Below, piece by piece: positions 1 through 64,000 of a stretch of DNA of 64,000 nucleotides. This stretch comes from an uncultured Lachnospiraceae bacterium. Lineage in GTDB: Bacteria; Bacillota; Clostridia; Lachnospirales; Lachnospiraceae. The notes below the pieces were generated by a model. That model was not told where the DNA came from and did not search any database. It saw nothing but the letters and a program-made list of their open reading frames with translations. Both the position numbers and the translations under genes were made by a program. The stretch is taken from assembly GCA_944376125.1 (NCBI GenBank), contig CALWBQ010000005.1:60161-124160 (forward strand). Reading direction: 5' to 3'. Positions within the stretch are counted from its first letter, which is position 1. Every line of letters starts with the position of its first letter.

Positions 1-232
1 GCAGATCCTCCGCTGTAATCTCCAGCCCCACCTCGATCTCAATATTCTGGAGTTTTTCATTAAAATCCTCCGGCCTCGCCTGGCGAACGCCAGTTACCAA
101 CCGGATAGCATCCAGCACGGAAGTTTTTCCAGTATTATTTTTTCCCACCAAGATCAGGGCATTTTCGATATCATGGATCTCCATTTCCTCAATGGATTTA
201 AAATGGCGGATTGCAAGGCTGGTAAACTTCAT
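1..232 (-). CDS. AAA ATPase, OLD/RecF-like (N-terminal part)
   Basis: Only the first 77 codons are inside the window and the rest runs off the left edge. The start at 232 has a strong AGGAGGGG ribosome site. The product begins MKFTSLAIRHFKSIEEMEI and has a Walker A loop, GKNNTGKTS, at about residues 30-38. That is the layout of the SMC/RecF/OLD-type ATPases, which open with a strand-forming segment, an FKS motif and GxNxxGKTS. OLD-family members often carry a C-terminal TOPRIM nuclease domain, but that part is not visible. It lies 68 bp downstream of polC on the same strand with no terminator seen between them. The ATPase class is secure; the exact role is unknown. Confidence 0.75.
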   Translation of the reverse strand, partial: MKFTSLAIRHFKSIEEMEIHDIENALILVGKNNTGKTSVLDAIRLVTGVRQARPEDFNEKLQNIEIEVGLEITAEDL

Positions 233-300
233 GCTGCTTCCCCTCCTGACATAGTCGCGGCAGTTCTATTCTCATTGACAGCTCTGCACTTACAAAACGG

Positions 301-3300
301 TTACGCAAAATCAAACAGCGAAAGCTGATTGCTTTCCGGAAGATCCCCCAGCAGACCCAGATCTGCCATCAAATCGCAGATCGTTTTGCTGACCTTGGTA
401 CGGTTTCGGAAATCCTCTTTCGATAAAAACTTTCCGTCCTTCGCCGCATCCACGATCCCCTCCGCCGCCTTCTCGCCCAGGCCGTCAATGCTGCTGAGAG
501 ATGGCATCAGTTTGCCATCCACAATCTGAAAATGGCGGGCTTTGGCCTTATAGATGTCTATCGGAACGAATTCAAATCCTCTGGCGTACATTTCCTGTAC
601 AATTCTCATATCCCGCAGCGTATCCTGCTCTTTCTTAGACAGGGTGTCCTGGCGCTTTTTGTAATCTGCCAGGTTTGCCTCCAGCCGCTCTCTTCCCTGG
701 CACATTAGCTCGTAGGAAAAGCCGCTGGCCCGGATACTGAAAAAGGCTGCATAGTACGCCAGCGGATAAAAGACCTTGCAGTAGGCGATGCGCCACGCCA
801 TCATAACGTAGGCCGCCGCGTGGGCCTTGGGGAACATGTATTTGATCTTTTTGCAGGACCAGATATACCAGTCCGGGACACCGTGTTTGGTCATTTCTTC
901 CTCCCACTCCGGTTTCAGGCCCTTGCCTTTTCTGACACTCTCCATAATGGTAAAGGAAAGCCCTTCTTCCAATCCCATGCCTATCAAGTAGATCATAATA
1001 TCGTCACGGGTACAAATTGCCGTCTGAATGGTTGCCTTTCCCTCCTGAATCAAGGTCTGTGCATTCCCCAGCCACACATCCGTACCATGGGCCAGACCCG
1101 CGATCCGCACTAGATCAGAAAAGTATTTTGGCTGGGTATCAATCAGCATCTGCATAGCAAAGTCGGTCCCAAACTCCGGAACTCCCAGAGCCCCCAGCCT
1201 GCAGCCTCCAATATCCTCCGGTGTAATCCCGAGGGCAGATGTGTTCTGAAACAGTGACATCACCTCTTTCGAGTCCAGAGGGATATCCTTGACCGGATCC
1301 AGCCCGGTCAGATCCTGGAGCATTCGAATCATGGTGGGATCATCGTGTCCCAGAATATCCAGTTTCAGCAGGTTGTGATCAATGGAATGGTAATCAAAAT
1401 GGGTCGTCACCGTCATGGTGGTCATGTCATTGGCCGGGTGCTGGACAGGGGTAAAGGAATTGATCTCCTCCCCCAGCGGAAGCACAATAATACCGCCCGG
1501 GTGCTGGCCTGTAGTTCGCCGGACTCCCACGCATCCCTGGACAATCCGGTTGATCTCACAGTTTCGCTTCCTGGTCCCCCTCTCCTCAAAATACTTCTTT
1601 ACATAGCCGTAAGCAGTCTTGTCAGCCAGGGTTCCGATCGTTCCGGCCCGGTAGGTCTGCCCTTTTCCAAAAATAACTTCCGTGTAATCGTGGGCCTTGG
1701 ATTGGTACTCGCCGGAAAAATTTAAATCGATATCCGGCTCCTTGTCCCCCTTAAATCCAAGGAACGTCTCAAATGGGATATCAAACCCATCTTTTTTCAA
1801 AGGCTGACCGCAGACGGGACAATTTTTATCCGGCATGTCACAGCCTGCCATCCCGGCGAATTTTTTCACCTCTTCCGAGTCAAAATCGCTGTAATGGCAG
1901 TTTGGACAGTAATAATGGGGACTCAGAGGATTTACCTCTGTAATTCCCGACATGGTAGCCACCAGGGAAGATCCGACAGACCCTCTGGAACCCACCAGAT
2001 AGCCGTCCTCATTGGATTTCCACACCAGTTTTTGAGCAATAATATACATGACTGCAAAGCCATTGGAAATAATAGAATTCAGCTCTCTCTCCAGCCGTTC
2101 CACCACAATCTGTGGAAGCGGATCCCCGTACATTTCAACAGCCCGGTCATAGCAGATCTTCCGCAGGGTTTCATCGGAATTTGGAATCACCGGCGGGCAT
2201 TTGTCCGGCCTTACCGGCGCAATGGGCTCACACATATCCGCAATCTTTCTGGTGTTGGTGATCACGATCTCCTCCGCCTTATTTGGATCCAAATAGTCAA
2301 ATTCTTTCAGCATTTCTTCCGTAGTCCGAAGGTACAGAGGAGCCTGCTCGTCGCAGTCCTTGAATCCTTGTCCCGCCATAATGATCCTCCGGTAGATTTC
2401 ATCCTGCGGATCCAGAAAATGGACATCACAGGTAGCACATACCGGCTTCCCAAACCGTTCTCCCAGATCAATAATCTTTTTATTCAGCTGGATCAGATCA
2501 TCCATAGAGTTGACAGTGCTCTTCTCATCTCTCAGCATAAAAGCATTGTTGCCAAGGGGCTGTACCTCCAGATAATCGTAAAAATTAACAATCCTGGAAA
2601 TCTCCATATCCGGGGCGCTCCGCACTAGGGCCTGATACAATTCGCCGGCCTCACAGGCGGAACCGATGATCAGCCCCTCCCGGTACTTAGCCAGCTGGCT
2701 TTTGGGAATCCTAGGTCTTCTGGCAAAATAAGTCAGATGGGACATGGAGACCAATTTATACAGGTTAATCCGCCCCAAGTCATTTTTTGCCAAAATAATT
2801 ACGTGGTAGGTAGGCAGCTTCCGTATAGCTTCCGCTGACAGATCGCTGAGCTCATTGAGCTGGTCAAGGGTCTCTATCTCCATCTTACGGAGCATTTCCA
2901 CAAAAGCGACAAAAATCTCCGCTGTCGCCCCGGCGTCATCTACCGCTCTGTGATGATTCTCCAGGGAAACTCCAAGAGCCTTGGCTACCGTATCCAGCTT
3001 GTACCGGTTCAGATTCGGCAGCAGGTGGCGGGCCAAAGCCACGGTGTCCAGCACAGTAGGCTCAAAGGGAATCCCCTGTTCTTTTGCATTGTGGGCGATA
3101 AAGCCCACGTCAAACCCGGCATTGTGAGCCACCAGGACCGAATCCCCGCAAAATTCCAGAAACTGAGGCAGAATTTCCCGGATACCCGGATACGGAAGAA
3201 CCATAGAATCATTAATGCCTGTCAGTTTTTCAATCTCAAAGGGGATCGGCACATCAGGATTTACGAAGGTGCTGAACCGATCCACAATGGCCCCATCCAT

Positions 3301-4770
3301 CACCTTCACTGCCCCGATCTCAATGATCTTATTCTTCTCCGCCGAAAAGCCGGTGGTCTCAATGTCAAACACTACAAAACTGCCCGAAAAATCCTGGCCC
3401 TTTGGGTTTTCTACAAGCTGCTTCAGATCATCTACCAGATATCCTTCTACGCCGTACAGAATCTTAAAGGAATCGCCCTTATCCAGAGCGTGGTTGGCAT
3501 CCGGGAAAGCCTGAACACAGCCATGATCCGTTATGGCAATGGCGGGCATCCCCCATTTCTTCGCCCGCTTAATAATATCCTTCACCTCGGAGACTCCGTC
3601 CATGTCGCTCATCTTTGTATGGCAGTGAAGCTCCACCCGCTTTGTCAAGCTATTGTCCATTCGCTTGGATGTAAAGTCCTCGCATTTTTTAATGCCAGTG
3701 ACAGAGCCGAGAGTCAATTCTCCGTCAAATTTATCGATGGTGGTAACACCTTTGATCTTAATGAAATTTCCTACCGCCACTGCATTGTTCAGATCCTCCA
3801 GCATTTCCTCCCTGGCAAATACCTTGACCGTAATGCTGTCTGTAAAATCTGTAATATCAAAGATGATAATTGTCTTTCCGCTTCTCAGTTCCCGGCTGTC
3901 CTTGGCGATAATCTTGCCCCGCAGCACGACCTCCCCTATCTCTCCGTCAATCTTATCGATCTCCGTATAGTCATCTTCAAAATCCCGCCCGTAAAGGACA
4001 TCCGGATTGTCTGACTTCCGGCTATAATATTTTCGCCCTTCCGGCTGCTTTCCGTCAGGACTGCCCGTCTGTCCGGACTTCGATGCCATTTTCCCTCCAG
4101 AGAAAGGAACTTCCTCCTCCCGCTTCTTTTTCGGCTCTGATGCAGCTTTGGGTGATTTCGGTGGCAGCTCCGGCATCTCTGAATGAACCGCCATGCGCTC
4201 CTGAGCCATCTGGCGGCACTCCTCATTCAGCTTTTCTTCCATTTTCTTGCGGATTTGGCTCTCCTGAGCCGGCACATAGACAAATCGGACTTCCACAGGC
4301 AGGCCGCACCGCTCATGGAATATTTTTTCCAGGATCCGCTTCAGTTCCCCCGCCTTCTCCTTAGAGACCATGGTGTCCTCCACCGTCATTTCCATCAAGT
4401 CAGGCTCAGGAAAGGAAATCTCTGCCTTCCGAAAAATACTGTACTCAATAATGCTGTAATGCTTCAGCTCCAAAAGCAGGCTGTCCCGATATACCTTCAG
4501 CAGCTTTTCAGGGGTATACTGGCCAGAAAGGACATACTTTTCAATAATTTTGATTCTCAGCTCTTTTCCCGGGAACAACTGCTGCTTGATCCCTGTCTCT
4601 AAGTCAAAAATATTTTTTTTATGGATTAATCGGCTGCTCTTTAAATAAATGCGAAGAGAGCTTCTATCTCTGGAGGCGGAGACCTTCTCCACCTGAACCA
4701 GATTTAAAAGCTCTTGCATCTGCGGCGCAATATCCAACTGGGGAAACACCTCAAAAAATGGTTTCGCCAT
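301..4770 (-). CDS. polC: DNA polymerase III alpha subunit, PolC type
   Basis: Replicative DNA polymerase of low-GC Gram-positives, 1489 aa. Domains in order: N-terminal region with a Lys/Glu-rich linker near 200-225; an OB-fold segment around 260-360; a PHP domain starting with ELHCHTKMSDMDG near 382; an inserted DEDDh proofreading exonuclease with FDIETTG near 469, HNAGFDVGF and HRAVDDAGAT; then the C-family polymerase core with PDIDLNF near 1013. A CxxC-type zinc element (CPVCG) lies just before the core. The extreme C-terminus QLSLFDF is a classic beta-clamp-binding motif. Length and order match the PolC family. It is the last gene of the ispG end of the conserved cluster, 15 bp after ispG; the start is preceded by GGAGG. 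Confidence 0.98.
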   Translation of the reverse strand: MAKPFFEVFPQLDIAPQMQELLNLVQVEKVSASRDRSSLRIYLKSSRLIHKKNIFDLETGIKQQLFPGKELRIKIIEKYVLSGQYTPEKLLKVYRDSLLLELKHYSIIEYSIFRKAEISFPEPDLMEMTVEDTMVSKEKAGELKRILEKIFHERCGLPVEVRFVYVPAQESQIRKKMEEKLNEECRQMAQERMAVHSEMPELPPKSPKAASEPKKKREEEVPFSGGKMASKSGQTGSPDGKQPEGRKYYSRKSDNPDVLYGRDFEDDYTEIDKIDGEIGEVVLRGKIIAKDSRELRSGKTIIIFDITDFTDSITVKVFAREEMLEDLNNAVAVGNFIKIKGVTTIDKFDGELTLGSVTGIKKCEDFTSKRMDNSLTKRVELHCHTKMSDMDGVSEVKDIIKRAKKWGMPAIAITDHGCVQAFPDANHALDKGDSFKILYGVEGYLVDDLKQLVENPKGQDFSGSFVVFDIETTGFSAEKNKIIEIGAVKVMDGAIVDRFSTFVNPDVPIPFEIEKLTGINDSMVLPYPGIREILPQFLEFCGDSVLVAHNAGFDVGFIAHNAKEQGIPFEPTVLDTVALARHLLPNLNRYKLDTVAKALGVSLENHHRAVDDAGATAEIFVAFVEMLRKMEIETLDQLNELSDLSAEAIRKLPTYHVIILAKNDLGRINLYKLVSMSHLTYFARRPRIPKSQLAKYREGLIIGSACEAGELYQALVRSAPDMEISRIVNFYDYLEVQPLGNNAFMLRDEKSTVNSMDDLIQLNKKIIDLGERFGKPVCATCDVHFLDPQDEIYRRIIMAGQGFKDCDEQAPLYLRTTEEMLKEFDYLDPNKAEEIVITNTRKIADMCEPIAPVRPDKCPPVIPNSDETLRKICYDRAVEMYGDPLPQIVVERLERELNSIISNGFAVMYIIAQKLVWKSNEDGYLVGSRGSVGSSLVATMSGITEVNPLSPHYYCPNCHYSDFDSEEVKKFAGMAGCDMPDKNCPVCGQPLKKDGFDIPFETFLGFKGDKEPDIDLNFSGEYQSKAHDYTEVIFGKGQTYRAGTIGTLADKTAYGYVKKYFEERGTRKRNCEINRIVQGCVGVRRTTGQHPGGIIVLPLGEEINSFTPVQHPANDMTTMTVTTHFDYHSIDHNLLKLDILGHDDPTMIRMLQDLTGLDPVKDIPLDSKEVMSLFQNTSALGITPEDIGGCRLGALGVPEFGTDFAMQMLIDTQPKYFSDLVRIAGLAHGTDVWLGNAQTLIQEGKATIQTAICTRDDIMIYLIGMGLEEGLSFTIMESVRKGKGLKPEWEEEMTKHGVPDWYIWSCKKIKYMFPKAHAAAYVMMAWRIAYCKVFYPLAYYAAFFSIRASGFSYELMCQGRERLEANLADYKKRQDTLSKKEQDTLRDMRIVQEMYARGFEFVPIDIYKAKARHFQIVDGKLMPSLSSIDGLGEKAAEGIVDAAKDGKFLSKEDFRNRTKVSKTICDLMADLGLLGDLPESNQLSLFDFA

Positions 4771-4785
4771 ATATCTGTCTGCCTC

Positions 4786-5847
4786 CTATACCTGGCGGTA
4801 CTTTAACAGTTCCTCCCTGAGAGCCGTAAGAAGCTGGTCTTCTGGGAGTTTTCTGATAATTTCGCCCTTTTTGATCAGAATCCCATTTCCGTCACCGCCG
4901 GCGATGCCCAGATCCGCCTCCCGGGCTTCTCCCGGGCCATTGACCACACAGCCCATAACTGCCACTTTCAGGTTTAAATCGTCAAACTCCGTTGCCATCG
5001 TCTCCACCCGATTTGCCAGAGAAATCAAATCGATCTTTGTACGGCCGCAGGTGGGACATGATACGACCTCTATTCCGCCTTTTCTTAAGCCCAGAGTCCG
5101 TAAAATCAGCTTGGCACTCTTGATCTCCTCCACAGGATCCCCTGTGAGGGATACCCGGATAGTGTCCCCGATCCCCTCATAAAGAATAATGCCCAGCCCG
5201 ATCGAAGATTTGATATTTCCAGAGATCAGTGTGCCGGCTTCCGTAATTCCTACATGCAGAGGATAATCGGTTTTTTGAGAAATCATCCCATGAGCCTCAA
5301 TGCACATCAGCACATCCGAAGATTTGATGCTGATTACCAGATTATCATACCCCATGTCCTCAATCATCTTCACCTTGTCCAGGGCGCTCTCCACAATTCC
5401 CTCTGCTGTGACGCCGCCGTATTTTTCCAGCAGGGGCCTTTCCAGAGAACCGCTGTTAACCCCTACCCGTATCGGAATTTCCCGCTCCTTTGCCTTATTC
5501 ACAACTGCCTGAACCCGCTCTCTTTCCCCAATATTGCCAGGATTAATCCGGATTTTGTCTGCCCCGTTTTCGATCGCAGCAATCGCTAGGCGGTAATCAA
5601 AGTGGATATCTGCCACCAGCGGAATATGAATCCTCTTTTTTATTTCTTTTAACGCCTCTGCAGCTTCCATCGTGGGAACAGCCACCCGGATGATATCACA
5701 GCCCGCCTGTTCCAAGCGCAAAATCTGCTCTGATGTAGCATCCACATCTTCTGTCTTTGTATTGCACATAGACTGGATCAAGATCGGGTTGCCACCACCG
5801 ATGACCCGGCTTCCGATCCGGACCGTCTTCGTCTCTGTTCGTTTCAT
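4786..5847 (-). CDS. ispG: 4-hydroxy-3-methylbut-2-en-1-yl diphosphate synthase
   Basis: Penultimate enzyme of the MEP isoprenoid pathway, a [4Fe-4S] reductase that converts MEcPP to HMBPP. The frame is open upstream to 5940, but the start is placed at 5847 because MKRTETKTVRIG is the family N-terminus and AGGAGGGAGG lies just before it; the product is then 353 aa, the normal bacterial size. Cluster ligands are visible in SCPTCGRT near residue 270 and in GCVVNGPGEA near 305. It sits between rseP and polC and shares a transcript with dxr, so two MEP-pathway enzymes are co-expressed with uppS, which uses the pathway's product. Confidence 0.97.
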   Translation of the reverse strand: MKRTETKTVRIGSRVIGGGNPILIQSMCNTKTEDVDATSEQILRLEQAGCDIIRVAVPTMEAAEALKEIKKRIHIPLVADIHFDYRLAIAAIENGADKIRINPGNIGERERVQAVVNKAKEREIPIRVGVNSGSLERPLLEKYGGVTAEGIVESALDKVKMIEDMGYDNLVISIKSSDVLMCIEAHGMISQKTDYPLHVGITEAGTLISGNIKSSIGLGIILYEGIGDTIRVSLTGDPVEEIKSAKLILRTLGLRKGGIEVVSCPTCGRTKIDLISLANRVETMATEFDDLNLKVAVMGCVVNGPGEAREADLGIAGGDGNGILIKKGEIIRKLPEDQLLTALREELLKYRQV

Positions 5848-5866
5848 TGCTTCCTCCCTCCTGCCT

Positions 5867-6955
5867 TTACAGCAGGCTCTGAATATCGTGAAACAGGATA
5901 AATACCATAAATACCATGAGCAGAGCCAGACCTGCAGCATGGATCATGCCTTCTTTTTCCTGATCAATCGGCTTTCGCCTCAGCGCTTCAATAATCAAAA
6001 ACAACAGGCGCCCCCCATCCAGCCCGGGAATGGGGAGAAGGTTAATGACAGCAAGATTAGCGCTGATGATAATACACAAGTTCATCAGATTCAGCATCAC
6101 TGTCTCAAATCCATACTGTCTCGCTTCCTCCACTGTCTCGCTGACCACAGAAACAATCTTAACCGGCCCTGAGACATCGTCAGCGCTTACCTGACCCTTT
6201 ACCAGCATTCCCAGGCTGAGAACGGCGGCCTTTACCTGATATTTTACATTATACACACTGTACTTTACAATTTCCCCTATGTCATCCGCCAGAACGTAGC
6301 CGGGAAAATAAACTCCCAGCAGATAAGAGCCGCTTTCTGCCGAGTATTCCGGTGTAACGTCAGCGCGGTATGTCTCATATCCTCCGCCGGATGGGCGGCT
6401 CCACTGGAGTTCCATCGTCTGGCCAGGCTTCAAAAGCCGCTCCAGCTCAATGTCCCGGTAATCTTCTACTGCTTTTCCGTTAATTCGGGTGATCGTATCC
6501 CCTGCTTGTATTCCCGCTTCACTGGCAGGGCTCCCAGCCTCCACCTGGATTACCTGCGGGGACATATAGCCTACTCTCCAGACCACTACCAAAGCGCAGA
6601 AAAAAGCCAGCACAAAATTAAAGACTGGTCCTGCCGCCACCGTTGCGATTCTCGCCCACACAGACTTATTTATGAAGCCCCTCTCATCTGCCTCCTCCTT
6701 GCTCATCCCTTCCGGGAGAACGCCTGCTTCCTCGGCGCTGTCAAACTCATTGAGCATCAGGCAGGAGCCTCCCAGCGGAATGATTTTCAGCGAATATCTG
6801 GTTTCTCCTCTTTTAAAGCTCAGGAGCCGTGGTCCAAAACCGATGGAAAACTCTACGACGTAGATTCCGTTCAGTTTTGCCGCAATAAAATGTCCGAATT
6901 CATGGACCAGCACGATAATCCCGAACATCAGGACTGCTGCTATGATATTCAGCAA
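5867..6955 (-). CDS. rseP: RIP metalloprotease (site-2 protease)
   Basis: Membrane zinc protease that cuts transmembrane substrates such as anti-sigma factors (RasP/RseP family), 362 aa. The zinc-binding HEFGH is in the first membrane helix at residues 18-22. A PDZ domain follows at about 130-210 (GIQAGDTITRINGKAVEDY). The third zinc-ligand motif NLLPIPGLDGG lies near 310 and is followed by a C-terminal hydrophobic helix. The start is TTG with AGGTGG in front, directly abutting the dxr stop codon, so translational coupling is likely. It is in its standard position between dxr and ispG. Confidence 0.95.
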   Translation of the reverse strand: MLNIIAAVLMFGIIVLVHEFGHFIAAKLNGIYVVEFSIGFGPRLLSFKRGETRYSLKIIPLGGSCLMLNEFDSAEEAGVLPEGMSKEEADERGFINKSVWARIATVAAGPVFNFVLAFFCALVVVWRVGYMSPQVIQVEAGSPASEAGIQAGDTITRINGKAVEDYRDIELERLLKPGQTMELQWSRPSGGGYETYRADVTPEYSAESGSYLLGVYFPGYVLADDIGEIVKYSVYNVKYQVKAAVLSLGMLVKGQVSADDVSGPVKIVSVVSETVEEARQYGFETVMLNLMNLCIIISANLAVINLLPIPGLDGGRLLFLIIEALRRKPIDQEKEGMIHAAGLALLMVFMVFILFHDIQSLL

Positions 6956-6956
6956 C

Positions 6957-8099
6957 TTACCACCTGCTTTCTATATATTCATACGTTTCCTTTTCTGTCT
7001 GTAAAATCTCTTCGACGGTAGGATCCTCGATTTTTTTATGAGCATCCATAGCTCCCTGGATCATATCTGCAATCGTCAGGTAGGAAATCTCCCCCTTCAG
7101 AAACCGGCTGACAGCCAGCTCATTGGCAGCATTAAAAACTGTCGGCACAGAGCCGCCCTCTCTCCCGGCGCGGTAAGCCAGAGACAGCCCCTGGAAAGTC
7201 TCAAAATCCGGCGCCTCAAATGTAATCTGGGACAACTTTGCAAAATCCAGCCGCTCCCCCGGCAAATAGCGCCTCTCAGGATAATAAAGGGCATACTGGA
7301 TGGGGAGCTTCATGTCCGGCGTCCCCAACTGGGCCATAACTGCCCCGTCTTCAAATTCTACCATCGAGTGAATGATGCTCTGGGGCTGAACCACCACCTG
7401 GATCTGATCCATCTCCACGCCGAACAGCCAGCGGGCCTCCATCACTTCCAGCCCTTTATTTACCATGGTAGAAGAATCAATGGTAATCTTTCTTCCCATA
7501 GTCCAGTTGGGATGCTTTAAGGCATCTTCCGGCTTTACTGCCGCCATTCTCTCCCTGGTCCATCCCCGGAATGGGCCGCCTGACGCTGTCAGCAGAATTT
7601 TATGAATCGCATTGCCCCGCTCTCCGTTCAGACATTGAAAAATAGCCGCATGTTCACTGTCCACCGGAAGAAGCCGCACATGCCTCCTCTCCGCCAAAGG
7701 CATGATCAGATGGCCTGCTGTCACCAAGGTCTCCTTGTTAGCCAGGGCGATATCCTTCCCCGCCTCCATCGCCGCAATCGTAGGTCGAATTCCAATCATC
7801 CCCACCACTGCGGTGACAACGATCTCCGCCTCCGGAACTACCGCCGCCTGGATCAGACCATCCATGCCGGATACTATATGGACATCCAGATCTCTTGTCA
7901 GAAGGCGCAGCTCCTCCGCCTTCGATTCGTCATATACGCAGACAATCTTGGGGGAAAATTCCCGTGCCTGGTCTGCCAGCTTCTCCACATTGCTGCCGGC
8001 AGCCAGCGCTGCCACCCTGATATCACCATTATTTCTTACCACTTCCAGGGTCTGGGTTCCGATAGAACCTGTGGAACCTAAAACGGATATTGTCTTCAT
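6957..8099 (-). CDS. dxr: 1-deoxy-D-xylulose 5-phosphate reductoisomerase
   Basis: First committed step of the MEP pathway: NADPH-dependent conversion of DXP to MEP. 380 aa, standard length. The NADPH loop GSTGSIGTQTLEV is at residues 7-19, ANKETLV near 120, the metal and substrate site VDSEHAAIFQCL near 147, and ASGGPFRG followed by the GRKITIDSSTMVNKGLE block near 170-215. The start at 8099 has AGGGAG upstream. It is cotranscribed with cdsA upstream and rseP downstream. Confidence 0.98.
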   Translation of the reverse strand: MKTISVLGSTGSIGTQTLEVVRNNGDIRVAALAAGSNVEKLADQAREFSPKIVCVYDESKAEELRLLTRDLDVHIVSGMDGLIQAAVVPEAEIVVTAVVGMIGIRPTIAAMEAGKDIALANKETLVTAGHLIMPLAERRHVRLLPVDSEHAAIFQCLNGERGNAIHKILLTASGGPFRGWTRERMAAVKPEDALKHPNWTMGRKITIDSSTMVNKGLEVMEARWLFGVEMDQIQVVVQPQSIIHSMVEFEDGAVMAQLGTPDMKLPIQYALYYPERRYLPGERLDFAKLSQITFEAPDFETFQGLSLAYRAGREGGSVPTVFNAANELAVSRFLKGEISYLTIADMIQGAMDAHKKIEDPTVEEILQTEKETYEYIESRW

Positions 8100-8122
8100 C
8101 TGTTGCTCCCTTCTGCTTTCCC

Positions 8123-8923
8123 TTATCTCAAAAATGATACGGCGAAAAAGATAGCCGGGGCAGTAAAAATCATGCTGTCGAACCGGTCCAGGATTCCTCC
8201 GTGTCCTGGAATCAGATGGCCATAGTCTTTAATCCCGTGATTGCGCTTGATGGCAGAAGCTGCCAGATCACCAATCTGGGAGATCACCGCCGCAATGGCG
8301 CACGCCAAAGCGCAGGCCAGCTGCGGATCCTCAACATTCAGCATACTGTCCTGAAAGAATGTTGCATACAGAAAGCCCAAGAGCGCCGCCCCGAGCACAC
8401 CGCCCACAGCTCCCTCAATCGATTTCTTAGGGCTCAGCACAGGTGCCAGCCTGTGCTTGCCAAACATCATGCCAATGCAGTAGGCACAGGTATCACACCC
8501 CCAGGAGCTGATAAAAATCAGCCACGCCAGATAAGCACCGTCAGGCATCTGCCTGGTTTGATAAAGATAGGACAGCATGACCGGTACATAAAACAGGCCG
8601 AAAACCGCCCCTGTTACTTCCTCTGTCTGATATTTCGGGAACGTTACCACATAAATCGTCATGCAGACCATGAGAAGGCCGATGAATACCAACATCATAT
8701 ATTCTGTATTTCCCGCCCACAGCAGGCCAAAATAAGCCACTGCCGCGCAGTACCCTGCAATTCCCATAGGCTTATCGCAAATCTTCAGAGCGCGGTACAG
8801 TTCAAATAACCCGATTAAAGAAATCACAGCAGTTGCAGCCAATAACAGCCTTCCTCCTGAAATCACAAAAATCAGGGCAAGCAGGATTAGTACAATACCG
8901 CTGATCAGCCGAGTCCAAAACAT
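8123..8923 (-). CDS. cdsA: Phosphatidate cytidylyltransferase
   Basis: Makes CDP-diacylglycerol from phosphatidate and CTP, the branch point of phospholipid synthesis. It is an integral membrane protein of 266 aa with several hydrophobic helices. The CdsA signature is visible at the C-terminus: SQIGDLAASAIKRNHGIKDY followed by HLIPGHGGILDRFDS near 220-255. An AAAGGAG site precedes the start. It is in the usual uppS-cdsA-dxr order. Confidence 0.97.
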   Translation of the reverse strand: MFWTRLISGIVLILLALIFVISGGRLLLAATAVISLIGLFELYRALKICDKPMGIAGYCAAVAYFGLLWAGNTEYMMLVFIGLLMVCMTIYVVTFPKYQTEEVTGAVFGLFYVPVMLSYLYQTRQMPDGAYLAWLIFISSWGCDTCAYCIGMMFGKHRLAPVLSPKKSIEGAVGGVLGAALLGFLYATFFQDSMLNVEDPQLACALACAIAAVISQIGDLAASAIKRNHGIKDYGHLIPGHGGILDRFDSMIFTAPAIFFAVSFLR

Positions 8924-8940
8924 AGCTTACTCCTTTCCTG

Positions 8941-9669
8941 CTACTTAGCGCCGCCAAACCGCCGCTCTCTCTTATTGTACGCAGCAATAGCTTTTTCTAA
9001 TTCCTCTCTGTTGAAATCCGGCCACAGACAATCTGTCACATAAATTTCCGTATAAGCGCACTGCCATAAGAGATAGTTGGACAATCGCAGTTCTCCGCTG
9101 GTTCGGATCAGCAGATCCGGATCCGGCATACCGGCAGTATCCAGGTAAGAAGAAAATACTTCCTCCGTAATTTCCTCAGGCTTAACTGCACCTTCCTGAC
9201 AGTCAGCTACAAGTTTTCGGATTCCCCTGACGATCTCGTCTCTCCCGCCATAATTAACCGCAAAAACAAACGTCAGGCCTGTATTGTTCTTTGTCTCTCT
9301 CTCCATACGGCCGATTCCATCAATAATATCCTGATCAAAACGGCTCCTCTCCCCAATCATCTTCGCCCTGACGTTGTTTTCGTTTGCTATTTTTATAAAC
9401 CGAACCATATAGTAGCGGAAAAGCTGCATCAAAGCCCCCACTTCCTCACTGGATCGCTTCCAGTTTTCTGTGGAGAAACCATACACTGTCAGATAGCGGA
9501 TGCCCATGCGGGCCGCCTGTTCCACGATATTCTCCAGTGTTTTGCAGCCTTCCTTGTGCCCCATGCTCCTGGGGAGGCCCCTTTTCTTGGCCCATCGGCC
9601 ATTTCCATCCAAAATGATTGCCACATGCTCCGGTATTGCCAGGTTTTTCATATTTCCTGAATTTTCCAT
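8941..9669 (-). CDS. uppS: Isoprenyl (undecaprenyl) diphosphate synthase
   Basis: Cis-prenyltransferase that builds the C55 lipid carrier for peptidoglycan and wall polymers. 242 aa. Visible motifs: the catalytic Asp in ILDGNGRWAKKRG near 18-30, FSTENWKRS near 77, and RTSGELRLSNYLLWQ near 198. RTSGE-x-RLSN is diagnostic of the family. The first Met (9669) is used because AAAGGA lies about 14 nt upstream; a second Met six codons in is possible. It is separated from frr by a strong terminator and has its own promoter, so it heads the uppS-cdsA-dxr-rseP-ispG-polC transcript. Confidence 0.97.
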   Translation of the reverse strand: MENSGNMKNLAIPEHVAIILDGNGRWAKKRGLPRSMGHKEGCKTLENIVEQAARMGIRYLTVYGFSTENWKRSSEEVGALMQLFRYYMVRFIKIANENNVRAKMIGERSRFDQDIIDGIGRMERETKNNTGLTFVFAVNYGGRDEIVRGIRKLVADCQEGAVKPEEITEEVFSSYLDTAGMPDPDLLIRTSGELRLSNYLLWQCAYTEIYVTDCLWPDFNREELEKAIAAYNKRERRFGGAK

Positions 9670-9702
9670 CTCTGCTATACAATCCTTTCTGCAGAATCTG
9701 CT

Positions 9703-9730
9703 TCTATAGGTACCCTGTTCTTACAGACAA
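9703..9730 (-). promoter_or_regulatory. Candidate sigma-A promoter for uppS operon
   Basis: Read on the minus strand: -35 TTGTCT (9725-9730), 16-bp spacer, -10 TATAGA (9703-9708). It lies between the frr terminator and the uppS ribosome site, so transcription of uppS-polC can restart here. Confidence 0.5.
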
Positions 9731-9755
9731 GCCTTTCGGCGCCGCAAAGCGAGAG

Positions 9756-9779
9756 AAAAAGGGCAGGCCGGGCCTGCCC
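9756..9779 (-). terminator. Rho-independent terminator after frr
   Basis: A perfect GGGCAGGCC/GGCCTGCCC stem (9761-9779) is followed on the minus strand by a TTTTT run at 9756-9760. It begins 14 bp after the frr stop codon and ends the pyrH-frr transcript. Confidence 0.9.
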
Positions 9780-9792
9780 TCTCTGTTTGGCT

Positions 9793-10344
9793 TTATACGG
9801 TCATGACTTCTTTGGTCTTATTCTCAACGGCTTTATCCACCTTTTCGACCATCTTGTCTGTCAATTTCTGAATCTTCTCCTCCGCCTCTGCCTTCTCATC
9901 CTCGGAGATCTCTCCGGCTTTCTCCATCTTCTTAAACGCATCATTAGCATCCCGGCGAATATTTCTCATGGCAACCTTGGCGTTGTCGCCTTTCTTCTTG
10001 ACATCCTTTGCCAGCTCTTTTCTGCGCTCCTCCGTCAGCTCCGGAAATACCAGGCGGATCACACTCCCGTCATTGGTAGGATTGATTCCCAAATCCGAAA
10101 CCTGAATTGCTTTTTCTATAGGCTTTAACAGACTTCTCTCCCATGGCTGGATCACAATCATACGGGGCTCCGGCACAGAAATATTTCCCACCTGCTGAAT
10201 CGGCGTAGGACTTCCATAATAATCTACTTTAATCTTGTCCAAAACGTGGGGATTGGCTCTCCCTGCACGGATTGTCCCAAATTCGCTCAGCAGCGCATCC
10301 AGAGATTTGTTCATCTTGTCTTCGTAAATTTTAATATCCTGCAT
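9793..10344 (-). CDS. frr: Ribosome recycling factor
   Basis: Splits post-termination ribosomes together with EF-G. 183 aa, standard length. The domain I/II pattern is complete: an N-terminal helix with the [20 protein letters not shown] block at 27-46, [14 protein letters not shown] near 55, and a long Lys/Glu-rich C-terminal three-helix bundle. It is 12 bp downstream of pyrH, in the usual pyrH-frr pair, and is followed by a strong terminator. Confidence 0.98.
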
Positions 10345-10356
10345 AGTACCCTCCTG

Positions 10357-11058
10357 TTATGCGGTCACCAGTGTGCCGTTTATTTTCCCCTGCATGGCCA
10401 GGGCTATACTGTCCTTCTCATTGAGGCTGAAAACAGCCATGGGCATCTTGTGTTCCATACACATAATAGATGCCGTCAAATCTACCACCGCCAGCTTTTT
10501 ATCAATTACTTCCTGAATAGAAATAGTGTCATACTTTTTCGCATCAGGATTCACCTTCGGATCACTGTCATAGACCCCATCAATCGCCTTTGCCAACAGA
10601 ATACAGTCAGCCTCCATTTCGATTGCTCTCAAAGCAATCCCGGTATCAGTCGAAAAGTAAGGATGGCCTGTGCCGCCTGCAAAAAAGACTGCCTTTCCCT
10701 CCTCAAAGCATCGGTTCGCCCGGTCTTTTGAAAAAAGCTCCGTCATAGAACCGCAGACAAACGGGGTAAAAATCTCCGTCCCCATTCCCTCGCTCCGGAA
10801 TATCTCTGACACATAAATGCAGTTCATCACAGTAGCCAGCATCCCAATCTGATCCGCCTTTGTCCGATCGATCGCTTCGCTGGTTCTCCCGCGCCAGAAA
10901 TTGCCGCCGCCGATGACAATCCCCACCTGTACTCCTGCGTTCAGAGACAATTTCACCTGCCTGGCTACCTCCCGCACTGTATTTTCATCAAAGCCTGTCT
11001 TCTTAGGCCCTGCCAACGCTTCTCCGCTTAACTTTAAAAACACACGTCTCGTCTTCAT
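10357..11058 (-). CDS. pyrH: Uridylate (UMP) kinase
   Basis: Phosphorylates UMP to UDP; amino-acid-kinase fold, 233 aa, hexameric in the family. Visible motifs: KLSGEALAG at the N-terminus, GGGNFWRGR near 52, the switch region TGHPYFSTDTGIALRA near 138-155, and DGVYDSDP near 170. It has its own consensus promoter immediately upstream (11104-11132), so it does not depend on read-through from the opp operon that separates it from tsf. Confidence 0.98.
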   Translation of the reverse strand: MKTRRVFLKLSGEALAGPKKTGFDENTVREVARQVKLSLNAGVQVGIVIGGGNFWRGRTSEAIDRTKADQIGMLATVMNCIYVSEIFRSEGMGTEIFTPFVCGSMTELFSKDRANRCFEEGKAVFFAGGTGHPYFSTDTGIALRAIEMEADCILLAKAIDGVYDSDPKVNPDAKKYDTISIQEVIDKKLAVVDLTASIMCMEHKMPMAVFSLNEKDSIALAMQGKINGTLVTA

Positions 11059-11103
11059 CTGGTTCCGTCTCCTGTGATTTAATATCCTTTCAATTCTGGA
11101 GAC

Positions 11104-11132
11104 ATTATATCATAGAAACAAAAAACCTGCAA
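11104..11132 (-). promoter_or_regulatory. Sigma-A promoter for pyrH-frr
   Basis: Minus strand: -35 TTGCAG (11127-11132), 17-bp spacer, -10 TATAAT (11104-11109) with an extended TG dinucleotide one base before the -10. It is placed between the opp terminator and the pyrH ribosome site. Confidence 0.8.
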
Positions 11133-11133
11133 C

Positions 11134-11163
11134 AAAAACGGCCGCCCCAAAATGGGACGGCCG
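11134..11163 (-). terminator. Terminator of the opp operon
   Basis: Minus strand: CGGCCGTCCC stem, ATTTT loop, GGGGCGGCCG, then TTTTT. It begins about 40 bp after the oppA stop and directly precedes the pyrH promoter. Confidence 0.9.
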
Positions 11164-11201
11164 CTGTATCTTCACATGGCATTTAGCCTGTCTGAAACTG
11201 A

Positions 11202-12944
11202 TTAGTTTCTGGAAGTATAGCCAAAGAAGAAGTATCCAAGAGGAGTATAGTACATTCCATCGATATCATCTGCCAGCATGTAAGGCTGTGTATAGAAGTA
11301 AATCGGAGCCAGCACGCTGTCCTGACCGATCAGGATATCCTCTGCTTTGTGGAATGCTGCCATACGCTCAGCAGGATCAGAGGTTGCCTTAGCTGCATCA
11401 ATCTGTGCGTCGTATTCCGGATTGGAGTACTGAGCATCGTTGTTGCCGCCGTCGGTATACCACATATCCAGGAAGGAGCAGGGATCGTTGTAGTCTGCAA
11501 TCCAACCGTTGCGCGCGATCTGGTAGTCGCCCTGCTTACGGCTCTCCAGGAATACGTTCCAGTCCTGATTGCTCAGAGTAACAGTCACGCCCAGTTCTTC
11601 CTGCCACATGCTCTGAAGAGCCTCAGCGATTGCTTTGTGCTTGTCATCCGTGTTGTAGGTATACTCAACAGTCGGGAAGCCCTCTCCGTTCGGATAGCCA
11701 GCCTCTGCCAGAAGAGCACGTGCCTCCTCGCAGTTAGCCTCGTAATCCTCTTTTGCTACGCTGTAGTACTCGCCGCCTACAGTACGGAAGTCGTCGCCGC
11801 TTGCACCCTCAGCATCGTTCACGCCAGAAGGAACATATGCGGTTGCAGGAACCTCGCCGGCCTGGGACACATTCTCAACAATGTAGTTGCGGTCGATAAC
11901 CAGAGAGAATGCCTTGCGGATCCGCGGATCGGAGAACACTTCATCCTCGGTGTTGAAGCACACATAGTAGGTTCCCAGATAATCAGCGATGGTGATCTCG
12001 CCGGAAGCCAGGTAGTTGGCCATCTCATCTGTAGGGAAGTTCTCAATGAAATCCAGCTCGCCGCTGTTGAAAGCAGCCAGCATAGCGTTGGCATCGTCTA
12101 ACAGAGTAAATCTGATTCTGTCCGGGCCCAGATTCTCATAATCATAGTAATTTTCATTCTTTACTACATCGATATAGGCATTGTGAGACCATTCGCTCAT
12201 CTTGTACGGGCCGTTTCCAATGTAGGTATTTACATCGTAGGTCCACTCATCATTGCCTTCTACCATATCCTGGCGTACCGGGAAGGTTGCCGGGAATGCA
12301 GCGATCTCCAGGAAATACGGGCAGTCATAGGTCAGAACAATTTCCAGAGTCTTATCATCCAGAGCTGTTACAGCCAGTGTATCGGGATCAGCGGCCCCGG
12401 TAGACACCTCTGCATAACCCTTTACCATATCGATCATGTAGCAGTAGTCAGCAGCCGTCTCCGGGTTAGCCAGACGCTTCCAGCTGTATTCAAAATCGCC
12501 CGCAGTTACCGGCTGGCCGTCGGACCACTTTATTCCGTCGCGCAGAGTAAATACATAAGTAACTGTGCCATCATCATTTACAGTCTTCTCCCAGGATTCA
12601 GCCTGTCCAGGCGCGCTTATCGCATTGCCCTCACCGTCATCAGCCCATTTGATCAGACCTTCAAACATATGGTTGACCATAATTGCACCGTCTACTGCAG
12701 AGTTCAGTGCCGGGTCAATCGTCTGGGGTTCAGAAGCCAGGCAGACTGCCAGGTTATACTCACCGTCAGTCGTCTCAGCAGCCTCTGCGCTCTCAGCAGC
12801 AGTGGTCTCGGCCGCTTCTGTGTCTGCAGCAGCTGCAGTGGTAGCAGCTGTAGTCTCAGCGCTATCGCTGGAACCGCAGGCTGCCATGGAAACTGCCATG
12901 GCAGAAACCAGAGCCAGAGATGTGATTTTCTTCATCTTTCTCAT
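11202..12944 (-). CDS. oppA: Oligopeptide ABC transporter, substrate-binding lipoprotein
   Basis: Family 5 extracellular solute-binding protein, 580 aa from the start at 12944, which has AGGAGG in front; the open frame upstream lacks such a site. A Lys-rich N-terminus, a hydrophobic stretch and the lipobox MAAC at about residues 20-23 predict lipid anchoring. An Ala/Thr/Glu-rich linker of some 35 residues follows, then the SBP_bac_5 domain (ADGEGNAISAPGQAESWE, GIKWSDGQPVTAGDF). It is the last gene of the opp operon, where it would deliver peptides to OppB/OppC. CodY-type control is common for such operons, but I see no clear CodY box near the promoter. Confidence 0.93.
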   Translation of the reverse strand: MRKMKKITSLALVSAMAVSMAACGSSDSAETTAATTAAAADTEAAETTAAESAEAAETTDGEYNLAVCLASEPQTIDPALNSAVDGAIMVNHMFEGLIKWADDGEGNAISAPGQAESWEKTVNDDGTVTYVFTLRDGIKWSDGQPVTAGDFEYSWKRLANPETAADYCYMIDMVKGYAEVSTGAADPDTLAVTALDDKTLEIVLTYDCPYFLEIAAFPATFPVRQDMVEGNDEWTYDVNTYIGNGPYKMSEWSHNAYIDVVKNENYYDYENLGPDRIRFTLLDDANAMLAAFNSGELDFIENFPTDEMANYLASGEITIADYLGTYYVCFNTEDEVFSDPRIRKAFSLVIDRNYIVENVSQAGEVPATAYVPSGVNDAEGASGDDFRTVGGEYYSVAKEDYEANCEEARALLAEAGYPNGEGFPTVEYTYNTDDKHKAIAEALQSMWQEELGVTVTLSNQDWNVFLESRKQGDYQIARNGWIADYNDPCSFLDMWYTDGGNNDAQYSNPEYDAQIDAAKATSDPAERMAAFHKAEDILIGQDSVLAPIYFYTQPYMLADDIDGMYYTPLGYFFFGYTSRN

Positions 12945-13027
12945 AAATACAGATCCTCCTTCTTTTTTCGTGCATTCGCACATGAGCTTTGTATCGCAAT
13001 GTCCTACAGGACAATGATACCTTACAA

Positions 13028-14035
13028 TTACTGGTCCAGCAGATGGCACGCTGCCCAGTGTCCAGGTTCGTGTTCTTTAAACACAGGTGCTTCCTGGCTG
13101 CACTTTTCTGTCGCATAGGGACATCTGGTGTGGAACCGGCACCCGCTGGGCGGATTCATCGGACTGGGGATGTCGCCCTCCAGGACGATTCTGCTGCGCT
13201 TGCGGCTGATCTCCGGATCCGGGATCGGCACTGCCGACAGCAGCGTCTTTGTATAGGGGTGAATCGGATGGCGGTTCAATTCATAGCTCTCCCCTAATTC
13301 TACCAGAGAACCCAGATACATAACGCCGATCCGGTTGGAAATATGACGCACAACAGACAGGTCATGGGCAATAAACAGGTAGGTAAGCCCCAACTCCTGC
13401 TGCATGTCCTCCAACATGTTGACGACCTGAGACTGAATGGAAACATCCAGAGCGGAGATCGGCTCGTCACAGACGATAAATTCCGGTTTCACCGCCAAGG
13501 CTCTCGCAATGCCCACGCGCTGCTGCTGGCCTCCCGAAAACTCGTGGGGATAGCGGTTGGCATGCTCCGTATTAAGGCCGACTTTCCTCAAAAGCTCTTT
13601 GATCATGTCTGCCCGGTCTTTTTTGCTGGAGGCCAATTTATGGATATCAATGGCTTCCCCGATAATTTCGCCTACCGTCATACGGGGATCCAGGGAAGCG
13701 GAAGGATCCTGGAAGATAATCTGCATCTTCCGCCGATACGGCAGCATATTAACCGCCTTAGCCTTCCCCAGCGGCTTTCCGTCAGGCCCCAGAGGATTCT
13801 CATAGATCGGCGTCCCATCATAGATAATACTGCCGCCTGTCGGCTCATATAATCTGAGGATCGTTCTTCCGAGAGTCGTCTTCCCGCAGCCGGACTCTCC
13901 TACTAAGCCCAGCGTCTCTCCCTTCTTAATCGCGAAAGAGACATCCTGCACAGCCTGTACACCTGGGCCCTTTACTCCCTTTATAGGGAAATATTTCCTA
14001 AGATCTTTAATCTCAAGGAGTATCTTATCACTCAT
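13028..14035 (-). CDS. oppF: Oligopeptide ABC transporter ATP-binding protein (OppF type)
   Basis: 335-aa ATPase of a peptide importer. Walker [10 protein letters not shown] near 43, signature [15 protein letters not shown] near 165, Walker [13 protein letters not shown] near 183, H-loop AHD. The C-terminal oligopeptide-transporter extension holds a Cys cluster ([14 protein letters not shown]) that in this family can bind Fe-S. It overlaps the end of oppD by 8 bp, indicating translational coupling. It pairs with OppD as the ATPase heterodimer. Confidence 0.95.
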
Positions 14036-15053
14036 CAGCTTTCTCCTCCTTGTGCTCTAACTGCTCCTGAACCCGCAGCCAGCAGGCAGAGCGATGGTTC
14101 GTTCCTACCTCTATATAAGGAGGCATTTTCTTTAAGCAGATCTTCATGCAGTGCTCACAGCGAGGCGCAAACGGGCAGCCCTCCGGCGGGTTCAGCATAT
14201 CTACAGGCGTGCCCTCGATGGGAATCAGCCTTTCATAGCTCTCCGCATCCACGCGGGGCATGGAGCGAAGCAATCCCTTGGTATAAGGATGGGCCGGCCT
14301 GTAAAAAATGTCGTCCACTGGCCCTTGCTCAACCATCTTCCCTGCATACATAACGGACACCTTGTCACAGATATCTGCTACCACGCCCAGGTTATGGGTG
14401 ATAAAGATGATACCCATCTTTGTTTTTTTCTGGATATCCTTCATCAATTCCAAAATCTGCGCCTGGATCGTAACATCCAGAGCTGTAGTAGGCTCATCTG
14501 CAATCAGCAGCTGTGGGTGACAGATCAGCCCCATCGCAATCATAACACGCTGCCTCATGCCGCCTGAAAATTCGTGAGGATACTGCTTCATCCTCTTTTC
14601 TACATTATTAATCCCTACCAGTTCCATCATCTCCATGGCGCGCTTTTCCGCATCGCGCTTGGAAATCGATTTATCATGGGCACGGAGTGCTTCAACCAAC
14701 TGATTTCCGATGGTGAAAACTGGGTTCAAGCATGTCATGGGATTCTGGAAAATCATTGCAACACGATTTCCACGAAATGCTGTCATCTGTTCTTTCGTAA
14801 AATTGAGTACGTCTTCTCCTTCAAACGTTATGGAACCGCCGATCACTTTTCCGGGAGACTGGAGAAGACCTATGATCGAATAAGCCTCCACGCTCTTTCC
14901 AGAGCCGGATTCTCCTACTACGCCCATTACTTCCCCATAGTTCAGATCATAGGAAATGCCGCCTACAGCTTTAACCTCGCCGGCAGGGGTAAAGAAGGAG
15001 ACATGGAGGTCTCTTACTTCCAATAATTTCTGATTCTCTTTATTTTCAGCCAT
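14028..15053 (-). CDS. oppD: Oligopeptide ABC transporter ATP-binding protein (OppD type)
   Basis: 341-aa ATPase. Walker A GESGSGKSV near 49, signature FSGGMRQRV near 164, Walker B LLIADEPTTALD near 184, and a C-terminal Cys cluster (CPFAPRCEHCMKIC) typical of the Opp/Dpp family. It follows oppC by 15 bp and overlaps oppF. Together with OppF it powers uptake through OppB/OppC. Confidence 0.95.
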   Translation of the reverse strand: MAENKENQKLLEVRDLHVSFFTPAGEVKAVGGISYDLNYGEVMGVVGESGSGKSVEAYSIIGLLQSPGKVIGGSITFEGEDVLNFTKEQMTAFRGNRVAMIFQNPMTCLNPVFTIGNQLVEALRAHDKSISKRDAEKRAMEMMELVGINNVEKRMKQYPHEFSGGMRQRVMIAMGLICHPQLLIADEPTTALDVTIQAQILELMKDIQKKTKMGIIFITHNLGVVADICDKVSVMYAGKMVEQGPVDDIFYRPAHPYTKGLLRSMPRVDAESYERLIPIEGTPVDMLNPPEGCPFAPRCEHCMKICLKKMPPYIEVGTNHRSACWLRVQEQLEHKEEKADE

Positions 15054-15068
15054 TAAGCCTCCGCCTTT

Positions 15069-16424
15069 CTATTTCTTTAATTTCGGATCCAGAGCATCTC
15101 TCAGACCGTCTCCGAACAGGTTAAATGCCAAAATCATAACAGACAGTACGATTGCAGGAATAATCAGGCGGTATGTGTACGTGTACATGCCGCTGAGCGC
15201 ATCTGTCGCCATGGAGCCCAGACTGGGAAGCGGGGCGGAAACACCCACGCCCAAATAGGACAGGAAAGATTCCAGGAAAATAGCCGACGGAATCTGCAGA
15301 CAGGTGGTCACAACGATCTGTCCGATGCAGTTAGGAAGCAGATGTCTTCGGATAATTCTTCCTCCGGACGCCCCCAATGCTTTTGCCGCAGTAACATATT
15401 CCTGCTGTTTTAGCTGAAGAACCTGGCCGCGGATAATACGGCTCATGGTTACCCAGTAAAGCATTCCAAAGGCTATAAACAGAGAAATCAAGTTGGGGCC
15501 CAGAGTATTAACAAATGATTTCAGCGGCCCGCTACCCGAGTTTACATACTCTGTCAGAATCGGTTTCAGCGCCGTGGCAATCAGAAGCACCACCAGCATT
15601 TCCGGAACGGAATAGATAATCTCAACAATTCGCTGCATGACAGCGTCCACCTTGCCTCCAAAGTAGCCGGAAATCGACCCATATACGGCTCCGATCACCA
15701 AAACGAGAAGGGCGGCAAAAATGCCCACTGCCATGGATACCCTAGCGCCGTACATAACACGGACTAAAATATCTCTTCCATACATATCTGTACCAAAAAT
15801 GTGAGGGAATACATGTTCCCCTGCTGCTTTGCGCTCCAGCTCGTCCCTGGAGTATCCGAACAGCTTGGCCTTAATGCCTAATTCCTTGCGGATAGCCGCC
15901 GGATCCGTCTCTGCATCTTCAGCGGCAGCGCTGTTTGAGGAGGCTCTCGCCTGTGCACGGATAATAGCGATATCTTTTGCAGACAGCTCTTCACCATTTG
16001 CAGCAGCCTCTTCCTGGGCCTTGGCGATCATGGCGTCCACATCCATAACTTCACTTTCGGTTCTGGCAGCAATCTCCTCTTCCACCCGAATCTGATCCTC
16101 CAGGCTATAATGGAATGGATACAGATTTTCTGCACCGGAATTAAACTGATCATAGCCATAAGGAATCAGGAACGGTCCTACAAAAGCAAATAAAAACAAA
16201 AATATAATAACACCCAAAGCAACCATAGCGACAACGTTCTGCTTCAGTCTTCTCCAGGCGTCCTTCCAGTAGGACACACTGGCCCGTTCCGGAATGAAAT
16301 CTTCTTTTTCGTCCTGAGTAGCCGGTTCAAAATCCGCTGCTGTCAGCGAATTCCAATCCAGCATAGACTCCACATCAGGCTGCAGGGAGACCGGACAGCG
16401 TTTCATCTTTTTTTCTTTTGACAC
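15069..16424 (-). CDS. oppC: Oligopeptide ABC transporter permease OppC, with a large inserted loop
   Basis: 451-aa permease, about 150 aa longer than usual for OppC. It has a cytoplasmic N-terminus, a first membrane helix near 62-85 (VVAMVALGVIIFLFLFAFVG), then an unusual charged, Ala/Glu-rich, predicted helical segment from about 95 to 205. The standard DPP_transporter/BPD core follows (FGTDMYGRDILVRVMYGARVSMAVG near 215). The permease EAA-type loop (EYVTAAKALGASGGRIIRRH) lies near 345. The topology would place the insertion outside the membrane, near the receptor. Function of the insertion is unknown. Confidence 0.93.
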   Translation of the reverse strand: MSKEKKMKRCPVSLQPDVESMLDWNSLTAADFEPATQDEKEDFIPERASVSYWKDAWRRLKQNVVAMVALGVIIFLFLFAFVGPFLIPYGYDQFNSGAENLYPFHYSLEDQIRVEEEIAARTESEVMDVDAMIAKAQEEAAANGEELSAKDIAIIRAQARASSNSAAAEDAETDPAAIRKELGIKAKLFGYSRDELERKAAGEHVFPHIFGTDMYGRDILVRVMYGARVSMAVGIFAALLVLVIGAVYGSISGYFGGKVDAVMQRIVEIIYSVPEMLVVLLIATALKPILTEYVNSGSGPLKSFVNTLGPNLISLFIAFGMLYWVTMSRIIRGQVLQLKQQEYVTAAKALGASGGRIIRRHLLPNCIGQIVVTTCLQIPSAIFLESFLSYLGVGVSAPLPSLGSMATDALSGMYTYTYRLIIPAIVLSVMILAFNLFGDGLRDALDPKLKK

Positions 16425-16426
16425 GT

Positions 16427-17374
16427 TTACTCTCCCCCTTTTGTTAAATTGATTCTCGGATCTGCTAATTTGTACAGCAAGTCAACCACCACGTTCATCA
16501 GGATAATAAAACTTGCCAGGAAAATTGTTGTCCCCATAATAACCGGATAGTCTCTGTTCTGGATAGACTGGACAAAATAGCGCCCCAGCCCCGGAATAGA
16601 GAACACACTCTCCACGACGAAGCCGCCGCACAGAGTAAAGGCCACCTGGGGACCCAGGTAGGTAATAACAGGGATCAGCGCATTTCTCAGCGCATGTTTA
16701 AAGATAATCTTGCCATTTTTCAGCCCTTTCGCCCTCGCCGTCTTGATATACTCTTGATTCAGAGAATCCAGCATAGCTGATCTTGTCTGCCGGGCAGTGT
16801 AGCACATAGGATAGAACCCCAGAGCAAAACATGGCAGAACATAGGAACGCCAGCCTGCCGACGCATCAAAAATGGTCGGGAAGATTTTCAGGGAAGCAAT
16901 TCCGCCTGCCAGAGTTACCAGCAAAATGGAAGCCACCACGAAACTGGGGGTCGAAATTCCCAGGGTACAAATCACACGGAGAATACTGTCTGTCAGCTTT
17001 CCGCGCTTAAAGGCGGCCAGACAGCCCAGCGGAACCCCTACCAAAACTGCCCATACCAGGGCGATAGCGCCCACCTTCGCTGATACAGGAAACATCTCCA
17101 AAATTATACTTAATACTTCTCGGTTTCTCTGCATCTTTAATGATACACCGAAATCTCCGCGAAGCAGATTTTTCAAATACATACCCAACTGCACGATCAC
17201 AGGCTTATCCAAACCATACTTGGCATTTAAAGCCGCAATCGTTGCTTCGGACGGCGTTTTCTCACTGAGCCAAGGGCTTCCTGGAACTGCATTCATCAGG
17301 AGGAATGTGAGACAAGTTACCAGAAAGATCGTAACGATCGCCATTCCGATTCTCTTAGCAAAATATTTGGCCAT
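16427..17374 (-). CDS. oppB: Oligopeptide ABC transporter permease OppB
   Basis: 315-aa inner-membrane permease. The N-terminus is MAKYFAKRIGMAIVTIFLVTCLTFLLMNAVPGSPW, the usual first helix followed by a PG(S/D)P motif. The EAA loop EYIKTARAKGLKNGKIIFKHALRNA is near 210. It is the first gene of oppBCDF-oppA, behind an AAGGTG ribosome site and a candidate promoter, and is followed 2 bp later by oppC. Confidence 0.95.
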   Translation of the reverse strand: MAKYFAKRIGMAIVTIFLVTCLTFLLMNAVPGSPWLSEKTPSEATIAALNAKYGLDKPVIVQLGMYLKNLLRGDFGVSLKMQRNREVLSIILEMFPVSAKVGAIALVWAVLVGVPLGCLAAFKRGKLTDSILRVICTLGISTPSFVVASILLVTLAGGIASLKIFPTIFDASAGWRSYVLPCFALGFYPMCYTARQTRSAMLDSLNQEYIKTARAKGLKNGKIIFKHALRNALIPVITYLGPQVAFTLCGGFVVESVFSIPGLGRYFVQSIQNRDYPVIMGTTIFLASFIILMNVVVDLLYKLADPRINLTKGGE

Positions 17375-17388
17375 TTTATCACACCTTA

Positions 17389-17418
17389 TCTATAGAATTC
17401 GTTTCCAACATTTGTCAG
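17389..17418 (-). promoter_or_regulatory. Candidate sigma-A promoter for oppBCDFA
   Basis: Minus strand: -35 CTGACA (17413-17418), 18-bp spacer, -10 TATAGA (17389-17394), just upstream of oppB and downstream of the tsf terminator. Confidence 0.5.
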
Positions 17419-17463
17419 ACTTACAAAGACATTTGTTGCTGTGCAATGTACACAAAAGATTTT

Positions 17464-17496
17464 AAAAAAGCCCTTGAAACAAAATTTCAAGGGCTT
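17464..17496 (-). terminator. Terminator after tsf
   Basis: Minus strand: AAAGCCCTTGAAA stem, short loop, TTTCAAGGGCTTT, continuing into a T run. It separates rpsB-tsf from the opp operon. Confidence 0.88.
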
Positions 17497-17525
17497 TGTC
17501 AAATCGAACATACGATTAGAGCGGA

Positions 17526-18461
17526 TTACATCCCCATCTGTTTTGCAACTTCTTCTGCAAAATTCTCTTCTTTCTTTTCCATACCTTCGCCAGTTTCAAA
17601 ACGAACGAACTTCTTAATTGTTATCTTGGCATTGTTGGCTTTTGCTACTTCCTCGACGTACTTGCCAACAGTCTGCTTTCCATCTTCAGCCTTAACGTAT
17701 ACCTGATCCAGAAGGCAGATTTCTTTCAGCTCTTTGTTAATGCGCCCCATCACCATGCCTTCGATGATCTTATCATTTGCATCCGGCTTCTCGTTTCTAG
17801 CTGCAACAGTAAGGATTTCCTTTTCCTTCGCGATATAATCAGCGTCAACTTCGCTTCTGCTGGTATATAAAGGCTTCAGAGCTGCCGCCTGCATAGCAAC
17901 ATTCTTAGCCATCTCTTTAACCGCATCATTCACAACATCCGTCTGAACATCTACCAGAACGCCAATCTTTCCGCCTGCATGGATATAGGATGCAACAAAA
18001 CCATCCGGCTCCTCAACACGCTCAAACCTTCTGATATTCATATTCTCGCCGATCACTGCGATCTGAGCTGCCAGAGCTTCCTTCACAGTCATGCTCTCAT
18101 CTTTTGCCCACTTCTCAGCCATGAATTCATCCATATTCTGAGAGCTGCTGGCCAGAGCCTGAGCAGCCACATCTGCCACATATCCTCTGAACACTTCGTT
18201 CTTAGCAACGAAGTCCGTTTCCGCATTAACTTCTACAACAACCGCCTTCTTCTCATCATCGCTGACCAAAGTATAGGCAATCCCTTCCGCCGCAATTCTG
18301 CTGGCTTTCTTCTGAGCAGATGCAAGTCCCTTTTCTCTCAAGAACTCGACTGCCTTCTCCATATCTCCGTCAGTTGCTGTCAGCGCCTTCTTGCAATCCA
18401 TCATGCCCGCGCCGGTCATTTCTCTTAACTCTTTTACCATTGCTGCTGTAACTGCCGCCAT
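17526..18461 (-). CDS. tsf: Elongation factor Ts
   Basis: Nucleotide-exchange factor for EF-Tu. 311 aa from 18461; the frame is open five codons further, but GGAGGAATTCGAA before the inner ATG fixes the start. The N-terminal UBA-like motif (VKELREMTGAGMMDCKKAL) and the TDFVAKN block near 85 are present. It follows rpsB with a terminator-like attenuating hairpin in the gap. Confidence 0.98.
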   Translation of the reverse strand: MAAVTAAMVKELREMTGAGMMDCKKALTATDGDMEKAVEFLREKGLASAQKKASRIAAEGIAYTLVSDDEKKAVVVEVNAETDFVAKNEVFRGYVADVAAQALASSSQNMDEFMAEKWAKDESMTVKEALAAQIAVIGENMNIRRFERVEEPDGFVASYIHAGGKIGVLVDVQTDVVNDAVKEMAKNVAMQAAALKPLYTSRSEVDADYIAKEKEILTVAARNEKPDANDKIIEGMVMGRINKELKEICLLDQVYVKAEDGKQTVGKYVEEVAKANNAKITIKKFVRFETGEGMEKKEENFAEEVAKQMGM

Positions 18462-18529
18462 TTCGAATTCCTCCATCTGATTGATTGTTTTTCACTGTCG
18501 CTCCAGGCGGTCTCCCGCCTATTTCTACC

Positions 18530-18569
18530 AAAAAGATGCTTCAACCATCTTTTTCCCGGTCGAAGCATC
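18530..18569 (-). terminator. Hairpin with T run between rpsB and tsf (attenuator)
   Basis: Minus strand: GATGCTTCGACC pairs with GGTTGAAGCATC (one G-U pair) and is followed by TTTTT. In an otherwise continuous rpsB-tsf transcript this would partially reduce tsf expression relative to rpsB. Confidence 0.7.
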
Positions 18570-18585
18570 AATCCGTTGAGAATTA

Positions 18586-19329
18586 TTAAGCCTCTGCAGT
18601 CTCTTCCGCTTCGATTTCGCCGGCTGCCTCCAGCTCAGCATTCGCCTCGCCCTGATTTGCCTCAATAACAGCGTCAGCCATTTTGGAAACAATCAGCTTA
18701 ACAGCTCTGATCGCGTCATCGTTACCCGGAATGACATAATCCAGCTCTTCCGGATCACAGTTAGTATCAGCAATTCCAATCAACGGAATTCCCAGAGTAT
18801 GGGCTTCCTGAACACAAATTCTTTCTTTCTTCGGATCAACTACGAAGATCGCATCCGGCAGCTTCTTCATTTCCTTAATGCCGCCAAGGTTCTTCTCCAG
18901 TTTGTCCCATTCTTTCTTTAATGCGATAACTTCCTTTTTCGGAAGAACATCAAAAGTTCCATCCTCTGCCATGGTCTCAATCTCTTTCAGTCTGGCAACT
19001 CTGCTCTGGATGGTCTTGAAGTTGGTCAGCATACCGCCCAGCCATCTTTCGTTTACATAGAACATATTGCATCTCTCAGCCTCAGTCTTGATAGCATCCT
19101 GAGCCTGCTTCTTGGTACCCACAAACAGGATCGTACCGCCATTAGCAGCGATGTCTGCCACTGCTTTGTAAGCCTCATCGACCTTCCCCACAGACTTCTG
19201 CAGGTCAATAATATAGATACCGTTTCTCTCGGTATAGATGTAAGGAGCCATCTTAGGGTTCCATCTTCTTGTCTGGTGACCGAAATGTACGCCGGCTTCC
19301 AGAAGCTGTTTCATAGAAATTACGCTCAT
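18586..19329 (-). CDS. rpsB: 30S ribosomal protein S2
   Basis: 247 aa. The S2 signatures are clear: [19 protein letters not shown] at the N-terminus and [12 protein letters not shown] near 155, with [27 protein letters not shown] near 180-206. A Glu/Ala-rich tail follows, common in clostridial S2. It heads the rpsB-tsf operon behind a near-consensus promoter. Confidence 0.98.
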
Positions 19330-19508
19330 GTTTCTACCTCCATTTGGTTTTTGACATCCGCCTGCATCTCATGCTCCCGGGGAGACCTGACGCTCCGCAA
19401 TCTGCATACAGCAGATTTTATGAATCATCCAGGCACCTTCCCTCAGAATCCGCAGACGTGTTTTTTCGTAAGCCACTTTACTATATCATAAGACTATTGG
19501 TGATGCAA
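19330..19508 (-). promoter_or_regulatory. rpsB promoter and about 150-nt leader
   Basis: Minus strand: -35 TTGCAT (19503-19508), 17-bp spacer, -10 TATAGT (19480-19485). The leader down to the rpsB start holds a hairpin AATCTGC-TGTAT-GCAGATT and no reading frame. S2 leaders often bind S2 for autoregulation; whether this one does cannot be told by eye. Confidence 0.65.
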
Positions 19509-19594
19509 GTATTTTTTTTGACAATTTTGTCCATCTCCTGTCCGAACGCAAAGACTGCCCGCCTCTTTCAGTGACTTTCATCTGAAAATCATCT

Positions 19595-19624
19595 GAAAAA
19601 AGCGAGCAGTATTCCGCCTCACTC
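19595..19624 (-). terminator. Probable terminator after codY
   Basis: Minus strand: AGTGAG pairs with CTCGCT (one G-U pair) around a GC-rich loop and is followed by TTTTTT. It lies 17-46 bp after the codY stop. Confidence 0.55.
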
Positions 19625-19640
19625 TGGCAATCCCTTCCTG

Positions 19641-20423
19641 TTACTTATTTCCATTTGCCTTAATTGCCTTCAATTCATCAAATACCACATCGTTTAAAAC
19701 CTTAATATATGTCCCCTTCATTCCAGAAGAGCGGGATTCAATTACACCAGCACTCTCAAATTTTCTCAGCGCATTGACAATCACAGAACGGGTAATGCCC
19801 ACCCGATCAGCAATTTTGCTGGCAACCAGTATTCCCTCATTGCCATCCAATTCTTCGAAAATATGGGTGATTGCCTCTAGTTCAGAGAAAGACAGAGTAC
19901 TGATAGCAGACTTCACAATCTGAATCTTTCTCGTCTCCTCAGCATTCTCTTCATTTACAGAACGCATCATTTCAAGGCCGACAACTGTCGTTCCATATTC
20001 GCTCAAAATAATGTCATCAATATCATACTGGGCATCCGATTTGTAAATAAACAAGGTTCCAAGTCTTTCTCCGGCAATGTCGATCGGCGTGATAATCGCC
20101 TGGTACTTTTTTACATTCTCCTCTGCAAACCCCAAAGTAGCCAGATTGACATTTTCCTTTGTGGACAGCACACTGAGAAGCCTCTCATTCAACATCTTAT
20201 CCACATAGCCGCCCACCTGATCCTCGATCAGTTCCTCAATTTCATCCACGCCGGGCCAAATACTGACACCCAGAACTTTTCCCTTTTTACTAATCACCAA
20301 GATGTTGGATAACAGAATCTCACTCAGGACTTTACAAATATCATTAAAAACAAACTTGTGTGAATTGTTATTATGCAACAGCTTGTTGATTTTTCTGGTT
20401 TTGTCCAGCAACTGTACACTCAT
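19641..20423 (-). CDS. codY: GTP- and branched-chain-amino-acid-sensing repressor CodY
   Basis: Global nutritional regulator, 260 aa. The N-terminal GAF domain senses isoleucine/valine and GTP. The C-terminal winged helix is recognisable from SKIADRVGITRSVIVNALRKFESAGVIESRSSGMKGTYIKVLND near 205-250, the best conserved part of the family. It has its own promoter with a partial CodY box downstream, suggesting autoregulation. It follows topA, as in many clostridia. Confidence 0.98.
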   Translation of the reverse strand: MSVQLLDKTRKINKLLHNNNSHKFVFNDICKVLSEILLSNILVISKKGKVLGVSIWPGVDEIEELIEDQVGGYVDKMLNERLLSVLSTKENVNLATLGFAEENVKKYQAIITPIDIAGERLGTLFIYKSDAQYDIDDIILSEYGTTVVGLEMMRSVNEENAEETRKIQIVKSAISTLSFSELEAITHIFEELDGNEGILVASKIADRVGITRSVIVNALRKFESAGVIESRSSGMKGTYIKVLNDVVFDELKAIKANGNK

Positions 20424-20452
20424 TTTCCAAAACCTCCTTGCTCAGTTGAATA

Positions 20453-20467
20453 AATTTTCTGAAGCCG
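20453..20467 (-). promoter_or_regulatory. Possible CodY box in codY leader
   Basis: The plus-strand sequence AATTTTCTGAAGCCG matches 11 of 15 positions of the CodY consensus AATTTTCWGAAAATT. It lies between the codY promoter and the codY start, a position suited to autoregulation. The right half is degenerate. Confidence 0.4.
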
Positions 20468-20482
20468 CTATATATTACCTAA

Positions 20483-20511
20483 ATTCTACCATGGTTTTTC
20501 AACAATCACAA
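20483..20511 (-). promoter_or_regulatory. Sigma-A promoter for codY
   Basis: Minus strand: -35 TTGTGA (20506-20511), 17-bp spacer, -10 TAGAAT (20483-20488) with an extended TG upstream of the -10. Confidence 0.65.
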
Positions 20512-20549
20512 TAGTTTTTGGAAATTTTTTGATTTTTTAATAAATACTT

Positions 20550-22634
20550 TTATTTTGCTTTAATTTTCGTACGATACCCACATGCCTCGTTGGAGCAGAC
20601 TAATTGATTTCCTTTTTCTACCATATAGCATCCACACTCCGGGCATTTTTCTGCCGACGGCTTCTGCCAGGACATAAAATCACATTCTGGATTAGCCTCG
20701 CAGCCATAATAGCGGCGTCCCTTTTTCGTCTTCTTTATCACGACCTCTTTGCCGCACTTCGGGCAGGGCACACCGATCTTTTCCAGATATGGCTTCGTAT
20801 TCTTACATTCCGGAAATCCTGGACATGCCAAAAACTTCCCATGCGGGCCGTACTTCACTACCATATGGCGGCCGCAGAATTCGCAGATTTCATCTGTCAC
20901 CTCATCGGCAATGGTCACAGATTCCAATTCCTTCTGAGCTTTCTGAACAGCTTCCTCCAGGTCCGGATAGAAGTTTTCGATTACTGTCTTCCAATCAACC
21001 GATCCATCTCCTACTTTATCTAAGAGATATTCCAAATTCGCTGTAAACGCAGTGTCCACAATGCTGGGAAAGCACTGCTTCATCATGCGATTGACCACTT
21101 CCCCAAGTTCGGTCACATACAAATTCTTATTTTCCTTGACTACATAGCGCCTTGCAAGAATCGTGGTGATTGTCGGTGCATAAGTACTGGGACGCCCGAT
21201 TCCCTGTTCTTCCAGAGCTTTGACCAGAGATGCCTCTGTATAGTGGGCCGGCGGCTGAGTAAAATGCTGGCTGGGCTCTAATTCTGCCAGTTCCAGCTTC
21301 ATTCCTTTTTCCAGTTTGCCTGCCAAAATATTCTGTTCTTCCTTATCTTCTTCCTGTGTATATACAGATAGGTAGCCATCAAATACTAATTTTGAAGCTG
21401 CCAATGTAAACAGGTAGGCCCCGGCACCAATTTTCACTGTCGTTGTCTCATATTTTGCCGGTTCCATTCTGCTGGCAGCAAAGCGCTTCCAGATCAGCTG
21501 ATACAGCCGGAACAAATCTCTTTGAAGGGAATCCTTCACCATAACTGGGGTAAGAGAGATATCCGTAGGGCGAATTGCCTCATGGGCATCCTGAATAATC
21601 TTCCCGCCTTTTTTGCTGTCTGTCTCGCTCCCGGCTACATACTGACTCCCGTAATGTTCCGCAATAAATCCTCTTGCTGCCTGATCAGCTTCCTCCGCCA
21701 CACGAGTCGAATCTGTACGGAGGTATGTGATCAAGCCGATCGTCCCGTGTCCTTTTACTTCCACACCCTCATACAGCTGCTGAGCTAGCCGCATTGTCTT
21801 TTGGGTCGAAAAATTCAATACCTTCGATGCTTCCTGCTGCATCGTACTGGTAGTAAACGGGATCGGCGGCTTTTTCATCCGCTCCCCCGTCTTTAATTCC
21901 TCCACGACATAGTCCTGGCCCTTCAGTTCATTCAGGATCTTATCTGCCTCATCCTTGCTCTTGATCGCCAGTTTTCCATCCCGAGTGCCGTAAAAACGGG
22001 CTTTCAGGTGTTTCCGGTTTCCGGGCGCCTGAAACGATGCATCCAAAGTCCAATACTCTTCCGGGACAAACGCATTAATCTCATCTTCCCGATCACATAT
22101 CATTCGAAGAGCCACAGACTGCACACGGCCGGCACTTAATCCTCTTTTTACCTTTTCCCAAAGCAGCGGGCTGATTTTATAACCCACCATTCTGTCTAAA
22201 ACTCTTCTGGCCTGCTGAGCATCCACCAAATTCATGTCAATCTCTCTTGGATGTTTAATAGATGCCTTGACTGCATTTTTGGTGATTTCATTGAAGCTGA
22301 TCCTATAAACCTTCTTATCCTTCAGCTCATCCAGCTTCAAGGCTTTCATCAAATGCCAGGAGATCGCTTCGCCCTCCCGGTCAGGGTCCGTTGCCAGGTA
22401 AATTTTGTCAGCTTTTTTTACTTCTTTTCTCAGCTTAGAAAGGATATCCCCTTTTCCTCGAATGGTAATATACTTCGGTTCATAATCGTGCTCAACGTCT
22501 ATTCCCAGCTGGCTTTTGGGAAGATCTCGCACATGGCCGTTGGAAGCATCCACCTCATAGTTCGAACCCAAAAATTTTTTAATCGTTTTTACTTTTGCAG
22601 GAGACTCTACGATTACCAGATTATTTGTTGCCAT
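20550..22634 (-). CDS. topA: DNA topoisomerase I
   Basis: Type IA topoisomerase that relaxes negative supercoils, 694 aa. N-terminal TOPRIM begins LVIVESPAKVKTIKKFLG. The active-site tyrosine is in LITYLRTDSTR near 300. Three C-terminal zinc ribbons are visible with their Cys pairs (CEFCG/CPGFPEC, CPKCG/CEANPEC, CPECG/CSNEAC). It follows dprA by 9 bp, in the common comM-dprA-topA order. Confidence 0.98.
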   Translation of the reverse strand: MATNNLVIVESPAKVKTIKKFLGSNYEVDASNGHVRDLPKSQLGIDVEHDYEPKYITIRGKGDILSKLRKEVKKADKIYLATDPDREGEAISWHLMKALKLDELKDKKVYRISFNEITKNAVKASIKHPREIDMNLVDAQQARRVLDRMVGYKISPLLWEKVKRGLSAGRVQSVALRMICDREDEINAFVPEEYWTLDASFQAPGNRKHLKARFYGTRDGKLAIKSKDEADKILNELKGQDYVVEELKTGERMKKPPIPFTTSTMQQEASKVLNFSTQKTMRLAQQLYEGVEVKGHGTIGLITYLRTDSTRVAEEADQAARGFIAEHYGSQYVAGSETDSKKGGKIIQDAHEAIRPTDISLTPVMVKDSLQRDLFRLYQLIWKRFAASRMEPAKYETTTVKIGAGAYLFTLAASKLVFDGYLSVYTQEEDKEEQNILAGKLEKGMKLELAELEPSQHFTQPPAHYTEASLVKALEEQGIGRPSTYAPTITTILARRYVVKENKNLYVTELGEVVNRMMKQCFPSIVDTAFTANLEYLLDKVGDGSVDWKTVIENFYPDLEEAVQKAQKELESVTIADEVTDEICEFCGRHMVVKYGPHGKFLACPGFPECKNTKPYLEKIGVPCPKCGKEVVIKKTKKGRRYYGCEANPECDFMSWQKPSAEKCPECGCYMVEKGNQLVCSNEACGYRTKIKAK

Positions 22635-22643
22635 ACTGACTCC

Positions 22644-23762
22644 TCATCCACAGTTTTTTCTGTAATAATGGTTTGCCTCCTGTGCAATGTATCCCTTCAA
22701 CTCCAAATCAAGAAGGATCCCCATACATTCGTGTACCGGCAAACCGCTTTCTTTTACAATCTCTTCAATAAATTTTGGTTGCAAATCGAGGCAACTATAC
22801 ACCTTTTTTTCTTCCTTGGCAAGTCCCTTCTCACTTTTTTCCCGAATTCTTAATATTTTTCTCTGGCTGATTCCGAAAAAATCCAGTACATCCTCTGGAT
22901 TCAGCAGGGGGTAAGCCCCACCTTGTATCAATCGATTGCACCCTGCGCTCAGCAAATCCGTAATTCTTCCTGGGACAGCAAAAATATCTTTTCCTTGTTC
23001 CAGAGCAATCTCAGCTATAATTAACGAGCCGCTTTTCTCCCTGGCTTCTACCACAATTATAATGTCAGCCATACCGCTGATAATCCTGTTCCGCCTCGGA
23101 AAATTTCTAGCTTTTGGCGGTTCTCCCAATCCATATTCTGAAATGATCCCTCCATTTTCTTCCATGATTGAATATAATGGATAATTTTCTTTTGGATAGC
23201 AAATATTAATTCCGCATCCTAAAATGCCGAAAGTTGCTTTTCCGGCTTCCACCGCCCCACGGTTGCCTGCACTGTCAATTCCAGCCGCCAAGCCGCTGAC
23301 AATTTGAATCCCTCCTGCACTCAATTCTCTGCCAAAATACCGGGCAACCTGCCTTCCGTACTCTGAGCATTCCCTGGCCCCCACGATGGCCGCCACAGGG
23401 CGGTACGGATCCGGCAGCATTCCTTTTACATATAATCCCATAGGGCGATTGGAAATATGCAACAGCTTCTCCGGATATTCAGAATCATATGGTGTCAAAA
23501 AACGGATCTTTCTTCTCAGTAATTCTTCATATTCTCTTTCCGCTATCCGTCTCCCTTCTGCTCCTTTTGCTGCTTTAAATGCCCCAGCCAATGACGGAGG
23601 GATCAATTTTTTCTCTATCAACACTTTTTCTTCTATATTATATAAAGCAGTTTTTGGTTTAATTCCGCTCCAGACCCGCTCTGTCCAGACCGGGCCAAAA
23701 CCAGATATCCTAGTAAGCCAAAACAGACACTGACGTTCTTCTTCTGTCAGCCCAGTTATCAC
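22644..23762 (-). CDS. dprA: DNA processing protein DprA (Smf)
   Basis: Loads RecA onto incoming single-stranded DNA in transformation. 372 aa with a GTG start at 23762 that overlaps the comM stop (GTGA), preceded by GGGAGGGGG; a TTG seven codons upstream is less well placed. Rossmann-fold core motifs: GARECSEYGRQ near 135, SGLAAGIDSAGNRGA near 160, FPRRNRIISGMAD near 220. The C-terminus has a winged-helix (DML1-like) domain. It is translationally coupled to comM. Confidence 0.95.
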   Translation of the reverse strand: MITGLTEEERQCLFWLTRISGFGPVWTERVWSGIKPKTALYNIEEKVLIEKKLIPPSLAGAFKAAKGAEGRRIAEREYEELLRRKIRFLTPYDSEYPEKLLHISNRPMGLYVKGMLPDPYRPVAAIVGARECSEYGRQVARYFGRELSAGGIQIVSGLAAGIDSAGNRGAVEAGKATFGILGCGINICYPKENYPLYSIMEENGGIISEYGLGEPPKARNFPRRNRIISGMADIIIVVEAREKSGSLIIAEIALEQGKDIFAVPGRITDLLSAGCNRLIQGGAYPLLNPEDVLDFFGISQRKILRIREKSEKGLAKEEKKVYSCLDLQPKFIEEIVKESGLPVHECMGILLDLELKGYIAQEANHYYRKNCG

Positions 23763-25315
23763 AATCCCGTTCCCCCTCCCCAATACTTTTCTTCCAATCC
23801 TCGGTAACTAACCGCTTCGGCTAGATGGAGCTTTGAAATATAAGTCTCTCCGGCTAGATCTGCAATCGTCCTTGCTACTTTCAAAATTTTATGTACAGAT
23901 CTGCCGCTCATTTTTTTCGCTGTGTAAACCTGTTCCAGGTAGGTTTCCTCCTGGACATTCAAACGGCAATACTGTTTTATCTCCCTGATTCCCATTTCAC
24001 TGTTGCTCCGGATCCCCGTATTTCCAAAACGCTCACTCTGCAGCTTCCACGCTTTCACCACACGTGCTCTGATATTCTCAGAGCTTTCTCCGTCTTCTCC
24101 CCTAAAATCCCGATAAGAAATAGGCGCAGCTTCGGCACAAATATCAAATCTCTCCAAAATAGGCTTTGAAATCTTCCCCAGGTAATGCTGAATCTGTCCC
24201 CTGCTGCACCGGCAGCGCCCTCTATCCGGATAATATCCGCAGGGGCAGGGATTCATTGCTGCCACCAGCATGACATTAGCCGGAAAAATGTACGTCCCAT
24301 GAAGACGAGAAATCGACACAGAGCGTTCTTCCAAGGGCTGCCTCAATATCTCAATTGTTCTTGAAGCAAATTCCGGAAGCTCGTCCAAAAACAGCACACC
24401 TCCAGATGCCAAAGACAATTCTCCTGGTTTTGGCATATTGCCGCCTCCTGCCAATGCCTGCGGGCTCACTGTGTGATGCGGGCTCCGAAATGGCCTTTCC
24501 CGAATCATAGATACTCCCGGCGGAAGAAGGCCGCAGATACTATATACCTTAGAAATTTCAATTCTCTCTGACTCTTCCATCGGCGGAAGAATTGTAGGAA
24601 TTCTCTGCGCGATCATCGTCTTCCCGGTTCCGGCAGCGCCTATGATCAGGAGATTGTGGCGCCCTGCTGCAGCCACCTCCGCTGCGCGCTTCAATAAAAT
24701 TTGTCCATTTACTTCAGAGAAATCAACGGTTCTTGTTTCTTCCCGGCCAGCACATTTCCTGTCTCTCTCTGCAGCCCGCCTATTCATAGTCTCTTTCTGT
24801 TCTTCTGGATGAAGCAGAAACTTCACACATTCCGCCAGTGTTCTCGGTGTAATAATCTCGATGTCCCTCACAGAGTTTCCCTCTTCAAAATTGTCCTCTG
24901 GAATATAACATCTGCGAAACCCCATCTTCTTTGCAGCAATCACGATAGGCAGTACCCCGCGCACCGCTTTTATTTTTCCGTCCAACCCTAATTCACCTAT
25001 AAACAGACTATCCTCTGTCAGCGGTGATATACCGCCCTCAAGAGACGATAAAATTGCCAGCGCAATTCCTAAATCATAGCTTGTACCTGCTTTCCGAACA
25101 GATGCCGGCGATAGATTGATAACTGTCTTTTTCGGCGGCAGCAAAAAACCGCTGCCCCGCAGCGCAGTTCGCGCTCTCTCCTGTGCCTCGCGCACTTCCG
25201 AAGACAGATATCCAACCATGCAGGTTCCGGGCAGCCCGTTGTTGGAATCCGCCTCTACACTGACAATCTGCCCCTCTATTCCGCGTATTCCTCCACTATA
25301 TATCCTGCTAAACAA
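23759..25315 (-). CDS. comM: YifB/ComM-family Mg-chelatase-like AAA+ ATPase
   Basis: 518-aa AAA+ ATPase; ComM is a branch-migration helicase that aids integration of transformed DNA. The start is taken as TTG at 25315 so that the protein opens FSRIYSGGIRGIEGQ, as family members do; AAAGGAGG lies just ahead. The N-terminal Lon-like ChlI domain covers about 1-170 (SPASVRKAGTSYDLGIAL). Walker A GAAGTGKTM is near 222 and Walker B GGVLFLDELPEF near 300, with a C-terminal lid domain. A GTG seven codons upstream is the alternative start. Confidence 0.93.
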   Translation of the reverse strand: MFSRIYSGGIRGIEGQIVSVEADSNNGLPGTCMVGYLSSEVREAQERARTALRGSGFLLPPKKTVINLSPASVRKAGTSYDLGIALAILSSLEGGISPLTEDSLFIGELGLDGKIKAVRGVLPIVIAAKKMGFRRCYIPEDNFEEGNSVRDIEIITPRTLAECVKFLLHPEEQKETMNRRAAERDRKCAGREETRTVDFSEVNGQILLKRAAEVAAAGRHNLLIIGAAGTGKTMIAQRIPTILPPMEESERIEISKVYSICGLLPPGVSMIRERPFRSPHHTVSPQALAGGGNMPKPGELSLASGGVLFLDELPEFASRTIEILRQPLEERSVSISRLHGTYIFPANVMLVAAMNPCPCGYYPDRGRCRCSRGQIQHYLGKISKPILERFDICAEAAPISYRDFRGEDGESSENIRARVVKAWKLQSERFGNTGIRSNSEMGIREIKQYCRLNVQEETYLEQVYTAKKMSGRSVHKILKVARTIADLAGETYISKLHLAEAVSYRGLEEKYWGGGTGL

Positions 25316-25340
25316 GATTCCTCCTTTCTGGTTCACCCGG

Positions 25341-26096
25341 TCAATGGAATTCCGTCATATATTCCCGGTATCTGAGCGGGAGATGATTTCTCTGGCAAAC
25401 AGGGTTGGTTCGCTCTTTTATCGCAATCTCCTTATAAAAAATCTTCCACAGTTCTTCATAACCCTTCTTATCTGTCTGCCATCCCCTGATCGTCTCCTCC
25501 ATCACAGAATCAATCTCGCATAATATCCATCCCTTACACGGGATAAATATAACTGCCTGCTTTCGGTTTTCGTCAAAAATCATCCATGTTTCCCCAGGCA
25601 GACGGTCTGCAAAATGTGAGGCCAAAAGCGGAAGAACAGCATTTTTCGATCCGATTTTGCTGAACAAAATCCCTTCTCCTGTCTCAGAAAACCGAATAAA
25701 TTCCATCCATTTATGAGCCTCGCAGCTAACATTCCGGCAAATTTGAAACAGGTCAAACACTGCCGGCACAGCAAGCATATCCATAACTTTCTTCCCGTAA
25801 TGAAAACCATATATTAAAAAACGGTATATCTTATCTGCCCTGTCCAAGTCATTACTCAAAGAAGCAATATAAATTTTCTCAAACGCATCCTCGCATATTT
25901 TTTGCCGGACGGCATCCATCACCTTTCTGGCTTTTTCCGATGATACATCGGCAGAAAGATATTCTGTGAAAAGAGACCATTCAAAAGCCCCCTCTACCTC
26001 CAGACGTACCTGGCTATGTCCTCTCTTTCCCATCCAGGCATCATATATCCCGCACAGGATTCCTTCAAACGAATCTTTACAAATATAACTGGTCAT
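25341..26096 (-). CDS. DUF4130/TIGR03915-type DNA-metabolism protein
   Basis: 251-aa protein recognised as the family that always travels with the TIGR03916 radical SAM protein. Typical features: N-terminal SFEGILCGIYDAW, a central YRFLIYGFHYGKKVMDML, and the EFIRFSETGEGILFSKIGSKNAVLPLLASHFADRLP block near 140-178 that ends in a W-x-I-x-DE segment. The reaction is not known. It is 17 bp downstream of its radical SAM partner and 25 bp upstream of comM on the same strand, behind the LexA-box promoter. Confidence 0.85.
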   Translation of the reverse strand: MTSYICKDSFEGILCGIYDAWMGKRGHSQVRLEVEGAFEWSLFTEYLSADVSSEKARKVMDAVRQKICEDAFEKIYIASLSNDLDRADKIYRFLIYGFHYGKKVMDMLAVPAVFDLFQICRNVSCEAHKWMEFIRFSETGEGILFSKIGSKNAVLPLLASHFADRLPGETWMIFDENRKQAVIFIPCKGWILCEIDSVMEETIRGWQTDKKGYEELWKIFYKEIAIKERTNPVCQRNHLPLRYREYMTEFH

Positions 26097-26113
26097 ATTC
26101 CGGTCTCCACCTC

Positions 26114-27616
26114 TTAAAAATCTCCCCCTGCTGCCGCATGAATGTCTGCTCTGGAAGGCATAACTTCCAAATTCATGTCATCAAACAGAGATAATTGACG
26201 GTATGCGTTTCTATGGCTGATATCCCACGACCTTCTTTGTTCTTCTCCAATTAGACTGGAAGTAATAAAATCCTGATTCAGACGGATTCCTTCCTGCATT
26301 TTTCCAGAGCACATAATAAAATAGCAGGCCCGCTTCAGCACAACTCCCAATTTCTTTAAAGCCAAAAAATCCAGCGGGCAGCTTCGTCTGGCTGCAATGA
26401 TCCTTCTGGCTGATTTCACACCGATTCCTGGCACTCTTAACAGCATAGAGTAATCCGCACGGTTGATTTCTACCGGAAACTTTTCCAGGTGGCGAATTGC
26501 CCAGTCACATTTTGGATCCAAAAAGACATTGAAATTGGGATGTTCTTCTGTCAAAAGTTCATCTGCCCGGAATCCATAGAATCTCAAAAGCCAATCTGCC
26601 TGGTACAGACGGTGCTCTCTGAGAAGCGGAGGTCCCCCAGGCAGCGCAGGCAAAGCCGAATCATTATTTACCGGTATAAAGGCCGAAAAAAACACTCTTT
26701 TCAATCCATAACTGTGATACAGTGCCTCCGTCACCTTAATCATCTGGTAATCATTTTCCAGAGTTGCCCCTACTATCATCTGGGTGCTCTGTCCCGCCGG
26801 AACAAATTTCCTGCCCTTTCTGAGCTTTTCCGGACACAGGAATTTGTATTCGGACGCGCCTTGTTTCACTAAGCTGTCCTCTGCTTTCGGGCCGAATCCC
26901 CTCCCCCTATTTCCAGGTTGAAAAAGAGCCGCTCCTCCTGCAAATCCTTCTCTGCTTTTTCCATACAGCAGTTTCTGCTCCTGCCCTTGTAAAAAAGCCT
27001 GATGGCAAATTCCCTGTTGAATCTGGCGCATAGGTTTTAAAATCTTCTCCCTAGTCTTTCCAGGCGCTAAGCGCTTCAGCCCCTCTGCCGTAGGGAGTTC
27101 CAAATTAACGCTCATGCGATCTGCCAAAAATCCAACTCTCTCAATCAGCTCTTCCGAAGCTCCGGGAATTGCCTTGATATGGATATATCCATTAAAGTGG
27201 TAGGATGTCCTGAGCATATAAACTGCCTGATAAATCTGCTCCATAGTGTAGTCTGCACTGTAAAGTACACCTGAACTTAAAAATAATCCTTCGATATAAT
27301 TTCTTCTGTAAAACTCGATAGTGATACGGCAGACTTCCTCTGGTGTAAAGGCCGTTCTGACCATATCATTGGAGCAGCGGTTGACACAATATTTGCAGTC
27401 ATATATGCACTGGTTAGTAAACAAAATTTTTAAAAGTGAGATACAGCGTCCATCTGCCGCAAAACTGTGGCAGATTCCTGCCTCAACTGCATTTCCCAGC
27501 GCTCCCGCTTTCCCTCTTCTGTCAGTTCCGCTGGAAGTGCAGGCAACATCATACTTTGCTGCGTCTGTAAGTATTTTTAACTTTTCTGAAATTGTCAAGT
27601 TTTGCTGGATTACCAT
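26114..27616 (-). CDS. Putative DNA modification/repair radical SAM protein (TIGR03916 type)
   Basis: 500-aa radical SAM enzyme. The start at 27616 has GGAGGGG in front; the frame is open further upstream but through the promoter. The [4Fe-4S]-SAM motif CIYDCKYC (CxxxCxxC) is near residue 68. The C-terminal third has a helix-hairpin-helix DNA-binding motif, LRVPGIGVKSARRI, near 405. The N-terminus LKILTDAAKYDVACTSSG is the family hallmark. The middle (about 205-270) carries a basic, Gly-rich stretch I cannot assign. Substrate unknown; the HhH and the SOS-type promoter support a DNA-repair role. Confidence 0.88.
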   Translation of the reverse strand: MVIQQNLTISEKLKILTDAAKYDVACTSSGTDRRGKAGALGNAVEAGICHSFAADGRCISLLKILFTNQCIYDCKYCVNRCSNDMVRTAFTPEEVCRITIEFYRRNYIEGLFLSSGVLYSADYTMEQIYQAVYMLRTSYHFNGYIHIKAIPGASEELIERVGFLADRMSVNLELPTAEGLKRLAPGKTREKILKPMRQIQQGICHQAFLQGQEQKLLYGKSREGFAGGAALFQPGNRGRGFGPKAEDSLVKQGASEYKFLCPEKLRKGRKFVPAGQSTQMIVGATLENDYQMIKVTEALYHSYGLKRVFFSAFIPVNNDSALPALPGGPPLLREHRLYQADWLLRFYGFRADELLTEEHPNFNVFLDPKCDWAIRHLEKFPVEINRADYSMLLRVPGIGVKSARRIIAARRSCPLDFLALKKLGVVLKRACYFIMCSGKMQEGIRLNQDFITSSLIGEEQRRSWDISHRNAYRQLSLFDDMNLEVMPSRADIHAAAGGDF

Positions 27617-27633
27617 TGTCCCCTCCGCATATT

Positions 27634-27701
27634 CGAACATTTGTTCTGTAAGTATATCATATCTTCTTGAAAAAGGCAACGGTTTCCAGAACGTTTGTTC
27701 T
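27634..27701 (-). promoter_or_regulatory. SOS promoter: sigma-A promoter flanked by two LexA boxes
   Basis: Minus strand: -35 TTGCCT (27674-27679), 17-bp spacer, -10 TATACT (27651-27656). Box 1 at 27634-27647 (plus: CGAACATTTGTTCT) sits just downstream of the -10. Box 2 at 27688-27701 (plus: AGAACGTTTGTTCT) sits just upstream of the -35. Both fit the Gram-positive LexA core GAAC-RNRY-GTTC when read on the minus strand. Confidence 0.88.
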
Positions 27702-27791
27702 GTCTATTCTGGCGAAACCCTTCTTTCCTTCAGCAGGAGCAGTTTCATCTGCCCCTGCCGTTCATCCTGCAAATTTCGATATTTTAGTGCT

Positions 27792-27814
27792 AAAAGGGAA
27801 GGCAGCTTACTGCC
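27792..27814 (-). terminator. Possible terminator of the surface-protein gene
   Basis: Minus strand: GGCAG-TAAG-CTGCC hairpin overlapping the stop codon, followed by a short T-rich stretch (TTCCCTTTT). The stem is short, so efficiency is uncertain. Confidence 0.45.
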
Positions 27815-30617
27815 CGGCATTCTCTGTCCAGGCACCATCGTCCCCAACCCAATATCCATCCGGTGTTTCTCGGCCTGCATACATGGCTCCCTTTGTCCCG
27901 TCAGAGACAGGATTAAAATAATACCATTTTCCATCAATGAGATGCCAGTCCGTATACATAGCCCCTCTATGGCCGTCGCTAACTGGATTCAAATAATACC
28001 AGTATCCATCACTGTCCAAGTGCCAGCCTGTCTGCATATGTCCCAGTGTCCCATCCGATATAGTATGAAGAAAATACCATGAGCCATCCGTATCCTGGTA
28101 CCAGCCTGTCTTCATATATTCATCATCCCCAAACCGATACCAATCCGTTCTTCCTGTGACTCCATAATATAAATAATCCCAGGTACTTTTCGCCCGGCTT
28201 CCGTCTGTATATCGGAAAATCCACCCCTCTGGAAGTTTTTCCCATTCTCCAGTTTTTCCATGCCCTAGCAGGCTTACATAGCTGCCGCTGGTACCTGGAC
28301 CTCCTAAACCGCTTCCACCACTGGAGCTGCCGCCTGCAGTGCTCCATCCAGATCCTCCTGAACTGCCTCCTGAACTGCCGGCGCTGCCTCCATCTGTACT
28401 GCTTCCGTCCGTGCCGCTTCCGCCCATAGAACCGCCTCCGCCAGATGGCGTCTCACCTGCAGTGTGATCTTCTCCCTCAGGCTGCTGACTCTCTTCTCCT
28501 TTTCCAGGCGGCTCTTCTTCCTGTCCTGGCTCAATCTGTTTATCATCCTCGGTTCCGGGCTGGCCATCTTCTCCATTCCACCATTTTTCATCATCGTCGG
28601 TTCCCCACGTCTGATCCTCCCCGGGGCGCCTGTTGGTTCCATCTCCATTGTCTACATAATCGTCCGATGTCCCGTACTCTCCGTCTGCTCCCGGATGGAT
28701 CTCTTTATCATCCTCCGTTCCGGGCTGGCCATCTTCTCCATTCCACCATTTTTCATCATCATCGGTTCCCCACGTCTGATCCTCTCCAGGGCGCCTGTTG
28801 GTTCCATCTCCATTGTCTATGTAATCGTCCGGTGTCCCGTACTCTCCGTCTGCTCCCGGATGGATCTGTTTATCATCCTCCGTTCCAGGCTGGCCATCTT
28901 CTCCATTCCACCATTTTTCATCATCATCGGTTCCCCACGTCTGATCCTCCCCGGGGCGCCTGTTGGTTCCGTCCCCATTGTCTATGTAGTCATCCGCCGT
29001 ATCAAAAATAGTATCGAGACCAGCATGGACATCTGAACCGCCGCTGTTCTGATAATAATCATCTCCAGTTCCGAATTCTCCGTCTGCTCCGGCAGAAAGC
29101 GGTATGTCATCCTCGGTTCCGGGCTGGCTATCCTTGCCATTATAATAGTAATGATCATCCTCCGTTCCAAATATGCCATCGCTTCCAGGACGGCGGTTGG
29201 TACCGTTTTCCATATCTTCAAACTGCAGTTTCCAAGATGCTATTAATATCGTATCAGAATCCTTCTGATAACGCGTCTCACCTGTCACAAACTCTGCAGT
29301 TTCCTCTGTCTGCCATCCTAAAAACTGATAATCTGTCTTCTTGGGTTCCGGAAGAGTTCCATAGGGCTGATCAAAAATGATTTGACGCTGTTCCTCGCTG
29401 CAGTTTCCTCCTGCCGGGTCAAAAAAGACGGTATAGGTCTTCGGCGTCCACTGGGCATACAGTCTGACGATCCCACCATCTATCAAGGTCAAATCCTGGA
29501 CTGTCTGATTCTCCTGATACTGTGTTCCCTGGCCTGACGGTTGGCTGTTCCAGCCCGAATATTCATATCCCCTTCTGACAAATCCATTTGCTTTCAGCTG
29601 AAAACCAGTTCCCACCTGATGGCTTGAGGGCTGGGTGCTGCCCCCATCTGCTCCGTTCCCTTCATAAATAAGCTGATAGGTATTTGGGATGGTTTCCAGA
29701 CGCCGTTCACACCTCTGGCACACCTTTATCTTGTAGCCCGGAACAGTTGTCGAATCATATCCGGCAGGGACGCTGTGCCCCAGCGCGGGGATCGTTTCGC
29801 TGACTTCTCCGCACATTTCACATGTGCCTGAAATTTTGCCCGACGTAGTGCAGGAAGGCTCCGTCCGTGTGGTGCCAATATGGGTATGAGCCTCCTGCGC
29901 CCCAGTCACTGCTTGCTGCTCAGTAATGGGGAAAATAGTAACGCCCCCGTAATCCTGGAGATACGGTGCATAGTAATAGAATACCACCCCTGTCAGCTTT
30001 GGATGCGGGTTCGTAATCTGAACTGTAGTATTCCATTTTCCAGATCCATTATCAGTAGAATTTGTAATCACTATGGAATCCGCCACCAAAACTTCCTCCG
30101 CATTGGCATAACTGCCAGACCCTTTCCAGATTTTCGTTTTAGGCTTCTGAACAGTATGGGTTCCGTTCATATCGTAATACTCCCAGATGGCGTCAATCTG
30201 CCTGGATGAGCCATCAATGGTGTGATCGGATATCATTTTATTAAATCCCGGCCTATAATTAGCCCCCTGAAAAAGCAGGTACACGCCCGGATCACCCAAA
30301 ACGCTCTGCATCATTTCGTGAGTGCCAGAACCAGTGATCGTCAGAACATTGGACGCCCGGCTGCTCCTAGCCATCCGCTTCGCTCCTGTCTTTTCTCCCA
30401 ATTCTATATTGCTCACATGGACTGTAAATGAGCTGGAGTCCAGCAATTCATCCCAGGATGGCAATTTATCCGAATCTCTCTGGTAGGATGCGTTGAATGG
30501 GCTGGCCTGCAGCTCGTTCCCATCTCTAACCGCTCCCTGAACCGGGCGGTAACTCCCAGCTCCTATTGTAATGGCTGCTGTCAGCAGACCAATCCCACAG
30601 CAAATCTGTTTCCTCAA
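27807..30617 (-). CDS. Secreted repeat protein with cell-wall-binding repeats
   Basis: 936 aa from a TTG start at 30617 that has AAAGGGGG upstream; the longer open frame has no such site. Signal peptide at about 1-30. The N-terminal domain (about 50-240) is unrecognised. A Cys-pair segment with CEMCG and CQRCERR is near 255-300. Two Flg_new/InlB-B-type repeats (LIYEGNGADGG, TYTVFFDPAGGN) lie at about 312-460. Then come Asp/Gly repeats at about 470-690 of the form GxDGxxGTxDD, including nearly three identical 55-residue units. A Gly/Ser-rich spacer spans about 720-780, and choline/glucan-binding-type W-Y repeats (GWYQDTDGSWYFL) run from about 795 to the end. Likely exported and held on the wall; Asp-rich loops suggest calcium binding. 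Ligand unknown. Confidence 0.85.
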   Translation of the reverse strand: MRKQICCGIGLLTAAITIGAGSYRPVQGAVRDGNELQASPFNASYQRDSDKLPSWDELLDSSSFTVHVSNIELGEKTGAKRMARSSRASNVLTITGSGTHEMMQSVLGDPGVYLLFQGANYRPGFNKMISDHTIDGSSRQIDAIWEYYDMNGTHTVQKPKTKIWKGSGSYANAEEVLVADSIVITNSTDNGSGKWNTTVQITNPHPKLTGVVFYYYAPYLQDYGGVTIFPITEQQAVTGAQEAHTHIGTTRTEPSCTTSGKISGTCEMCGEVSETIPALGHSVPAGYDSTTVPGYKIKVCQRCERRLETIPNTYQLIYEGNGADGGSTQPSSHQVGTGFQLKANGFVRRGYEYSGWNSQPSGQGTQYQENQTVQDLTLIDGGIVRLYAQWTPKTYTVFFDPAGGNCSEEQRQIIFDQPYGTLPEPKKTDYQFLGWQTEETAEFVTGETRYQKDSDTILIASWKLQFEDMENGTNRRPGSDGIFGTEDDHYYYNGKDSQPGTEDDIPLSAGADGEFGTGDDYYQNSGGSDVHAGLDTIFDTADDYIDNGDGTNRRPGEDQTWGTDDDEKWWNGEDGQPGTEDDKQIHPGADGEYGTPDDYIDNGDGTNRRPGEDQTWGTDDDEKWWNGEDGQPGTEDDKEIHPGADGEYGTSDDYVDNGDGTNRRPGEDQTWGTDDDEKWWNGEDGQPGTEDDKQIEPGQEEEPPGKGEESQQPEGEDHTAGETPSGGGGSMGGSGTDGSSTDGGSAGSSGGSSGGSGWSTAGGSSSGGSGLGGPGTSGSYVSLLGHGKTGEWEKLPEGWIFRYTDGSRAKSTWDYLYYGVTGRTDWYRFGDDEYMKTGWYQDTDGSWYFLHTISDGTLGHMQTGWHLDSDGYWYYLNPVSDGHRGAMYTDWHLIDGKWYYFNPVSDGTKGAMYAGRETPDGYWVGDDGAWTENAGQ
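28543..29000 (-). repeat. Tandem 165-bp coding repeats
   Basis: Nearly three copies of a 165-bp unit (equivalent positions 28561, 28726 and 28891) encode 55-residue units containing TNRRPGEDQTWGTDDD and GEDGQPGTEDD. Copies are almost identical at the DNA level, including third codon positions, with a diverged copy further upstream near 29100-29215. This points to recent duplication or gene conversion and likely copy-number variation. Confidence 0.9.
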
Positions 30618-30886
30618 AAAAATCCCCCTTTCATGCATATAAACTAAAAACAGACCTGCACAGACATAGGCATCCCCCGCTTTCTTTCTCACTGCAGCAA
30701 AAATATAGAAGGCGGCACATAAGATAGATCTGCGTTTCCCGCCATTTTTTTGCTGAAGTTGTTTTTTCCTAAACTTTGGAATTTTTTGGCAGTACGCCAG
30801 ATTAGAATCAATAGATGTGATTTCCAGAAAGTTTAATGGATGGAAATATAATATCATATTCCCACCCATTATGCAAGCAATTTAGG
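30618..30886 (-). promoter_or_regulatory. Promoter and long structured leader of the surface-protein gene
   Basis: Minus strand: -35 TTGCAT (30871-30876), 17-bp spacer, extended -10 TGATATTAT (TATTAT at 30848-30853). About 225 nt of untranslated leader follow. It contains a long imperfect hairpin (30692-30758) in which CAGCAAAAA..GGCGG pairs with CCGCC..TTTTTGCTG. I do not recognise a known riboswitch. Confidence 0.65.
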
Positions 30887-31753
30887 CTATTTTTTCGCCT
30901 CTTCGCTAAGCCCCAAAAAATGGCTCAGGCCAGCCCAAGCGGCTGAGGCATCATCATATCCCTCCTGATATAATTCTATCAACTTTTCTTTGTTTTTTTC
31001 GATTCTCCCTACTTCTACTTTTCTGCTTGGACGGATCACAAAGATACGGCCCTCTTTTTCGCCCTCTGCCAGATAATCCAGCGTCTCATTGTAGCGAATA
31101 TGGCGATCCTCCATTCCAGCTACCAGCTTTGGATATTTCCTGTAAAGTTTCCGAATCAGCCGGTTAGCTTGGCTGGGAGCTTTCCTGTAATCCTTATCGC
31201 GTGTCAAAATAACGACATTCTTCGCATTTCCATTTTTCTCTGACTGCTTTACTGGTATAGAATCTGCGATTCCTCCATCCAGGTACAAGTGACCATGGAC
31301 TCCTACCATTCTTGACACCAGCGGAAGTGAGCTGGAAGCTCTCACCGCCCATATATCTTTTCGCATATCTTTTATCTGATGGTAGCAAGCCTCGCCAGTC
31401 TCACAGTCTGTCATAACAGCATAAAACTTTCCTTCATAGCGGTTAAAAGCCTTATAGTCGTAGAGATTCAGCTCATTTGGAATGGTATCATAACACATCT
31501 TCACACCGAAAAGATTCCCTGTCTTGATCAGGCTTCTGACGCCACAGTATCTGGGATCTTTAAGATAGTCAATGCTAATAGCCAATGCCCTTCCCCTCTG
31601 CTTTGACAGATAACTGCAGGCGTGGCAGCTTCCAGCAGACACACCGTAAACCTCCCTAAATTCCAAATCTTTGTCAAGAAAAAAGTCCAGAACGCCTGCG
31701 GTATAGAGGCCCCTCATTCCACCGCCCTCTAATATCAGTCCTGCATTTACCAT
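30887..31753 (-). CDS. Patatin-like phospholipase
   Basis: 288-aa member of the patatin/RssA hydrolase family, probably a cytosolic lipid acyl hydrolase. It has the oxyanion-hole motif EGGGMRG near 9-15, the nucleophile elbow GVSAGS near 40, and the catalytic Asp in LDGGIADSIP near 155, so the Ser-Asp dyad is intact. The start at 31753 (ATG) is preferred over a TTG two codons upstream because AGGAG is then at 9 nt. It lies downstream of galE on the same strand, beyond a hairpin terminator. Confidence 0.9.
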   Translation of the reverse strand: MVNAGLILEGGGMRGLYTAGVLDFFLDKDLEFREVYGVSAGSCHACSYLSKQRGRALAISIDYLKDPRYCGVRSLIKTGNLFGVKMCYDTIPNELNLYDYKAFNRYEGKFYAVMTDCETGEACYHQIKDMRKDIWAVRASSSLPLVSRMVGVHGHLYLDGGIADSIPVKQSEKNGNAKNVVILTRDKDYRKAPSQANRLIRKLYRKYPKLVAGMEDRHIRYNETLDYLAEGEKEGRIFVIRPSRKVEVGRIEKNKEKLIELYQEGYDDASAAWAGLSHFLGLSEEAKK

Positions 31754-31782
31754 AGTCAATCACTCCTGTCTGAAAAACCTCG

Positions 31783-31811
31783 AAAAGGATGCTGCCGCAG
31801 CAGCATCCTTT
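31783..31811 (-). terminator. Terminator after galE
   Basis: A 12-bp perfect stem (AAAGGATGCTGC / GCAGCATCCTTT) with a 4-nt loop, in the galE-patatin gap. The T run on the minus strand is short (TTTT), while the plus strand has GTTTTT, so it may work in both directions. Confidence 0.75.
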
Positions 31812-31842
31812 GTTTTTAAAACTTGTCACAAGCAGCTTTCGA

Positions 31843-32862
31843 TCAATTCTGATTATATCCATTTGGATTGGCCGACTGCCATTTCCAAGAATCCCGGCAC
31901 ATCTCCTCAATGCCCAGTTCTGCCTTCCATCCCAGTTCTCTGGCGGCCTTTGAGGGATCGCAGTAGCACTGTGCAATATCTCCCGACCTTCTGGGATCTA
32001 TTACATAGGGCAGCTCTTTTCCGCAAGCCTTTTCGTAGGCATGGATAACCTGAAGCACGCTGTAGCCGTGGCCTGTTCCCAGATTGTAGATGGAGACGCC
32101 CTCCTTATCCTCCAGTTTCCGGATAGCGCAGACATGTCCCTTTGCCAGATCCACAACATGAATATAATCGCGAACTCCGGTTCCGTCAGGGGTGCTGTAA
32201 TCGTTTCCGAAGACATGGACACACTCCCTCTTGCCAACAGCTACCTGGGCAATGTACGGCACCAGATTGTTGGGGATTCCCTTGGGATCCTCACCGATCA
32301 GACCGCTCTCATGGGCACCAATGGGATTGAAGTAGCGGAGAAGGATGACATTCCATTCCGGATCTGCCACATTCAAATCCGTAAGGATCTGCTCCAGCAT
32401 TGCTTTGGTTCGCCCGTAAGGATTGGTAATTTCTCCCATGGGGCATTCTTCTGTGATAGGCACAAAGGCCGGGTCTCCATATACAGTAGCGGAGGAACTG
32501 AACACAATATTTTTTACCCCATGATTTCTCATAACATCACATAAAATCAGTGTTCCCGTCAGATTATTGTGATAGTATTCCAGCGGTTTCTCCACAGATT
32601 CACCCACAGCCTTATAGCCGGCGAACTGAATCACTGAATCAATCTTTTCGTTTTCAAACACTCTCTCCAGGGCCGGCTTGTCCAGCAGGTCCACATTATA
32701 AAAAGTTACCTTTTTTCCAGTAATCTTCTCTACACGCTTTAATGCTTCCTCACAGGAATTGTAAAGATTATCCACCACTACAACTTCATAGCCTGCATTC
32801 AGCAGTTCTACGCAGGTATGGCTTCCGATGTATCCGGCTCCGCCGGCTACTAGAATTGCCAT
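31843..32862 (-). CDS. galE: UDP-glucose 4-epimerase
   Basis: Interconverts UDP-glucose and UDP-galactose; extended SDR, 339 aa. NAD-binding GGAGYIGSH at 6-14, catalytic Tyr/Lys in NPYGRTKAM near 148, and the NLGTGHGYSVLQV motif near 265 are all present. It has its own promoter and a terminator, so it appears monocistronic. It supplies galactose units for surface polysaccharide or feeds the Leloir pathway. Confidence 0.97.
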   Translation of the reverse strand: MAILVAGGAGYIGSHTCVELLNAGYEVVVVDNLYNSCEEALKRVEKITGKKVTFYNVDLLDKPALERVFENEKIDSVIQFAGYKAVGESVEKPLEYYHNNLTGTLILCDVMRNHGVKNIVFSSSATVYGDPAFVPITEECPMGEITNPYGRTKAMLEQILTDLNVADPEWNVILLRYFNPIGAHESGLIGEDPKGIPNNLVPYIAQVAVGKRECVHVFGNDYSTPDGTGVRDYIHVVDLAKGHVCAIRKLEDKEGVSIYNLGTGHGYSVLQVIHAYEKACGKELPYVIDPRRSGDIAQCYCDPSKAARELGWKAELGIEEMCRDSWKWQSANPNGYNQN

Positions 32863-32978
32863 CGCGACTCCTCCTTTTCTTTGGGCGGTATGGCCTGAAA
32901 AAAATCCAGACCATTGGTGCCGCCAATGCTTTTTATCTGCCAGTCTGACAGGATTCTGCCTTCAACCCAGCTTTTTTT

Positions 32979-33007
32979 ATTATACACTCGATTTCAGGAA
33001 AGCACAA
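32979..33007 (-). promoter_or_regulatory. Promoter for galE
   Basis: Minus strand: -35 TTGTGC (33002-33007), 17-bp spacer, -10 TATAAT (32979-32984). A small hairpin (CATTGG-CGGCA-CCAATG, 32912-32928) lies in the leader. The promoter starts only about 20 bp after the sigK 3'-half stop codon. Confidence 0.6.
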
Positions 33008-33026
33008 TGCACTATCCTCGGATTTT

Positions 33027-33389
33027 TTATAATATTTGTTTGCGGCTGGCAAATTCCTGACGTATCTTTTCGATGGCTCTTTTCTCAATCCTGCTTACAT
33101 AAGATCTGGAAATCCCAAGGCTCCCGGCGATCTCCCTCTGGGTATGCTCATTTTTCCCGTAAAGCCCATACCGGAGAGTCAATACTGTTTTTTCAATTTC
33201 TTTCAGGCAAGTGTCACACGCCTGATACAGAGTCCTAATATCCTGATTCATAATCATCAGGTCGATGGTCTCTGTATTGTCTGTCTCAATTACATCTACA
33301 AGACTTACGCTTTCCCCGTCTTTGTCTATGCCGATCGGCTCGAAAAGAGAAACCTCTCTGGAATACTTTTTGCTGGCTCTCAGCAGCAT
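33027..33389 (-). CDS. sigK: RNA polymerase sigma-K, C-terminal half (SpoIIIC type)
   Basis: Encodes regions 3-4 of the mother-cell sporulation factor sigma-K: the LLRASKKYSREVSLFEPIG block and a region 4 helix-turn-helix near the end (TQREIAGSLGISRSYVSRIEKRA). It lacks region 2, so the 120-aa product alone cannot be a sigma factor. The reading frame continues upstream through Leu, Ile, Glu to the att core at 33398-33402, where it stops matching SigK. Joining that core to the one at 43663-43667 fuses it in frame to the N-terminal half. I therefore read it as the second exon-like half of a skin-interrupted sigK, not a decayed gene. Confidence 0.93.
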   Translation of the reverse strand: MLLRASKKYSREVSLFEPIGIDKDGESVSLVDVIETDNTETIDLMIMNQDIRTLYQACDTCLKEIEKTVLTLRYGLYGKNEHTQREIAGSLGISRSYVSRIEKRAIEKIRQEFASRKQIL

Positions 33390-33424
33390 GAGGATTTCAT
33401 TTGCTATCCTATCCCAGCGGCTTC
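33390..33424 (-). other. att site at the C-half end of the skin element
   Basis: Crossover core CATTT (plus strand, 33398-33402; AAATG on the coding strand). On its element side is a 21-bp arm (33404-33424) that is an inverted repeat of the arm at the other end, 19 of 21 matching. The chromosomal side carries SigK codons Glu-Ile-Leu-Met. Confidence 0.9.
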
Positions 33425-33970
33425 CTATTTTTCATAATGGAATTCTGTGATGCCGACGATATCATTCTGGTCTTTTCCAAGAACAATGTAAGCTGTCCCA
33501 AGATCTCCTACGACAGCTGTCCCATCCTGGATTTCCAGCTTGTCCGTATCAAACTCTTTGACTGCCGTTAACAGTTCGTCGGTATACAATGAATCCAATC
33601 CCATTTTTTCCAGATCACCCTCATCCTTCAAGATGGTCTCCTGATCCCCCTTCACTACCCTTACAGGAAAATTGCACAGGTAGCTCAGGTATTCTGTGGT
33701 CAAGCCCGTGGTGATCTCCATCTGTGCCGTGGAAGCGGTGGACCGAAACAGCGCCGTATCCATATCGATATCATCGGCACTCTCTTCACTATCCGCCTGC
33801 TCACTGCTCTCCGTTTCAGCCGCCTCCGATGATGCCGGCAGCTCTGCGGTTGTCTGTACCGCTTCTTGCTTCGGCTTTCCTTCGGGTTTCTGCAGTTCAA
33901 ATGGCAGTCCCGCACACGCAGTCAGGTTTACGCTGGCACATATGGCCAGCAAGACTAAGATTTTTTTCAT
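33425..33970 (-). CDS. Skin-encoded lipoprotein of unknown function
   Basis: 181 aa. MKKILVLLAICASVNLTAC is a lipoprotein signal peptide with lipobox LTAC at about 16-19. It is followed by an acidic, Ser/Glu-rich low-complexity linker (about 45-75) and a small C-terminal domain (about 80-181) that I do not recognise. The stop codon directly abuts the att arm. It is third in line after the response regulator and kinase genes at 34-36 kb, so it may be part of their signalling unit, for example as an extracytoplasmic accessory. Confidence 0.7.
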   Translation of the reverse strand: MKKILVLLAICASVNLTACAGLPFELQKPEGKPKQEAVQTTAELPASSEAAETESSEQADSEESADDIDMDTALFRSTASTAQMEITTGLTTEYLSYLCNFPVRVVKGDQETILKDEGDLEKMGLDSLYTDELLTAVKEFDTDKLEIQDGTAVVGDLGTAYIVLGKDQNDIVGITEFHYEK

Positions 33971-34053
33971 AGCATTTCTCTCCTTCTTCTTTTTTAGCAG
34001 CTCTATCTTAACAAACTCTCCTTCAAGCTCCCTTTAGGCTCTATAAAGATTTA

Positions 34054-35631
34054 TTAAGATTTAGGAAGAGAAATCAGAAATGCCGCCCCTTCTCCCCCAG
34101 GGGGGTCGGCAAGCTGGATCGTGCCTCCGTGAAGGGATATGATCTGATGGACAATCGCCAGCCCCAGCCCGGAGCCATGACTGGTTCCTCTGGACTCATC
34201 TCCGGTCACAAATGGTACAAATATTTTGTCTGCCAGCTTTGGGGAAATTCCTGGCCCATTGTTCGCAATAAGCAGGAAGATCTGGCGGCCTTCTTCCCAG
34301 AGATGTACAGATACTGTGATCCCCGGTCCCCCGTAAGCCATACTGTTATTAATCAGGTTTTCCAATGCTCTGCAGAACAGAAAGCGGTCTAAATGACAGC
34401 TGAGCGGATTGTCCGGCAATTCGGCTTCCAAAGAAATTCCAGCCAGTTCCAGCTCCTGATATCGCTCCGCAAGATATTCCTGGCACACGGCACCGATATC
34501 CTCCTTCCTCAGATCAGCCCGCATCCCGGGGTGGTCCAGCTTGCTGTACTCGTGGAAGGCTGAAAGGAGCTGGCTTACGCGCTGCGTCTTCTTTACAATA
34601 GTATCCAGGTAAATCGCTTCCTCTTGGAGCGGAACCATCTTATCTCTAAGTGCTGCCGCATATCCCCCGATGACAGTAATCGGTGTTTTCAGATCATGGG
34701 AAATATCCGCCAGAAGACGCCTCCGATCTTCGCTGCTCTTTTCCAGCCTTTGTTCCATCTCTATAAAGTTTTCTGCAATTTCTGCAAATTCCTCCGGTCC
34801 CTGGTAATGTTCCAGGTGCCCCGGCTGCCCTTTTGAAAAGCTGACAATGGCCTGATTAAAGGGCTGAAGCAGTTTCTTTGTCTTTCTGTTTAGGAAGTAA
34901 ATACAGCCGACCGCCGCACACAGATAAGCAGGTATAAACAAGAACCACATATAATCCCAAGCCCTATATATATTCTGATATGTCTTGTAGTCCGGCTCAA
35001 AAAATCGAAAAATCAGATGGCGCACAGCTCCCTCTGGCGTTTCATAAGTATGTCTGTATATCCTCCTTCCCTGCTGATCTGTCCCTCTCAGCCAGGAGAT
35101 CTCCTGGGCTGTAAAGGCGGTTTTCCCTGGAAAAAGAGTACCGGAAATCACTGTCTGATCCCCGTTCAGAAGGAGGTAGCCTGAAACTGATGCCTCCCCG
35201 CTCTCCTGATATTTCAGGCGGGTGATCAGATATCCGCCCTTTAACGAGTCTTCTAACTCTGCTGTCAAATATTGAGTGTCCGATATGTATTCTGAAATAT
35301 ATTTCCATTCGTCTCCTGGAACATCTCCATCCCCCAGCTCAGCCCCGCTCTGAAAGAGTTCTCTCCCATCTCCGTCTATCAGCTGAACTGCATACCCATC
35401 TCCTAAATACCTGTCCAATTTCAGCGTGCTGAATCTCTCATCCGGGGTATTCTCAGCCTCCTCTAGGAATCCGGCGATATCCGGAATAGGAGCGATCGTT
35501 TCCATCAGCAAGCTGTATCCGCAGTAGATTCCGACAAAGACACAGAGAACCACCACCGTAAATACGATATAATAAACAGCCAAAATCCGGTAAAAGCTCC
35601 CTCTTTTCTGATTATGGATTTTTATACTCAA
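34054..35631 (-). CDS. Sensor histidine kinase (skin element, left)
   Basis: 525-aa membrane kinase. A first transmembrane helix lies at about 14-38, an extracytoplasmic sensor of about 170 aa follows, and a second helix near 232-252 (YMWFLFIPAYLCAAVGCIYFL) leads into a HAMP-like linker. The HisKA phosphoacceptor is LADISHDLKTPITVIGGYAAAL (H near 310). The ATPase has N (NLINNSMAYGG), G1 (IANNGPGI) and G2 (SHGSGLGLAIV) boxes. It overlaps the response regulator by 20 bp. The signal is unknown. Confidence 0.93.
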   Translation of the reverse strand: MSIKIHNQKRGSFYRILAVYYIVFTVVVLCVFVGIYCGYSLLMETIAPIPDIAGFLEEAENTPDERFSTLKLDRYLGDGYAVQLIDGDGRELFQSGAELGDGDVPGDEWKYISEYISDTQYLTAELEDSLKGGYLITRLKYQESGEASVSGYLLLNGDQTVISGTLFPGKTAFTAQEISWLRGTDQQGRRIYRHTYETPEGAVRHLIFRFFEPDYKTYQNIYRAWDYMWFLFIPAYLCAAVGCIYFLNRKTKKLLQPFNQAIVSFSKGQPGHLEHYQGPEEFAEIAENFIEMEQRLEKSSEDRRRLLADISHDLKTPITVIGGYAAALRDKMVPLQEEAIYLDTIVKKTQRVSQLLSAFHEYSKLDHPGMRADLRKEDIGAVCQEYLAERYQELELAGISLEAELPDNPLSCHLDRFLFCRALENLINNSMAYGGPGITVSVHLWEEGRQIFLLIANNGPGISPKLADKIFVPFVTGDESRGTSHGSGLGLAIVHQIISLHGGTIQLADPPGGEGAAFLISLPKS

Positions 35632-36328
35632 TTTTATATCCTATCCCCCTCACAGTTTTGATGTAGCTGGGATTTTTGGAATCATCTTCCAGTTTTTCTC
35701 TCAGCTTAGATATATGAACCATCATCGTTTTATCATCGCTTTCTGAAAATCCGCCGCTAATGCTGTCATACAGCTGAGCCTTTGTAAATACCCGGCCCGG
35801 CGACTGCATCATGCGGGCAAGAATCCGAAATTCCGTAGGTGTCAATTCCACAGGCTGCCCATCTTTTTCCAGCTTCATCCTGTCAAGATCCAGAGAAAGG
35901 CCGCCCACTTTCAAAATTCTCTCTGACTCCTGCCGGATACCGGAGCCCAGCTTATAAAAGCGGCGCAGATTTGCCTGAACATGGGCGACAACCTCCAAGG
36001 GGTTAAAAGGCTTAGTCAGATAAGAATCCGCCCCCAAATTCAGTCCCAAAATCTTATGATGATCCTGGTCCTTTGCTGTTAGAAACAGTACCGGAATATT
36101 GGCAGACGCCCGAATTTTTTCCAGCACCTGATATCCGTCAAGCCCTGGCATCATAATGTCCAGCAGGGCAAGATCCACTGGCTCTCTCTCCATTTCCCGC
36201 AGAGCTTTCCTCCCGTCTTCTGCCAAAATCACTCTAAATCCGCTGCTCTCCAGATAGAGCTTCAGCAGGGAGCGGATATCTTTGTCATCCTCCGCAACTA
36301 AAATTGTATATTGTCTCTGTGCTTCCAT
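35612..36328 (-). CDS. OmpR-family response regulator (skin element, left)
   Basis: 238 aa. Receiver: acidic pair EDDKD at 12-16, phosphoacceptor Asp in LALLDIMMPGLDG near 55, Lys in FLTAKD near 105. The C-terminal winged helix includes LTPTEFRILARMMQSPGRVFTKAQLYDSI and the terminal RGIGYKIE. It is the first gene of the RR-kinase-lipoprotein unit behind an extended -10 element (TGGTATACT, -10 at 36395-36400) just downstream of the recombinase stop. Confidence 0.95.
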   Translation of the reverse strand: MEAQRQYTILVAEDDKDIRSLLKLYLESSGFRVILAEDGRKALREMEREPVDLALLDIMMPGLDGYQVLEKIRASANIPVLFLTAKDQDHHKILGLNLGADSYLTKPFNPLEVVAHVQANLRRFYKLGSGIRQESERILKVGGLSLDLDRMKLEKDGQPVELTPTEFRILARMMQSPGRVFTKAQLYDSISGGFSESDDKTMMVHISKLREKLEDDSKNPSYIKTVRGIGYKIEYKNP

Positions 36329-36394
36329 AGCTCGTATTCTCTCCCCTTCATTTCCATGGTTTGCCCGGAACCGCTTTGCCTGGCCCGGGCCTTG

Positions 36395-36400
36395 AGTATA
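36395..36400 (-). promoter_or_regulatory. Extended -10 element upstream of the skin response regulator
   Basis: Minus strand TGG-TATACT. The -35 region at 17 bp spacing is poor (TTTCGG), so an activator such as the response regulator itself may be needed. GC-rich self-complementary sequence follows in the leader. Confidence 0.4.
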
Positions 36401-36409
36401 CCATACCCT

Positions 36410-37963
36410 TCAGGTTTCCGAAAGTCTTTTCCCGCAGGCTTCCTGCCGAATTTTCTGTTCCCCTTCAGCTCCAGCTAAAAAAATATGGAGTGTTTCTCCA
36501 TCCCAGACGATCTGCTCTGTCAGACTTCCAATGATTCTCCGCTTATCTTCTGTCTGCAGTCCCTTTGCCAGCTCCTGAAAGGAAGAAAGGCTCTCCCTCA
36601 GCGTCTCTATCCTCTCTTTTGTCCAATATGCCTGGCTTCTCAGCTCTCTTTCTTCTTCCACCTGTGCCGCAGCCCTGCATCTCTGGTCTGCAGCCGCCTT
36701 TCTTTTTCCCTTTTCCAGTTCTCTTCTAAATACTTCCCTGTCCTCTTCCAAACCTGCCAGCGCCTCTAAAACAGCGCTGTCAGCAGCTTTCCCATTGGCG
36801 TTTTTTTCAGAACATCTGCTCCGTCTGCTTTTTTCTTTTAATGTGCATAAATATGAGTAACCTCTTTCCCCATCCTGTTTTTTCCTTCCTGACAGCTTGG
36901 GTCTCATATGTGCTCCGCACGCTCCGCAAATCAGGCGTCCAGTCAGCAATGCCTGTGAATTTCTGGGTCTTCTATAGCCGTGAGAACAATTTCTGTCTAG
37001 AAGTTCCTGCACCCGGATCCAAGTGCTTCCATCTACCAGCGGCTCATGGCCTCCTGCTGCGACAATCCACTCTTGGATCGGTCTTATTTTATTTGTTTTC
37101 CCAGGCTGCTGGAGAGAGCGGTTGTATGCCATCACACCTTTTGTCCCGTCAAAAGCCTCCTTCCCCGGAAACAATTCCGCTCCCCGGAGCGAAAAAAAGC
37201 GGAATGCATCTTCATCTGCTGCCATGTAAACAGGATTTGACAGAATTCCCTTTACCGCAAACCTGCTGAACTCTCTCCCTGTTTTCGTGCGCAGCCCTCT
37301 CTCAAGCAGAAAGTCTTCTGTCTGACGCAGAGAACCGCTTTCCAAAAATTTTCTATACATCATTTTTACCAGCACAGCTTCCTCCGGCACCACTTTGAGC
37401 CGGCAGAATTTTCTGATTTTGCCGTCCTGGGAAGGGCCTGAAACCGTTTCAGACTGGAATCCAGTAGGTGTCATTCCCCCAAGCCATCTTCCAGTTTTTG
37501 CCAATTCTCTCATATTATCCCGAATCCGTTCGGCTATCGTCTCTCTCTCCAGCTGGGAAAAAACAGAGGAAATATACATCATGGCTCTCCCCATAGGCGA
37601 TGAGGTGTCAAACTGTTCCCGGATCGAAATAAAATCAACCGATAGCTCCTCCAGTCTGCGGATCAGTCCGGCAAAGTCCCCTATATTCCGGCTGATTCTG
37701 TCCAGCCGGTACACAACGATGGCGGCAATCCTTCCCTCTTTTGCCTTTTCCATCATTTTCTTAAACTGCGGCCGTTCCAGATTTCCTCCTGAAAATCCCT
37801 CATCCTCATAAATTTGAGCCTGATCCGCCGCAGTACTTCCAAAGTTCCTGCTGATATACTGTCTGCACATTTCGATCTGATTTTCAATACTTTCTCCCTT
37901 TCCGGTAAAGCGGGACTTCCTTGAGTAGATTACAAAATACTTTTCTACTTCCATCTTCTCCAT
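36410..37963 (-). CDS. spoIVCA: Large serine recombinase, SpoIVCA type
   Basis: 517 aa, the size of SpoIVCA. The N-terminal resolvase domain has the catalytic Ser in VIYSRKSRFTGKGESIENQ near 12-16, EDEGFSGGNLERPQF near 53, YRLDRISRNIGD near 85 and REQFDTSSPMGRAMM near 118. A recombinase domain follows (about 160-290), then a zinc ribbon (CGACGAHM ... C, with a second Cys pair about 20 residues on, near 345-385) and a C-terminal coiled coil (about 400-480). Its position inside an element that splits sigK makes it the excisase/integrase for sigK rearrangement. A divergent small ORF shares its upstream region. Confidence 0.93.
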   Translation of the reverse strand: MEKMEVEKYFVIYSRKSRFTGKGESIENQIEMCRQYISRNFGSTAADQAQIYEDEGFSGGNLERPQFKKMMEKAKEGRIAAIVVYRLDRISRNIGDFAGLIRRLEELSVDFISIREQFDTSSPMGRAMMYISSVFSQLERETIAERIRDNMRELAKTGRWLGGMTPTGFQSETVSGPSQDGKIRKFCRLKVVPEEAVLVKMMYRKFLESGSLRQTEDFLLERGLRTKTGREFSRFAVKGILSNPVYMAADEDAFRFFSLRGAELFPGKEAFDGTKGVMAYNRSLQQPGKTNKIRPIQEWIVAAGGHEPLVDGSTWIRVQELLDRNCSHGYRRPRNSQALLTGRLICGACGAHMRPKLSGRKKQDGERGYSYLCTLKEKSRRSRCSEKNANGKAADSAVLEALAGLEEDREVFRRELEKGKRKAAADQRCRAAAQVEEERELRSQAYWTKERIETLRESLSSFQELAKGLQTEDKRRIIGSLTEQIVWDGETLHIFLAGAEGEQKIRQEACGKRLSET

Positions 37964-38088
37964 CCTTTTCCTGTTCCGTCTACCATCTCATATGCAAATT
38001 TCTCTTATTCCATGCCGGAAGGCAGCCATTTGCATATAGGACATCTTAAAATCCATATATTAAATAGAACAATCTCATAGAGGCTGCC
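37964..38088. promoter_or_regulatory. Divergent control region with 10-bp inverted repeat and sigma-E-like promoter
   Basis: Perfect inverted repeat ATATGCAAAT (37990-37999) / ATTTGCATAT (38028-38037). On the plus strand a sigma-E-type promoter reads -35 GCATATA (38032-38038), 15-bp spacer, -10 CATATATT (38054-38061), upstream of the 55-aa ORF. The -35 is a full match to the kmATAww consensus and the -10 matches 6 of 8. On the minus strand, GCATGGA-N14-CATATGAG is a weaker equivalent for the recombinase. Confidence 0.5.
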
Positions 38089-38256
38089 ATGAACACTATT
38101 CTTTATTTTCCCGAATCGCCGGCCGCAAAAAAAGAACTCGCCCGCCAGGCAGCTTTTCTCCACGCCCAGGCTATCCTGGAAATCCTGGATTCTCTTTGTC
38201 TTTCATCTGAGCAAAAGGTTCTCCTCATTCATGCGCTGGAAAAGGCTGAATTGTGA
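38089..38256 (+). CDS. 55-aa skin protein, candidate recombination directionality factor
   Basis: Small acidic/hydrophobic helical protein that begins MNTILYFPESPAAKKELARQ and ends in LLIHALEKAEL. No domain is recognised. It is divergently paired with the serine recombinase and preceded by a sigma-E-like promoter (38032-38061). In Clostridioides difficile, skin excision needs SpoIVCA plus a small skin-encoded directionality factor made under sigma-E control. By position, size and promoter this ORF is the best candidate here; sequence homology to that factor was not testable. AGAGG at 38080-38084 is only 4 nt before the ATG, a weak site. Confidence 0.6.
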   Translation: MNTILYFPESPAAKKELARQAAFLHAQAILEILDSLCLSSEQKVLLIHALEKAEL

Positions 38257-38433
38257 AATTTCTGTGTCTATCCGGCTGTTTTCAGAGTAACTAAAGGTTT
38301 CCGCGCTACCATATTTTTATCTCTATTATAACGTCAGTGCACAAAGGACCATGCGGCCGATAAAGGGCTGCATTTTCCTGCCTCTCCTGACGCCAGTAGA
38401 AGAAATAACAACCCAGAAAAGAGGAGACAACCT

Positions 38434-39630
38434 ATGAACAGGAACTTATTCTTACGTTCTAAAACCAAGCGGATCAAAACGCTCGCCGCAGGAGCCATGG
38501 TGGCCGCCATGATGGCCGGATTTTCCATGACTTCTTATGCTGACGGCGGCCTGGAAATCCACACCGAATACCCAGGGGTCACGGCCAAAGCCGGAGACAG
38601 CCTGACCTTCACCATCGATCTGGATAATTCCGGATCTGCCTGCGATGCCTCTCTGTCTGTCGCTTCCATGCCGGAAGGATGGGAAGGCTACATATCCGGC
38701 GGGAGCAGCGATCGGATCACCAGAGTCCACGTTCCCAACGGGACCGATTCTGCCAGCGCAACTCTCCACCTGGAAGTCCCTGCTGATGCCGCTGACGGCA
38801 GCTATCAGGTAGTCCTGGAAGCCCAGGGGGACAATGCCTCCTACGACAGTCTGACCCTTTATCTGGATGTCGATCAGCTGGAAGTAAGCCAGGGTGACTT
38901 TTCTTCTGAATATCCTGAGCAGGAGGGTTCTGCCGGAACTTCATTCAGCTTCAACGCTACCTTGATCAACAACAGCGCCGAAGAGCAGTCCTACAGTCTC
39001 GCCGCCAATGCCCCTGACGGATGGCAGGTTGCTTTTAAACCCAGCGGCGAATCCACTCAAGTAGCCAGCATTACTTTGGAACCGGCTGTCAGTCAGGGTC
39101 TCACCATCACTGTGACCCCTCCCAACAATGTATCAGCCGGTGATTATACCATCCCATGCAGTGCCATCTCCGCGGGAGAAAGCCTGGATATGGAACTGTC
39201 TGTCACTGTAACAGAGAGCTATGATCTGTCTTTAAGCACTCCGGACGGGCGCCTCAGTTTTGACACTGTCGCCGGAGATGAATCTGATGTCACTCTCTCC
39301 GTCACCAACAATAGCAACGTGGCTGTGGAAAATGTCAATCTGACTGCATCTGCCCCCACCGGCTGGAATGTCAGTTTTGACACCCCTACCATCGATGTCA
39401 TTGAGGCCGGCGCGACTGTGGAGGTTGCCGCCCATGTGACACCTTCATCCGAGGCGCTGACAGGCGACTATGTGGTCACTATGACAGCCAATGCCAGTGA
39501 AGTCTCCGACAGCGCTGAATTCCGGGTAGCAGTAGAAACCAGCATCGTATGGGGGTTCGCAGCGGTTGCCATTATCGTTGTTCTGCTGGCCGCCATTGGC
39601 TATATCTTCCGAAAATACGGGAGGCGGTAA
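38434..39630 (+). CDS. NEW3-domain membrane-anchored protein of a skin ABC system
   Basis: 398 aa with GAGGAG seven nt before the ATG. A basic N-terminus and signal peptide end near TSYADGG (about 38). Three beta-sandwich repeats of the NEW3 (COG1470-like) type follow, each with a GWxVxF-like core (MPEGWEGYI, APDGWQVAF, APTGWNVSF) and GDYxVxxxA endings. A C-terminal transmembrane helix (about 368-392) and RRKYGRR-like basic tail keep it in the membrane. It directly precedes the ABC ATPase gene (3 bp), so it is likely the extracytoplasmic part of that transporter. Confidence 0.85.
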   Translation: MNRNLFLRSKTKRIKTLAAGAMVAAMMAGFSMTSYADGGLEIHTEYPGVTAKAGDSLTFTIDLDNSGSACDASLSVASMPEGWEGYISGGSSDRITRVHVPNGTDSASATLHLEVPADAADGSYQVVLEAQGDNASYDSLTLYLDVDQLEVSQGDFSSEYPEQEGSAGTSFSFNATLINNSAEEQSYSLAANAPDGWQVAFKPSGESTQVASITLEPAVSQGLTITVTPPNNVSAGDYTIPCSAISAGESLDMELSVTVTESYDLSLSTPDGRLSFDTVAGDESDVTLSVTNNSNVAVENVNLTASAPTGWNVSFDTPTIDVIEAGATVEVAAHVTPSSEALTGDYVVTMTANASEVSDSAEFRVAVETSIVWGFAAVAIIVVLLAAIGYIFRKYGRR

Positions 39631-39633
39631 TTT

Positions 39634-40638
39634 ATGGCTCAGACAAATAAGATTATGATCCAGACCACTGGTCTTACAAAAAAATATGGAACCAAGACGG
39701 CAGTGGATCATCTGGACCTGTCCATCTTCTCCGGCGAGATTTTCGGCCTTTTAGGGCCTAACGGCGCAGGAAAGACAACCACCACCCTGATGCTTACCGG
39801 CTTGACAGAACCGACAGAGGGGACGGCTTTTATCGATGGCAGAGACTGTATCCGCGAGCCCATGGAAGTCAAGAAAATTGTGGGCTACATGCCGGATAAT
39901 GTAGGCTTTTATCCGGACATGACCGGAAGAGAAAATCTGCGGTTTACCGCTGCTCTGAACGGCTTGGAAAAGCAGGCCGCGGAGGAGGCCATTGACCGCC
40001 TCTTGGAACGGACAGGGCTGACAGAAGCCGGAAATCAGAAAGTAGGAACCTATTCAAGAGGTATGCGCCAGCGCCTCGGCGTCGCGGATGTCCTGATTAA
40101 AGATCCGTCTGTCATCATTATGGATGAGCCTACCCTTGGAATTGACCCGGAAGGAATGAGGGAATTGATTGCTCTGATACGGGATCTGTCCAAAACCGAG
40201 GGACGGACAGTCTTGATCTCTTCCCATCAGCTTTACCAGGTACAGCAGATCTGCGACCGCGTGGGTCTGTTCGTAGGCGGAAAACTGACCGCCTGCGGCA
40301 CCATTGAAGAGCTGGCTGAACAGACCCGGGAAGATAATCAGTATCTCACTGAAATCCGGGTGATTTCCGGCGACAACCGCCTGACTCAGCTTCTGAAAGA
40401 CGTTCCAGGAGTTCTGAGCGTCGGCAGAGAGGGCAGCCGCTACATGGTAGGCAGCAGTCAGGATATTACTGATATCCTGGTAGACCGGATCCGCGCGGAG
40501 GGCTATTCCATTTCCAGCCTGCGTCCCTGCGGAAACGATCTGGATGAAATTTATCGGAGATATTTTGAAAAGGCAGGTCATGATTATGACACAAACAATC
40601 GCAAAAAAGTTAAAAAACTCTTTTCCCGCAGCCGCTGA
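39634..40638 (+). CDS. ABC transporter ATP-binding protein (skin element)
   Basis: 334 aa. Walker A GPNGAGKTTT near 41, Q-loop region (MPDNVGFYPDMTGRENL), signature YSRGMRQRLG near 138, Walker B VIIMDEPTLGID near 158, H-loop SSHQ. The CcmA/DrrA-type C-terminal regulatory domain (about 220-320) is present. It belongs to the ABC-2 export class. It overlaps the permease gene by 53 bp, so the pair is translationally coupled. Confidence 0.95.
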   Translation: MAQTNKIMIQTTGLTKKYGTKTAVDHLDLSIFSGEIFGLLGPNGAGKTTTTLMLTGLTEPTEGTAFIDGRDCIREPMEVKKIVGYMPDNVGFYPDMTGRENLRFTAALNGLEKQAAEEAIDRLLERTGLTEAGNQKVGTYSRGMRQRLGVADVLIKDPSVIIMDEPTLGIDPEGMRELIALIRDLSKTEGRTVLISSHQLYQVQQICDRVGLFVGGKLTACGTIEELAEQTREDNQYLTEIRVISGDNRLTQLLKDVPGVLSVGREGSRYMVGSSQDITDILVDRIRAEGYSISSLRPCGNDLDEIYRRYFEKAGHDYDTNNRKKVKKLFSRSR

Positions 40639-41599
40639 GCCCGGGAATCACCACGAAAAATATATCGGTCTGCGGGCTTTATTTCACAAAGAGATGGCCG
40701 ACCATATTCGCAGCAGAAGGTTTCTCCTGATTCTGGCTCTGGTGGTTTTAACCGGCTTTGCAAGCCTTTATGGCGCCTTAAGCAGCATCTCATCTGTTGT
40801 GGAGGACGGAGGAGATTTTATTTTCTTAAAGCTCTTTACTACCAGCGGGAATTCCATCCCCTCTTTTGTCTCATTCATCGCTCTGCTGGGGCCGTTTATC
40901 GGCTTGGCACTAGGGTTTGATGCCATAAACAGCGAAGAAAACAGCGGGACGCTAAACAGGCTTTTGTCTCAGCCAATCTACCGGGACAGTGTTATCAATG
41001 GAAAGTTTCTCGCCGGGGCTGCCATTATTTTTGTCATGATTTTTGTTATGGGCGGCATGGTCAGCGCTATCGGCCTGTTGGCAATCGGGATTCCGCCCAG
41101 TTTTGAAGAGGCAGGACGGATTGTGGTATTTCTTTTCTTTACCAGCGTATACGTCTGCTTCTGGCTGGGGCTGTCGATCCTGTTTTCTGTACTCTGCCGC
41201 CATGCGGCAACCAGTGCTCTGGCAGTCATCGCCTGCTGGCTGGTATTTACAATCTTTATGAGTCTCCTGGCTGGCATCATCGCAGCTGCCCTCTATCCCC
41301 TGGATGGTTATCAGGCTCTCTTCAATATGATGGATTACTATAAGTGCGAGCTGTTCATCAACCGCCTGTCCCCATACTATCTGTACAGTGAGGCAGTCAC
41401 TACCATTCTGAACCCAGGAGTCCGTTCTGTGGGAATCGTCACGACATCCCAGCTAGAAGGTGCCGTTGCCGGCTATCTTCCATTTGGTCAGAGTCTTCTT
41501 CTGATCTGGCCTCATTTGGTGGCCATGTGTGCCATGACTCTGATTGCCTTTGTCATTGCATATTTAAAGTTCATGCGCCGGGAAATCCGGGCCAATTAA
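40586..41599 (+). CDS. ABC-2 type permease (skin element)
   Basis: 337 aa with about six membrane helices. The start is taken at 40586 (MTQTIAKKL), where AAGGCAGG lies 8 nt upstream; an ATG 6 bp earlier is too close to it. The cytoplasmic N-terminus HKEMADHIRSRRF leads into helix 1, and the NosY-like EENSGTLNRLLSQPIYRDSVINGKFLAG motif at about 115-140 is typical of ABC2 family 5 permeases. Partner of the preceding ATPase and NEW3 protein; the exported substrate is unknown. A terminator follows 17 bp after the stop. Confidence 0.9.
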   Translation: MTQTIAKKLKNSFPAAAEPGNHHEKYIGLRALFHKEMADHIRSRRFLLILALVVLTGFASLYGALSSISSVVEDGGDFIFLKLFTTSGNSIPSFVSFIALLGPFIGLALGFDAINSEENSGTLNRLLSQPIYRDSVINGKFLAGAAIIFVMIFVMGGMVSAIGLLAIGIPPSFEEAGRIVVFLFFTSVYVCFWLGLSILFSVLCRHAATSALAVIACWLVFTIFMSLLAGIIAAALYPLDGYQALFNMMDYYKCELFINRLSPYYLYSEAVTTILNPGVRSVGIVTTSQLEGAVAGYLPFGQSLLLIWPHLVAMCAMTLIAFVIAYLKFMRREIRAN

Positions 41600-41616
41600 G
41601 CGCTGACTGCTATGCA

Positions 41617-41653
41617 AAATGCTCCTGGTCTCTTGACTTTAGGAGCATTTTTG
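41617..41653 (+). terminator. Terminator of the skin ABC operon
   Basis: AATGCTCCT stem, 14-nt loop, AGGAGCATT, then TTTT. It separates the ABC operon from the second two-component system. Confidence 0.85.
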
Positions 41654-41726
41654 TATTAAATGATGGTAGCGTCCATACAAAATGATTAATACCTTCAAAC
41701 TTTGACACGAAAGGGAGATGGAATGA

Positions 41727-42422
41727 TTGAGAATTTTAATTATAGAAGACAATAAAAGGCTGGCAGAATCTCTCTCCGATATCCTGAAACACCTTCGCTA
41801 TGAGTCTGATATCTGCCTCAATGGAACCGACGGATACTCCCGCCTCATAAGCGGCCTGTATGACGGTGCGATCCTTGATGTCATGCTTCCTGGAATGGAC
41901 GGCATCACCTTGCTCAGAAAAGCCCGGAAGCTCCAATGCACTACTCCGGTACTGATGCTGACAGCCAAAAGCGAAACGGAGGACAAGGTTGCCGGGCTGG
42001 AGGGCGGTGCTGACTATTATCTGACAAAGCCTTTTGATACAGATGAGTTGGCAGCCGCACTGCGGGCCATTCTTCGCCGCGGAGGAGAATTTATCCCAGA
42101 TATCCTCTCCTTCGGCGATATTTCTCTAAATCAGTCTACTTACTGTCTGGAAAAAGACGGAAAAAGCATCCGCCTGGGCAAACGAGAATTTGAAGTCCTT
42201 CGGATTCTGATGAACCACAAGGGCGCTGTAGCTTCAAAAGAACTGCTTCTCGTCAAAATTTGGGGCAATGACAGCGACGCAGTAGACAACAACGTAGAGA
42301 TCTACATTTCTTTTCTCAGAAAAAAATTAGAATTTTTAAAAGCAAAGACCTCGATTGTCACAGCGCGCCACCTGGGCTATTTTTTGTCTGAAGAAAAGGG
42401 GAGGGAACATCCTGCAACATGA
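41727..42422 (+). CDS. OmpR-family response regulator (skin element, right)
   Basis: 231 aa from a TTG start with AAGGGAG upstream. Receiver: EDN at 7-9, phosphoacceptor Asp in GAILDVMLPGMDG near 51, Lys in MLTAKSE near 101. The C-terminal winged helix contains LGKREFEVLRILMNHKGAVASKELLLVKIWG and ends in RHLGYFL. Its stop overlaps the kinase ATG (ATGA). It lies downstream of the ABC operon terminator, so it can be expressed separately and may regulate that operon. Confidence 0.94.
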   Translation: MRILIIEDNKRLAESLSDILKHLRYESDICLNGTDGYSRLISGLYDGAILDVMLPGMDGITLLRKARKLQCTTPVLMLTAKSETEDKVAGLEGGADYYLTKPFDTDELAAALRAILRRGGEFIPDILSFGDISLNQSTYCLEKDGKSIRLGKREFEVLRILMNHKGAVASKELLLVKIWGNDSDAVDNNVEIYISFLRKKLEFLKAKTSIVTARHLGYFLSEEKGREHPAT

Positions 42423-43657
42423 AAGAACTGAAACGTCTGAGGATCAAATTTATCATATCAAACATGGCTATGGTCACTCTCGTGATCGGTCTGGCCTTTC
42501 TGACTATCGGGTATGTCACAAAGTCCAGGGTGGATGCCGCTAATGAGCAGATTCTGGAGAGAATGTATTCCGAAAATATACAGGATTTTTTCAGTGCTCC
42601 GGAAGAGATGAGGATGCCTTATTTTATCGTCGTGACGGACCAGAAAAATCAGATTATACGGGTGGATGGCCAATATCGCCTGGAACCAGAAGACGAATTT
42701 CTTCGCTATCTGGCTGCGGCCAGCCTGGCTGCAGCCGATGACCGCGGCTTTCTGGAAGACTATCATCTTCAGTTTGCGCGCAGACCTTTTGAGAGCGGAT
42801 ATATCATTACTTATGTGGACACCAGCCTTGGGCAGTCATACTCTGACGGAACCTGGCGAACGCTGGCCATCATTGGAACGGCTGTATGGCTTTCCCTGTT
42901 TGCTGCTAGCTGTATTCTGTCAAAATGGGCGGTAACTCCTGTCGGCGAATCCATCCGACGCGAAAAGCAGTTCGTAGCGGATGCCTCCCACGAGCTCAAG
43001 ACTCCGCTTACCGTCATCATGGCCAATGCTCAGCTTTTGGAGGAATCAGAGGATTCTGACCTGTCCCAGGATTCCCGGCGCTGGATCACAAATATCTGCC
43101 AGGAGGCCGCCGACATGAAAAAGCTGGTGGAAGAAATGCTGACGCTGGCCCGAAACGAAGCCTCAGGAAAAGTAAAAACAAAAGAGATTTGCTGTCTCAG
43201 CGATCTTGTGACAGAGAACCTTCTCTCATTTGAGGCCGTCTTTTACCAATCTGACAAAATCCTTGAGAGCGCTGTTGAAGAGGATATTCAGTTAAAGGGT
43301 GACTGCAAACAGCTCTCCAGCTTGGTCCGAATTTTATTGGATAATGCTGAAAAGTACTCTTCTGCCGGGGGCAGAATCTATGTCAATCTTCAGAGAACAG
43401 CCAAACGCAGGGCCCGCCTTCTAGTCAGCAATACCGGGGAAGAAATTCCAGCCAATCAGAGAAGCGTTATATTTGACCGTTTCTACCGCTCCGATATGTC
43501 CCGCACAGACAGGAAAGGCTATGGTCTGGGACTAGCCATTGCAAAAAGCATAATAGAAAGCCACCGGGGAACCATCTGGGTGGAATCCTCCGGCGGCAAA
43601 AATCAGTTTTTTGTGGAATTTAAGGTTCTTCCTTCCCCGCAGAAGCCGCAGCGATAG
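42419..43657 (+). CDS. Sensor histidine kinase (skin element, right)
   Basis: 412 aa. Transmembrane helices lie at about 14-34 and 142-164 around an extracytoplasmic sensor of some 105 aa. HisKA phosphoacceptor in VADASHELKTPLTVIMANAQLL (H near 196). HATPase N box ILLDNAEKYSS, G1 SNTGEEI, F/G2 RKGYGLGLAIAKSI. No clear HAMP. Its stop codon lies within the right att arm (43642-43662), so the gene is flush with the end of the element. Confidence 0.93.
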   Translation: MKELKRLRIKFIISNMAMVTLVIGLAFLTIGYVTKSRVDAANEQILERMYSENIQDFFSAPEEMRMPYFIVVTDQKNQIIRVDGQYRLEPEDEFLRYLAAASLAAADDRGFLEDYHLQFARRPFESGYIITYVDTSLGQSYSDGTWRTLAIIGTAVWLSLFAASCILSKWAVTPVGESIRREKQFVADASHELKTPLTVIMANAQLLEESEDSDLSQDSRRWITNICQEAADMKKLVEEMLTLARNEASGKVKTKEICCLSDLVTENLLSFEAVFYQSDKILESAVEEDIQLKGDCKQLSSLVRILLDNAEKYSSAGGRIYVNLQRTAKRRARLLVSNTGEEIPANQRSVIFDRFYRSDMSRTDRKGYGLGLAIAKSIIESHRGTIWVESSGGKNQFFVEFKVLPSPQKPQR

Positions 43658-43930
43658 GATAGCATTTTCTACACATTTGACTGCATATGTGGCCAGCCTG
43701 GAACCCCGGTCTGTCTTAAAGGTATTGACCGCCTTGATAAGGCCAATTGTCCCCACCGACAACAGATCGTCCATATCGTAGTCTGTCCCCTGGTATTTTT
43801 TTACCACATGTGCTACCAGACGCATATTGCGCTCTATCAATGTATCCCTAGCTGCCTGGTCCCCGGCCTTTACCAGCTCCAGACATTCTTTCTCTTCCGC
43901 TGCAGTCAATGGCTTTGGAAATGTCTTCAA
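43532..43930 (-). CDS. sigK: RNA polymerase sigma-K, N-terminal half (SpoIVCB type)
   Basis: Residues 1-89 are sigma-K region 1.2-2 (LIERNMRLVAHVVKKYQGTDYDMDDLLSVGTIGLIKAVNTFK and LATYAVKCVEN). After Asn-89 the frame crosses the att core at 43663-43667 and reads 43 unrelated residues from the element before stopping at 43532, antisense to the kinase gene. Start TTG at 43930 with AAGGCGG upstream; there is no ATG in frame before the preceding stop. The protein begins KTFPKPLTAAEEKE, so there is no pro-sequence. Joined at the cores it makes a 212-aa SigK. Confidence 0.92.
   Translation of the reverse strand: MKTFPKPLTAAEEKECLELVKAGDQAARDTLIERNMRLVAHVVKKYQGTDYDMDDLLSVGTIGLIKAVNTFKTDRGSRLATYAVKCVENAILSLRLLRGRKNLKFHKKLIFAAGGFHPDGSPVAFYYAFCNG
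43642..43680 (-). other. att site at the N-half end of the skin element
   Basis: Core CATTT on the plus strand (43663-43667), with the 21-bp arm at 43642-43662 on the element side. On the chromosomal side are the SigK codons for Val-Glu-Asn. Confidence 0.9.
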
Positions 43931-43959
43931 GGGAAACCGCCTTAAACCGTCATTAATGT

Positions 43960-43967
43960 AATTTATG
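43960..43967 (-). promoter_or_regulatory. Possible sigma-E -10 element for sigK
   Basis: Minus strand CATAAATT (6 of 8 to CATACAmT), about 30 bp before the TTG start of the sigK N-half. No good -35 is visible at 13-15 bp, so this is weak. Transcription from sigma-E would be expected from the family. Confidence 0.25.
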
Positions 43968-44016
43968 CGCTGGACAGAACGATAGTGCTTTTACCAAAAA
44001 AGAAGGGCCCGTACTT

Positions 44017-45195
44017 TTAGTGATGGAACAGGCGGATACCCGTAAATGCCATTGCCATTCCGTAGTGATTGCAGGTTTCGATCACATTGTCATCCCTGAC
44101 AGAGCCTCCGGGCTGAGCCACATACTTGACGCCGCTCTTGTATGCTCTGTCGATATTGTCTCCAAACGGGAAGAATGCATCGGATCCCAGTGAAACATCC
44201 TGGAGCTTGTCCAGCCAGGCCCTTTTCTCTTCACGTGTAAATACCGGCGGTTTTACTTTAAAAATGGTTTCCCATTTTCCATCGGCCAGCACATCCATGT
44301 ATTCTTCTCCAATATACACATCAATGGCATTGTCCCGGTCTGCCCGGCGGATGCCGTCCACAAATTCCAAATTTAATACCTGGGGAGCCTGACGAAGGAA
44401 CCAGTTGTCAGCCTTCTGCCCAGCTAGTCTGGTGCAGTGCACTCTGGACTGCTGCCCTGCCCCGATGCCGATAGCCTGGCCGCCCTTCGCGTAGCACACA
44501 GAATTTGACTGGGTATATTTCAGGGTGATCAGAGAGATCAGAAGATCGATTTTGGCCTCCTGGGGAATTTCCTTATTCTCCGTCACTACATTTGCCAACA
44601 GTTCTTCATTGATCTTCAAATCATTCCTTCCCTGCTCAAAAACCACGCCAAAAACCTGCTTTCTCTCAATAGGATCCGGCACATAATCTGGGTCAATCTG
44701 AATCACATTGTAATTTCCATTTTTCTTAGATTTCAGGATTTCCAATGCCTCAGGCTCATATCCGGGAGCGATGACGCCGTCAGAAACCTCCCTCTTAATG
44801 ATTCGCGCTGTATCCACATCACAGATATCGGATAGAGAAATGAAATCACCAAATGAGGACATTCTGTCTGCTCCCCTAGCTCTGGCATAGGCGCAAGCCA
44901 GCGGGGACAGTTCTCCCATATCATCTACCCAGTAAATTTTGGCTAGGGTGTCTGTCAGAGGCAGCCCCACTGCCGCTCCTGCCGGCGAAACATGCTTAAA
45001 AGACGCAGCGGCAGGAAGACCCGTCGCCTGTTTCAGTTCTTTTACCAGCTGCCAGCCGTTGAATGCATCCAGGAAATTAATATAACCTGGCTTTCCGCAC
45101 AAAACCGTGATAGGCAGATCCTTTCCGTCATTCATAAAGATTCGGGATGGCTTTTGATTGGGATTACATCCGTATTTTAACTGCAGTTCGTTCAT
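44017..45195 (-). CDS. Stand-alone AICAR transformylase (PurH-like)
   Basis: 392 aa; transfers formyl from 10-formyl-THF to AICAR in purine synthesis. Only the transformylase domain of PurH is present, without the N-terminal IMP cyclohydrolase domain. It opens LKYGCNPNQKPSRIF, has the ASFKHVSPAGAAVG motif (catalytic Lys-His) near 65-78, and ends with PGGSVRDDNVIETCNHYGMAMAFTGIRLFHH. It lies 14 bp downstream of a PurO-type cyclohydrolase gene, which supplies the missing activity. Confidence 0.93.
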   Translation of the reverse strand: MNELQLKYGCNPNQKPSRIFMNDGKDLPITVLCGKPGYINFLDAFNGWQLVKELKQATGLPAAASFKHVSPAGAAVGLPLTDTLAKIYWVDDMGELSPLACAYARARGADRMSSFGDFISLSDICDVDTARIIKREVSDGVIAPGYEPEALEILKSKKNGNYNVIQIDPDYVPDPIERKQVFGVVFEQGRNDLKINEELLANVVTENKEIPQEAKIDLLISLITLKYTQSNSVCYAKGGQAIGIGAGQQSRVHCTRLAGQKADNWFLRQAPQVLNLEFVDGIRRADRDNAIDVYIGEEYMDVLADGKWETIFKVKPPVFTREEKRAWLDKLQDVSLGSDAFFPFGDNIDRAYKSGVKYVAQPGGSVRDDNVIETCNHYGMAMAFTGIRLFHH

Positions 45196-45209
45196 GGAAT
45201 TCTCTCCTT

Positions 45210-45923
45210 TTACTGATTTTTATTGATAATTCTGGTTTCATAATTTCCTGATGCGATATCAATATAGCGTACAAACAGAGACACCTTATTGTCACGGTCC
45301 AGATTGGTCCAGACAAGATCTGCCATCCCGTCTATATCGTCCAGAATCTCTACAGGCTTCGGCTCCCCTTCAAAGCTGGGAAGAGGATTTCCATCATGCA
45401 TATACGTGTGGATAAAGCGGCCCTCCCCTGGAAGCGGATTCTCATAGGCAAAAGTATAACGGCAGCAGGAATCCGGATTCCCATGATTGCTCTTTAAAAT
45501 CGACAGAGCGTAATTGTAGCTTCCATTCTCAATATGCATAATTCCCGAAATCCTGGGGGTGTAATTGGGCTCATCCGGCTCAAATTCTCTGCATCTTAAC
45601 GACTGCTCAAATGTGAGCTGGCGGTCCATGCCGTCATAGATCGTGCTGGTCTGATCTCCATTGGTCACAATGGTCTTATTTCCTAAAACTTTGACAGGGG
45701 CATAGATAATCAGGCTTGGGTCCGTCAGCTTGGATTCATCAAAAGCCTGGGTTCGTATCCCCTCTCCATCTTCGACAAAAATCCGGTTCCGGCTGTTCTC
45801 ACTCCTCCCCATAATAAAATATACTGCTGCCGCCTTCGTCCCGTCGGGCGTCTTGCCGAGCACAATCCCCCGTCCAGGATAGGCATTACTCTTCAGTTCC
45901 TTAGCTAGTGACAGCATCTCCAT
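45210..45923 (-). CDS. IMP cyclohydrolase, archaeal PurO type
   Basis: 237 aa; closes FAICAR to IMP, the last step of purine synthesis. Recognised by the PurO-like N-terminus YPGRGIVLGKTPDG, AAVYFIMGRSENSRNRIF near 33-50 and TPRISGIM near 130. The start at 45923 (MEMLSLAKE) puts AGGAGG 8 nt away; the Met two codons earlier is too close. With the next gene it replaces bifunctional PurH. This two-gene arrangement is known in archaea and some clostridia. Confidence 0.88.
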   Translation of the reverse strand: MEMLSLAKELKSNAYPGRGIVLGKTPDGTKAAAVYFIMGRSENSRNRIFVEDGEGIRTQAFDESKLTDPSLIIYAPVKVLGNKTIVTNGDQTSTIYDGMDRQLTFEQSLRCREFEPDEPNYTPRISGIMHIENGSYNYALSILKSNHGNPDSCCRYTFAYENPLPGEGRFIHTYMHDGNPLPSFEGEPKPVEILDDIDGMADLVWTNLDRDNKVSLFVRYIDIASGNYETRIINKNQ

Positions 45924-45980
45924 GTACATTTCCTCCTTTTTTCGAATCTGTGCTGCAGGATTTTCTCACACAATCAGAAA

Positions 45981-46025
45981 GCCGGCCGCCTGGACACCCC
46001 AAAAAGAGATGCCCAGGCGGCCGGC
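45981..46025 (-). terminator. Terminator of the macB-like ABC operon
   Basis: A 13-bp perfect stem GCCGGCCGCCTGG / CCAGGCGGCCGGC with a 19-nt loop, followed by TTTCTG on the minus strand. It sits between the permease gene and the purine pair. Confidence 0.8.
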
Positions 46026-46124
46026 TCATAATCAAACGTGCTCCCCGTGGTTATCCCACTCTCATCCGCCAGTTGCACGCTCTGGTATTATCATAACGGA
46101 TTGTGCCTCAGATTGCAAGCCTTT

Positions 46125-47474
46125 TTATTCATTTCGGATGGCGGCCAGCGGGCTCAGCTTCATTGCTCGCATGGCCGGCATAAAGCCGGCGCCCATTCCC
46201 ACCACAACTGCGAAAATAACAGCCAGACCCACCAGCCACAGTGGAATTCTGGAAATATCTCCATCCATCCCGGACATGGCCTGGGCGATTCCGCCGATAT
46301 GATTGATCAGGTAGGAAATCCCGTAACTGAGAGCGACTCCAATGACGCCTCCCGCCAGCCCGATAAAGCCGGACTCTATCAGGAACATATTTCGGATATT
46401 TCCCATATCACAGCCGAGAACCTTCATAACGCCAATCTCTTTGGTTCTCTCGTAGATCGACATCATCATAGTATTGGCGATGCCGATGGCTGCGACAAAA
46501 AGCGAGACTGCACCAATTCCGCCCAGCACAGCCTGGATCATGCCTGCCTGTCTCTGCTGGTTCTCAATGCCCTCGATCATGCTGCTCGCCTGATACCCCA
46601 TCTCGTTGATCGCCTGCTGGACTTCTTTCACATTGTCCATGTCATCCACCTGAACCTTGGCATTGTTGTAAATAAAATAACTGTAAGGCTTTCCCTTGCT
46701 GTTGGTAGGCTGCCCCGGTATAGGATTTCTCTTAAAAACTTTTTTTAACTGAGTTTTCAGCTGCTCAACATCTGTATAGATCGAATAGCTATAGCTGTTG
46801 TACGTATCTGTGCCTCCTGCCACGACCCCTACTACATTGAGCATGTACTTCTTCGGCGGGCTCACAGCCGTGTCCCCGCTGGGGTATAAAGACTGATAGT
46901 AGGCGTTCTGATCAAAAATAACGAAAAATGGCTGGCTCATGTCCAGATCCGGCAGCTCTCCTGTCTCGTAATAATACTTTTTCGTTTTGCTGTTCATAAA
47001 ATCCTGAATCACCATATTGCCGAACACCATCTCCATCTGCTGAGCATCTGGATCTGGGTAGCGTCCCCCTGACTCCAAGGTAATCTTGTGAAGAGCTTCC
47101 TGGCTGATTCCCTGGATATTGGCGTACTCACAGATATACACCCCCTGCCGGACAATCACTGAGATTGACAAGGTCGGAGAGACAGACACCACGTGATCCA
47201 GCTTAGAGAGCTTCTCTACCACATCGTCTGTGATAAAGCTGTCCTCATTGGAGGCATTGGGATCCATGGAATAATTCTGAGTCACTGTGATCTCTGTCAG
47301 GCTTGTCCAGGAAGACAGCGACTCCATATTCAGCTCCTGAAGTCCGATTCCCAGAGACATCATAACTACAATGGATGCCGTTCCGATGATAACACCGAGA
47401 ACGGTCAGCACCGTCCTCAGTTTTCTCCTCTTTAAGTTATTCAGGCTCATCACCAGCAGGTCAGAGAATCTCAT
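46125..47474 (-). CDS. FtsX/MacB-type ABC permease
   Basis: 449 aa. First transmembrane helix at about 20-42 (LRTVLTVLGVIIGTASIVVMMSLGIG), then a MacB-type extracytoplasmic domain (about 45-315), then three C-terminal helices with the FtsX core (ANTMMMSIYERTKEIGVMKVLGCDMGNIRNMFLIESGFIGLAGG near 335-378). It overlaps the upstream CARDB/NEW3-type gene by 14 bp. Likely an exporter or mechanotransmission complex with the ATPase at 49.3 kb. Confidence 0.93.
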   Translation of the reverse strand: MRFSDLLVMSLNNLKRRKLRTVLTVLGVIIGTASIVVMMSLGIGLQELNMESLSSWTSLTEITVTQNYSMDPNASNEDSFITDDVVEKLSKLDHVVSVSPTLSISVIVRQGVYICEYANIQGISQEALHKITLESGGRYPDPDAQQMEMVFGNMVIQDFMNSKTKKYYYETGELPDLDMSQPFFVIFDQNAYYQSLYPSGDTAVSPPKKYMLNVVGVVAGGTDTYNSYSYSIYTDVEQLKTQLKKVFKRNPIPGQPTNSKGKPYSYFIYNNAKVQVDDMDNVKEVQQAINEMGYQASSMIEGIENQQRQAGMIQAVLGGIGAVSLFVAAIGIANTMMMSIYERTKEIGVMKVLGCDMGNIRNMFLIESGFIGLAGGVIGVALSYGISYLINHIGGIAQAMSGMDGDISRIPLWLVGLAVIFAVVVGMGAGFMPAMRAMKLSPLAAIRNE

Positions 47475-49332
47475 CGTCGTCTATCCCCTCTTCCTCCGCG
47501 CGCTGCTGCTTTTTATTTTTCCTCTTCTTTGTAAGTTTTACCACAATCACCGCTGCTGCCCCAATTACCACAATCACACCGGCAATGCAGGCAATCCGCA
47601 AAGGCATAGACAGTGCCAAGAAGCGGTCTTTTAAAGAAGTGCCGCCTTCCATATCCACACCTTCCATATTTCCGGCTTCCATTCCCCAGTCAAAATCTTC
47701 CGGTATCGGCTCTGACACATAGAGGGACATTTCTTTTGTCACCGTACTGACGTTTCCATTCTCATCTTCATAGGAGATGGTAATGGGGATTTTTCCGTCA
47801 TCCATGGTCGCTGCCACACCTGTCAGCATGGTATCTACGTTTCCGGTCTCCCCAGGCTTAATGTTGCCCACATAGGTTTCTTCCGTCTGGATGGAATCCG
47901 CCTCAAATTTTGCCGTCACATTGTAGAGCTGGACTTTCCCGGTGTTGTTAATGCCAAACATAACGTTAGTCTCACCGCCCACGCTGATGCTCGCCGGCAT
48001 AACATCGATCGTTCCTGTGCTGAGTCTGGCCTCCTGTTTGACCGGTATATCTACCGTCACGCTCTCCTCCGCATTTTTAAACTCCGGACTGTCGTACTTC
48101 TCTTTGATCGTGATGGAATAGGATCTGGGATCCACACCGCCGGAACTTTGAAACTTCATCCGGATCTCCGCGGTCTGCCCTGCCCCAAGGGAATTGACCA
48201 CCACAGAATTCGATCCGTCCTCCGTGGTAAATACAGCGCTCTCTGACACTTTCTCTGACTCCAGTGTAAACAAAATATTGCTGGCTGGAACATCAGAAGA
48301 GGCGTTCTTCATATGTAAAATCAGCTCAAAGGTATCGCCTGCATAGATTTCCTCCGGCACAGTCTCATATCCATCCACAATGATTCTGGCCCGCGTCCTG
48401 TCATTGGCATTAAAATCTCCCAGGGCGTCTTCTCTGCTCTTGCTGACTATCTGGACGTACATAGTCTCCTCAGCCGTCAGAAGCGGTCCTCCTTCACTTT
48501 CCCTGAAAGAAATATTATACTGAATGGGATAAAACCCAGAATAGCTGTCCTCCCTGATAGCCATGCTGTAGGGAACTGCCACCGTCTGGCCCGCCTCAAT
48601 CACATCAAAATGGCGATCATAGTTTCCATCGTTGATATTAAAAGGAAATTTTGCGCTGTCTGCGTCGAGAACCATGCTCACCGTCACATCGTACGCCTTC
48701 ATCTCACTGCTGTTTCGCATATTGATGGCAAAGTCCATCACATTGGGGTAGGTGCCGTAGGGGGTGGGCTGGCCTTCTCCCAGGACAAAAGTAATCTGCT
48801 GTTCTTCTTCCTCTGATTCTGTCGTTCCGGTAGGCTGACTGACATAAATATTGATATATTCTTTCGCCCAGTACCGATCCGTATCCGGCTCTTCCTCGCA
48901 GTCAATATAGACGGCGATCGGAATCGAATAGTAGCCTGGTTCCAAATCCTTGCGGATCGTAACAGACAGGCTGGTGCTCTTGCTTTTTCCCATCTTAATA
49001 CTCCCCAGGCGCTTGGGCTTGAAGGTATCCTGGGTCACCTCAAAAGGATAGTTGCTCACGGTATAATCGCCGTTGGAATCATCCGACATGATCTGGTTAA
49101 ACTCAAAAATATCCGAGCACAGTCCGACCCACACTCCGTCCATGTCTTCCGCCCCGGCATTGATAGTGATCGGAATACTCAGAGACTTTCCAACCTTTCC
49201 CTCCGGTATCTTTTTCGCCACCAGGTACTGGTTGCTCCCCACATCCATATAGGCAGCCAGGGCTGTGGCAGGCGCCGCTAAAAGGAGAGCCATCGCCATA
49301 AATGCTGCCGTAATCCAATTAATCCTCTTCAT
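47461..49332 (-). CDS. Extracytoplasmic CARDB/NEW3-like subunit of the ABC system (COG1361 type)
   Basis: 623 aa from 49332, where GGGAGG precedes the ATG inside the end of the ATPase gene. Signal peptide (about 1-27, ending ATALAAY), then four or so tandem beta-sandwich domains with CARDB-like turns (LEPGYYSIPIAV, AGQTVAVPYSMAI, AGDTFELILHMKNAS, GGETNVMFGINNTG). One C-terminal transmembrane helix (about 573-595) and a charged tail (KKRKNKKQQRAEEEG) follow. It is the middle gene between ATPase and permease. Similar in architecture to the skin-encoded NEW3 protein, though larger. Confidence 0.85.
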   Translation of the reverse strand: MKRINWITAAFMAMALLLAAPATALAAYMDVGSNQYLVAKKIPEGKVGKSLSIPITINAGAEDMDGVWVGLCSDIFEFNQIMSDDSNGDYTVSNYPFEVTQDTFKPKRLGSIKMGKSKSTSLSVTIRKDLEPGYYSIPIAVYIDCEEEPDTDRYWAKEYINIYVSQPTGTTESEEEEQQITFVLGEGQPTPYGTYPNVMDFAINMRNSSEMKAYDVTVSMVLDADSAKFPFNINDGNYDRHFDVIEAGQTVAVPYSMAIREDSYSGFYPIQYNISFRESEGGPLLTAEETMYVQIVSKSREDALGDFNANDRTRARIIVDGYETVPEEIYAGDTFELILHMKNASSDVPASNILFTLESEKVSESAVFTTEDGSNSVVVNSLGAGQTAEIRMKFQSSGGVDPRSYSITIKEKYDSPEFKNAEESVTVDIPVKQEARLSTGTIDVMPASISVGGETNVMFGINNTGKVQLYNVTAKFEADSIQTEETYVGNIKPGETGNVDTMLTGVAATMDDGKIPITISYEDENGNVSTVTKEMSLYVSEPIPEDFDWGMEAGNMEGVDMEGGTSLKDRFLALSMPLRIACIAGVIVVIGAAAVIVVKLTKKRKNKKQQRAEEEGIDDDEIL

Positions 49333-50062
49333 CTCGCTTGTCCTCCCAAACCGCATCTTCCTGCGGCGTGTTGATTGTAATTTCTACTATTTTTCCGTCG
49401 ATAATCCGGATCTGACGGTCTGCATAAGAAGCTAGATTGTTGTCATGTGTAACCATCACCAATGTCTGATGGCGCTTTCTGACGATCTGCTGCATCAGCC
49501 GCATAACCTCCATAGTGGTCTTGGAATCCAGATTTCCGGTTGGTTCATCAGCAAATATAATCTGGGGGTTTACTACCAGAGCTCTGGCAATTCCCACTCT
49601 CTGCTGCTGGCCGCCTGACATCTGGTTGGGCATGTGGCGAGCCTGCTCTCCGACACCTACCAGATTTAAATACTTCTGGGCCCTGGCGAGCCTCTCTTTT
49701 TTCGGCATCCCTCTGAAAGAAAGGGGCAGCGCCACATTTTCCAGAGCATTCATCGTGTTCAGAAGGTTATATGCCTGGAAGATGAACCCAACCTTTTCTC
49801 TCCGAAAAGCTACCAGTTCTTTCTCCGACAGCTTTTCTATGTGCTTTCCGGCAATGACAATCTCTCCTTTCGTCGGTTTTTCCAGCCCTGCCAGCATATT
49901 CAAAAGCGTCGATTTCCCCGAGCCGGAAGTACCTACGATAGCGCAGAATTCCCCTTTGTAAATCTCGAAATCCACGCCGTTCAGAGCCCGTACCTTTGCC
50001 TCCCCAACGCAGTATATTTTATATAAATTTCTGACCTGGATGATCGGTGTTGTTTCTCCCAA
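49319..50062 (-). CDS. MacB/LolD-type ABC ATP-binding protein
   Basis: 247 aa from a TTG start at 50062 (GETTPIIQVRNLYKIYCVGE), chosen because AGGAGG lies about 10 nt upstream. Walker A GTSGSGKSTLL near 43, signature [15 protein letters not shown] near 144, Walker B IIFADEPTGNLD near 165, H-loop VTHDNNLA. The GEPTGNLD-type Walker B marks the MacB/LolD/FtsE group. It is first in the ATPase - CARDB subunit - permease operon. A weak extended -10 (TGGTATGAT, 50099-50104) lies upstream. Confidence 0.94.
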   Translation of the reverse strand: MGETTPIIQVRNLYKIYCVGEAKVRALNGVDFEIYKGEFCAIVGTSGSGKSTLLNMLAGLEKPTKGEIVIAGKHIEKLSEKELVAFRREKVGFIFQAYNLLNTMNALENVALPLSFRGMPKKERLARAQKYLNLVGVGEQARHMPNQMSGGQQQRVGIARALVVNPQIIFADEPTGNLDSKTTMEVMRLMQQIVRKRHQTLVMVTHDNNLASYADRQIRIIDGKIVEITINTPQEDAVWEDKRDEED

Positions 50063-50179
50063 AATTAAGCAAACCTCCTGCTGTTTGATCCTGACGCCAT
50101 CATACCACATGCTGCCATATACGTCCCTATAAAAATTCTTACAGAGTCCTTAATATTATATAACGCTCCTCTTCCCCTG

Positions 50180-50989
50180 TCATTCCGCAATTTGCCCAAC
50201 CTTTGTAATCCTCCTGTGAAATTCCTCCAGGTATTCCTCCGGAGACAGATATTGATCTTTATTGACACGGTATGCCGGGCTCCACATATTGACAACCACA
50301 ATGGCTGTCCGATCTGGATCGGATGTGTGGCGGTAATTTTTATCTGCTGTAAATTGGTAATCTTCTACTGTATTCTTCCAGATCATCTGTTCTTTCTTAT
50401 TTCGGATGGTTTTTTTATTGTGAAATGCCTCCTTCACCACCATGCGGAAAATCTCTTCCCCGCCGCAGACAATAACCTTAGGCGCCAGGAGACGGATCTC
50501 CCGCTTGACAAATTCAATATATTCGTACCCATAATTCATCCAGATGCTGTCCGAAACTTCTTTTCCGCCTCTCTTATTGATATAGAGAACCGCCAGGGTT
50601 CTCATAACATCCTCGTTTGACATAGACTGGGCCGCATCCCCCAGCAGAAGGCGCTGCATCCCTGCCAGATAGCCACATTCGTCCTCCCATCCTCTGCGGT
50701 AATCGCGGTAGTCTCTGCGAATATCTGTCAGCACCGGAAATGTCAGCCCCTTCTGAATGTAATGCTTCAGGCTAGGCTCCTTCAGAATATAGAGAACCCC
50801 AGAGTATTTTTCTGGGTCAATCTTTCCATCCACGTGAAAACTTCTCGGATCAATCTCCTCATAACAGGTTTTTCCCTGAGGATTTTCCTCCAGCATCTGA
50901 GAAGTCTGCCAGAGTACAAACAATTCCTCCGCAGAACAGCTATCTCCTGCCAGACCTTCCAATACAATCTGTTCCAGCGTTTTTGCCAT
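50180..50989 (-). CDS. Hypothetical protein, possibly uracil-DNA-glycosylase fold
   Basis: 269 aa. I do not recognise a named family, but the pattern resembles the UDG superfamily: an early VLYILKEPS (like the fVGexP motif), a middle LAVLYINKRGG (like LNxxKR), then IRLLAPKVIVCGGEEIF (like lxPKvivxlG), and a late VVNMWSPAY. The start is set at 50989 (MAKTLEQIVLEGL), where AAAGG lies upstream; the frame is open to 51070 without a ribosome site. It is a lone minus-strand gene divergent from pyrB. A DNA-repair role is only inference. Confidence 0.6.
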   Translation of the reverse strand: MAKTLEQIVLEGLAGDSCSAEELFVLWQTSQMLEENPQGKTCYEEIDPRSFHVDGKIDPEKYSGVLYILKEPSLKHYIQKGLTFPVLTDIRRDYRDYRRGWEDECGYLAGMQRLLLGDAAQSMSNEDVMRTLAVLYINKRGGKEVSDSIWMNYGYEYIEFVKREIRLLAPKVIVCGGEEIFRMVVKEAFHNKKTIRNKKEQMIWKNTVEDYQFTADKNYRHTSDPDRTAIVVVNMWSPAYRVNKDQYLSPEEYLEEFHRRITKVGQIAE

Positions 50990-51095
50990 CTGTAATCCAA
51001 CCTTTCTTTCCGCCGGTATATAAATGCCAGCATTCGCCGTGCGCATCTGCATGACCGAACTGTTATTCATTCTACCATATTTTCATAAAAAATTG

Positions 51096-51124
51096 TAGAA
51101 ATTTCTCTCTGGATGCTGTATAAT
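51096..51124 (+). promoter_or_regulatory. Promoter for pyrBI
   Basis: -35 TAGAAA (51096-51101), 17-bp spacer, -10 TATAAT (51119-51124). Only about 55 nt of leader lies before pyrB, too short for a classical PyrR attenuator, and no such structure is evident. Confidence 0.55.
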
Positions 51125-51186
51125 ACGTAAAAAACCAGGGGACAGAAACATTCGCCCCAAAAACCATCACCAAAAAGGAGAGCTGC

Positions 51187-52119
51187 ATGAAATCTATAAG
51201 GCATTTACTCAATCCGTTAGACCTCTCTGTGGAAGAAACGGATGCTCTATTGGATCTTGCTTCCGATATTGAGCACAATCTTCCCAAATATGCTCACGTC
51301 TGCGACGGCAAAAAATTAGCTACTTGTTTTTACGAACCGAGCACCCGCACCCGATTAAGTTTTGAATCTGCAATGCTTAATTTAGGGGGCAGTGTCCTCG
51401 GTTTTTCTTCTGCCGATTCCAGTTCTGCCGCCAAGGGAGAAAGTGTCGCTGATACCATTCGCGTCATCTCCTGCTATGCTGATATCTGCGCAATGCGCCA
51501 CCCCAAAGAGGGAGCGCCCAGAGTGGCTGCTGAATTTTCTTCTATTCCGGTGATCAATGCCGGCGATGGCGGCCATCAGCATCCTACCCAGACCCTGACA
51601 GACCTTCTGACGATACGTTCCCTGAAAGGACGTCTGGATAATCTGACCATCGGCTTCTGCGGAGATCTGAAATTTGGACGGACTGTCCATTCTCTGATCC
51701 ACGCTATGGTTCGTTACCCTAACATCCGGTTTGTCCTGATTTCCCCCCCAGAGCTGAAGATTCCGGAATATCTAAGGGACGATGTCCTGCGGGCCAACCA
51801 TATTGAATTCAAAGAAGTAGGAAACCTGGATGAGGCCCTTCCTGAGCTGGATATTCTCTATATGACCCGCGTACAGAGAGAACGTTTTTTTAACGAGGAG
51901 GATTACATCCGACTGAAGGACTGCTATATCCTGGACTGCAAAAAAATGAAGCTGGCTAAACCCGATATGTTCATCCTCCATCCCCTCCCAAGGGTAAATG
52001 AAATTTCAGTGGAGGTGGACGAGGATCCCAGAGCCGCTTATTTCAAGCAGGCTCAGTATGGGGTGTATGTTCGGATGGCTTTGATTATGATGTTATTGGA
52101 GGTGGAGAAACCATGCTGA
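51187..52119 (+). CDS. pyrB: Aspartate carbamoyltransferase catalytic chain
   Basis: 310 aa; condenses carbamoyl phosphate and aspartate in pyrimidine synthesis. The carbamoyl-phosphate motif [13 protein letters not shown] is near 48-60, and [18 protein letters not shown] near 130. The [10 protein letters not shown] motif near 265 binds aspartate. It overlaps pyrI by 7 bp, so catalytic and regulatory chains are coupled, as in the E. coli-like c6r6 enzyme. Confidence 0.98.
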
Positions 52120-52547
52120 ATATCAGCGGATTAAAAGAAGGCATCGTTCTGGATCACATTGAAGCAGGCCGGAGTCTGGATATCTATTACCATCTAGGGC
52201 TTGACAAGCTGGAGTGTCAGGTAGCCATCATTAAAAATGCCCGGAGCAATAAGATGGGACGGAAAGACATTATCAAAATCGAGGGCGGTCTGAATACCAT
52301 TGACCTGAAAGTTCTGGGCTACATTGACCACAACATTACTGTCAACATTATCCGTGACAATAAAATTATAGAAAAAAAGCGCCTGGAACTCCCAGAGCGC
52401 ATTACCAATGTGATTCACTGCAAAAATCCCCGGTGCATCACCTCTATCGAGCAGGGACTTCCCCACATCTTTTATCTCTCTGACAGAGATACAGAGACTT
52501 ATCGCTGCCTTTACTGTGACGAGCAGTACGGAAAAACACAAAAATAA
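52113..52547 (+). CDS. pyrI: Aspartate carbamoyltransferase regulatory chain
   Basis: 144 aa. The N-terminal nucleotide-binding half ([24 protein letters not shown]) is followed by a C-terminal zinc domain with Cys-x4-Cys (CKNPRC) near 108 and Cys-x2-Cys (CLYCDEQ) near 135. It gives allosteric control of PyrB by CTP/ATP. It converges on rnpB, whose 3' end lies about 5 bp beyond the stop codon. Confidence 0.97.
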
Positions 52548-52551
52548 AAAA

Positions 52552-52904
52552 GTTTTGAGTAAGACGATAAGCCGGGTTATGTCGTTGGATGGTCATCTAT
52601 CTAGGGCTGCCGTCACCGGCAGCCTCGAGCGACCTACCCGGAAGCAGACGGGCCGCCTTATGCCTCCTGTTCGGTCTTGCTTCAGATGGGGTTTACATGT
52701 GCCCCGCCTGTTACCAGCCGGGCGGTAGTCTCTTACACTGCCTTTCCACCCTTACCGCAGAATCTGCGGCGGTTTATTTCTGTTGCACTTTCCTTAGGGT
52801 CACCCCCACCAGACGTTATCTGGCATCCTGCCCTGTGAAGCCCGGACTTTCCTCTCCTGCGACCTTTCGGTTTCGCAGCAGCGACCATCTGTCTTACTCA
52901 AAAC
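52552..52904 (-). ncRNA. rnpB: RNase P RNA (bacterial class A)
   Basis: About 353 nt. The ends form a perfect 14-bp P1 stem, GTTTTGAGTAAGAC (3' end) with GTCTTACTCAAAAC (5' end region). On the minus strand the conserved 5' core GAGGAAAGTCCGGGCT and the 3' core with ACAACGAC-like CCAACGACATAACCCGGCTTA are present, as is AGACCGAACAGGAGG. The presence of P13/P14- and P16/P17-like segments fits class A as in Lachnospiraceae. It is followed on the minus strand by a U-rich tract (TTTTTTATTTTT). Confidence 0.95.
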
Positions 52905-52910
52905 ATGGGT

Positions 52911-52939
52911 ATCATACCATATTTTTCTATTCTTGTCCA
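52911..52939 (-). promoter_or_regulatory. Promoter for rnpB
   Basis: Minus strand: -35 TGGACA (52934-52939), 17-bp spacer, -10 TATGAT (52911-52916), with the P1 stem starting about 7 bp later. The promoter overlaps the 3' end of the upstream gene. Confidence 0.8.
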
Positions 52940-53883
52940 GTCAGCAAAATAGTCTTTTCTCCTTCCTCCACTTCTGGGAACAGCACCATCCATTCTGTCT
53001 CCTGCTGAGGTTCAAAATGAAGAGATGAGCAGACCGTCTCTGCCATGAAATCATCGTGGTTCTCTTTGACAGCCAGGACCGAAATCCCTGCCGGGCCGTC
53101 TGCAGCGCGATCTCCTTTTTTCCTGGGCTCATCACTCATCCTGCAGTCCCTAATCACCGGCCGAATCGCCTTTTCACTGTTCTCCCATCCCTGAATCTGA
53201 TAGGTAAGAACTTGGAACTGCCGGGGCCACTCCCTGTCTGACTGGCACAATTTCTCTTTTAGAACAGATGCCTCACACCCTTTGATCTCAATGCGGCACC
53301 CGCTTCTCCCCGAAGGATTTTGAATCTCAATCTGCTCAGAGCCGCACCCAGGCCGCGTGACAAACCGGGGGCTGCCCTCATAATAGACCGGAAGAGCCTT
53401 CAGAGTAAGCGACAGCGTCTCCACTTCTCCCTGCCACGGAAACGAGATACGGTCAAACTGCCAGGCTTTGCCTCTGTCACAGGAGTATGCATCCATCAGT
53501 TCATCCGCTTCCTGAGAATCCGGCACGCCGCTGAGTCCATACCAGCGTATGCTGCTCCGGTTCTCCCGCTCACAGACATTTCCGTTTACCTCCAGAGTCA
53601 CATTGTAATCCCGCGCAAACGGGTTTTCTCTCTGGATCTGTGCTTCCTTTCCAGGATCCATGTCTCCATTTTTCAGCAGCGGCCTCCATTTTTCGTAGTA
53701 TGCCTCAAGAATCCCCCTGGGTACACTCCTGCATAAATCGAGAACAATCCCTTCTTTGCAGAAATAAGCTGCGGGAATTTTCCACTCCATTCCATACCAG
53801 ACAGCCGACTGATTCAGCTCTTTTTTCTGCGGCATCTTCTCCGGCTGTCCTTTCCTAAAAAATCCACCGTAATTTACCTTCAT
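52927..53883 (-). CDS. Hypothetical protein
   Basis: 318 aa, no family recognised. It lacks a signal peptide or membrane helix. Trp/Tyr-rich segments (WYGMEWKIPAAYF, SIRWYGLSGVP, WQFDRISFPW) and alternating hydrophobic strands (VETLSLTLKALPVYY, IEIKGCEASV) suggest a mostly beta protein. Its ATG overlaps the stop of the SGNH hydrolase gene (ATGA), so it is translationally coupled to it. It ends the dgt-dnaG-rpoD operon string; its end overlaps the rnpB promoter. Confidence 0.75.
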   Translation of the reverse strand: MKVNYGGFFRKGQPEKMPQKKELNQSAVWYGMEWKIPAAYFCKEGIVLDLCRSVPRGILEAYYEKWRPLLKNGDMDPGKEAQIQRENPFARDYNVTLEVNGNVCERENRSSIRWYGLSGVPDSQEADELMDAYSCDRGKAWQFDRISFPWQGEVETLSLTLKALPVYYEGSPRFVTRPGCGSEQIEIQNPSGRSGCRIEIKGCEASVLKEKLCQSDREWPRQFQVLTYQIQGWENSEKAIRPVIRDCRMSDEPRKKGDRAADGPAGISVLAVKENHDDFMAETVCSSLHFEPQQETEWMVLFPEVEEGEKTILLTGQE

Positions 53884-54512
53884 TGTAATCCCCTCTTTAT
53901 GATCTCATAAATTGCGTCAGCCATCGCCCTGTGGCCCTCTCCATCCATATGAAGCTGATCCGTCTCGCTTGGACCGGCCACCTTGGAGCCGTCCAGAAAC
54001 AGACATCCATACCGCCGCGCTATCTCCTCATATAATGGCCCCAGACAGCGAGATTTCTCAGATGATTCCCGGTCAAAGCTGACATAGGGAGATTCCTCCA
54101 CCCGTTCTCCAATGAAAATTGGAGAGACCAAGAGGATTTTGGGCACCTGCGCCCAGGGACCGTAATCGAAATGGAGGATTTCTTTACACAGCGTCTCCGC
54201 CCCCCTCGCTATCACTTTTGGAGAAGCGTGAAAGAAGGATTTGCAGTCATTGGTCCCCAGGCTGAGAATCACCAAATCCAGCGGTCTGTGGCTGGTCAGG
54301 GCAATAGGAAGCGCCGCAAGGCCCTTGCGGTTCGGCTCCAGCGGATCGTCCCACACGGTTGTCCTGCCGCCCATCCCCTCTTCAATTACATACCAGCCAT
54401 CCCCCAGCAGTTTCTGAAGTCTCCCAGGCCAGCGAACCGCTCTCTCATGCCGTCCTCCCTCCAGATTTGTGCCAAAAGTGTTGGAATCTCCAAAACATAG
54501 TATACTCTTCAT
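53880..54512 (-). CDS. SGNH/GDSL hydrolase
   Basis: 210-aa esterase-like enzyme. Block I FGDSNTFGTN (catalytic Ser in GDSN), block III SLGTNDCKS near 85 (Gly/Asn oxyanion hole), block V DQLHMDGEGH near 188 (catalytic Asp and His). No signal peptide, so cytoplasmic. Such proteins deacylate sugars or small esters; the substrate is not evident. It is 26 bp downstream of a NUDIX hydrolase and coupled to the following unknown gene. Confidence 0.92.
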   Translation of the reverse strand: MKSILCFGDSNTFGTNLEGGRHERAVRWPGRLQKLLGDGWYVIEEGMGGRTTVWDDPLEPNRKGLAALPIALTSHRPLDLVILSLGTNDCKSFFHASPKVIARGAETLCKEILHFDYGPWAQVPKILLVSPIFIGERVEESPYVSFDRESSEKSRCLGPLYEEIARRYGCLFLDGSKVAGPSETDQLHMDGEGHRAMADAIYEIIKRGLQ

Positions 54513-54537
54513 TGTGTTTTCTCCTATCTTTTAAGCA

Positions 54538-55131
54538 TCAGCTCTTTCCCATCAAACCAGGAAGAACCAGCTTTGTAAATTCTCCGGGATGGCGGCAGAA
54601 CTCTTCCTGCCGGAATACAAACGGATTGCCGGTCAGATCCGTCCCATACAGCGGATCTTCTCCATCTCCGTCCAGCTTTTCAAGCTCTTCCGCCGGAATG
54701 GCAACCATCTTTTCTACTTCCTCCCCAGGAGCAAAAGCCGGGACATCCATCTGGTATAAATATACATGGGCAAACTCTCGGTCGAAAAAATCGCCTTCCA
54801 TGATCTCTTCCCTGACCATCCCCAGATAGGACAGACGGTTTCTGTCTATCCGAACGCCGGTTTCCTCAAGAGCTTCCCTGACGGCTGCATCCTCCGCCTT
54901 CTCCCCTGCATCTACATGCCCCGTGGATGCGATATCGTAATACCCTGGAAAGTCTGCCTTTAAAAAGGCTCTCTGCTGAAAGTAGATCCAGTTTCTTCCT
55001 CCCATCCTGCACACCATCCAGCAGTGGACCACCTCATGCCACAGTCCCTTTCGGTGAGCTTCGTCCCTGGATGCCTCCCCAGCACAGTTATGGTTTTCAT
55101 CATAAATCGTAAGTTTCTCATCCGTCATCAC
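54538..55131 (-). CDS. NUDIX hydrolase
   Basis: 197 aa. Complete Nudix box, G-H-V-D-A-G-E then KAEDAAV and REALEETGV, near 72-94 (GX5EX7REUXEEXGU). The N-terminus (YDENHNCAGEASRDEAHRKGLWHEVVHCW) resembles the isopentenyl-diphosphate-isomerase-like/YfcD Nudix group. It hydrolyses a nucleoside diphosphate derivative or similar; substrate unknown. It is 12 bp downstream of the nucleoside kinase. Confidence 0.9.
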   Translation of the reverse strand: MMTDEKLTIYDENHNCAGEASRDEAHRKGLWHEVVHCWMVCRMGGRNWIYFQQRAFLKADFPGYYDIASTGHVDAGEKAEDAAVREALEETGVRIDRNRLSYLGMVREEIMEGDFFDREFAHVYLYQMDVPAFAPGEEVEKMVAIPAEELEKLDGDGEDPLYGTDLTGNPFVFRQEEFCRHPGEFTKLVLPGLMGKS

Positions 55132-55142
55132 GGCTTCCTCCT

Positions 55143-56798
55143 CTACACCTGAAAGCAGCTTCCGCCAATAAATTCCCGCAGAATTGAATTTTGAGGAATC
55201 ATTTCAGGACTGACTCCAAGAAAATAATCCAAAAATTTCAGAAGCCTCTTAGCCTCCAGGTACTCTTCGCTGTCCCTTGGAATCCCAAACAGCAGCGGCT
55301 CCGCATACTGCTTCAGCACAGCCAGCTCATAGATAAGAGCAGAGTTAAACATAACATCTGCCTCTTCCTGGAATGGGAAGATGTTCGCATTCTCCCCTCT
55401 CCGGACAGAAGGCCATCTCCGTATTGTCTCCAGAGCTGATGTCCCTCGCACTCGGGCATCCCGTATCATCCTCCGGATCAGTCTGCCGTCTGTGCTGGGA
55501 ATCCGATTGTGCTCATCAATGTTGAGCTGGGTCAGGGCACTGATGTAAATCTTAAATTTATTTTCCCTTGGAAGCGTGTAGGACAGCCGGTCATTCAGGC
55601 AGTGGATTCCTTCTATTACCAGGATGTCCCCCTTTTCCAGTTTCAGCCGCTCCCCATTGTATTCCCTGCGCCCTGCCTTAAAGTTATATGTGGGAAGTTC
55701 CACTGTGTCGCCTGCGAGAAGCCTGCCCATATCCACATTGAATTGACGGACATCCAGGCACTCCAGAGCCTCGTAATTATAATCACCGTTGCTGTCTCTG
55801 GGACTGTCAGCCCGATTCACAAAATAATCGTCCACCTCAATGGGATGCGGCCGAAGCCCCAGCGCTTCTAGCTGAACAGAAAGGCGGTGAGAAAAAGTAG
55901 TCTTTCCAGAAGAGGAGGGGCCTGCAATCATAACCAGTTTCTTTTCCGGACAGGCGGCAATCTGGCTGGCGATCTCACCGATTCGTTTTTCCTGAAGAGC
56001 CTCCTGAATCAAAATCATTTCATTCAGCTTTCCCTTTGTAATCTGCTCATTCAGGGCCCCCACATTGTCCAGTCCCAGGCGTTCCCCCCATTCAAAGGAT
56101 TCCTTTAAAACATAGAACAATTTCTTTTGAGGCCGAAATTCCGGCAGTTTCTTTGGATCTTCCTTTCTCGGCAGCATCAGGACACATCCCTCTTCGTAAG
56201 GAATCAGATCAAAATATTTTAAGTAGCTGGTATCGAGCACCATATACCCGTAAAAGTAGTCTTCAAAGCCGCCGAGACTGTATAAGTTGACTTTAGAAGC
56301 CCTCCTGTAATGAAACAGTCTTTCTTTGTCATACATCCGGTTCCGGTGGAACAGCTCTACCGCTTCTTCTGTGTCTGCACTCCGCTTCAAAATCGGCAGC
56401 TTCATCCGGACTAGCTCTTCCATCCGCCTTTTAACCCGCTCCAACAATTCAGCAGTCAGCGTGATCCCCATTTTGGGCTTTATAAAATAACCGTTTCCAA
56501 TGGAAAACTCCAGCTCCACACCGGAAGCCGTCTCCTCCCCTGCCACATCGCTGAAGGCTTTAAAAAGAAGAAATACCGCACTTCTAAAATATGTCTGGAT
56601 CCCTGGATCCCGCTCTGCTGTTATGAATTCTGCCTTTCCTGTCTCTGGCACTTTTCTGTAAAGTTCTTCCAGCTTCCCATTTACCTTCACCAGAAGAATA
56701 TCATTGGAATACCGTTCCTGGTGGGCATCAGCAACCTCTTTCCAGGTTGCATCCTCTGCGTAATCTTCCCACTCTCCGTCAATTAAAAGTTTTGCCAT
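55143..56798 (-). CDS. Nucleoside (uridine kinase-like) kinase with TGS/threonyl-synthetase-like N-terminus
   Basis: 551 aa. N-terminal TGS-like segment (1-75, ATWKEVADAHQERYSND and LLVKVNGKLEEL), then a ThrRS second-additional-domain-like part (about 80-200, HRNRMYDKERLFHYRRASKVNLYSLGG). A C-terminal uridine-kinase P-loop domain begins with AGPSSSGKTTFSHRL near 292, followed by DDYF, YNFKAGRREY and LVIEGIHCLNDRLS. This fusion is a known clostridial/Thermotoga nucleoside-kinase family. It is probably a pyrimidine salvage kinase. Confidence 0.88.
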   Translation of the reverse strand: MAKLLIDGEWEDYAEDATWKEVADAHQERYSNDILLVKVNGKLEELYRKVPETGKAEFITAERDPGIQTYFRSAVFLLFKAFSDVAGEETASGVELEFSIGNGYFIKPKMGITLTAELLERVKRRMEELVRMKLPILKRSADTEEAVELFHRNRMYDKERLFHYRRASKVNLYSLGGFEDYFYGYMVLDTSYLKYFDLIPYEEGCVLMLPRKEDPKKLPEFRPQKKLFYVLKESFEWGERLGLDNVGALNEQITKGKLNEMILIQEALQEKRIGEIASQIAACPEKKLVMIAGPSSSGKTTFSHRLSVQLEALGLRPHPIEVDDYFVNRADSPRDSNGDYNYEALECLDVRQFNVDMGRLLAGDTVELPTYNFKAGRREYNGERLKLEKGDILVIEGIHCLNDRLSYTLPRENKFKIYISALTQLNIDEHNRIPSTDGRLIRRMIRDARVRGTSALETIRRWPSVRRGENANIFPFQEEADVMFNSALIYELAVLKQYAEPLLFGIPRDSEEYLEAKRLLKFLDYFLGVSPEMIPQNSILREFIGGSCFQV

Positions 56799-56813
56799 CT
56801 GCTCCTCCTGCCG

Positions 56814-57566
56814 CTATACCGTTTGCTGCATCTCCCGCTGCGCTTCCTGTACCACTGCAAGATCTGCCTCCATCTGCTCCAGAGCTGACCTTCGGCTGTC
56901 CGAAACAGTTTCCGCCGATCCCGCCGGATCTCTCAGCCTGCTCAGAACCGACCGGATCCGCCCCGCTTCCCTCTCCAGGTACTCTGCTAGTACAGGATCC
57001 TTTTTGTCAATCAGACAGCGGCCATAACGCAGTCCTGCCTGGCGGGCAGCAGCCGGGATCGCACCGGCTTCTCTTCCCAGCGCTTTTTGATCCTCCATCC
57101 GGACCGCCATCACGGTATAATATTTTCCATCTTCCTCTGTCATTGCCTCATCTACTGTGGAAAATCCGCTGGCCTCCAGATAAGAGCGCACCAGTTCCAG
57201 ATCTGACTGGGGAGAAAGGATAAAACGTTTCATCTCCCCCCAAAAGCGGCGTCCTTCCTCCAAAATATGTATTACCAAACTGCCGCCCATGCCGGCAATA
57301 ACCACCGTATCTGCTTCGCCAGATTTCAGGGAGGCGAGGCCGTCTGACAGCCTCGTCTCAATCCGGTCAGACAGACCTGCCTGGCAAATATGCTCTCTTG
57401 CCCTCTGCAGCGGGCCCTCCCGGAGATCCATGGCCACAGCCCTCTGTGCTGTCCCTCTCTCCACCAAGGCAATGGGGATATACCCGTGATCCGTCCCCAC
57501 ATCTGCAATGCAGCTTCCCTCTTCCACGAAGGAAGCCACCAATTCTAAGCGTTTTGACAATCTCAT
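56814..57566 (-). CDS. trmK: tRNA (adenine22-N1)-methyltransferase
   Basis: 250 aa. Class I SAM methyltransferase: LSKRLELVASFV at the start, the SAM motif DVGTDHGYIPIALVERG at 21-37, and a motif near 95 with AGMGGSLVIHILEEG. It methylates A22 N1 in tRNA. Located directly after rpoD, as in most Firmicutes, with a 16-bp gap. Confidence 0.95.
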   Translation of the reverse strand: MRLSKRLELVASFVEEGSCIADVGTDHGYIPIALVERGTAQRAVAMDLREGPLQRAREHICQAGLSDRIETRLSDGLASLKSGEADTVVIAGMGGSLVIHILEEGRRFWGEMKRFILSPQSDLELVRSYLEASGFSTVDEAMTEEDGKYYTVMAVRMEDQKALGREAGAIPAAARQAGLRYGRCLIDKKDPVLAEYLEREAGRIRSVLSRLRDPAGSAETVSDSRRSALEQMEADLAVVQEAQREMQQTV

Positions 57567-57582
57567 AGTATTGTATGCTCCA

Positions 57583-58707
57583 TCAGTCCAGATAATCTTT
57601 TAATTTTTTGCTCCTGCTTGGATGGCGCAGTTTTCTAAGGGCTTTAGCCTCAATCTGCCGGATCCGCTCTCTGGTCACATGAAATTCTTTCCCGACTTCC
57701 TCCAGGGTTCGCGGCCGGCCGTCTACAAGCCCGAACCGGAGTTTTAACACCTTCTGCTCCCGCTCTGTCAAAGTATCCAGCACCTCCATCAACTGTTCGT
57801 GGAGCAGGGTAAAAGTCGCTGCATCCTGCGGCACCATCACGTTGTCATCCTGGATAAAATCTCCCAGATGGCTGTCCTCCTCTTCTCCGATAGGCGTTTC
57901 CAGAGAAACCGGCTCCTGGGAAATCTTCATAATCTCCCTCACCCGGTCTACGGGGATATCCATCCTCTTTGCGATCTCCTCTGCGGTTGGCTCCCGCCCC
58001 AGCTCCTGGAGAAGCTGTCTGGAGACCCGAATTAAACGGTTAATTGTTTCCACCATGTGAACCGGAATCCGTATAGTCCTGGCCTGATCCGCGATGGCTC
58101 TGGTGATAGCCTGGCGGATCCACCATGTGGCATAAGTGCTGAACTTATATCCTTTGGTATAGTCAAACTTTTCCACGGCTTTGATCAATCCGAGATTTCC
58201 CTCCTGGATCAGATCCAAAAACTGCATTCCCCGGCCCACATACCGTTTTGCGATGCTGACTACCAGTCGAAGGTTTGCCTCTGCCAGGCGCTTCCCAGCT
58301 TCTTTATCCCCCATCTCCTTTTTCTTAGCCAGTTCAATTTCCTCTTCCGTAGAAAGCAGCGGAATTTTCCCAATCTCCTTCAGGTACATTCTGACCGGAT
58401 CCTCCAGGCTGACTCCCTCCGGGACAGACAGATCGATATTTTCCATATCGATCTCTTCCTCTTCGTCCATTCCCTCCTCCAGGAATAGATCCGGATCAAT
58501 GTCCTCGTCATCTGTCCTGAGTACATCCACCTGATGATTTTCCAAAAAGTCATAAATTTTATCCAGTTTATCCGGGCTCAGGATCTCTCCCTTAAAATAG
58601 TCCAGAATTTCCCTGTTCTCCAGCACATTCTTTTTCTTTGCTGCCAAACTCAAAAGGCCCGCCAGTTTTTCTTCAAAGCTCACTGTTTTCTCGTCCATGT
58701 TCCCCAT
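57583..58707 (-). CDS. rpoD: Primary sigma factor (sigma-A / RpoD)
   Basis: 374 aa. Acidic N-terminal region 1.1; region 2 with [41 protein letters not shown] near 145-187 and the -10-recognition helix [16 protein letters not shown] near 193; region 3 with [21 protein letters not shown]; region 4 helix-turn-helix [23 protein letters not shown] at the end. In the standard dnaG-rpoD order. Confidence 0.98.
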
Positions 58708-58729
58708 CCTTCCGCAACTAGTATCTCTG

Positions 58730-60499
58730 TTACTCTAAAGAAATATTCAGTGTCCGGATCTTTGCCTGTTCTTTGATAATGCGCTGGAGCTCCCCAATGT
58801 CCTTTGCATTCCGGCTTGCCACATCCAGACTGTTCTTCTTTATCTTCATAACGGTTTCTGAAAATGCCTTTTTTTGTTCTTCATTATTCAGCGACTCTTT
58901 TAAACTTGCATGGAACAGAGCCGCCACTTCTCTGTATGTGTCTTCATCGTTAATAAAATGATTCAAGATCGACGCGGGATTTAAATTTCCCTGGTCATGT
59001 CCTGCAAATACCATCTCCGCAGCCTGGCGGTATAAATCTTCTGTAAAATCTGCCGGGGAGATAATCCCCGCAATTTTGTCAAATAATGATGGGTTCTCAA
59101 TCAGCCAGGTCAGAAGAAGCCTCTCTGATTTTTTAATCCCATCCTCTTTCTCCTTTCTGGACCGTTCCGGCGATTCCCTCTCCCGGAGAGTCCTGGCGGC
59201 AGGCTGGGCAATCATCCTGCTGCCCATCTGGTTGACCAGACGCTTTAAATCTTCATAGGGAATGAAATGTTCCCTGGAAATTGCCTGGATATAATTGTCT
59301 CTCTCCAATGCCTCCGGAAATTCCAGCAGCTTCCGCGCCGTCTCCTGATAAAATTTCGTTTTCTGTTCCGGATCCTCCATATCGTACCCGCTTTTCAGCA
59401 CATCTATCTCGTAAAGGAAGCTATTTTTCGCCTGAGAAATTCGCTCCCGAAATGCATCAGCCCCCAGATTCTTGATAAACTCGTCCGGATCTTTGTACGG
59501 CCTCATATTCAAGACTTTAATGGAAAGCCCGGCTTCCTTTAAAATCGGGATCGCCCTCAGCGCCGCCTTCACCCCGGCTCCATCGCTGTCGTACGTCAGA
59601 ATCACCTGATCCGTATAACGTTTCAGAAGCATAGCATGCTGGCTGGTAAACGCCGTTCCCAAAGACGCCACAGCATTGGTAAAGCCTGCCTGATGCATAG
59701 CGATCACATCCATATATCCTTCACACACCAGAATGTATTTTTCCCTGGAAGTCCTGGCAAAATTCAGGCCATAAAGATTCCGGCTTTTGTCAAACACCTT
59801 GGTTTCCGGAGAATTCAAATATTTGGGTTCTCCGTCTCCCATAACGCGGCCGCCGAATCCGATCACCCGGTTATTGACATCCAGGATCGGAAACATGACC
59901 CTGTTCCAAAATTTATCGTGGGCCCCCCGCTCCTCAATGGTCACCAGACCAGTCTGTTTCAAAAGATCATCCTGATAACCCTTGCTTTTTAAGAAACGGT
60001 ACAGATCATCGCTGGTCTTGTTGGCAAACCCCAGGCCGAAATGCCGGATTGTATCGTCACTCAGCCCTCTTCCCGTCAGATACCGGTAACCGGCTGTGCC
60101 CTGCTGGTGTTTCAGCTGGTAATAAAAGTAATTTGCCGCCAGCTTATTGATCTCCAGCAGTGATGCCCTGAGATCTGCCTGCGCCCTGGCTTCTTTGCTG
60201 TATTCGATCTTCGGCAGTGTGACACCCGCCCTATCCGCAAGGGCGCTGACCGCCTCAGGAAAGGAATAACTCTCATATTCCATCAAAAATGTGATGACAT
60301 TCCCCCCGGCCCCGCATCCGAAACAGTAATACATCTGTTTCCCCGGAGACACGGAAAAGGACGGAGATTTTTCATTGTGAAAGGGACACAAGCCAAAATA
60401 GCTGCTTCCCTTTTTTTGCAGCTTCACATATCCGGAAATCACATCCACGATGTCATTCTTCATCCGCACTTCTTCAATAATTTCCTCTGGATAATACAT
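58730..60499 (-). CDS. dnaG: DNA primase
   Basis: 589 aa. The start at 60499 ([11 protein letters not shown]) has AGGAGGG in front; the frame is open nine codons more. N-terminal CHC2-type zinc site: [26 protein letters not shown] near 39-64. TOPRIM catalytic block [13 protein letters not shown] near 270 and [15 protein letters not shown] near 314. The C-terminal helicase-binding domain is about 440-589. It overlaps the end of dgt upstream. Confidence 0.98.
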
Positions 60500-60513
60500 G
60501 TACCCTCCTGACC

Positions 60514-61518
60514 TCAGTTTTTCCATGCCTTTGGCACAAAAAGCTCCTCAAATTTATCAATCGCATAACTGTCGCTCATACCTGCTATGTAGTCGCAGAC
60601 CACCCGTTCCTTCTTCTCCCCCTGTTCCATCATAACACGATATTCCACAGGGAGCTGAGAGACGTGATCCATATAGTACCGGAATAGCAGTTCGATCATT
60701 CTCTGGGCCTTGCCCTCCTCCGCCTTGGGGATCTCGTTCATATACACATGCTCAAACATCCAGCTCCGAAGTCCCTTCATGGCCTCCTCCATTCCAGGAG
60801 ACATGCAGATCTGAGGCTTGTCCAGGCTGTTGGCGATAATGTCATGGATCATTACATTAAGGCGTTCCCGGACGCTGTGTCCCAATATGTCGGTATACTC
60901 TGACGGCAGATCCTCCTCCACAAACATCCGGGCTCTGATCGCATCGTCAATATCATGGTTAATATACGCGATCTTATCCGAGAGACGGACGATTGCGCCT
61001 TCCAGCGTAGAAGGGTGGCCTGAAGTCCGATGGTTCAAAATGCCGTCTCGGACCTCCCAGGTAAGATTCAGCCCCTTTCCGCCCTTTTCCAGTTTTTCCA
61101 CCACACGGACGCTCTGCTTATAATGGGCAAAGCCGTCTCTGCACAGCCTGTCCAGCACAGCCTCACCGGAATGGCCGAAAGGTGTATGGCCCAGGTCGTG
61201 GCCCAGAGCGATTGCTTCCGTCAGCGATTCATTCAGGCGCAGAGATTTCGCCACTGTCCTGGCTATCTGGGAAACTTCCAGGGTATGGGTCAGACGAGTC
61301 CGGTAATGATCTCCCTCCGGCGACAGAAACACCTGCGTCTTGTGCTTCAGTCTTCGAAATGCCTTGCTGTGAAGGATCCTGTCCCGGTCTCTCTGGTATT
61401 CCGGCCGGATATCACACAGAGGCTCTGGAATCTCCCTTCCCTTAGTATTCCTGCTCAGTGAAGCATACGGGCTGAGGTACTGTGCCTCCCACTCTTCCAT
61501 CGACTCTCGGATCGTCAT
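60514..61518 (-). CDS. dgt: Deoxyguanosinetriphosphate triphosphohydrolase-like protein
   Basis: 334 aa HD-domain dNTPase. Metal site: RLTHTLEVSQIAR (H near 76), ALGHDLGHTPFGHSGE (HD near 108) and the second-sphere DKIAYINHDIDDA near 180. The FRRLKHKTQVFLSPEGDHYRTR lead-in is the family signature. First gene of the dgt-dnaG-rpoD group, behind an extended -10 promoter. Confidence 0.95.
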   Translation of the reverse strand: MTIRESMEEWEAQYLSPYASLSRNTKGREIPEPLCDIRPEYQRDRDRILHSKAFRRLKHKTQVFLSPEGDHYRTRLTHTLEVSQIARTVAKSLRLNESLTEAIALGHDLGHTPFGHSGEAVLDRLCRDGFAHYKQSVRVVEKLEKGGKGLNLTWEVRDGILNHRTSGHPSTLEGAIVRLSDKIAYINHDIDDAIRARMFVEEDLPSEYTDILGHSVRERLNVMIHDIIANSLDKPQICMSPGMEEAMKGLRSWMFEHVYMNEIPKAEEGKAQRMIELLFRYYMDHVSQLPVEYRVMMEQGEKKERVVCDYIAGMSDSYAIDKFEELFVPKAWKN

Positions 61519-61598
61519 TCAGTCACTCCCCTTTTCTTACGGAATCTGCTTTTCCTTTGTCTAATATCTCTTTCCGCCGTTTGGCCATATACTCTATT

Positions 61599-61607
61599 AT
61601 TATATCA
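61599..61607 (-). promoter_or_regulatory. Extended -10 promoter for dgt-dnaG-rpoD
   Basis: Minus strand TGA-TATAAT (TATAAT at 61599-61604, TG directly upstream), with no strong -35. It lies about 80 bp before the dgt start. Confidence 0.6.
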
Positions 61608-61642
61608 CACTGGCCTCTTATTTAACACCTTTTCTTACGGAA

Positions 61643-61687
61643 TAAAACAGGACCACTGCACCCGATTCTTGTGCGATGGCCCTGTTT
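61643..61687 (-). terminator. Terminator after the XRE regulator gene
   Basis: Minus strand: ACAGGGCCATCGCAC stem with a G-rich loop and GTGCAGTGGTCCTGT, then TTTT. It starts about 10 bp after the regulator's stop codon. Confidence 0.7.
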
Positions 61688-61696
61688 CCTAACCCC

Positions 61697-61942
61697 TTAC
61701 TCATCTTGTTCCAGATTGTCAAACATTTCGCAGTCATAAAACTCCCGAATAGTAAGACCTAAACCCTCCGCAATTTTCTTAATGTTTACGATTCCAGGAT
61801 TTTTGCTTTTACCATTCATGATGCTCTTCACGGTAGACGGCGGCATCCCGGTACGATAGGATAACTCATACATGGAAAGCCGTTGAGCCTTGCTCAACTC
61901 TCTGATCCGCGCTATAGTCGCTTCATTTACCTTCATACGCAT
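61697..61942 (-). CDS. Small XRE-family transcriptional regulator
   Basis: 81 aa, essentially one helix-turn-helix domain: RIRELSKAQRLSMYELSYRTGMPPSTVKSIMNGKSKNPGIVNIKKIAEGLGLTIREFYD. The C-terminus is acidic (CEMFDNLEQDE). GGAGAGG precedes the start. A perfect 5-bp inverted repeat GTCTA-GTG-TAGAC lies just upstream and is a plausible autoregulatory operator. Target genes unknown; monocistronic. Confidence 0.85.
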   Translation of the reverse strand: MRMKVNEATIARIRELSKAQRLSMYELSYRTGMPPSTVKSIMNGKSKNPGIVNIKKIAEGLGLTIREFYDCEMFDNLEQDE

Positions 61943-61959
61943 CCTCTCCTTTGTTATAT

Positions 61960-61972
61960 GTCTAGTGTAGAC
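61960..61972. promoter_or_regulatory. Inverted repeat operator candidate for the XRE regulator
   Basis: GTCTA-GTG-TAGAC, 18 bp upstream of the XRE start codon, where a repressor would block transcription or initiation. Confidence 0.45.
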
Positions 61973-62100
61973 GATATTTTACAGAAATGGGGTCATTTTT
62001 TCGTCTTTCTGCAAATATTTTTTCCAATTTCTAACATTTTTTCTTTCAAGTTTCTTTTTCCGCATTTTATTGAGGTTTTTTCTCGTTCGAAACCTAATAA

Positions 62101-63828
62101 TTACAGAAAAATGCTGTCTGCTGCGCACAGACACCCATACCCCAGCTGAGGATTCGGCCACTGCGAAAATCCCGGAAGCTGTCTGGCGCCCCGTATCAAG
62201 CTGGCCTTTACTTTCTCCCCATAAAGGAAAGGGTCATTTCCCTGGATCAATCCCCACTCCATCAGCAAAGCTGAACTTCCGCTGACAAATGGGGCCGCAA
62301 AAGAGGTTCCGCTGACCGCCTCGTAGCCGCCCCCTCTTCTCGGAGCAATGATATCGACTCCCGGAGCCGCCAAATCTGGTTTTACCATACCATTCCGGGT
62401 AAATCCGCGGCCCGAAAAATCTGCATACGTCTGTGTGCTGTCATTATATGCTCCAACTGAGATCACCTTGGCTGCCGTCGAGGGGATCGTCAGAGTCGTC
62501 TCCGGCTGAGGGCGCAGAAAGCGGGTGCCTGGATTCAAAATATTTCTGGACGGAAGCCACGCATCGTAAGCTCCCGTCACAATCCGGATAGGATTCAGCC
62601 GGATCTTCCAGATCCCGCTGTCCAAATACATCCCAGAGGGAATAAAATCAAAATAGATCTCCTGAGAGGTGCTGAAAGGGCTGGGCTTCCCGTAATACAG
62701 CAGAATCCTGGTTCCTCTGTAGCTGAGAGTCCTGGCTCCCAGCCTGCTGTCAATCGGCCCGCTGCTCTCCCCCGACGGTGTGATCATCTCTATCTGGTAC
62801 ACATCTGCATAGCTTTTCCAGAGCTGAAGCCCCAGCCCCGTCTCATACGCGGCAACGGAAAGTTCAATCTCTGTATTCTCTCCCATTCTGACATAGCCAG
62901 AAGTATGGCCGCCGCTGGCGCCCTCGTTTCCCGTTCCTACAACAACCGTCATTCGCCCATACCCTGACAGATCGCTGATAAAGGTCTCCAGAAGGCTGGT
63001 GCCATCGTGAGAGCCATAGGTGTTTCCAAAACTCAGATTGATTACCAAAGGCATCTTCAGTTCCACCGCCCGGATGGCCGCATAGTTGACCGCCTCCATC
63101 AGTTCAGTCGTCCTGGGAAAGCCATCTCTGTCCGGAGTCCCCAGCTTCACTATCAGAAGACTGCTCTCGTAGGCCACACCTCTGTACTGGCCGCCGCTCT
63201 CCTGGCCGTTTCCGGCAGCAATTCCTGCAACGGCTGTTCCATGGCCGCTGAGATCTGAGGAAGGAACCAGCCTTTTCCCCTCTTCCTTTCCTTCTGCGCG
63301 CCCTCTCTCCAATGCCTCGTTGATCTCCTCCGCCGTAAATACCCGGTCCAGATCCTGATCCCACAGTTCTAAAATCCGCGTTGTACCGTCAGGTCTGCAG
63401 AAATCCCTGTGAAAATAATCAATCCCGGAATCAATGACTGCAAGCAGAATTCCCCTTCCAGTCAAATTCAGGGCTCCTGCCGGTGCAGACATTCCCGCCT
63501 GGATCTTTGACAGACAGGAAGCTGCCCTCGCCCGGCTGTCTGCAAAAAAAAGGCGTTTCGGTTTCTCCACAAATTCAATCTGCGGAAGAGCACTGACCTC
63601 TTCAATCCGGTCCTCCGGGACCTCCAGAACTGCATATCCGTTCAGCAGCTCCGACCGGGCAACGCCCATGGCATCCACCTGGCTGATATCCCTGCTGTGT
63701 CGGACGATCAGCTTCCAGGTCCTCGCCGCTGGATCATATCCCGTCTGAAGAGACTGAGACCGAAAAAAATCTTCCCTGGGGGCATCAAGGGCCAGGTCCA
63801 AAAGCGGCTCCAATTTCTGATCCTGCAT
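62101..63828 (-). CDS. Subtilisin-like (S8) protease, Csp-like
   Basis: 575 aa from the ATG at 63828 (a GTG lies one codon upstream; both have only AAAGAAG). A prodomain of about 110 residues precedes the catalytic domain. Catalytic Asp in AVIDSGIDYFH near 133, His in DLSGHGTAVAGIA near 196, Ser in VSGTSFAAPF near 509, so the triad is complete. A large insertion (about 310-440) separates His and Ser, as in the Csp germination proteases. No signal peptide. By architecture it is a Csp-like S8 protease that could act on cortex-lytic pro-SleC; substrate not shown. A HTH regulator lies downstream. Confidence 0.85.
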   Translation of the reverse strand: MQDQKLEPLLDLALDAPREDFFRSQSLQTGYDPAARTWKLIVRHSRDISQVDAMGVARSELLNGYAVLEVPEDRIEEVSALPQIEFVEKPKRLFFADSRARAASCLSKIQAGMSAPAGALNLTGRGILLAVIDSGIDYFHRDFCRPDGTTRILELWDQDLDRVFTAEEINEALERGRAEGKEEGKRLVPSSDLSGHGTAVAGIAAGNGQESGGQYRGVAYESSLLIVKLGTPDRDGFPRTTELMEAVNYAAIRAVELKMPLVINLSFGNTYGSHDGTSLLETFISDLSGYGRMTVVVGTGNEGASGGHTSGYVRMGENTEIELSVAAYETGLGLQLWKSYADVYQIEMITPSGESSGPIDSRLGARTLSYRGTRILLYYGKPSPFSTSQEIYFDFIPSGMYLDSGIWKIRLNPIRIVTGAYDAWLPSRNILNPGTRFLRPQPETTLTIPSTAAKVISVGAYNDSTQTYADFSGRGFTRNGMVKPDLAAPGVDIIAPRRGGGYEAVSGTSFAAPFVSGSSALLMEWGLIQGNDPFLYGEKVKASLIRGARQLPGFSQWPNPQLGYGCLCAADSIFL

Positions 63829-63880
63829 CACAATCTTCTTTCCCGTTTCTGACAGTCTATGATCAGGAAATCGAAATCAC

Positions 63881-64000
63881 AACCACCGGCTTAGCCGGTG
63901 GTTTGTTCTGGCCCTATAAGGGCCTATTACCGGCACTGGAGTCTAAAGACTCATCGAAAGGTTCGCCAGCCGCAACGTCATTTACTTAGAGAGCCCTTGA
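63881..64000. other. Hairpin-rich segment, possible end of an IS200/IS605-type element
   Basis: Two perfect hairpins in tandem: AACCACCGGC-TTA-GCCGGTGGTT (63881-63903) and GGCCC-TATAA-GGGCC (63910-63924), followed by about 75 bp without a gene. The TTA-looped hairpin resembles terminal hairpins of IS200/IS605-type elements. It could equally be a terminator of a gene beyond the window edge. No tnpA or tnpB is in view. Confidence 0.35.

Follow-up and report, generated by a model that had tools for sequence, protein, structure and literature searches.

Is the segment that separates the two parts of sigK in this Lachnospiraceae bacterium an element that is removed in the mother cell, and if so, by which proteins? 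Skin elements are the standard textbook example of DNA that bacteria excise in a programmed way. They are described as an exception in clostridia in the available part of a 2016 paper (PMC5025042). In the window, which is the whole stretch of 64,000 nucleotides analysed, the DNA supports a skin-type element that interrupts sigK, has exact junctions, and encodes a large serine recombinase. In the predicted mechanism, this enzyme cuts the element out in the mother cell, assisted by a small protein that is likely a directionality factor, and we put the probability of this reading at about 85%.

Divided sigK gene and ends of the element

The initial annotation had sigK split, and both halves were found on the minus strand with a 10,265-bp element between them. 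The 5' part (43663..43930) comprises codons 1–89 and one further base, with a TTG start codon at 43930, upstream of which no in-frame start is present; the 3' part (33027..33402) includes the core AAATG. The two cores lie where they had been placed, visible on the plus strand as CATTT at 43663–43667 and 33398–33402, and the spacing of 10,265 bp between equivalent core bases was also read correctly. The joined halves are in frame, as proposed, with 639 nt and no internal stop, and encode 212 aa with ...VENEILM... over the junction. A search of the 3.29-Mb assembly (97.1% complete, 71 contigs) found no second complete SigK. The next-best full-length match, at C4:16084, is 44% identical and is SigE-like by its upstream sequence. 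Both sigK halves have a dN/dS of 0.010–0.049 against two congeners, corresponding to strong purifying selection, and a dead gene was rejected on these low values. Intact sigK loci of Lachnospiraceae were represented by the 29 best-scoring ones, a part of the full set. The SigK of this bacterium has no pro-sequence, a feature overlooked in the initial annotation.

Each end of the element carries an inverted-repeat arm of 23 nt, at 43642..43664 and 33402..33424, the two being 91% complementary and the 23-bp repeat containing an exact 12-bp core. At least 21 matches of 23 would be met by chance with p of about 3e-11 in one given register. The first arm overlaps the final codons of a histidine kinase gene (42419–43657). 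Together the ends form the palindrome GATAGGATAGCA-AA-TGCTATCCTATC, which would fit, as expected, the attP of a large serine recombinase. From the palindrome centre, crossover is predicted at the central AA of AAATG, that is, at 43665–43666 in the N-part junction and at 33400–33401 in the C-part junction. An exact scan of viral contigs with the attP sequence gave 0 matches.

Large serine recombinase and the 55-aa protein

The serine recombinase announced inside the element was borne out as an uninterrupted ORF of 517 aa (36410..37963, minus strand) with the Pfam domains Resolvase, Recombinase, and Zn_ribbon_recom intact and all above curated cut-offs. In alignment, its Ser17 stands opposite the serine of the IYTRVS motif of TP901-1 integrase, which we take to be the catalytic one. 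This protein is predicted to excise the element. An integrase of a Terrisporobacter phage is 42.5% identical to it, and neither sigK nor an attP-like sequence was seen in the stretch of that phage locus read.

Divergent from the recombinase gene is a conserved ORF of 55 aa (38089..38256, plus strand), likely a recombination directionality factor (RDF), preceded by a SigE-type promoter-like sequence, GCATATA-N15-CATATATT, at 38032..38061 on the same strand; both were missed in the initial annotation. The promoter-like sequence was called with what we take to be the SigE consensus. A SigE-type -10 box stands at a fixed place before the small ORF in 21 of 26 non-redundant loci (shuffle mean 1.6), these being the loci kept out of 34 after upstream regions at least 80% identical were dropped, and before the recombinase gene in only 3 of 25. 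When -35 and -10 were scanned together with the B. subtilis SigE consensus, no more than 11 of the 34 loci scored above shuffled sequence at the 5% level; support for a SigE promoter comes from the -10 box.

The small ORF follows the split gene closely. It was present in all 20 loci fetched by the recombinase that have both sigK halves, and, among genomes sampled from 150 Lachnospiraceae genera, in 7/7 with a split sigK versus 1/143 others (Fisher p 2.7e-11). A profile of the small protein alone recovered 18 genomes, the window's included, with a truncated sigK half within the stretch fetched in 16. In one genome (G133), the small protein is encoded away from any sigK element; another (G335) has it with a recombinase and with no sigK half in the 20 kb fetched. 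A match to the small ORF was absent in 52 of 88 scanned loci, many of which end short of the sigK N-part. In the congener G003, no match to the family is seen over the final third of the small protein.

The element could be excised while the 55-aa protein is another conserved partner, such as one that regulates the recombinase gene, with excision carried out by the recombinase alone or together with a different protein. Its occurrence away from sigK would suit such a role, as would its belonging to no Pfam, PHROGs, or NCBIfam family and the lack of a solved relative, the best E being 0.13 in a profile comparison with solved structures and the predicted two-helix fold having no match there at E ≤ 0.001. 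On the other side, no ORF other than this one and the recombinase was found throughout the compared set of elements, a SigE-type promoter precedes the small ORF, and an Oscillospirales phage encodes a family member at most 5 kb away from two large serine recombinases. The size of the 55-aa protein is also close to that of Skr (64 aa; PMC6957869) and CD1234 (72 aa; PMC5025042) as given in the available parts of these papers. A role other than that of an RDF is thus unlikely, and the protein is more probably the directionality factor.

Cargo, congeners, and remaining explanations

The cargo genes on the minus strand are a 181-aa ORF (33425..33970), lipoprotein-like by eye and without a Pfam family, a sensor histidine kinase (34054..35631), and an OmpR-type response regulator (35612..36328). 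Those on the plus strand are a protein with NPCBM_assoc (NEW3) domains (38434..39630), an ABC transporter ATPase (39634..40638), an ABC-2 type membrane protein (40544..41599) with its true start probably within the ORF, a second response regulator (41727..42422), and a second sensor histidine kinase (42419..43657). Apart from the first, all were assigned by Pfam. The Pfam scan of ten ORFs, the recombinase and cargo, gave no phage structural, lysis, or conjugation family, and a prophage was rejected on the phage part of this result. Two congeners, G001 and G003, carry this element, cargo included, in a syntenic position, while a third, G002, has an uninterrupted sigK.

In a draft assembly, the split might mark a dead end, with sigK disrupted by a mobile element unable to leave and a lineage that does not complete sporulation. 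Such a history is quite improbable, given that dN/dS is low between species not only for the sigK halves but also for most cargo genes where it could be computed, that the recombinase is uninterrupted with all three domains, that the element ends are conserved in three congeners, and that SpoIIID and Spo0A are both encoded. Large serine recombinases often integrate into genes, and the cargo changes among relatives, so an ordinary mobile element also has to be weighed, one that has sigK as its attB and whose exit is controlled by signals of its own instead of the sporulation programme. We regard it as very improbable: no phage or conjugation family is present, the small ORF has a SigE-type promoter before it, the G+C content of the element equals that of its surroundings (0.493 vs. 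0.487), and the element is kept in three congeners. Although the genome is a draft in 71 contigs, an assembly artefact joining an unrelated segment into sigK is of negligible probability and was rejected in practice, as the independent assemblies G001 and G003 have the same layout and similar ends occur in other genera.

Related elements, proposed mechanism, and known systems

The initial annotation took the element for an independent version of skin, and this was not supported. A sigK half accompanies the recombinase gene in 75 of 80 recombinase relatives, which are the best 80 of 407 and include many close kin (Lacrimispora). In 67 of these 80 the recombinase gene is placed differently from that in the window, where it is 3 kb from the sigK C-part. 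Among 28 elements from several families, 25 agree in the four core bases and in the codons where these lie, and have similar arms; L167 does not fit the core, and L022 and L157 are the same contig, as are L066 and L162. Cargo differs among related elements, with a [NiFe] hydrogenase or an alpha-galactosidase in others. Elements with this kind of recombinase and small protein also interrupt sigK at that position in other Clostridia of several families, a minority overall; among the sampled Lachnospiraceae, these are 7 of 150 genera. No paper describing sigK elements for these families (e.g., Lachnospiraceae) came up in the literature search, and earlier reports of some loci are possible, a 2013 survey being cited in the available part of PMC5595907. 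The one paper located mentions, in its available part, SpoIVCA for B. subtilis only.

In the preferred reading of a skin-type element, the recombinase would be made in most cells and would be unable to excise alone. SigE, perhaps with SpoIIID, would switch on the 55-aa protein in the mother cell only, and this protein would redirect the recombinase so that it recombines attL x attR instead of attP x attB; the element would thereby leave as a circle and sigK would be joined through the central AA. The forespore would keep the split gene, and the element would thereby be inherited. Because SigK has no pro-sequence, excision may be the main post-transcriptional gate on it. Somewhat probable in our view is a wider reading, that one module dedicated to sigK (a large serine recombinase, one RDF family of 55–75 aa under SigE, and one type of attP) spread among, or was retained by, many clostridial families, with an unvarying cut in sigK and with cargo freely swapped. 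If true, excision would be a general gate on SigK in these bacteria and would at the same time leave the mother-cell chromosome without the cargo genes.

One recombinase family accompanies sigK in no fewer than 75 of the fetched loci, which come from several families, yet in a minority of genomes. The small-protein family, present in no library searched, is a candidate common directionality factor, and the loci offer new candidate integrase–RDF pairs. Mother-cell control of excision becomes testable in Lacrimispora, which is culturable and harmless and has the element in species such as L. celerecrescens and L. xylanisolvens, and split and intact genes, with and without a pro-sequence, provide a natural comparison of SigK control.

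Among known systems, skinCd of Clostridioides difficile shares with the element a sigK without a pro-sequence, a recombinase gene that lies towards the sigK 3' part and is oriented like it, terminal inverted repeats, and a small SigE-controlled directionality factor (CD1234) that accompanies the recombinase (CD1231), to which the 55-aa candidate with its -10 box would correspond (available part of PMC5025042). The element differs in its 10,265-bp length, its exporter and two two-component systems, the 3-kb distance between recombinase gene and sigK 3' part, and, compared by description in the same source, a small ORF that is divergent and of 55 instead of 72 aa. As in skinBs of Bacillus subtilis, sigK is split at a 5-bp core between inverted repeats, and a large serine recombinase (SpoIVCA there) is accompanied by a small RDF (the 64-aa Skr there, a candidate here). 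B. subtilis pro-SigK has a pro-sequence, whereas SigK here has none. According to the available parts of PMC6957869, PMC10745906, and PMC13141910, skinBs is a 48-kb defective prophage with core AATGA, and skr overlaps spoIVCA; here, no phage genes were named, the core is AAATG, and the RDF candidate is, by description, divergent. The gin element of Bacillus cereus (GirC, GirX) likewise has no phage origin, interrupts a gene of the late mother cell, and comes with a serine recombinase and an RDF, but it targets gerE, is 28.6 kb long, and has three recombinases (available part of PMC5595907). The yin element of Clostridium botulinum, which has a serine recombinase together with a small protein as putative RDF, intervenes in yabG instead of sigK. 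According to the available part of PMC10747680, no two of the elements compared there have the same RDF; in the sigK elements studied here, by contrast, many share a single family of small proteins.

A second kind of split, considered for G152, is in fact a masked run of N in a sigK that is otherwise continuous; an RNA-family search of that stretch identified the ZTP riboswitch only.

The split sigK gene and the element ends

The N-terminal part of sigK runs on the minus strand from a TTG start at 43930 down to the core AAATG at 43663-43667, and the C-terminal part, on the same strand, from the second core (33398-33402) down to 33027. Both halves and both cores are at the positions proposed in the initial annotation, with the same core-to-core distance of 10,265 bp, and the joined halves give the expected 212 codons with no internal stops. 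No second complete sigK, which the annotation named as a refuting observation, was found in the assembly (3.29 Mb, 71 contigs, 97.1% complete), where the next full-length match is 44% identical and resembles SigE.

A 23-bp inverted repeat with complementarity of 91% was found across the two element ends. The circle junction of the ends reads GATAGGATAGCA-AA-TGCTATCCTATC, with a 12-bp palindrome centred on AA; by sequence, this is the form expected for the attP of a large serine recombinase, and the crossover probably falls at this AA. In 28 element rows compared, two of them from the same contig, sigK is broken at the same codons. Four core bases on both sides are common to 25 rows, two are off by one base, and one (L167) is a misfit. 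Element sizes in these rows range from 2,654 to 11,508 bp, and an element of about 25 kb was found beyond them in genome G035. At 2.65 kb, the element at L034:8994-11652 has room for little beyond its recombinase and small ORF; it also encodes a 168-aa ORF, a relative of which in locus L036 has a cytochrome-b5-like domain.

The recombinase and the small divergent ORF

The recombinase (36410-37963, minus strand) has 517 aa, with Resolvase, Recombinase, and zinc-ribbon domains all above cut-off. It could be aligned with TP901-1 integrase, Ser17 being opposite the serine of IYTRVS. Among the best 80 of its 407 relatives in the species collection, the sigK C-part lies at most 400 nt downstream in 67, the N-part takes its place on the opposite strand in four, and a sigK half is elsewhere in the locus in four and absent in five, four of the latter with less than 300 nt of contig remaining. 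The recombinase is aimed at an opposite-strand N-part in L023, L076, L081, and L099, which looks like an inversion of the element content. Unlike in the relatives, three cargo genes separate the recombinase from the C-part in the window and its congeners.

Divergent from the recombinase is a small ORF of 55 aa (38089-38256). Searches by tblastn with four family members as queries, and by a profile derived from the matches, found it in 36 of 88 loci, including all 20 recombinase-fetched loci with both sigK halves; many of the 52 unmatched loci end short of the N-part. In several Oscillospiraceae it is located at the N-part side. Family members had no convincing match in Pfam and NCBIfam and no match in PHROGs, and 285 protein clusters matched the family at E <= 0.01.

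As an independent test, a SigK search and the small-protein profile were run over the same 150 Lachnospiraceae genera. Two SigK pieces plus a SigE match were found in seven genomes and the small protein in eight, i.e., in 7/7 split-sigK genomes versus 1/143 others (Fisher p 2.7e-11). In a class-wide sample, 11 of 293 genomes were positive. Together, the two samples yield 18 distinct positive genomes; in 16 of them (the window's own included) the fetched stretch contains a truncated sigK half, the exceptions being G133 and G335. The G133 protein (L149:5701-5871) has no sigK half or close recombinase within 20 kb, and sigK elsewhere in that genome is uninterrupted. Another family member, in an Oscillospirales phage record (L191:12001-12150), lies less than 5 kb from two large serine recombinases.

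Promoter and predicted control of excision

A SigE-type promoter-like sequence, GCATATA-N15-CATATATT (38032-38061), precedes the small ORF. When 26 non-redundant loci were scored against a SigE -10 consensus (at least 7 of 8 matches), 21 had a match 19-34 nt before the small-ORF start, 13 of them at 8 of 8. In 1000 shuffles, the mean was 1.6 loci and no more than 7 were ever reached; other upstream windows gave 0-2 loci. Upstream of the recombinase, the same test gave 3 of 25 loci (shuffle mean 1.3). Scanning for the -35 and -10 boxes together gave a weak signal: 11 of 34 loci scored above shuffles at the 5% level. GGACA or AGACA is present between the promoter boxes in Lachnospiraceae loci and may be a SpoIIID site, the core of which is GGACA; the genome encodes SpoIIID and Spo0A.

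According to PMC5025042, the C. difficile recombinase is not tied to SigE, direction comes from a small SigE-driven protein, and skin elements are termed an exception in clostridia. The anatomy of the window element fits this logic, and we infer that the 55-aa protein is the likely recombination directionality factor (RDF), which would confine excision to the mother cell. Skin elements are already known, being described from B. subtilis, C. difficile, C. tetani, C. perfringens, the B. cereus group, and Alicyclobacillus; what is new here is how widely one module occurs, together with the RDF candidate. A search of the accessible literature for such elements in Lachnospiraceae or Ruminococcaceae-like bacteria, not covering a 2013 survey cited by PMC5595907, returned no paper.

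SigK of the window starts three residues ahead of FPKPL and lacks a pro-sequence. The start codon has the same position in all 29 intact Lachnospiraceae loci checked, which were those with the best scores, and in 12 other Lachnospiraceae-like split loci. Excision may therefore be the main gate on SigK here, as PMC5025042 describes for C. difficile. Nine other split loci (L023, L030, L047, L054, L058, L079, L081, L089, and L099) have hydrophobic N-terminal extensions on SigK, and in these a pro-sequence and excision control may be combined.

Congeners, empty sites, and cargo

Compared with congeners G001 and G003, dN/dS is 0.010-0.049 for both sigK halves, 0.020-0.152 for cargo (computable values), and 0.18-0.23 for the small ORF; synonymous changes in the recombinase are saturated. 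The final third of the G003 small protein is unlike the family. Both congeners share synteny with the window over the full set of eight cargo genes. Identity between congeners is 57-70% for the recombinase and 52-64% for the small ORF, below the 82-95% of the exporter cargo. In congener G002, sigK is uninterrupted, 80% identical, and adjacent to what we take to be galE; in G128, from another genus, the order is galE, intact sigK, and purH (names likewise presumed), with a sigK-purH gap of about 2 kb. In Lacrimispora and kin, sigK-element cargo includes an alpha-galactosidase-like protein (L036:7555-8877) and both [NiFe] hydrogenase subunits (L074:7432-9719).
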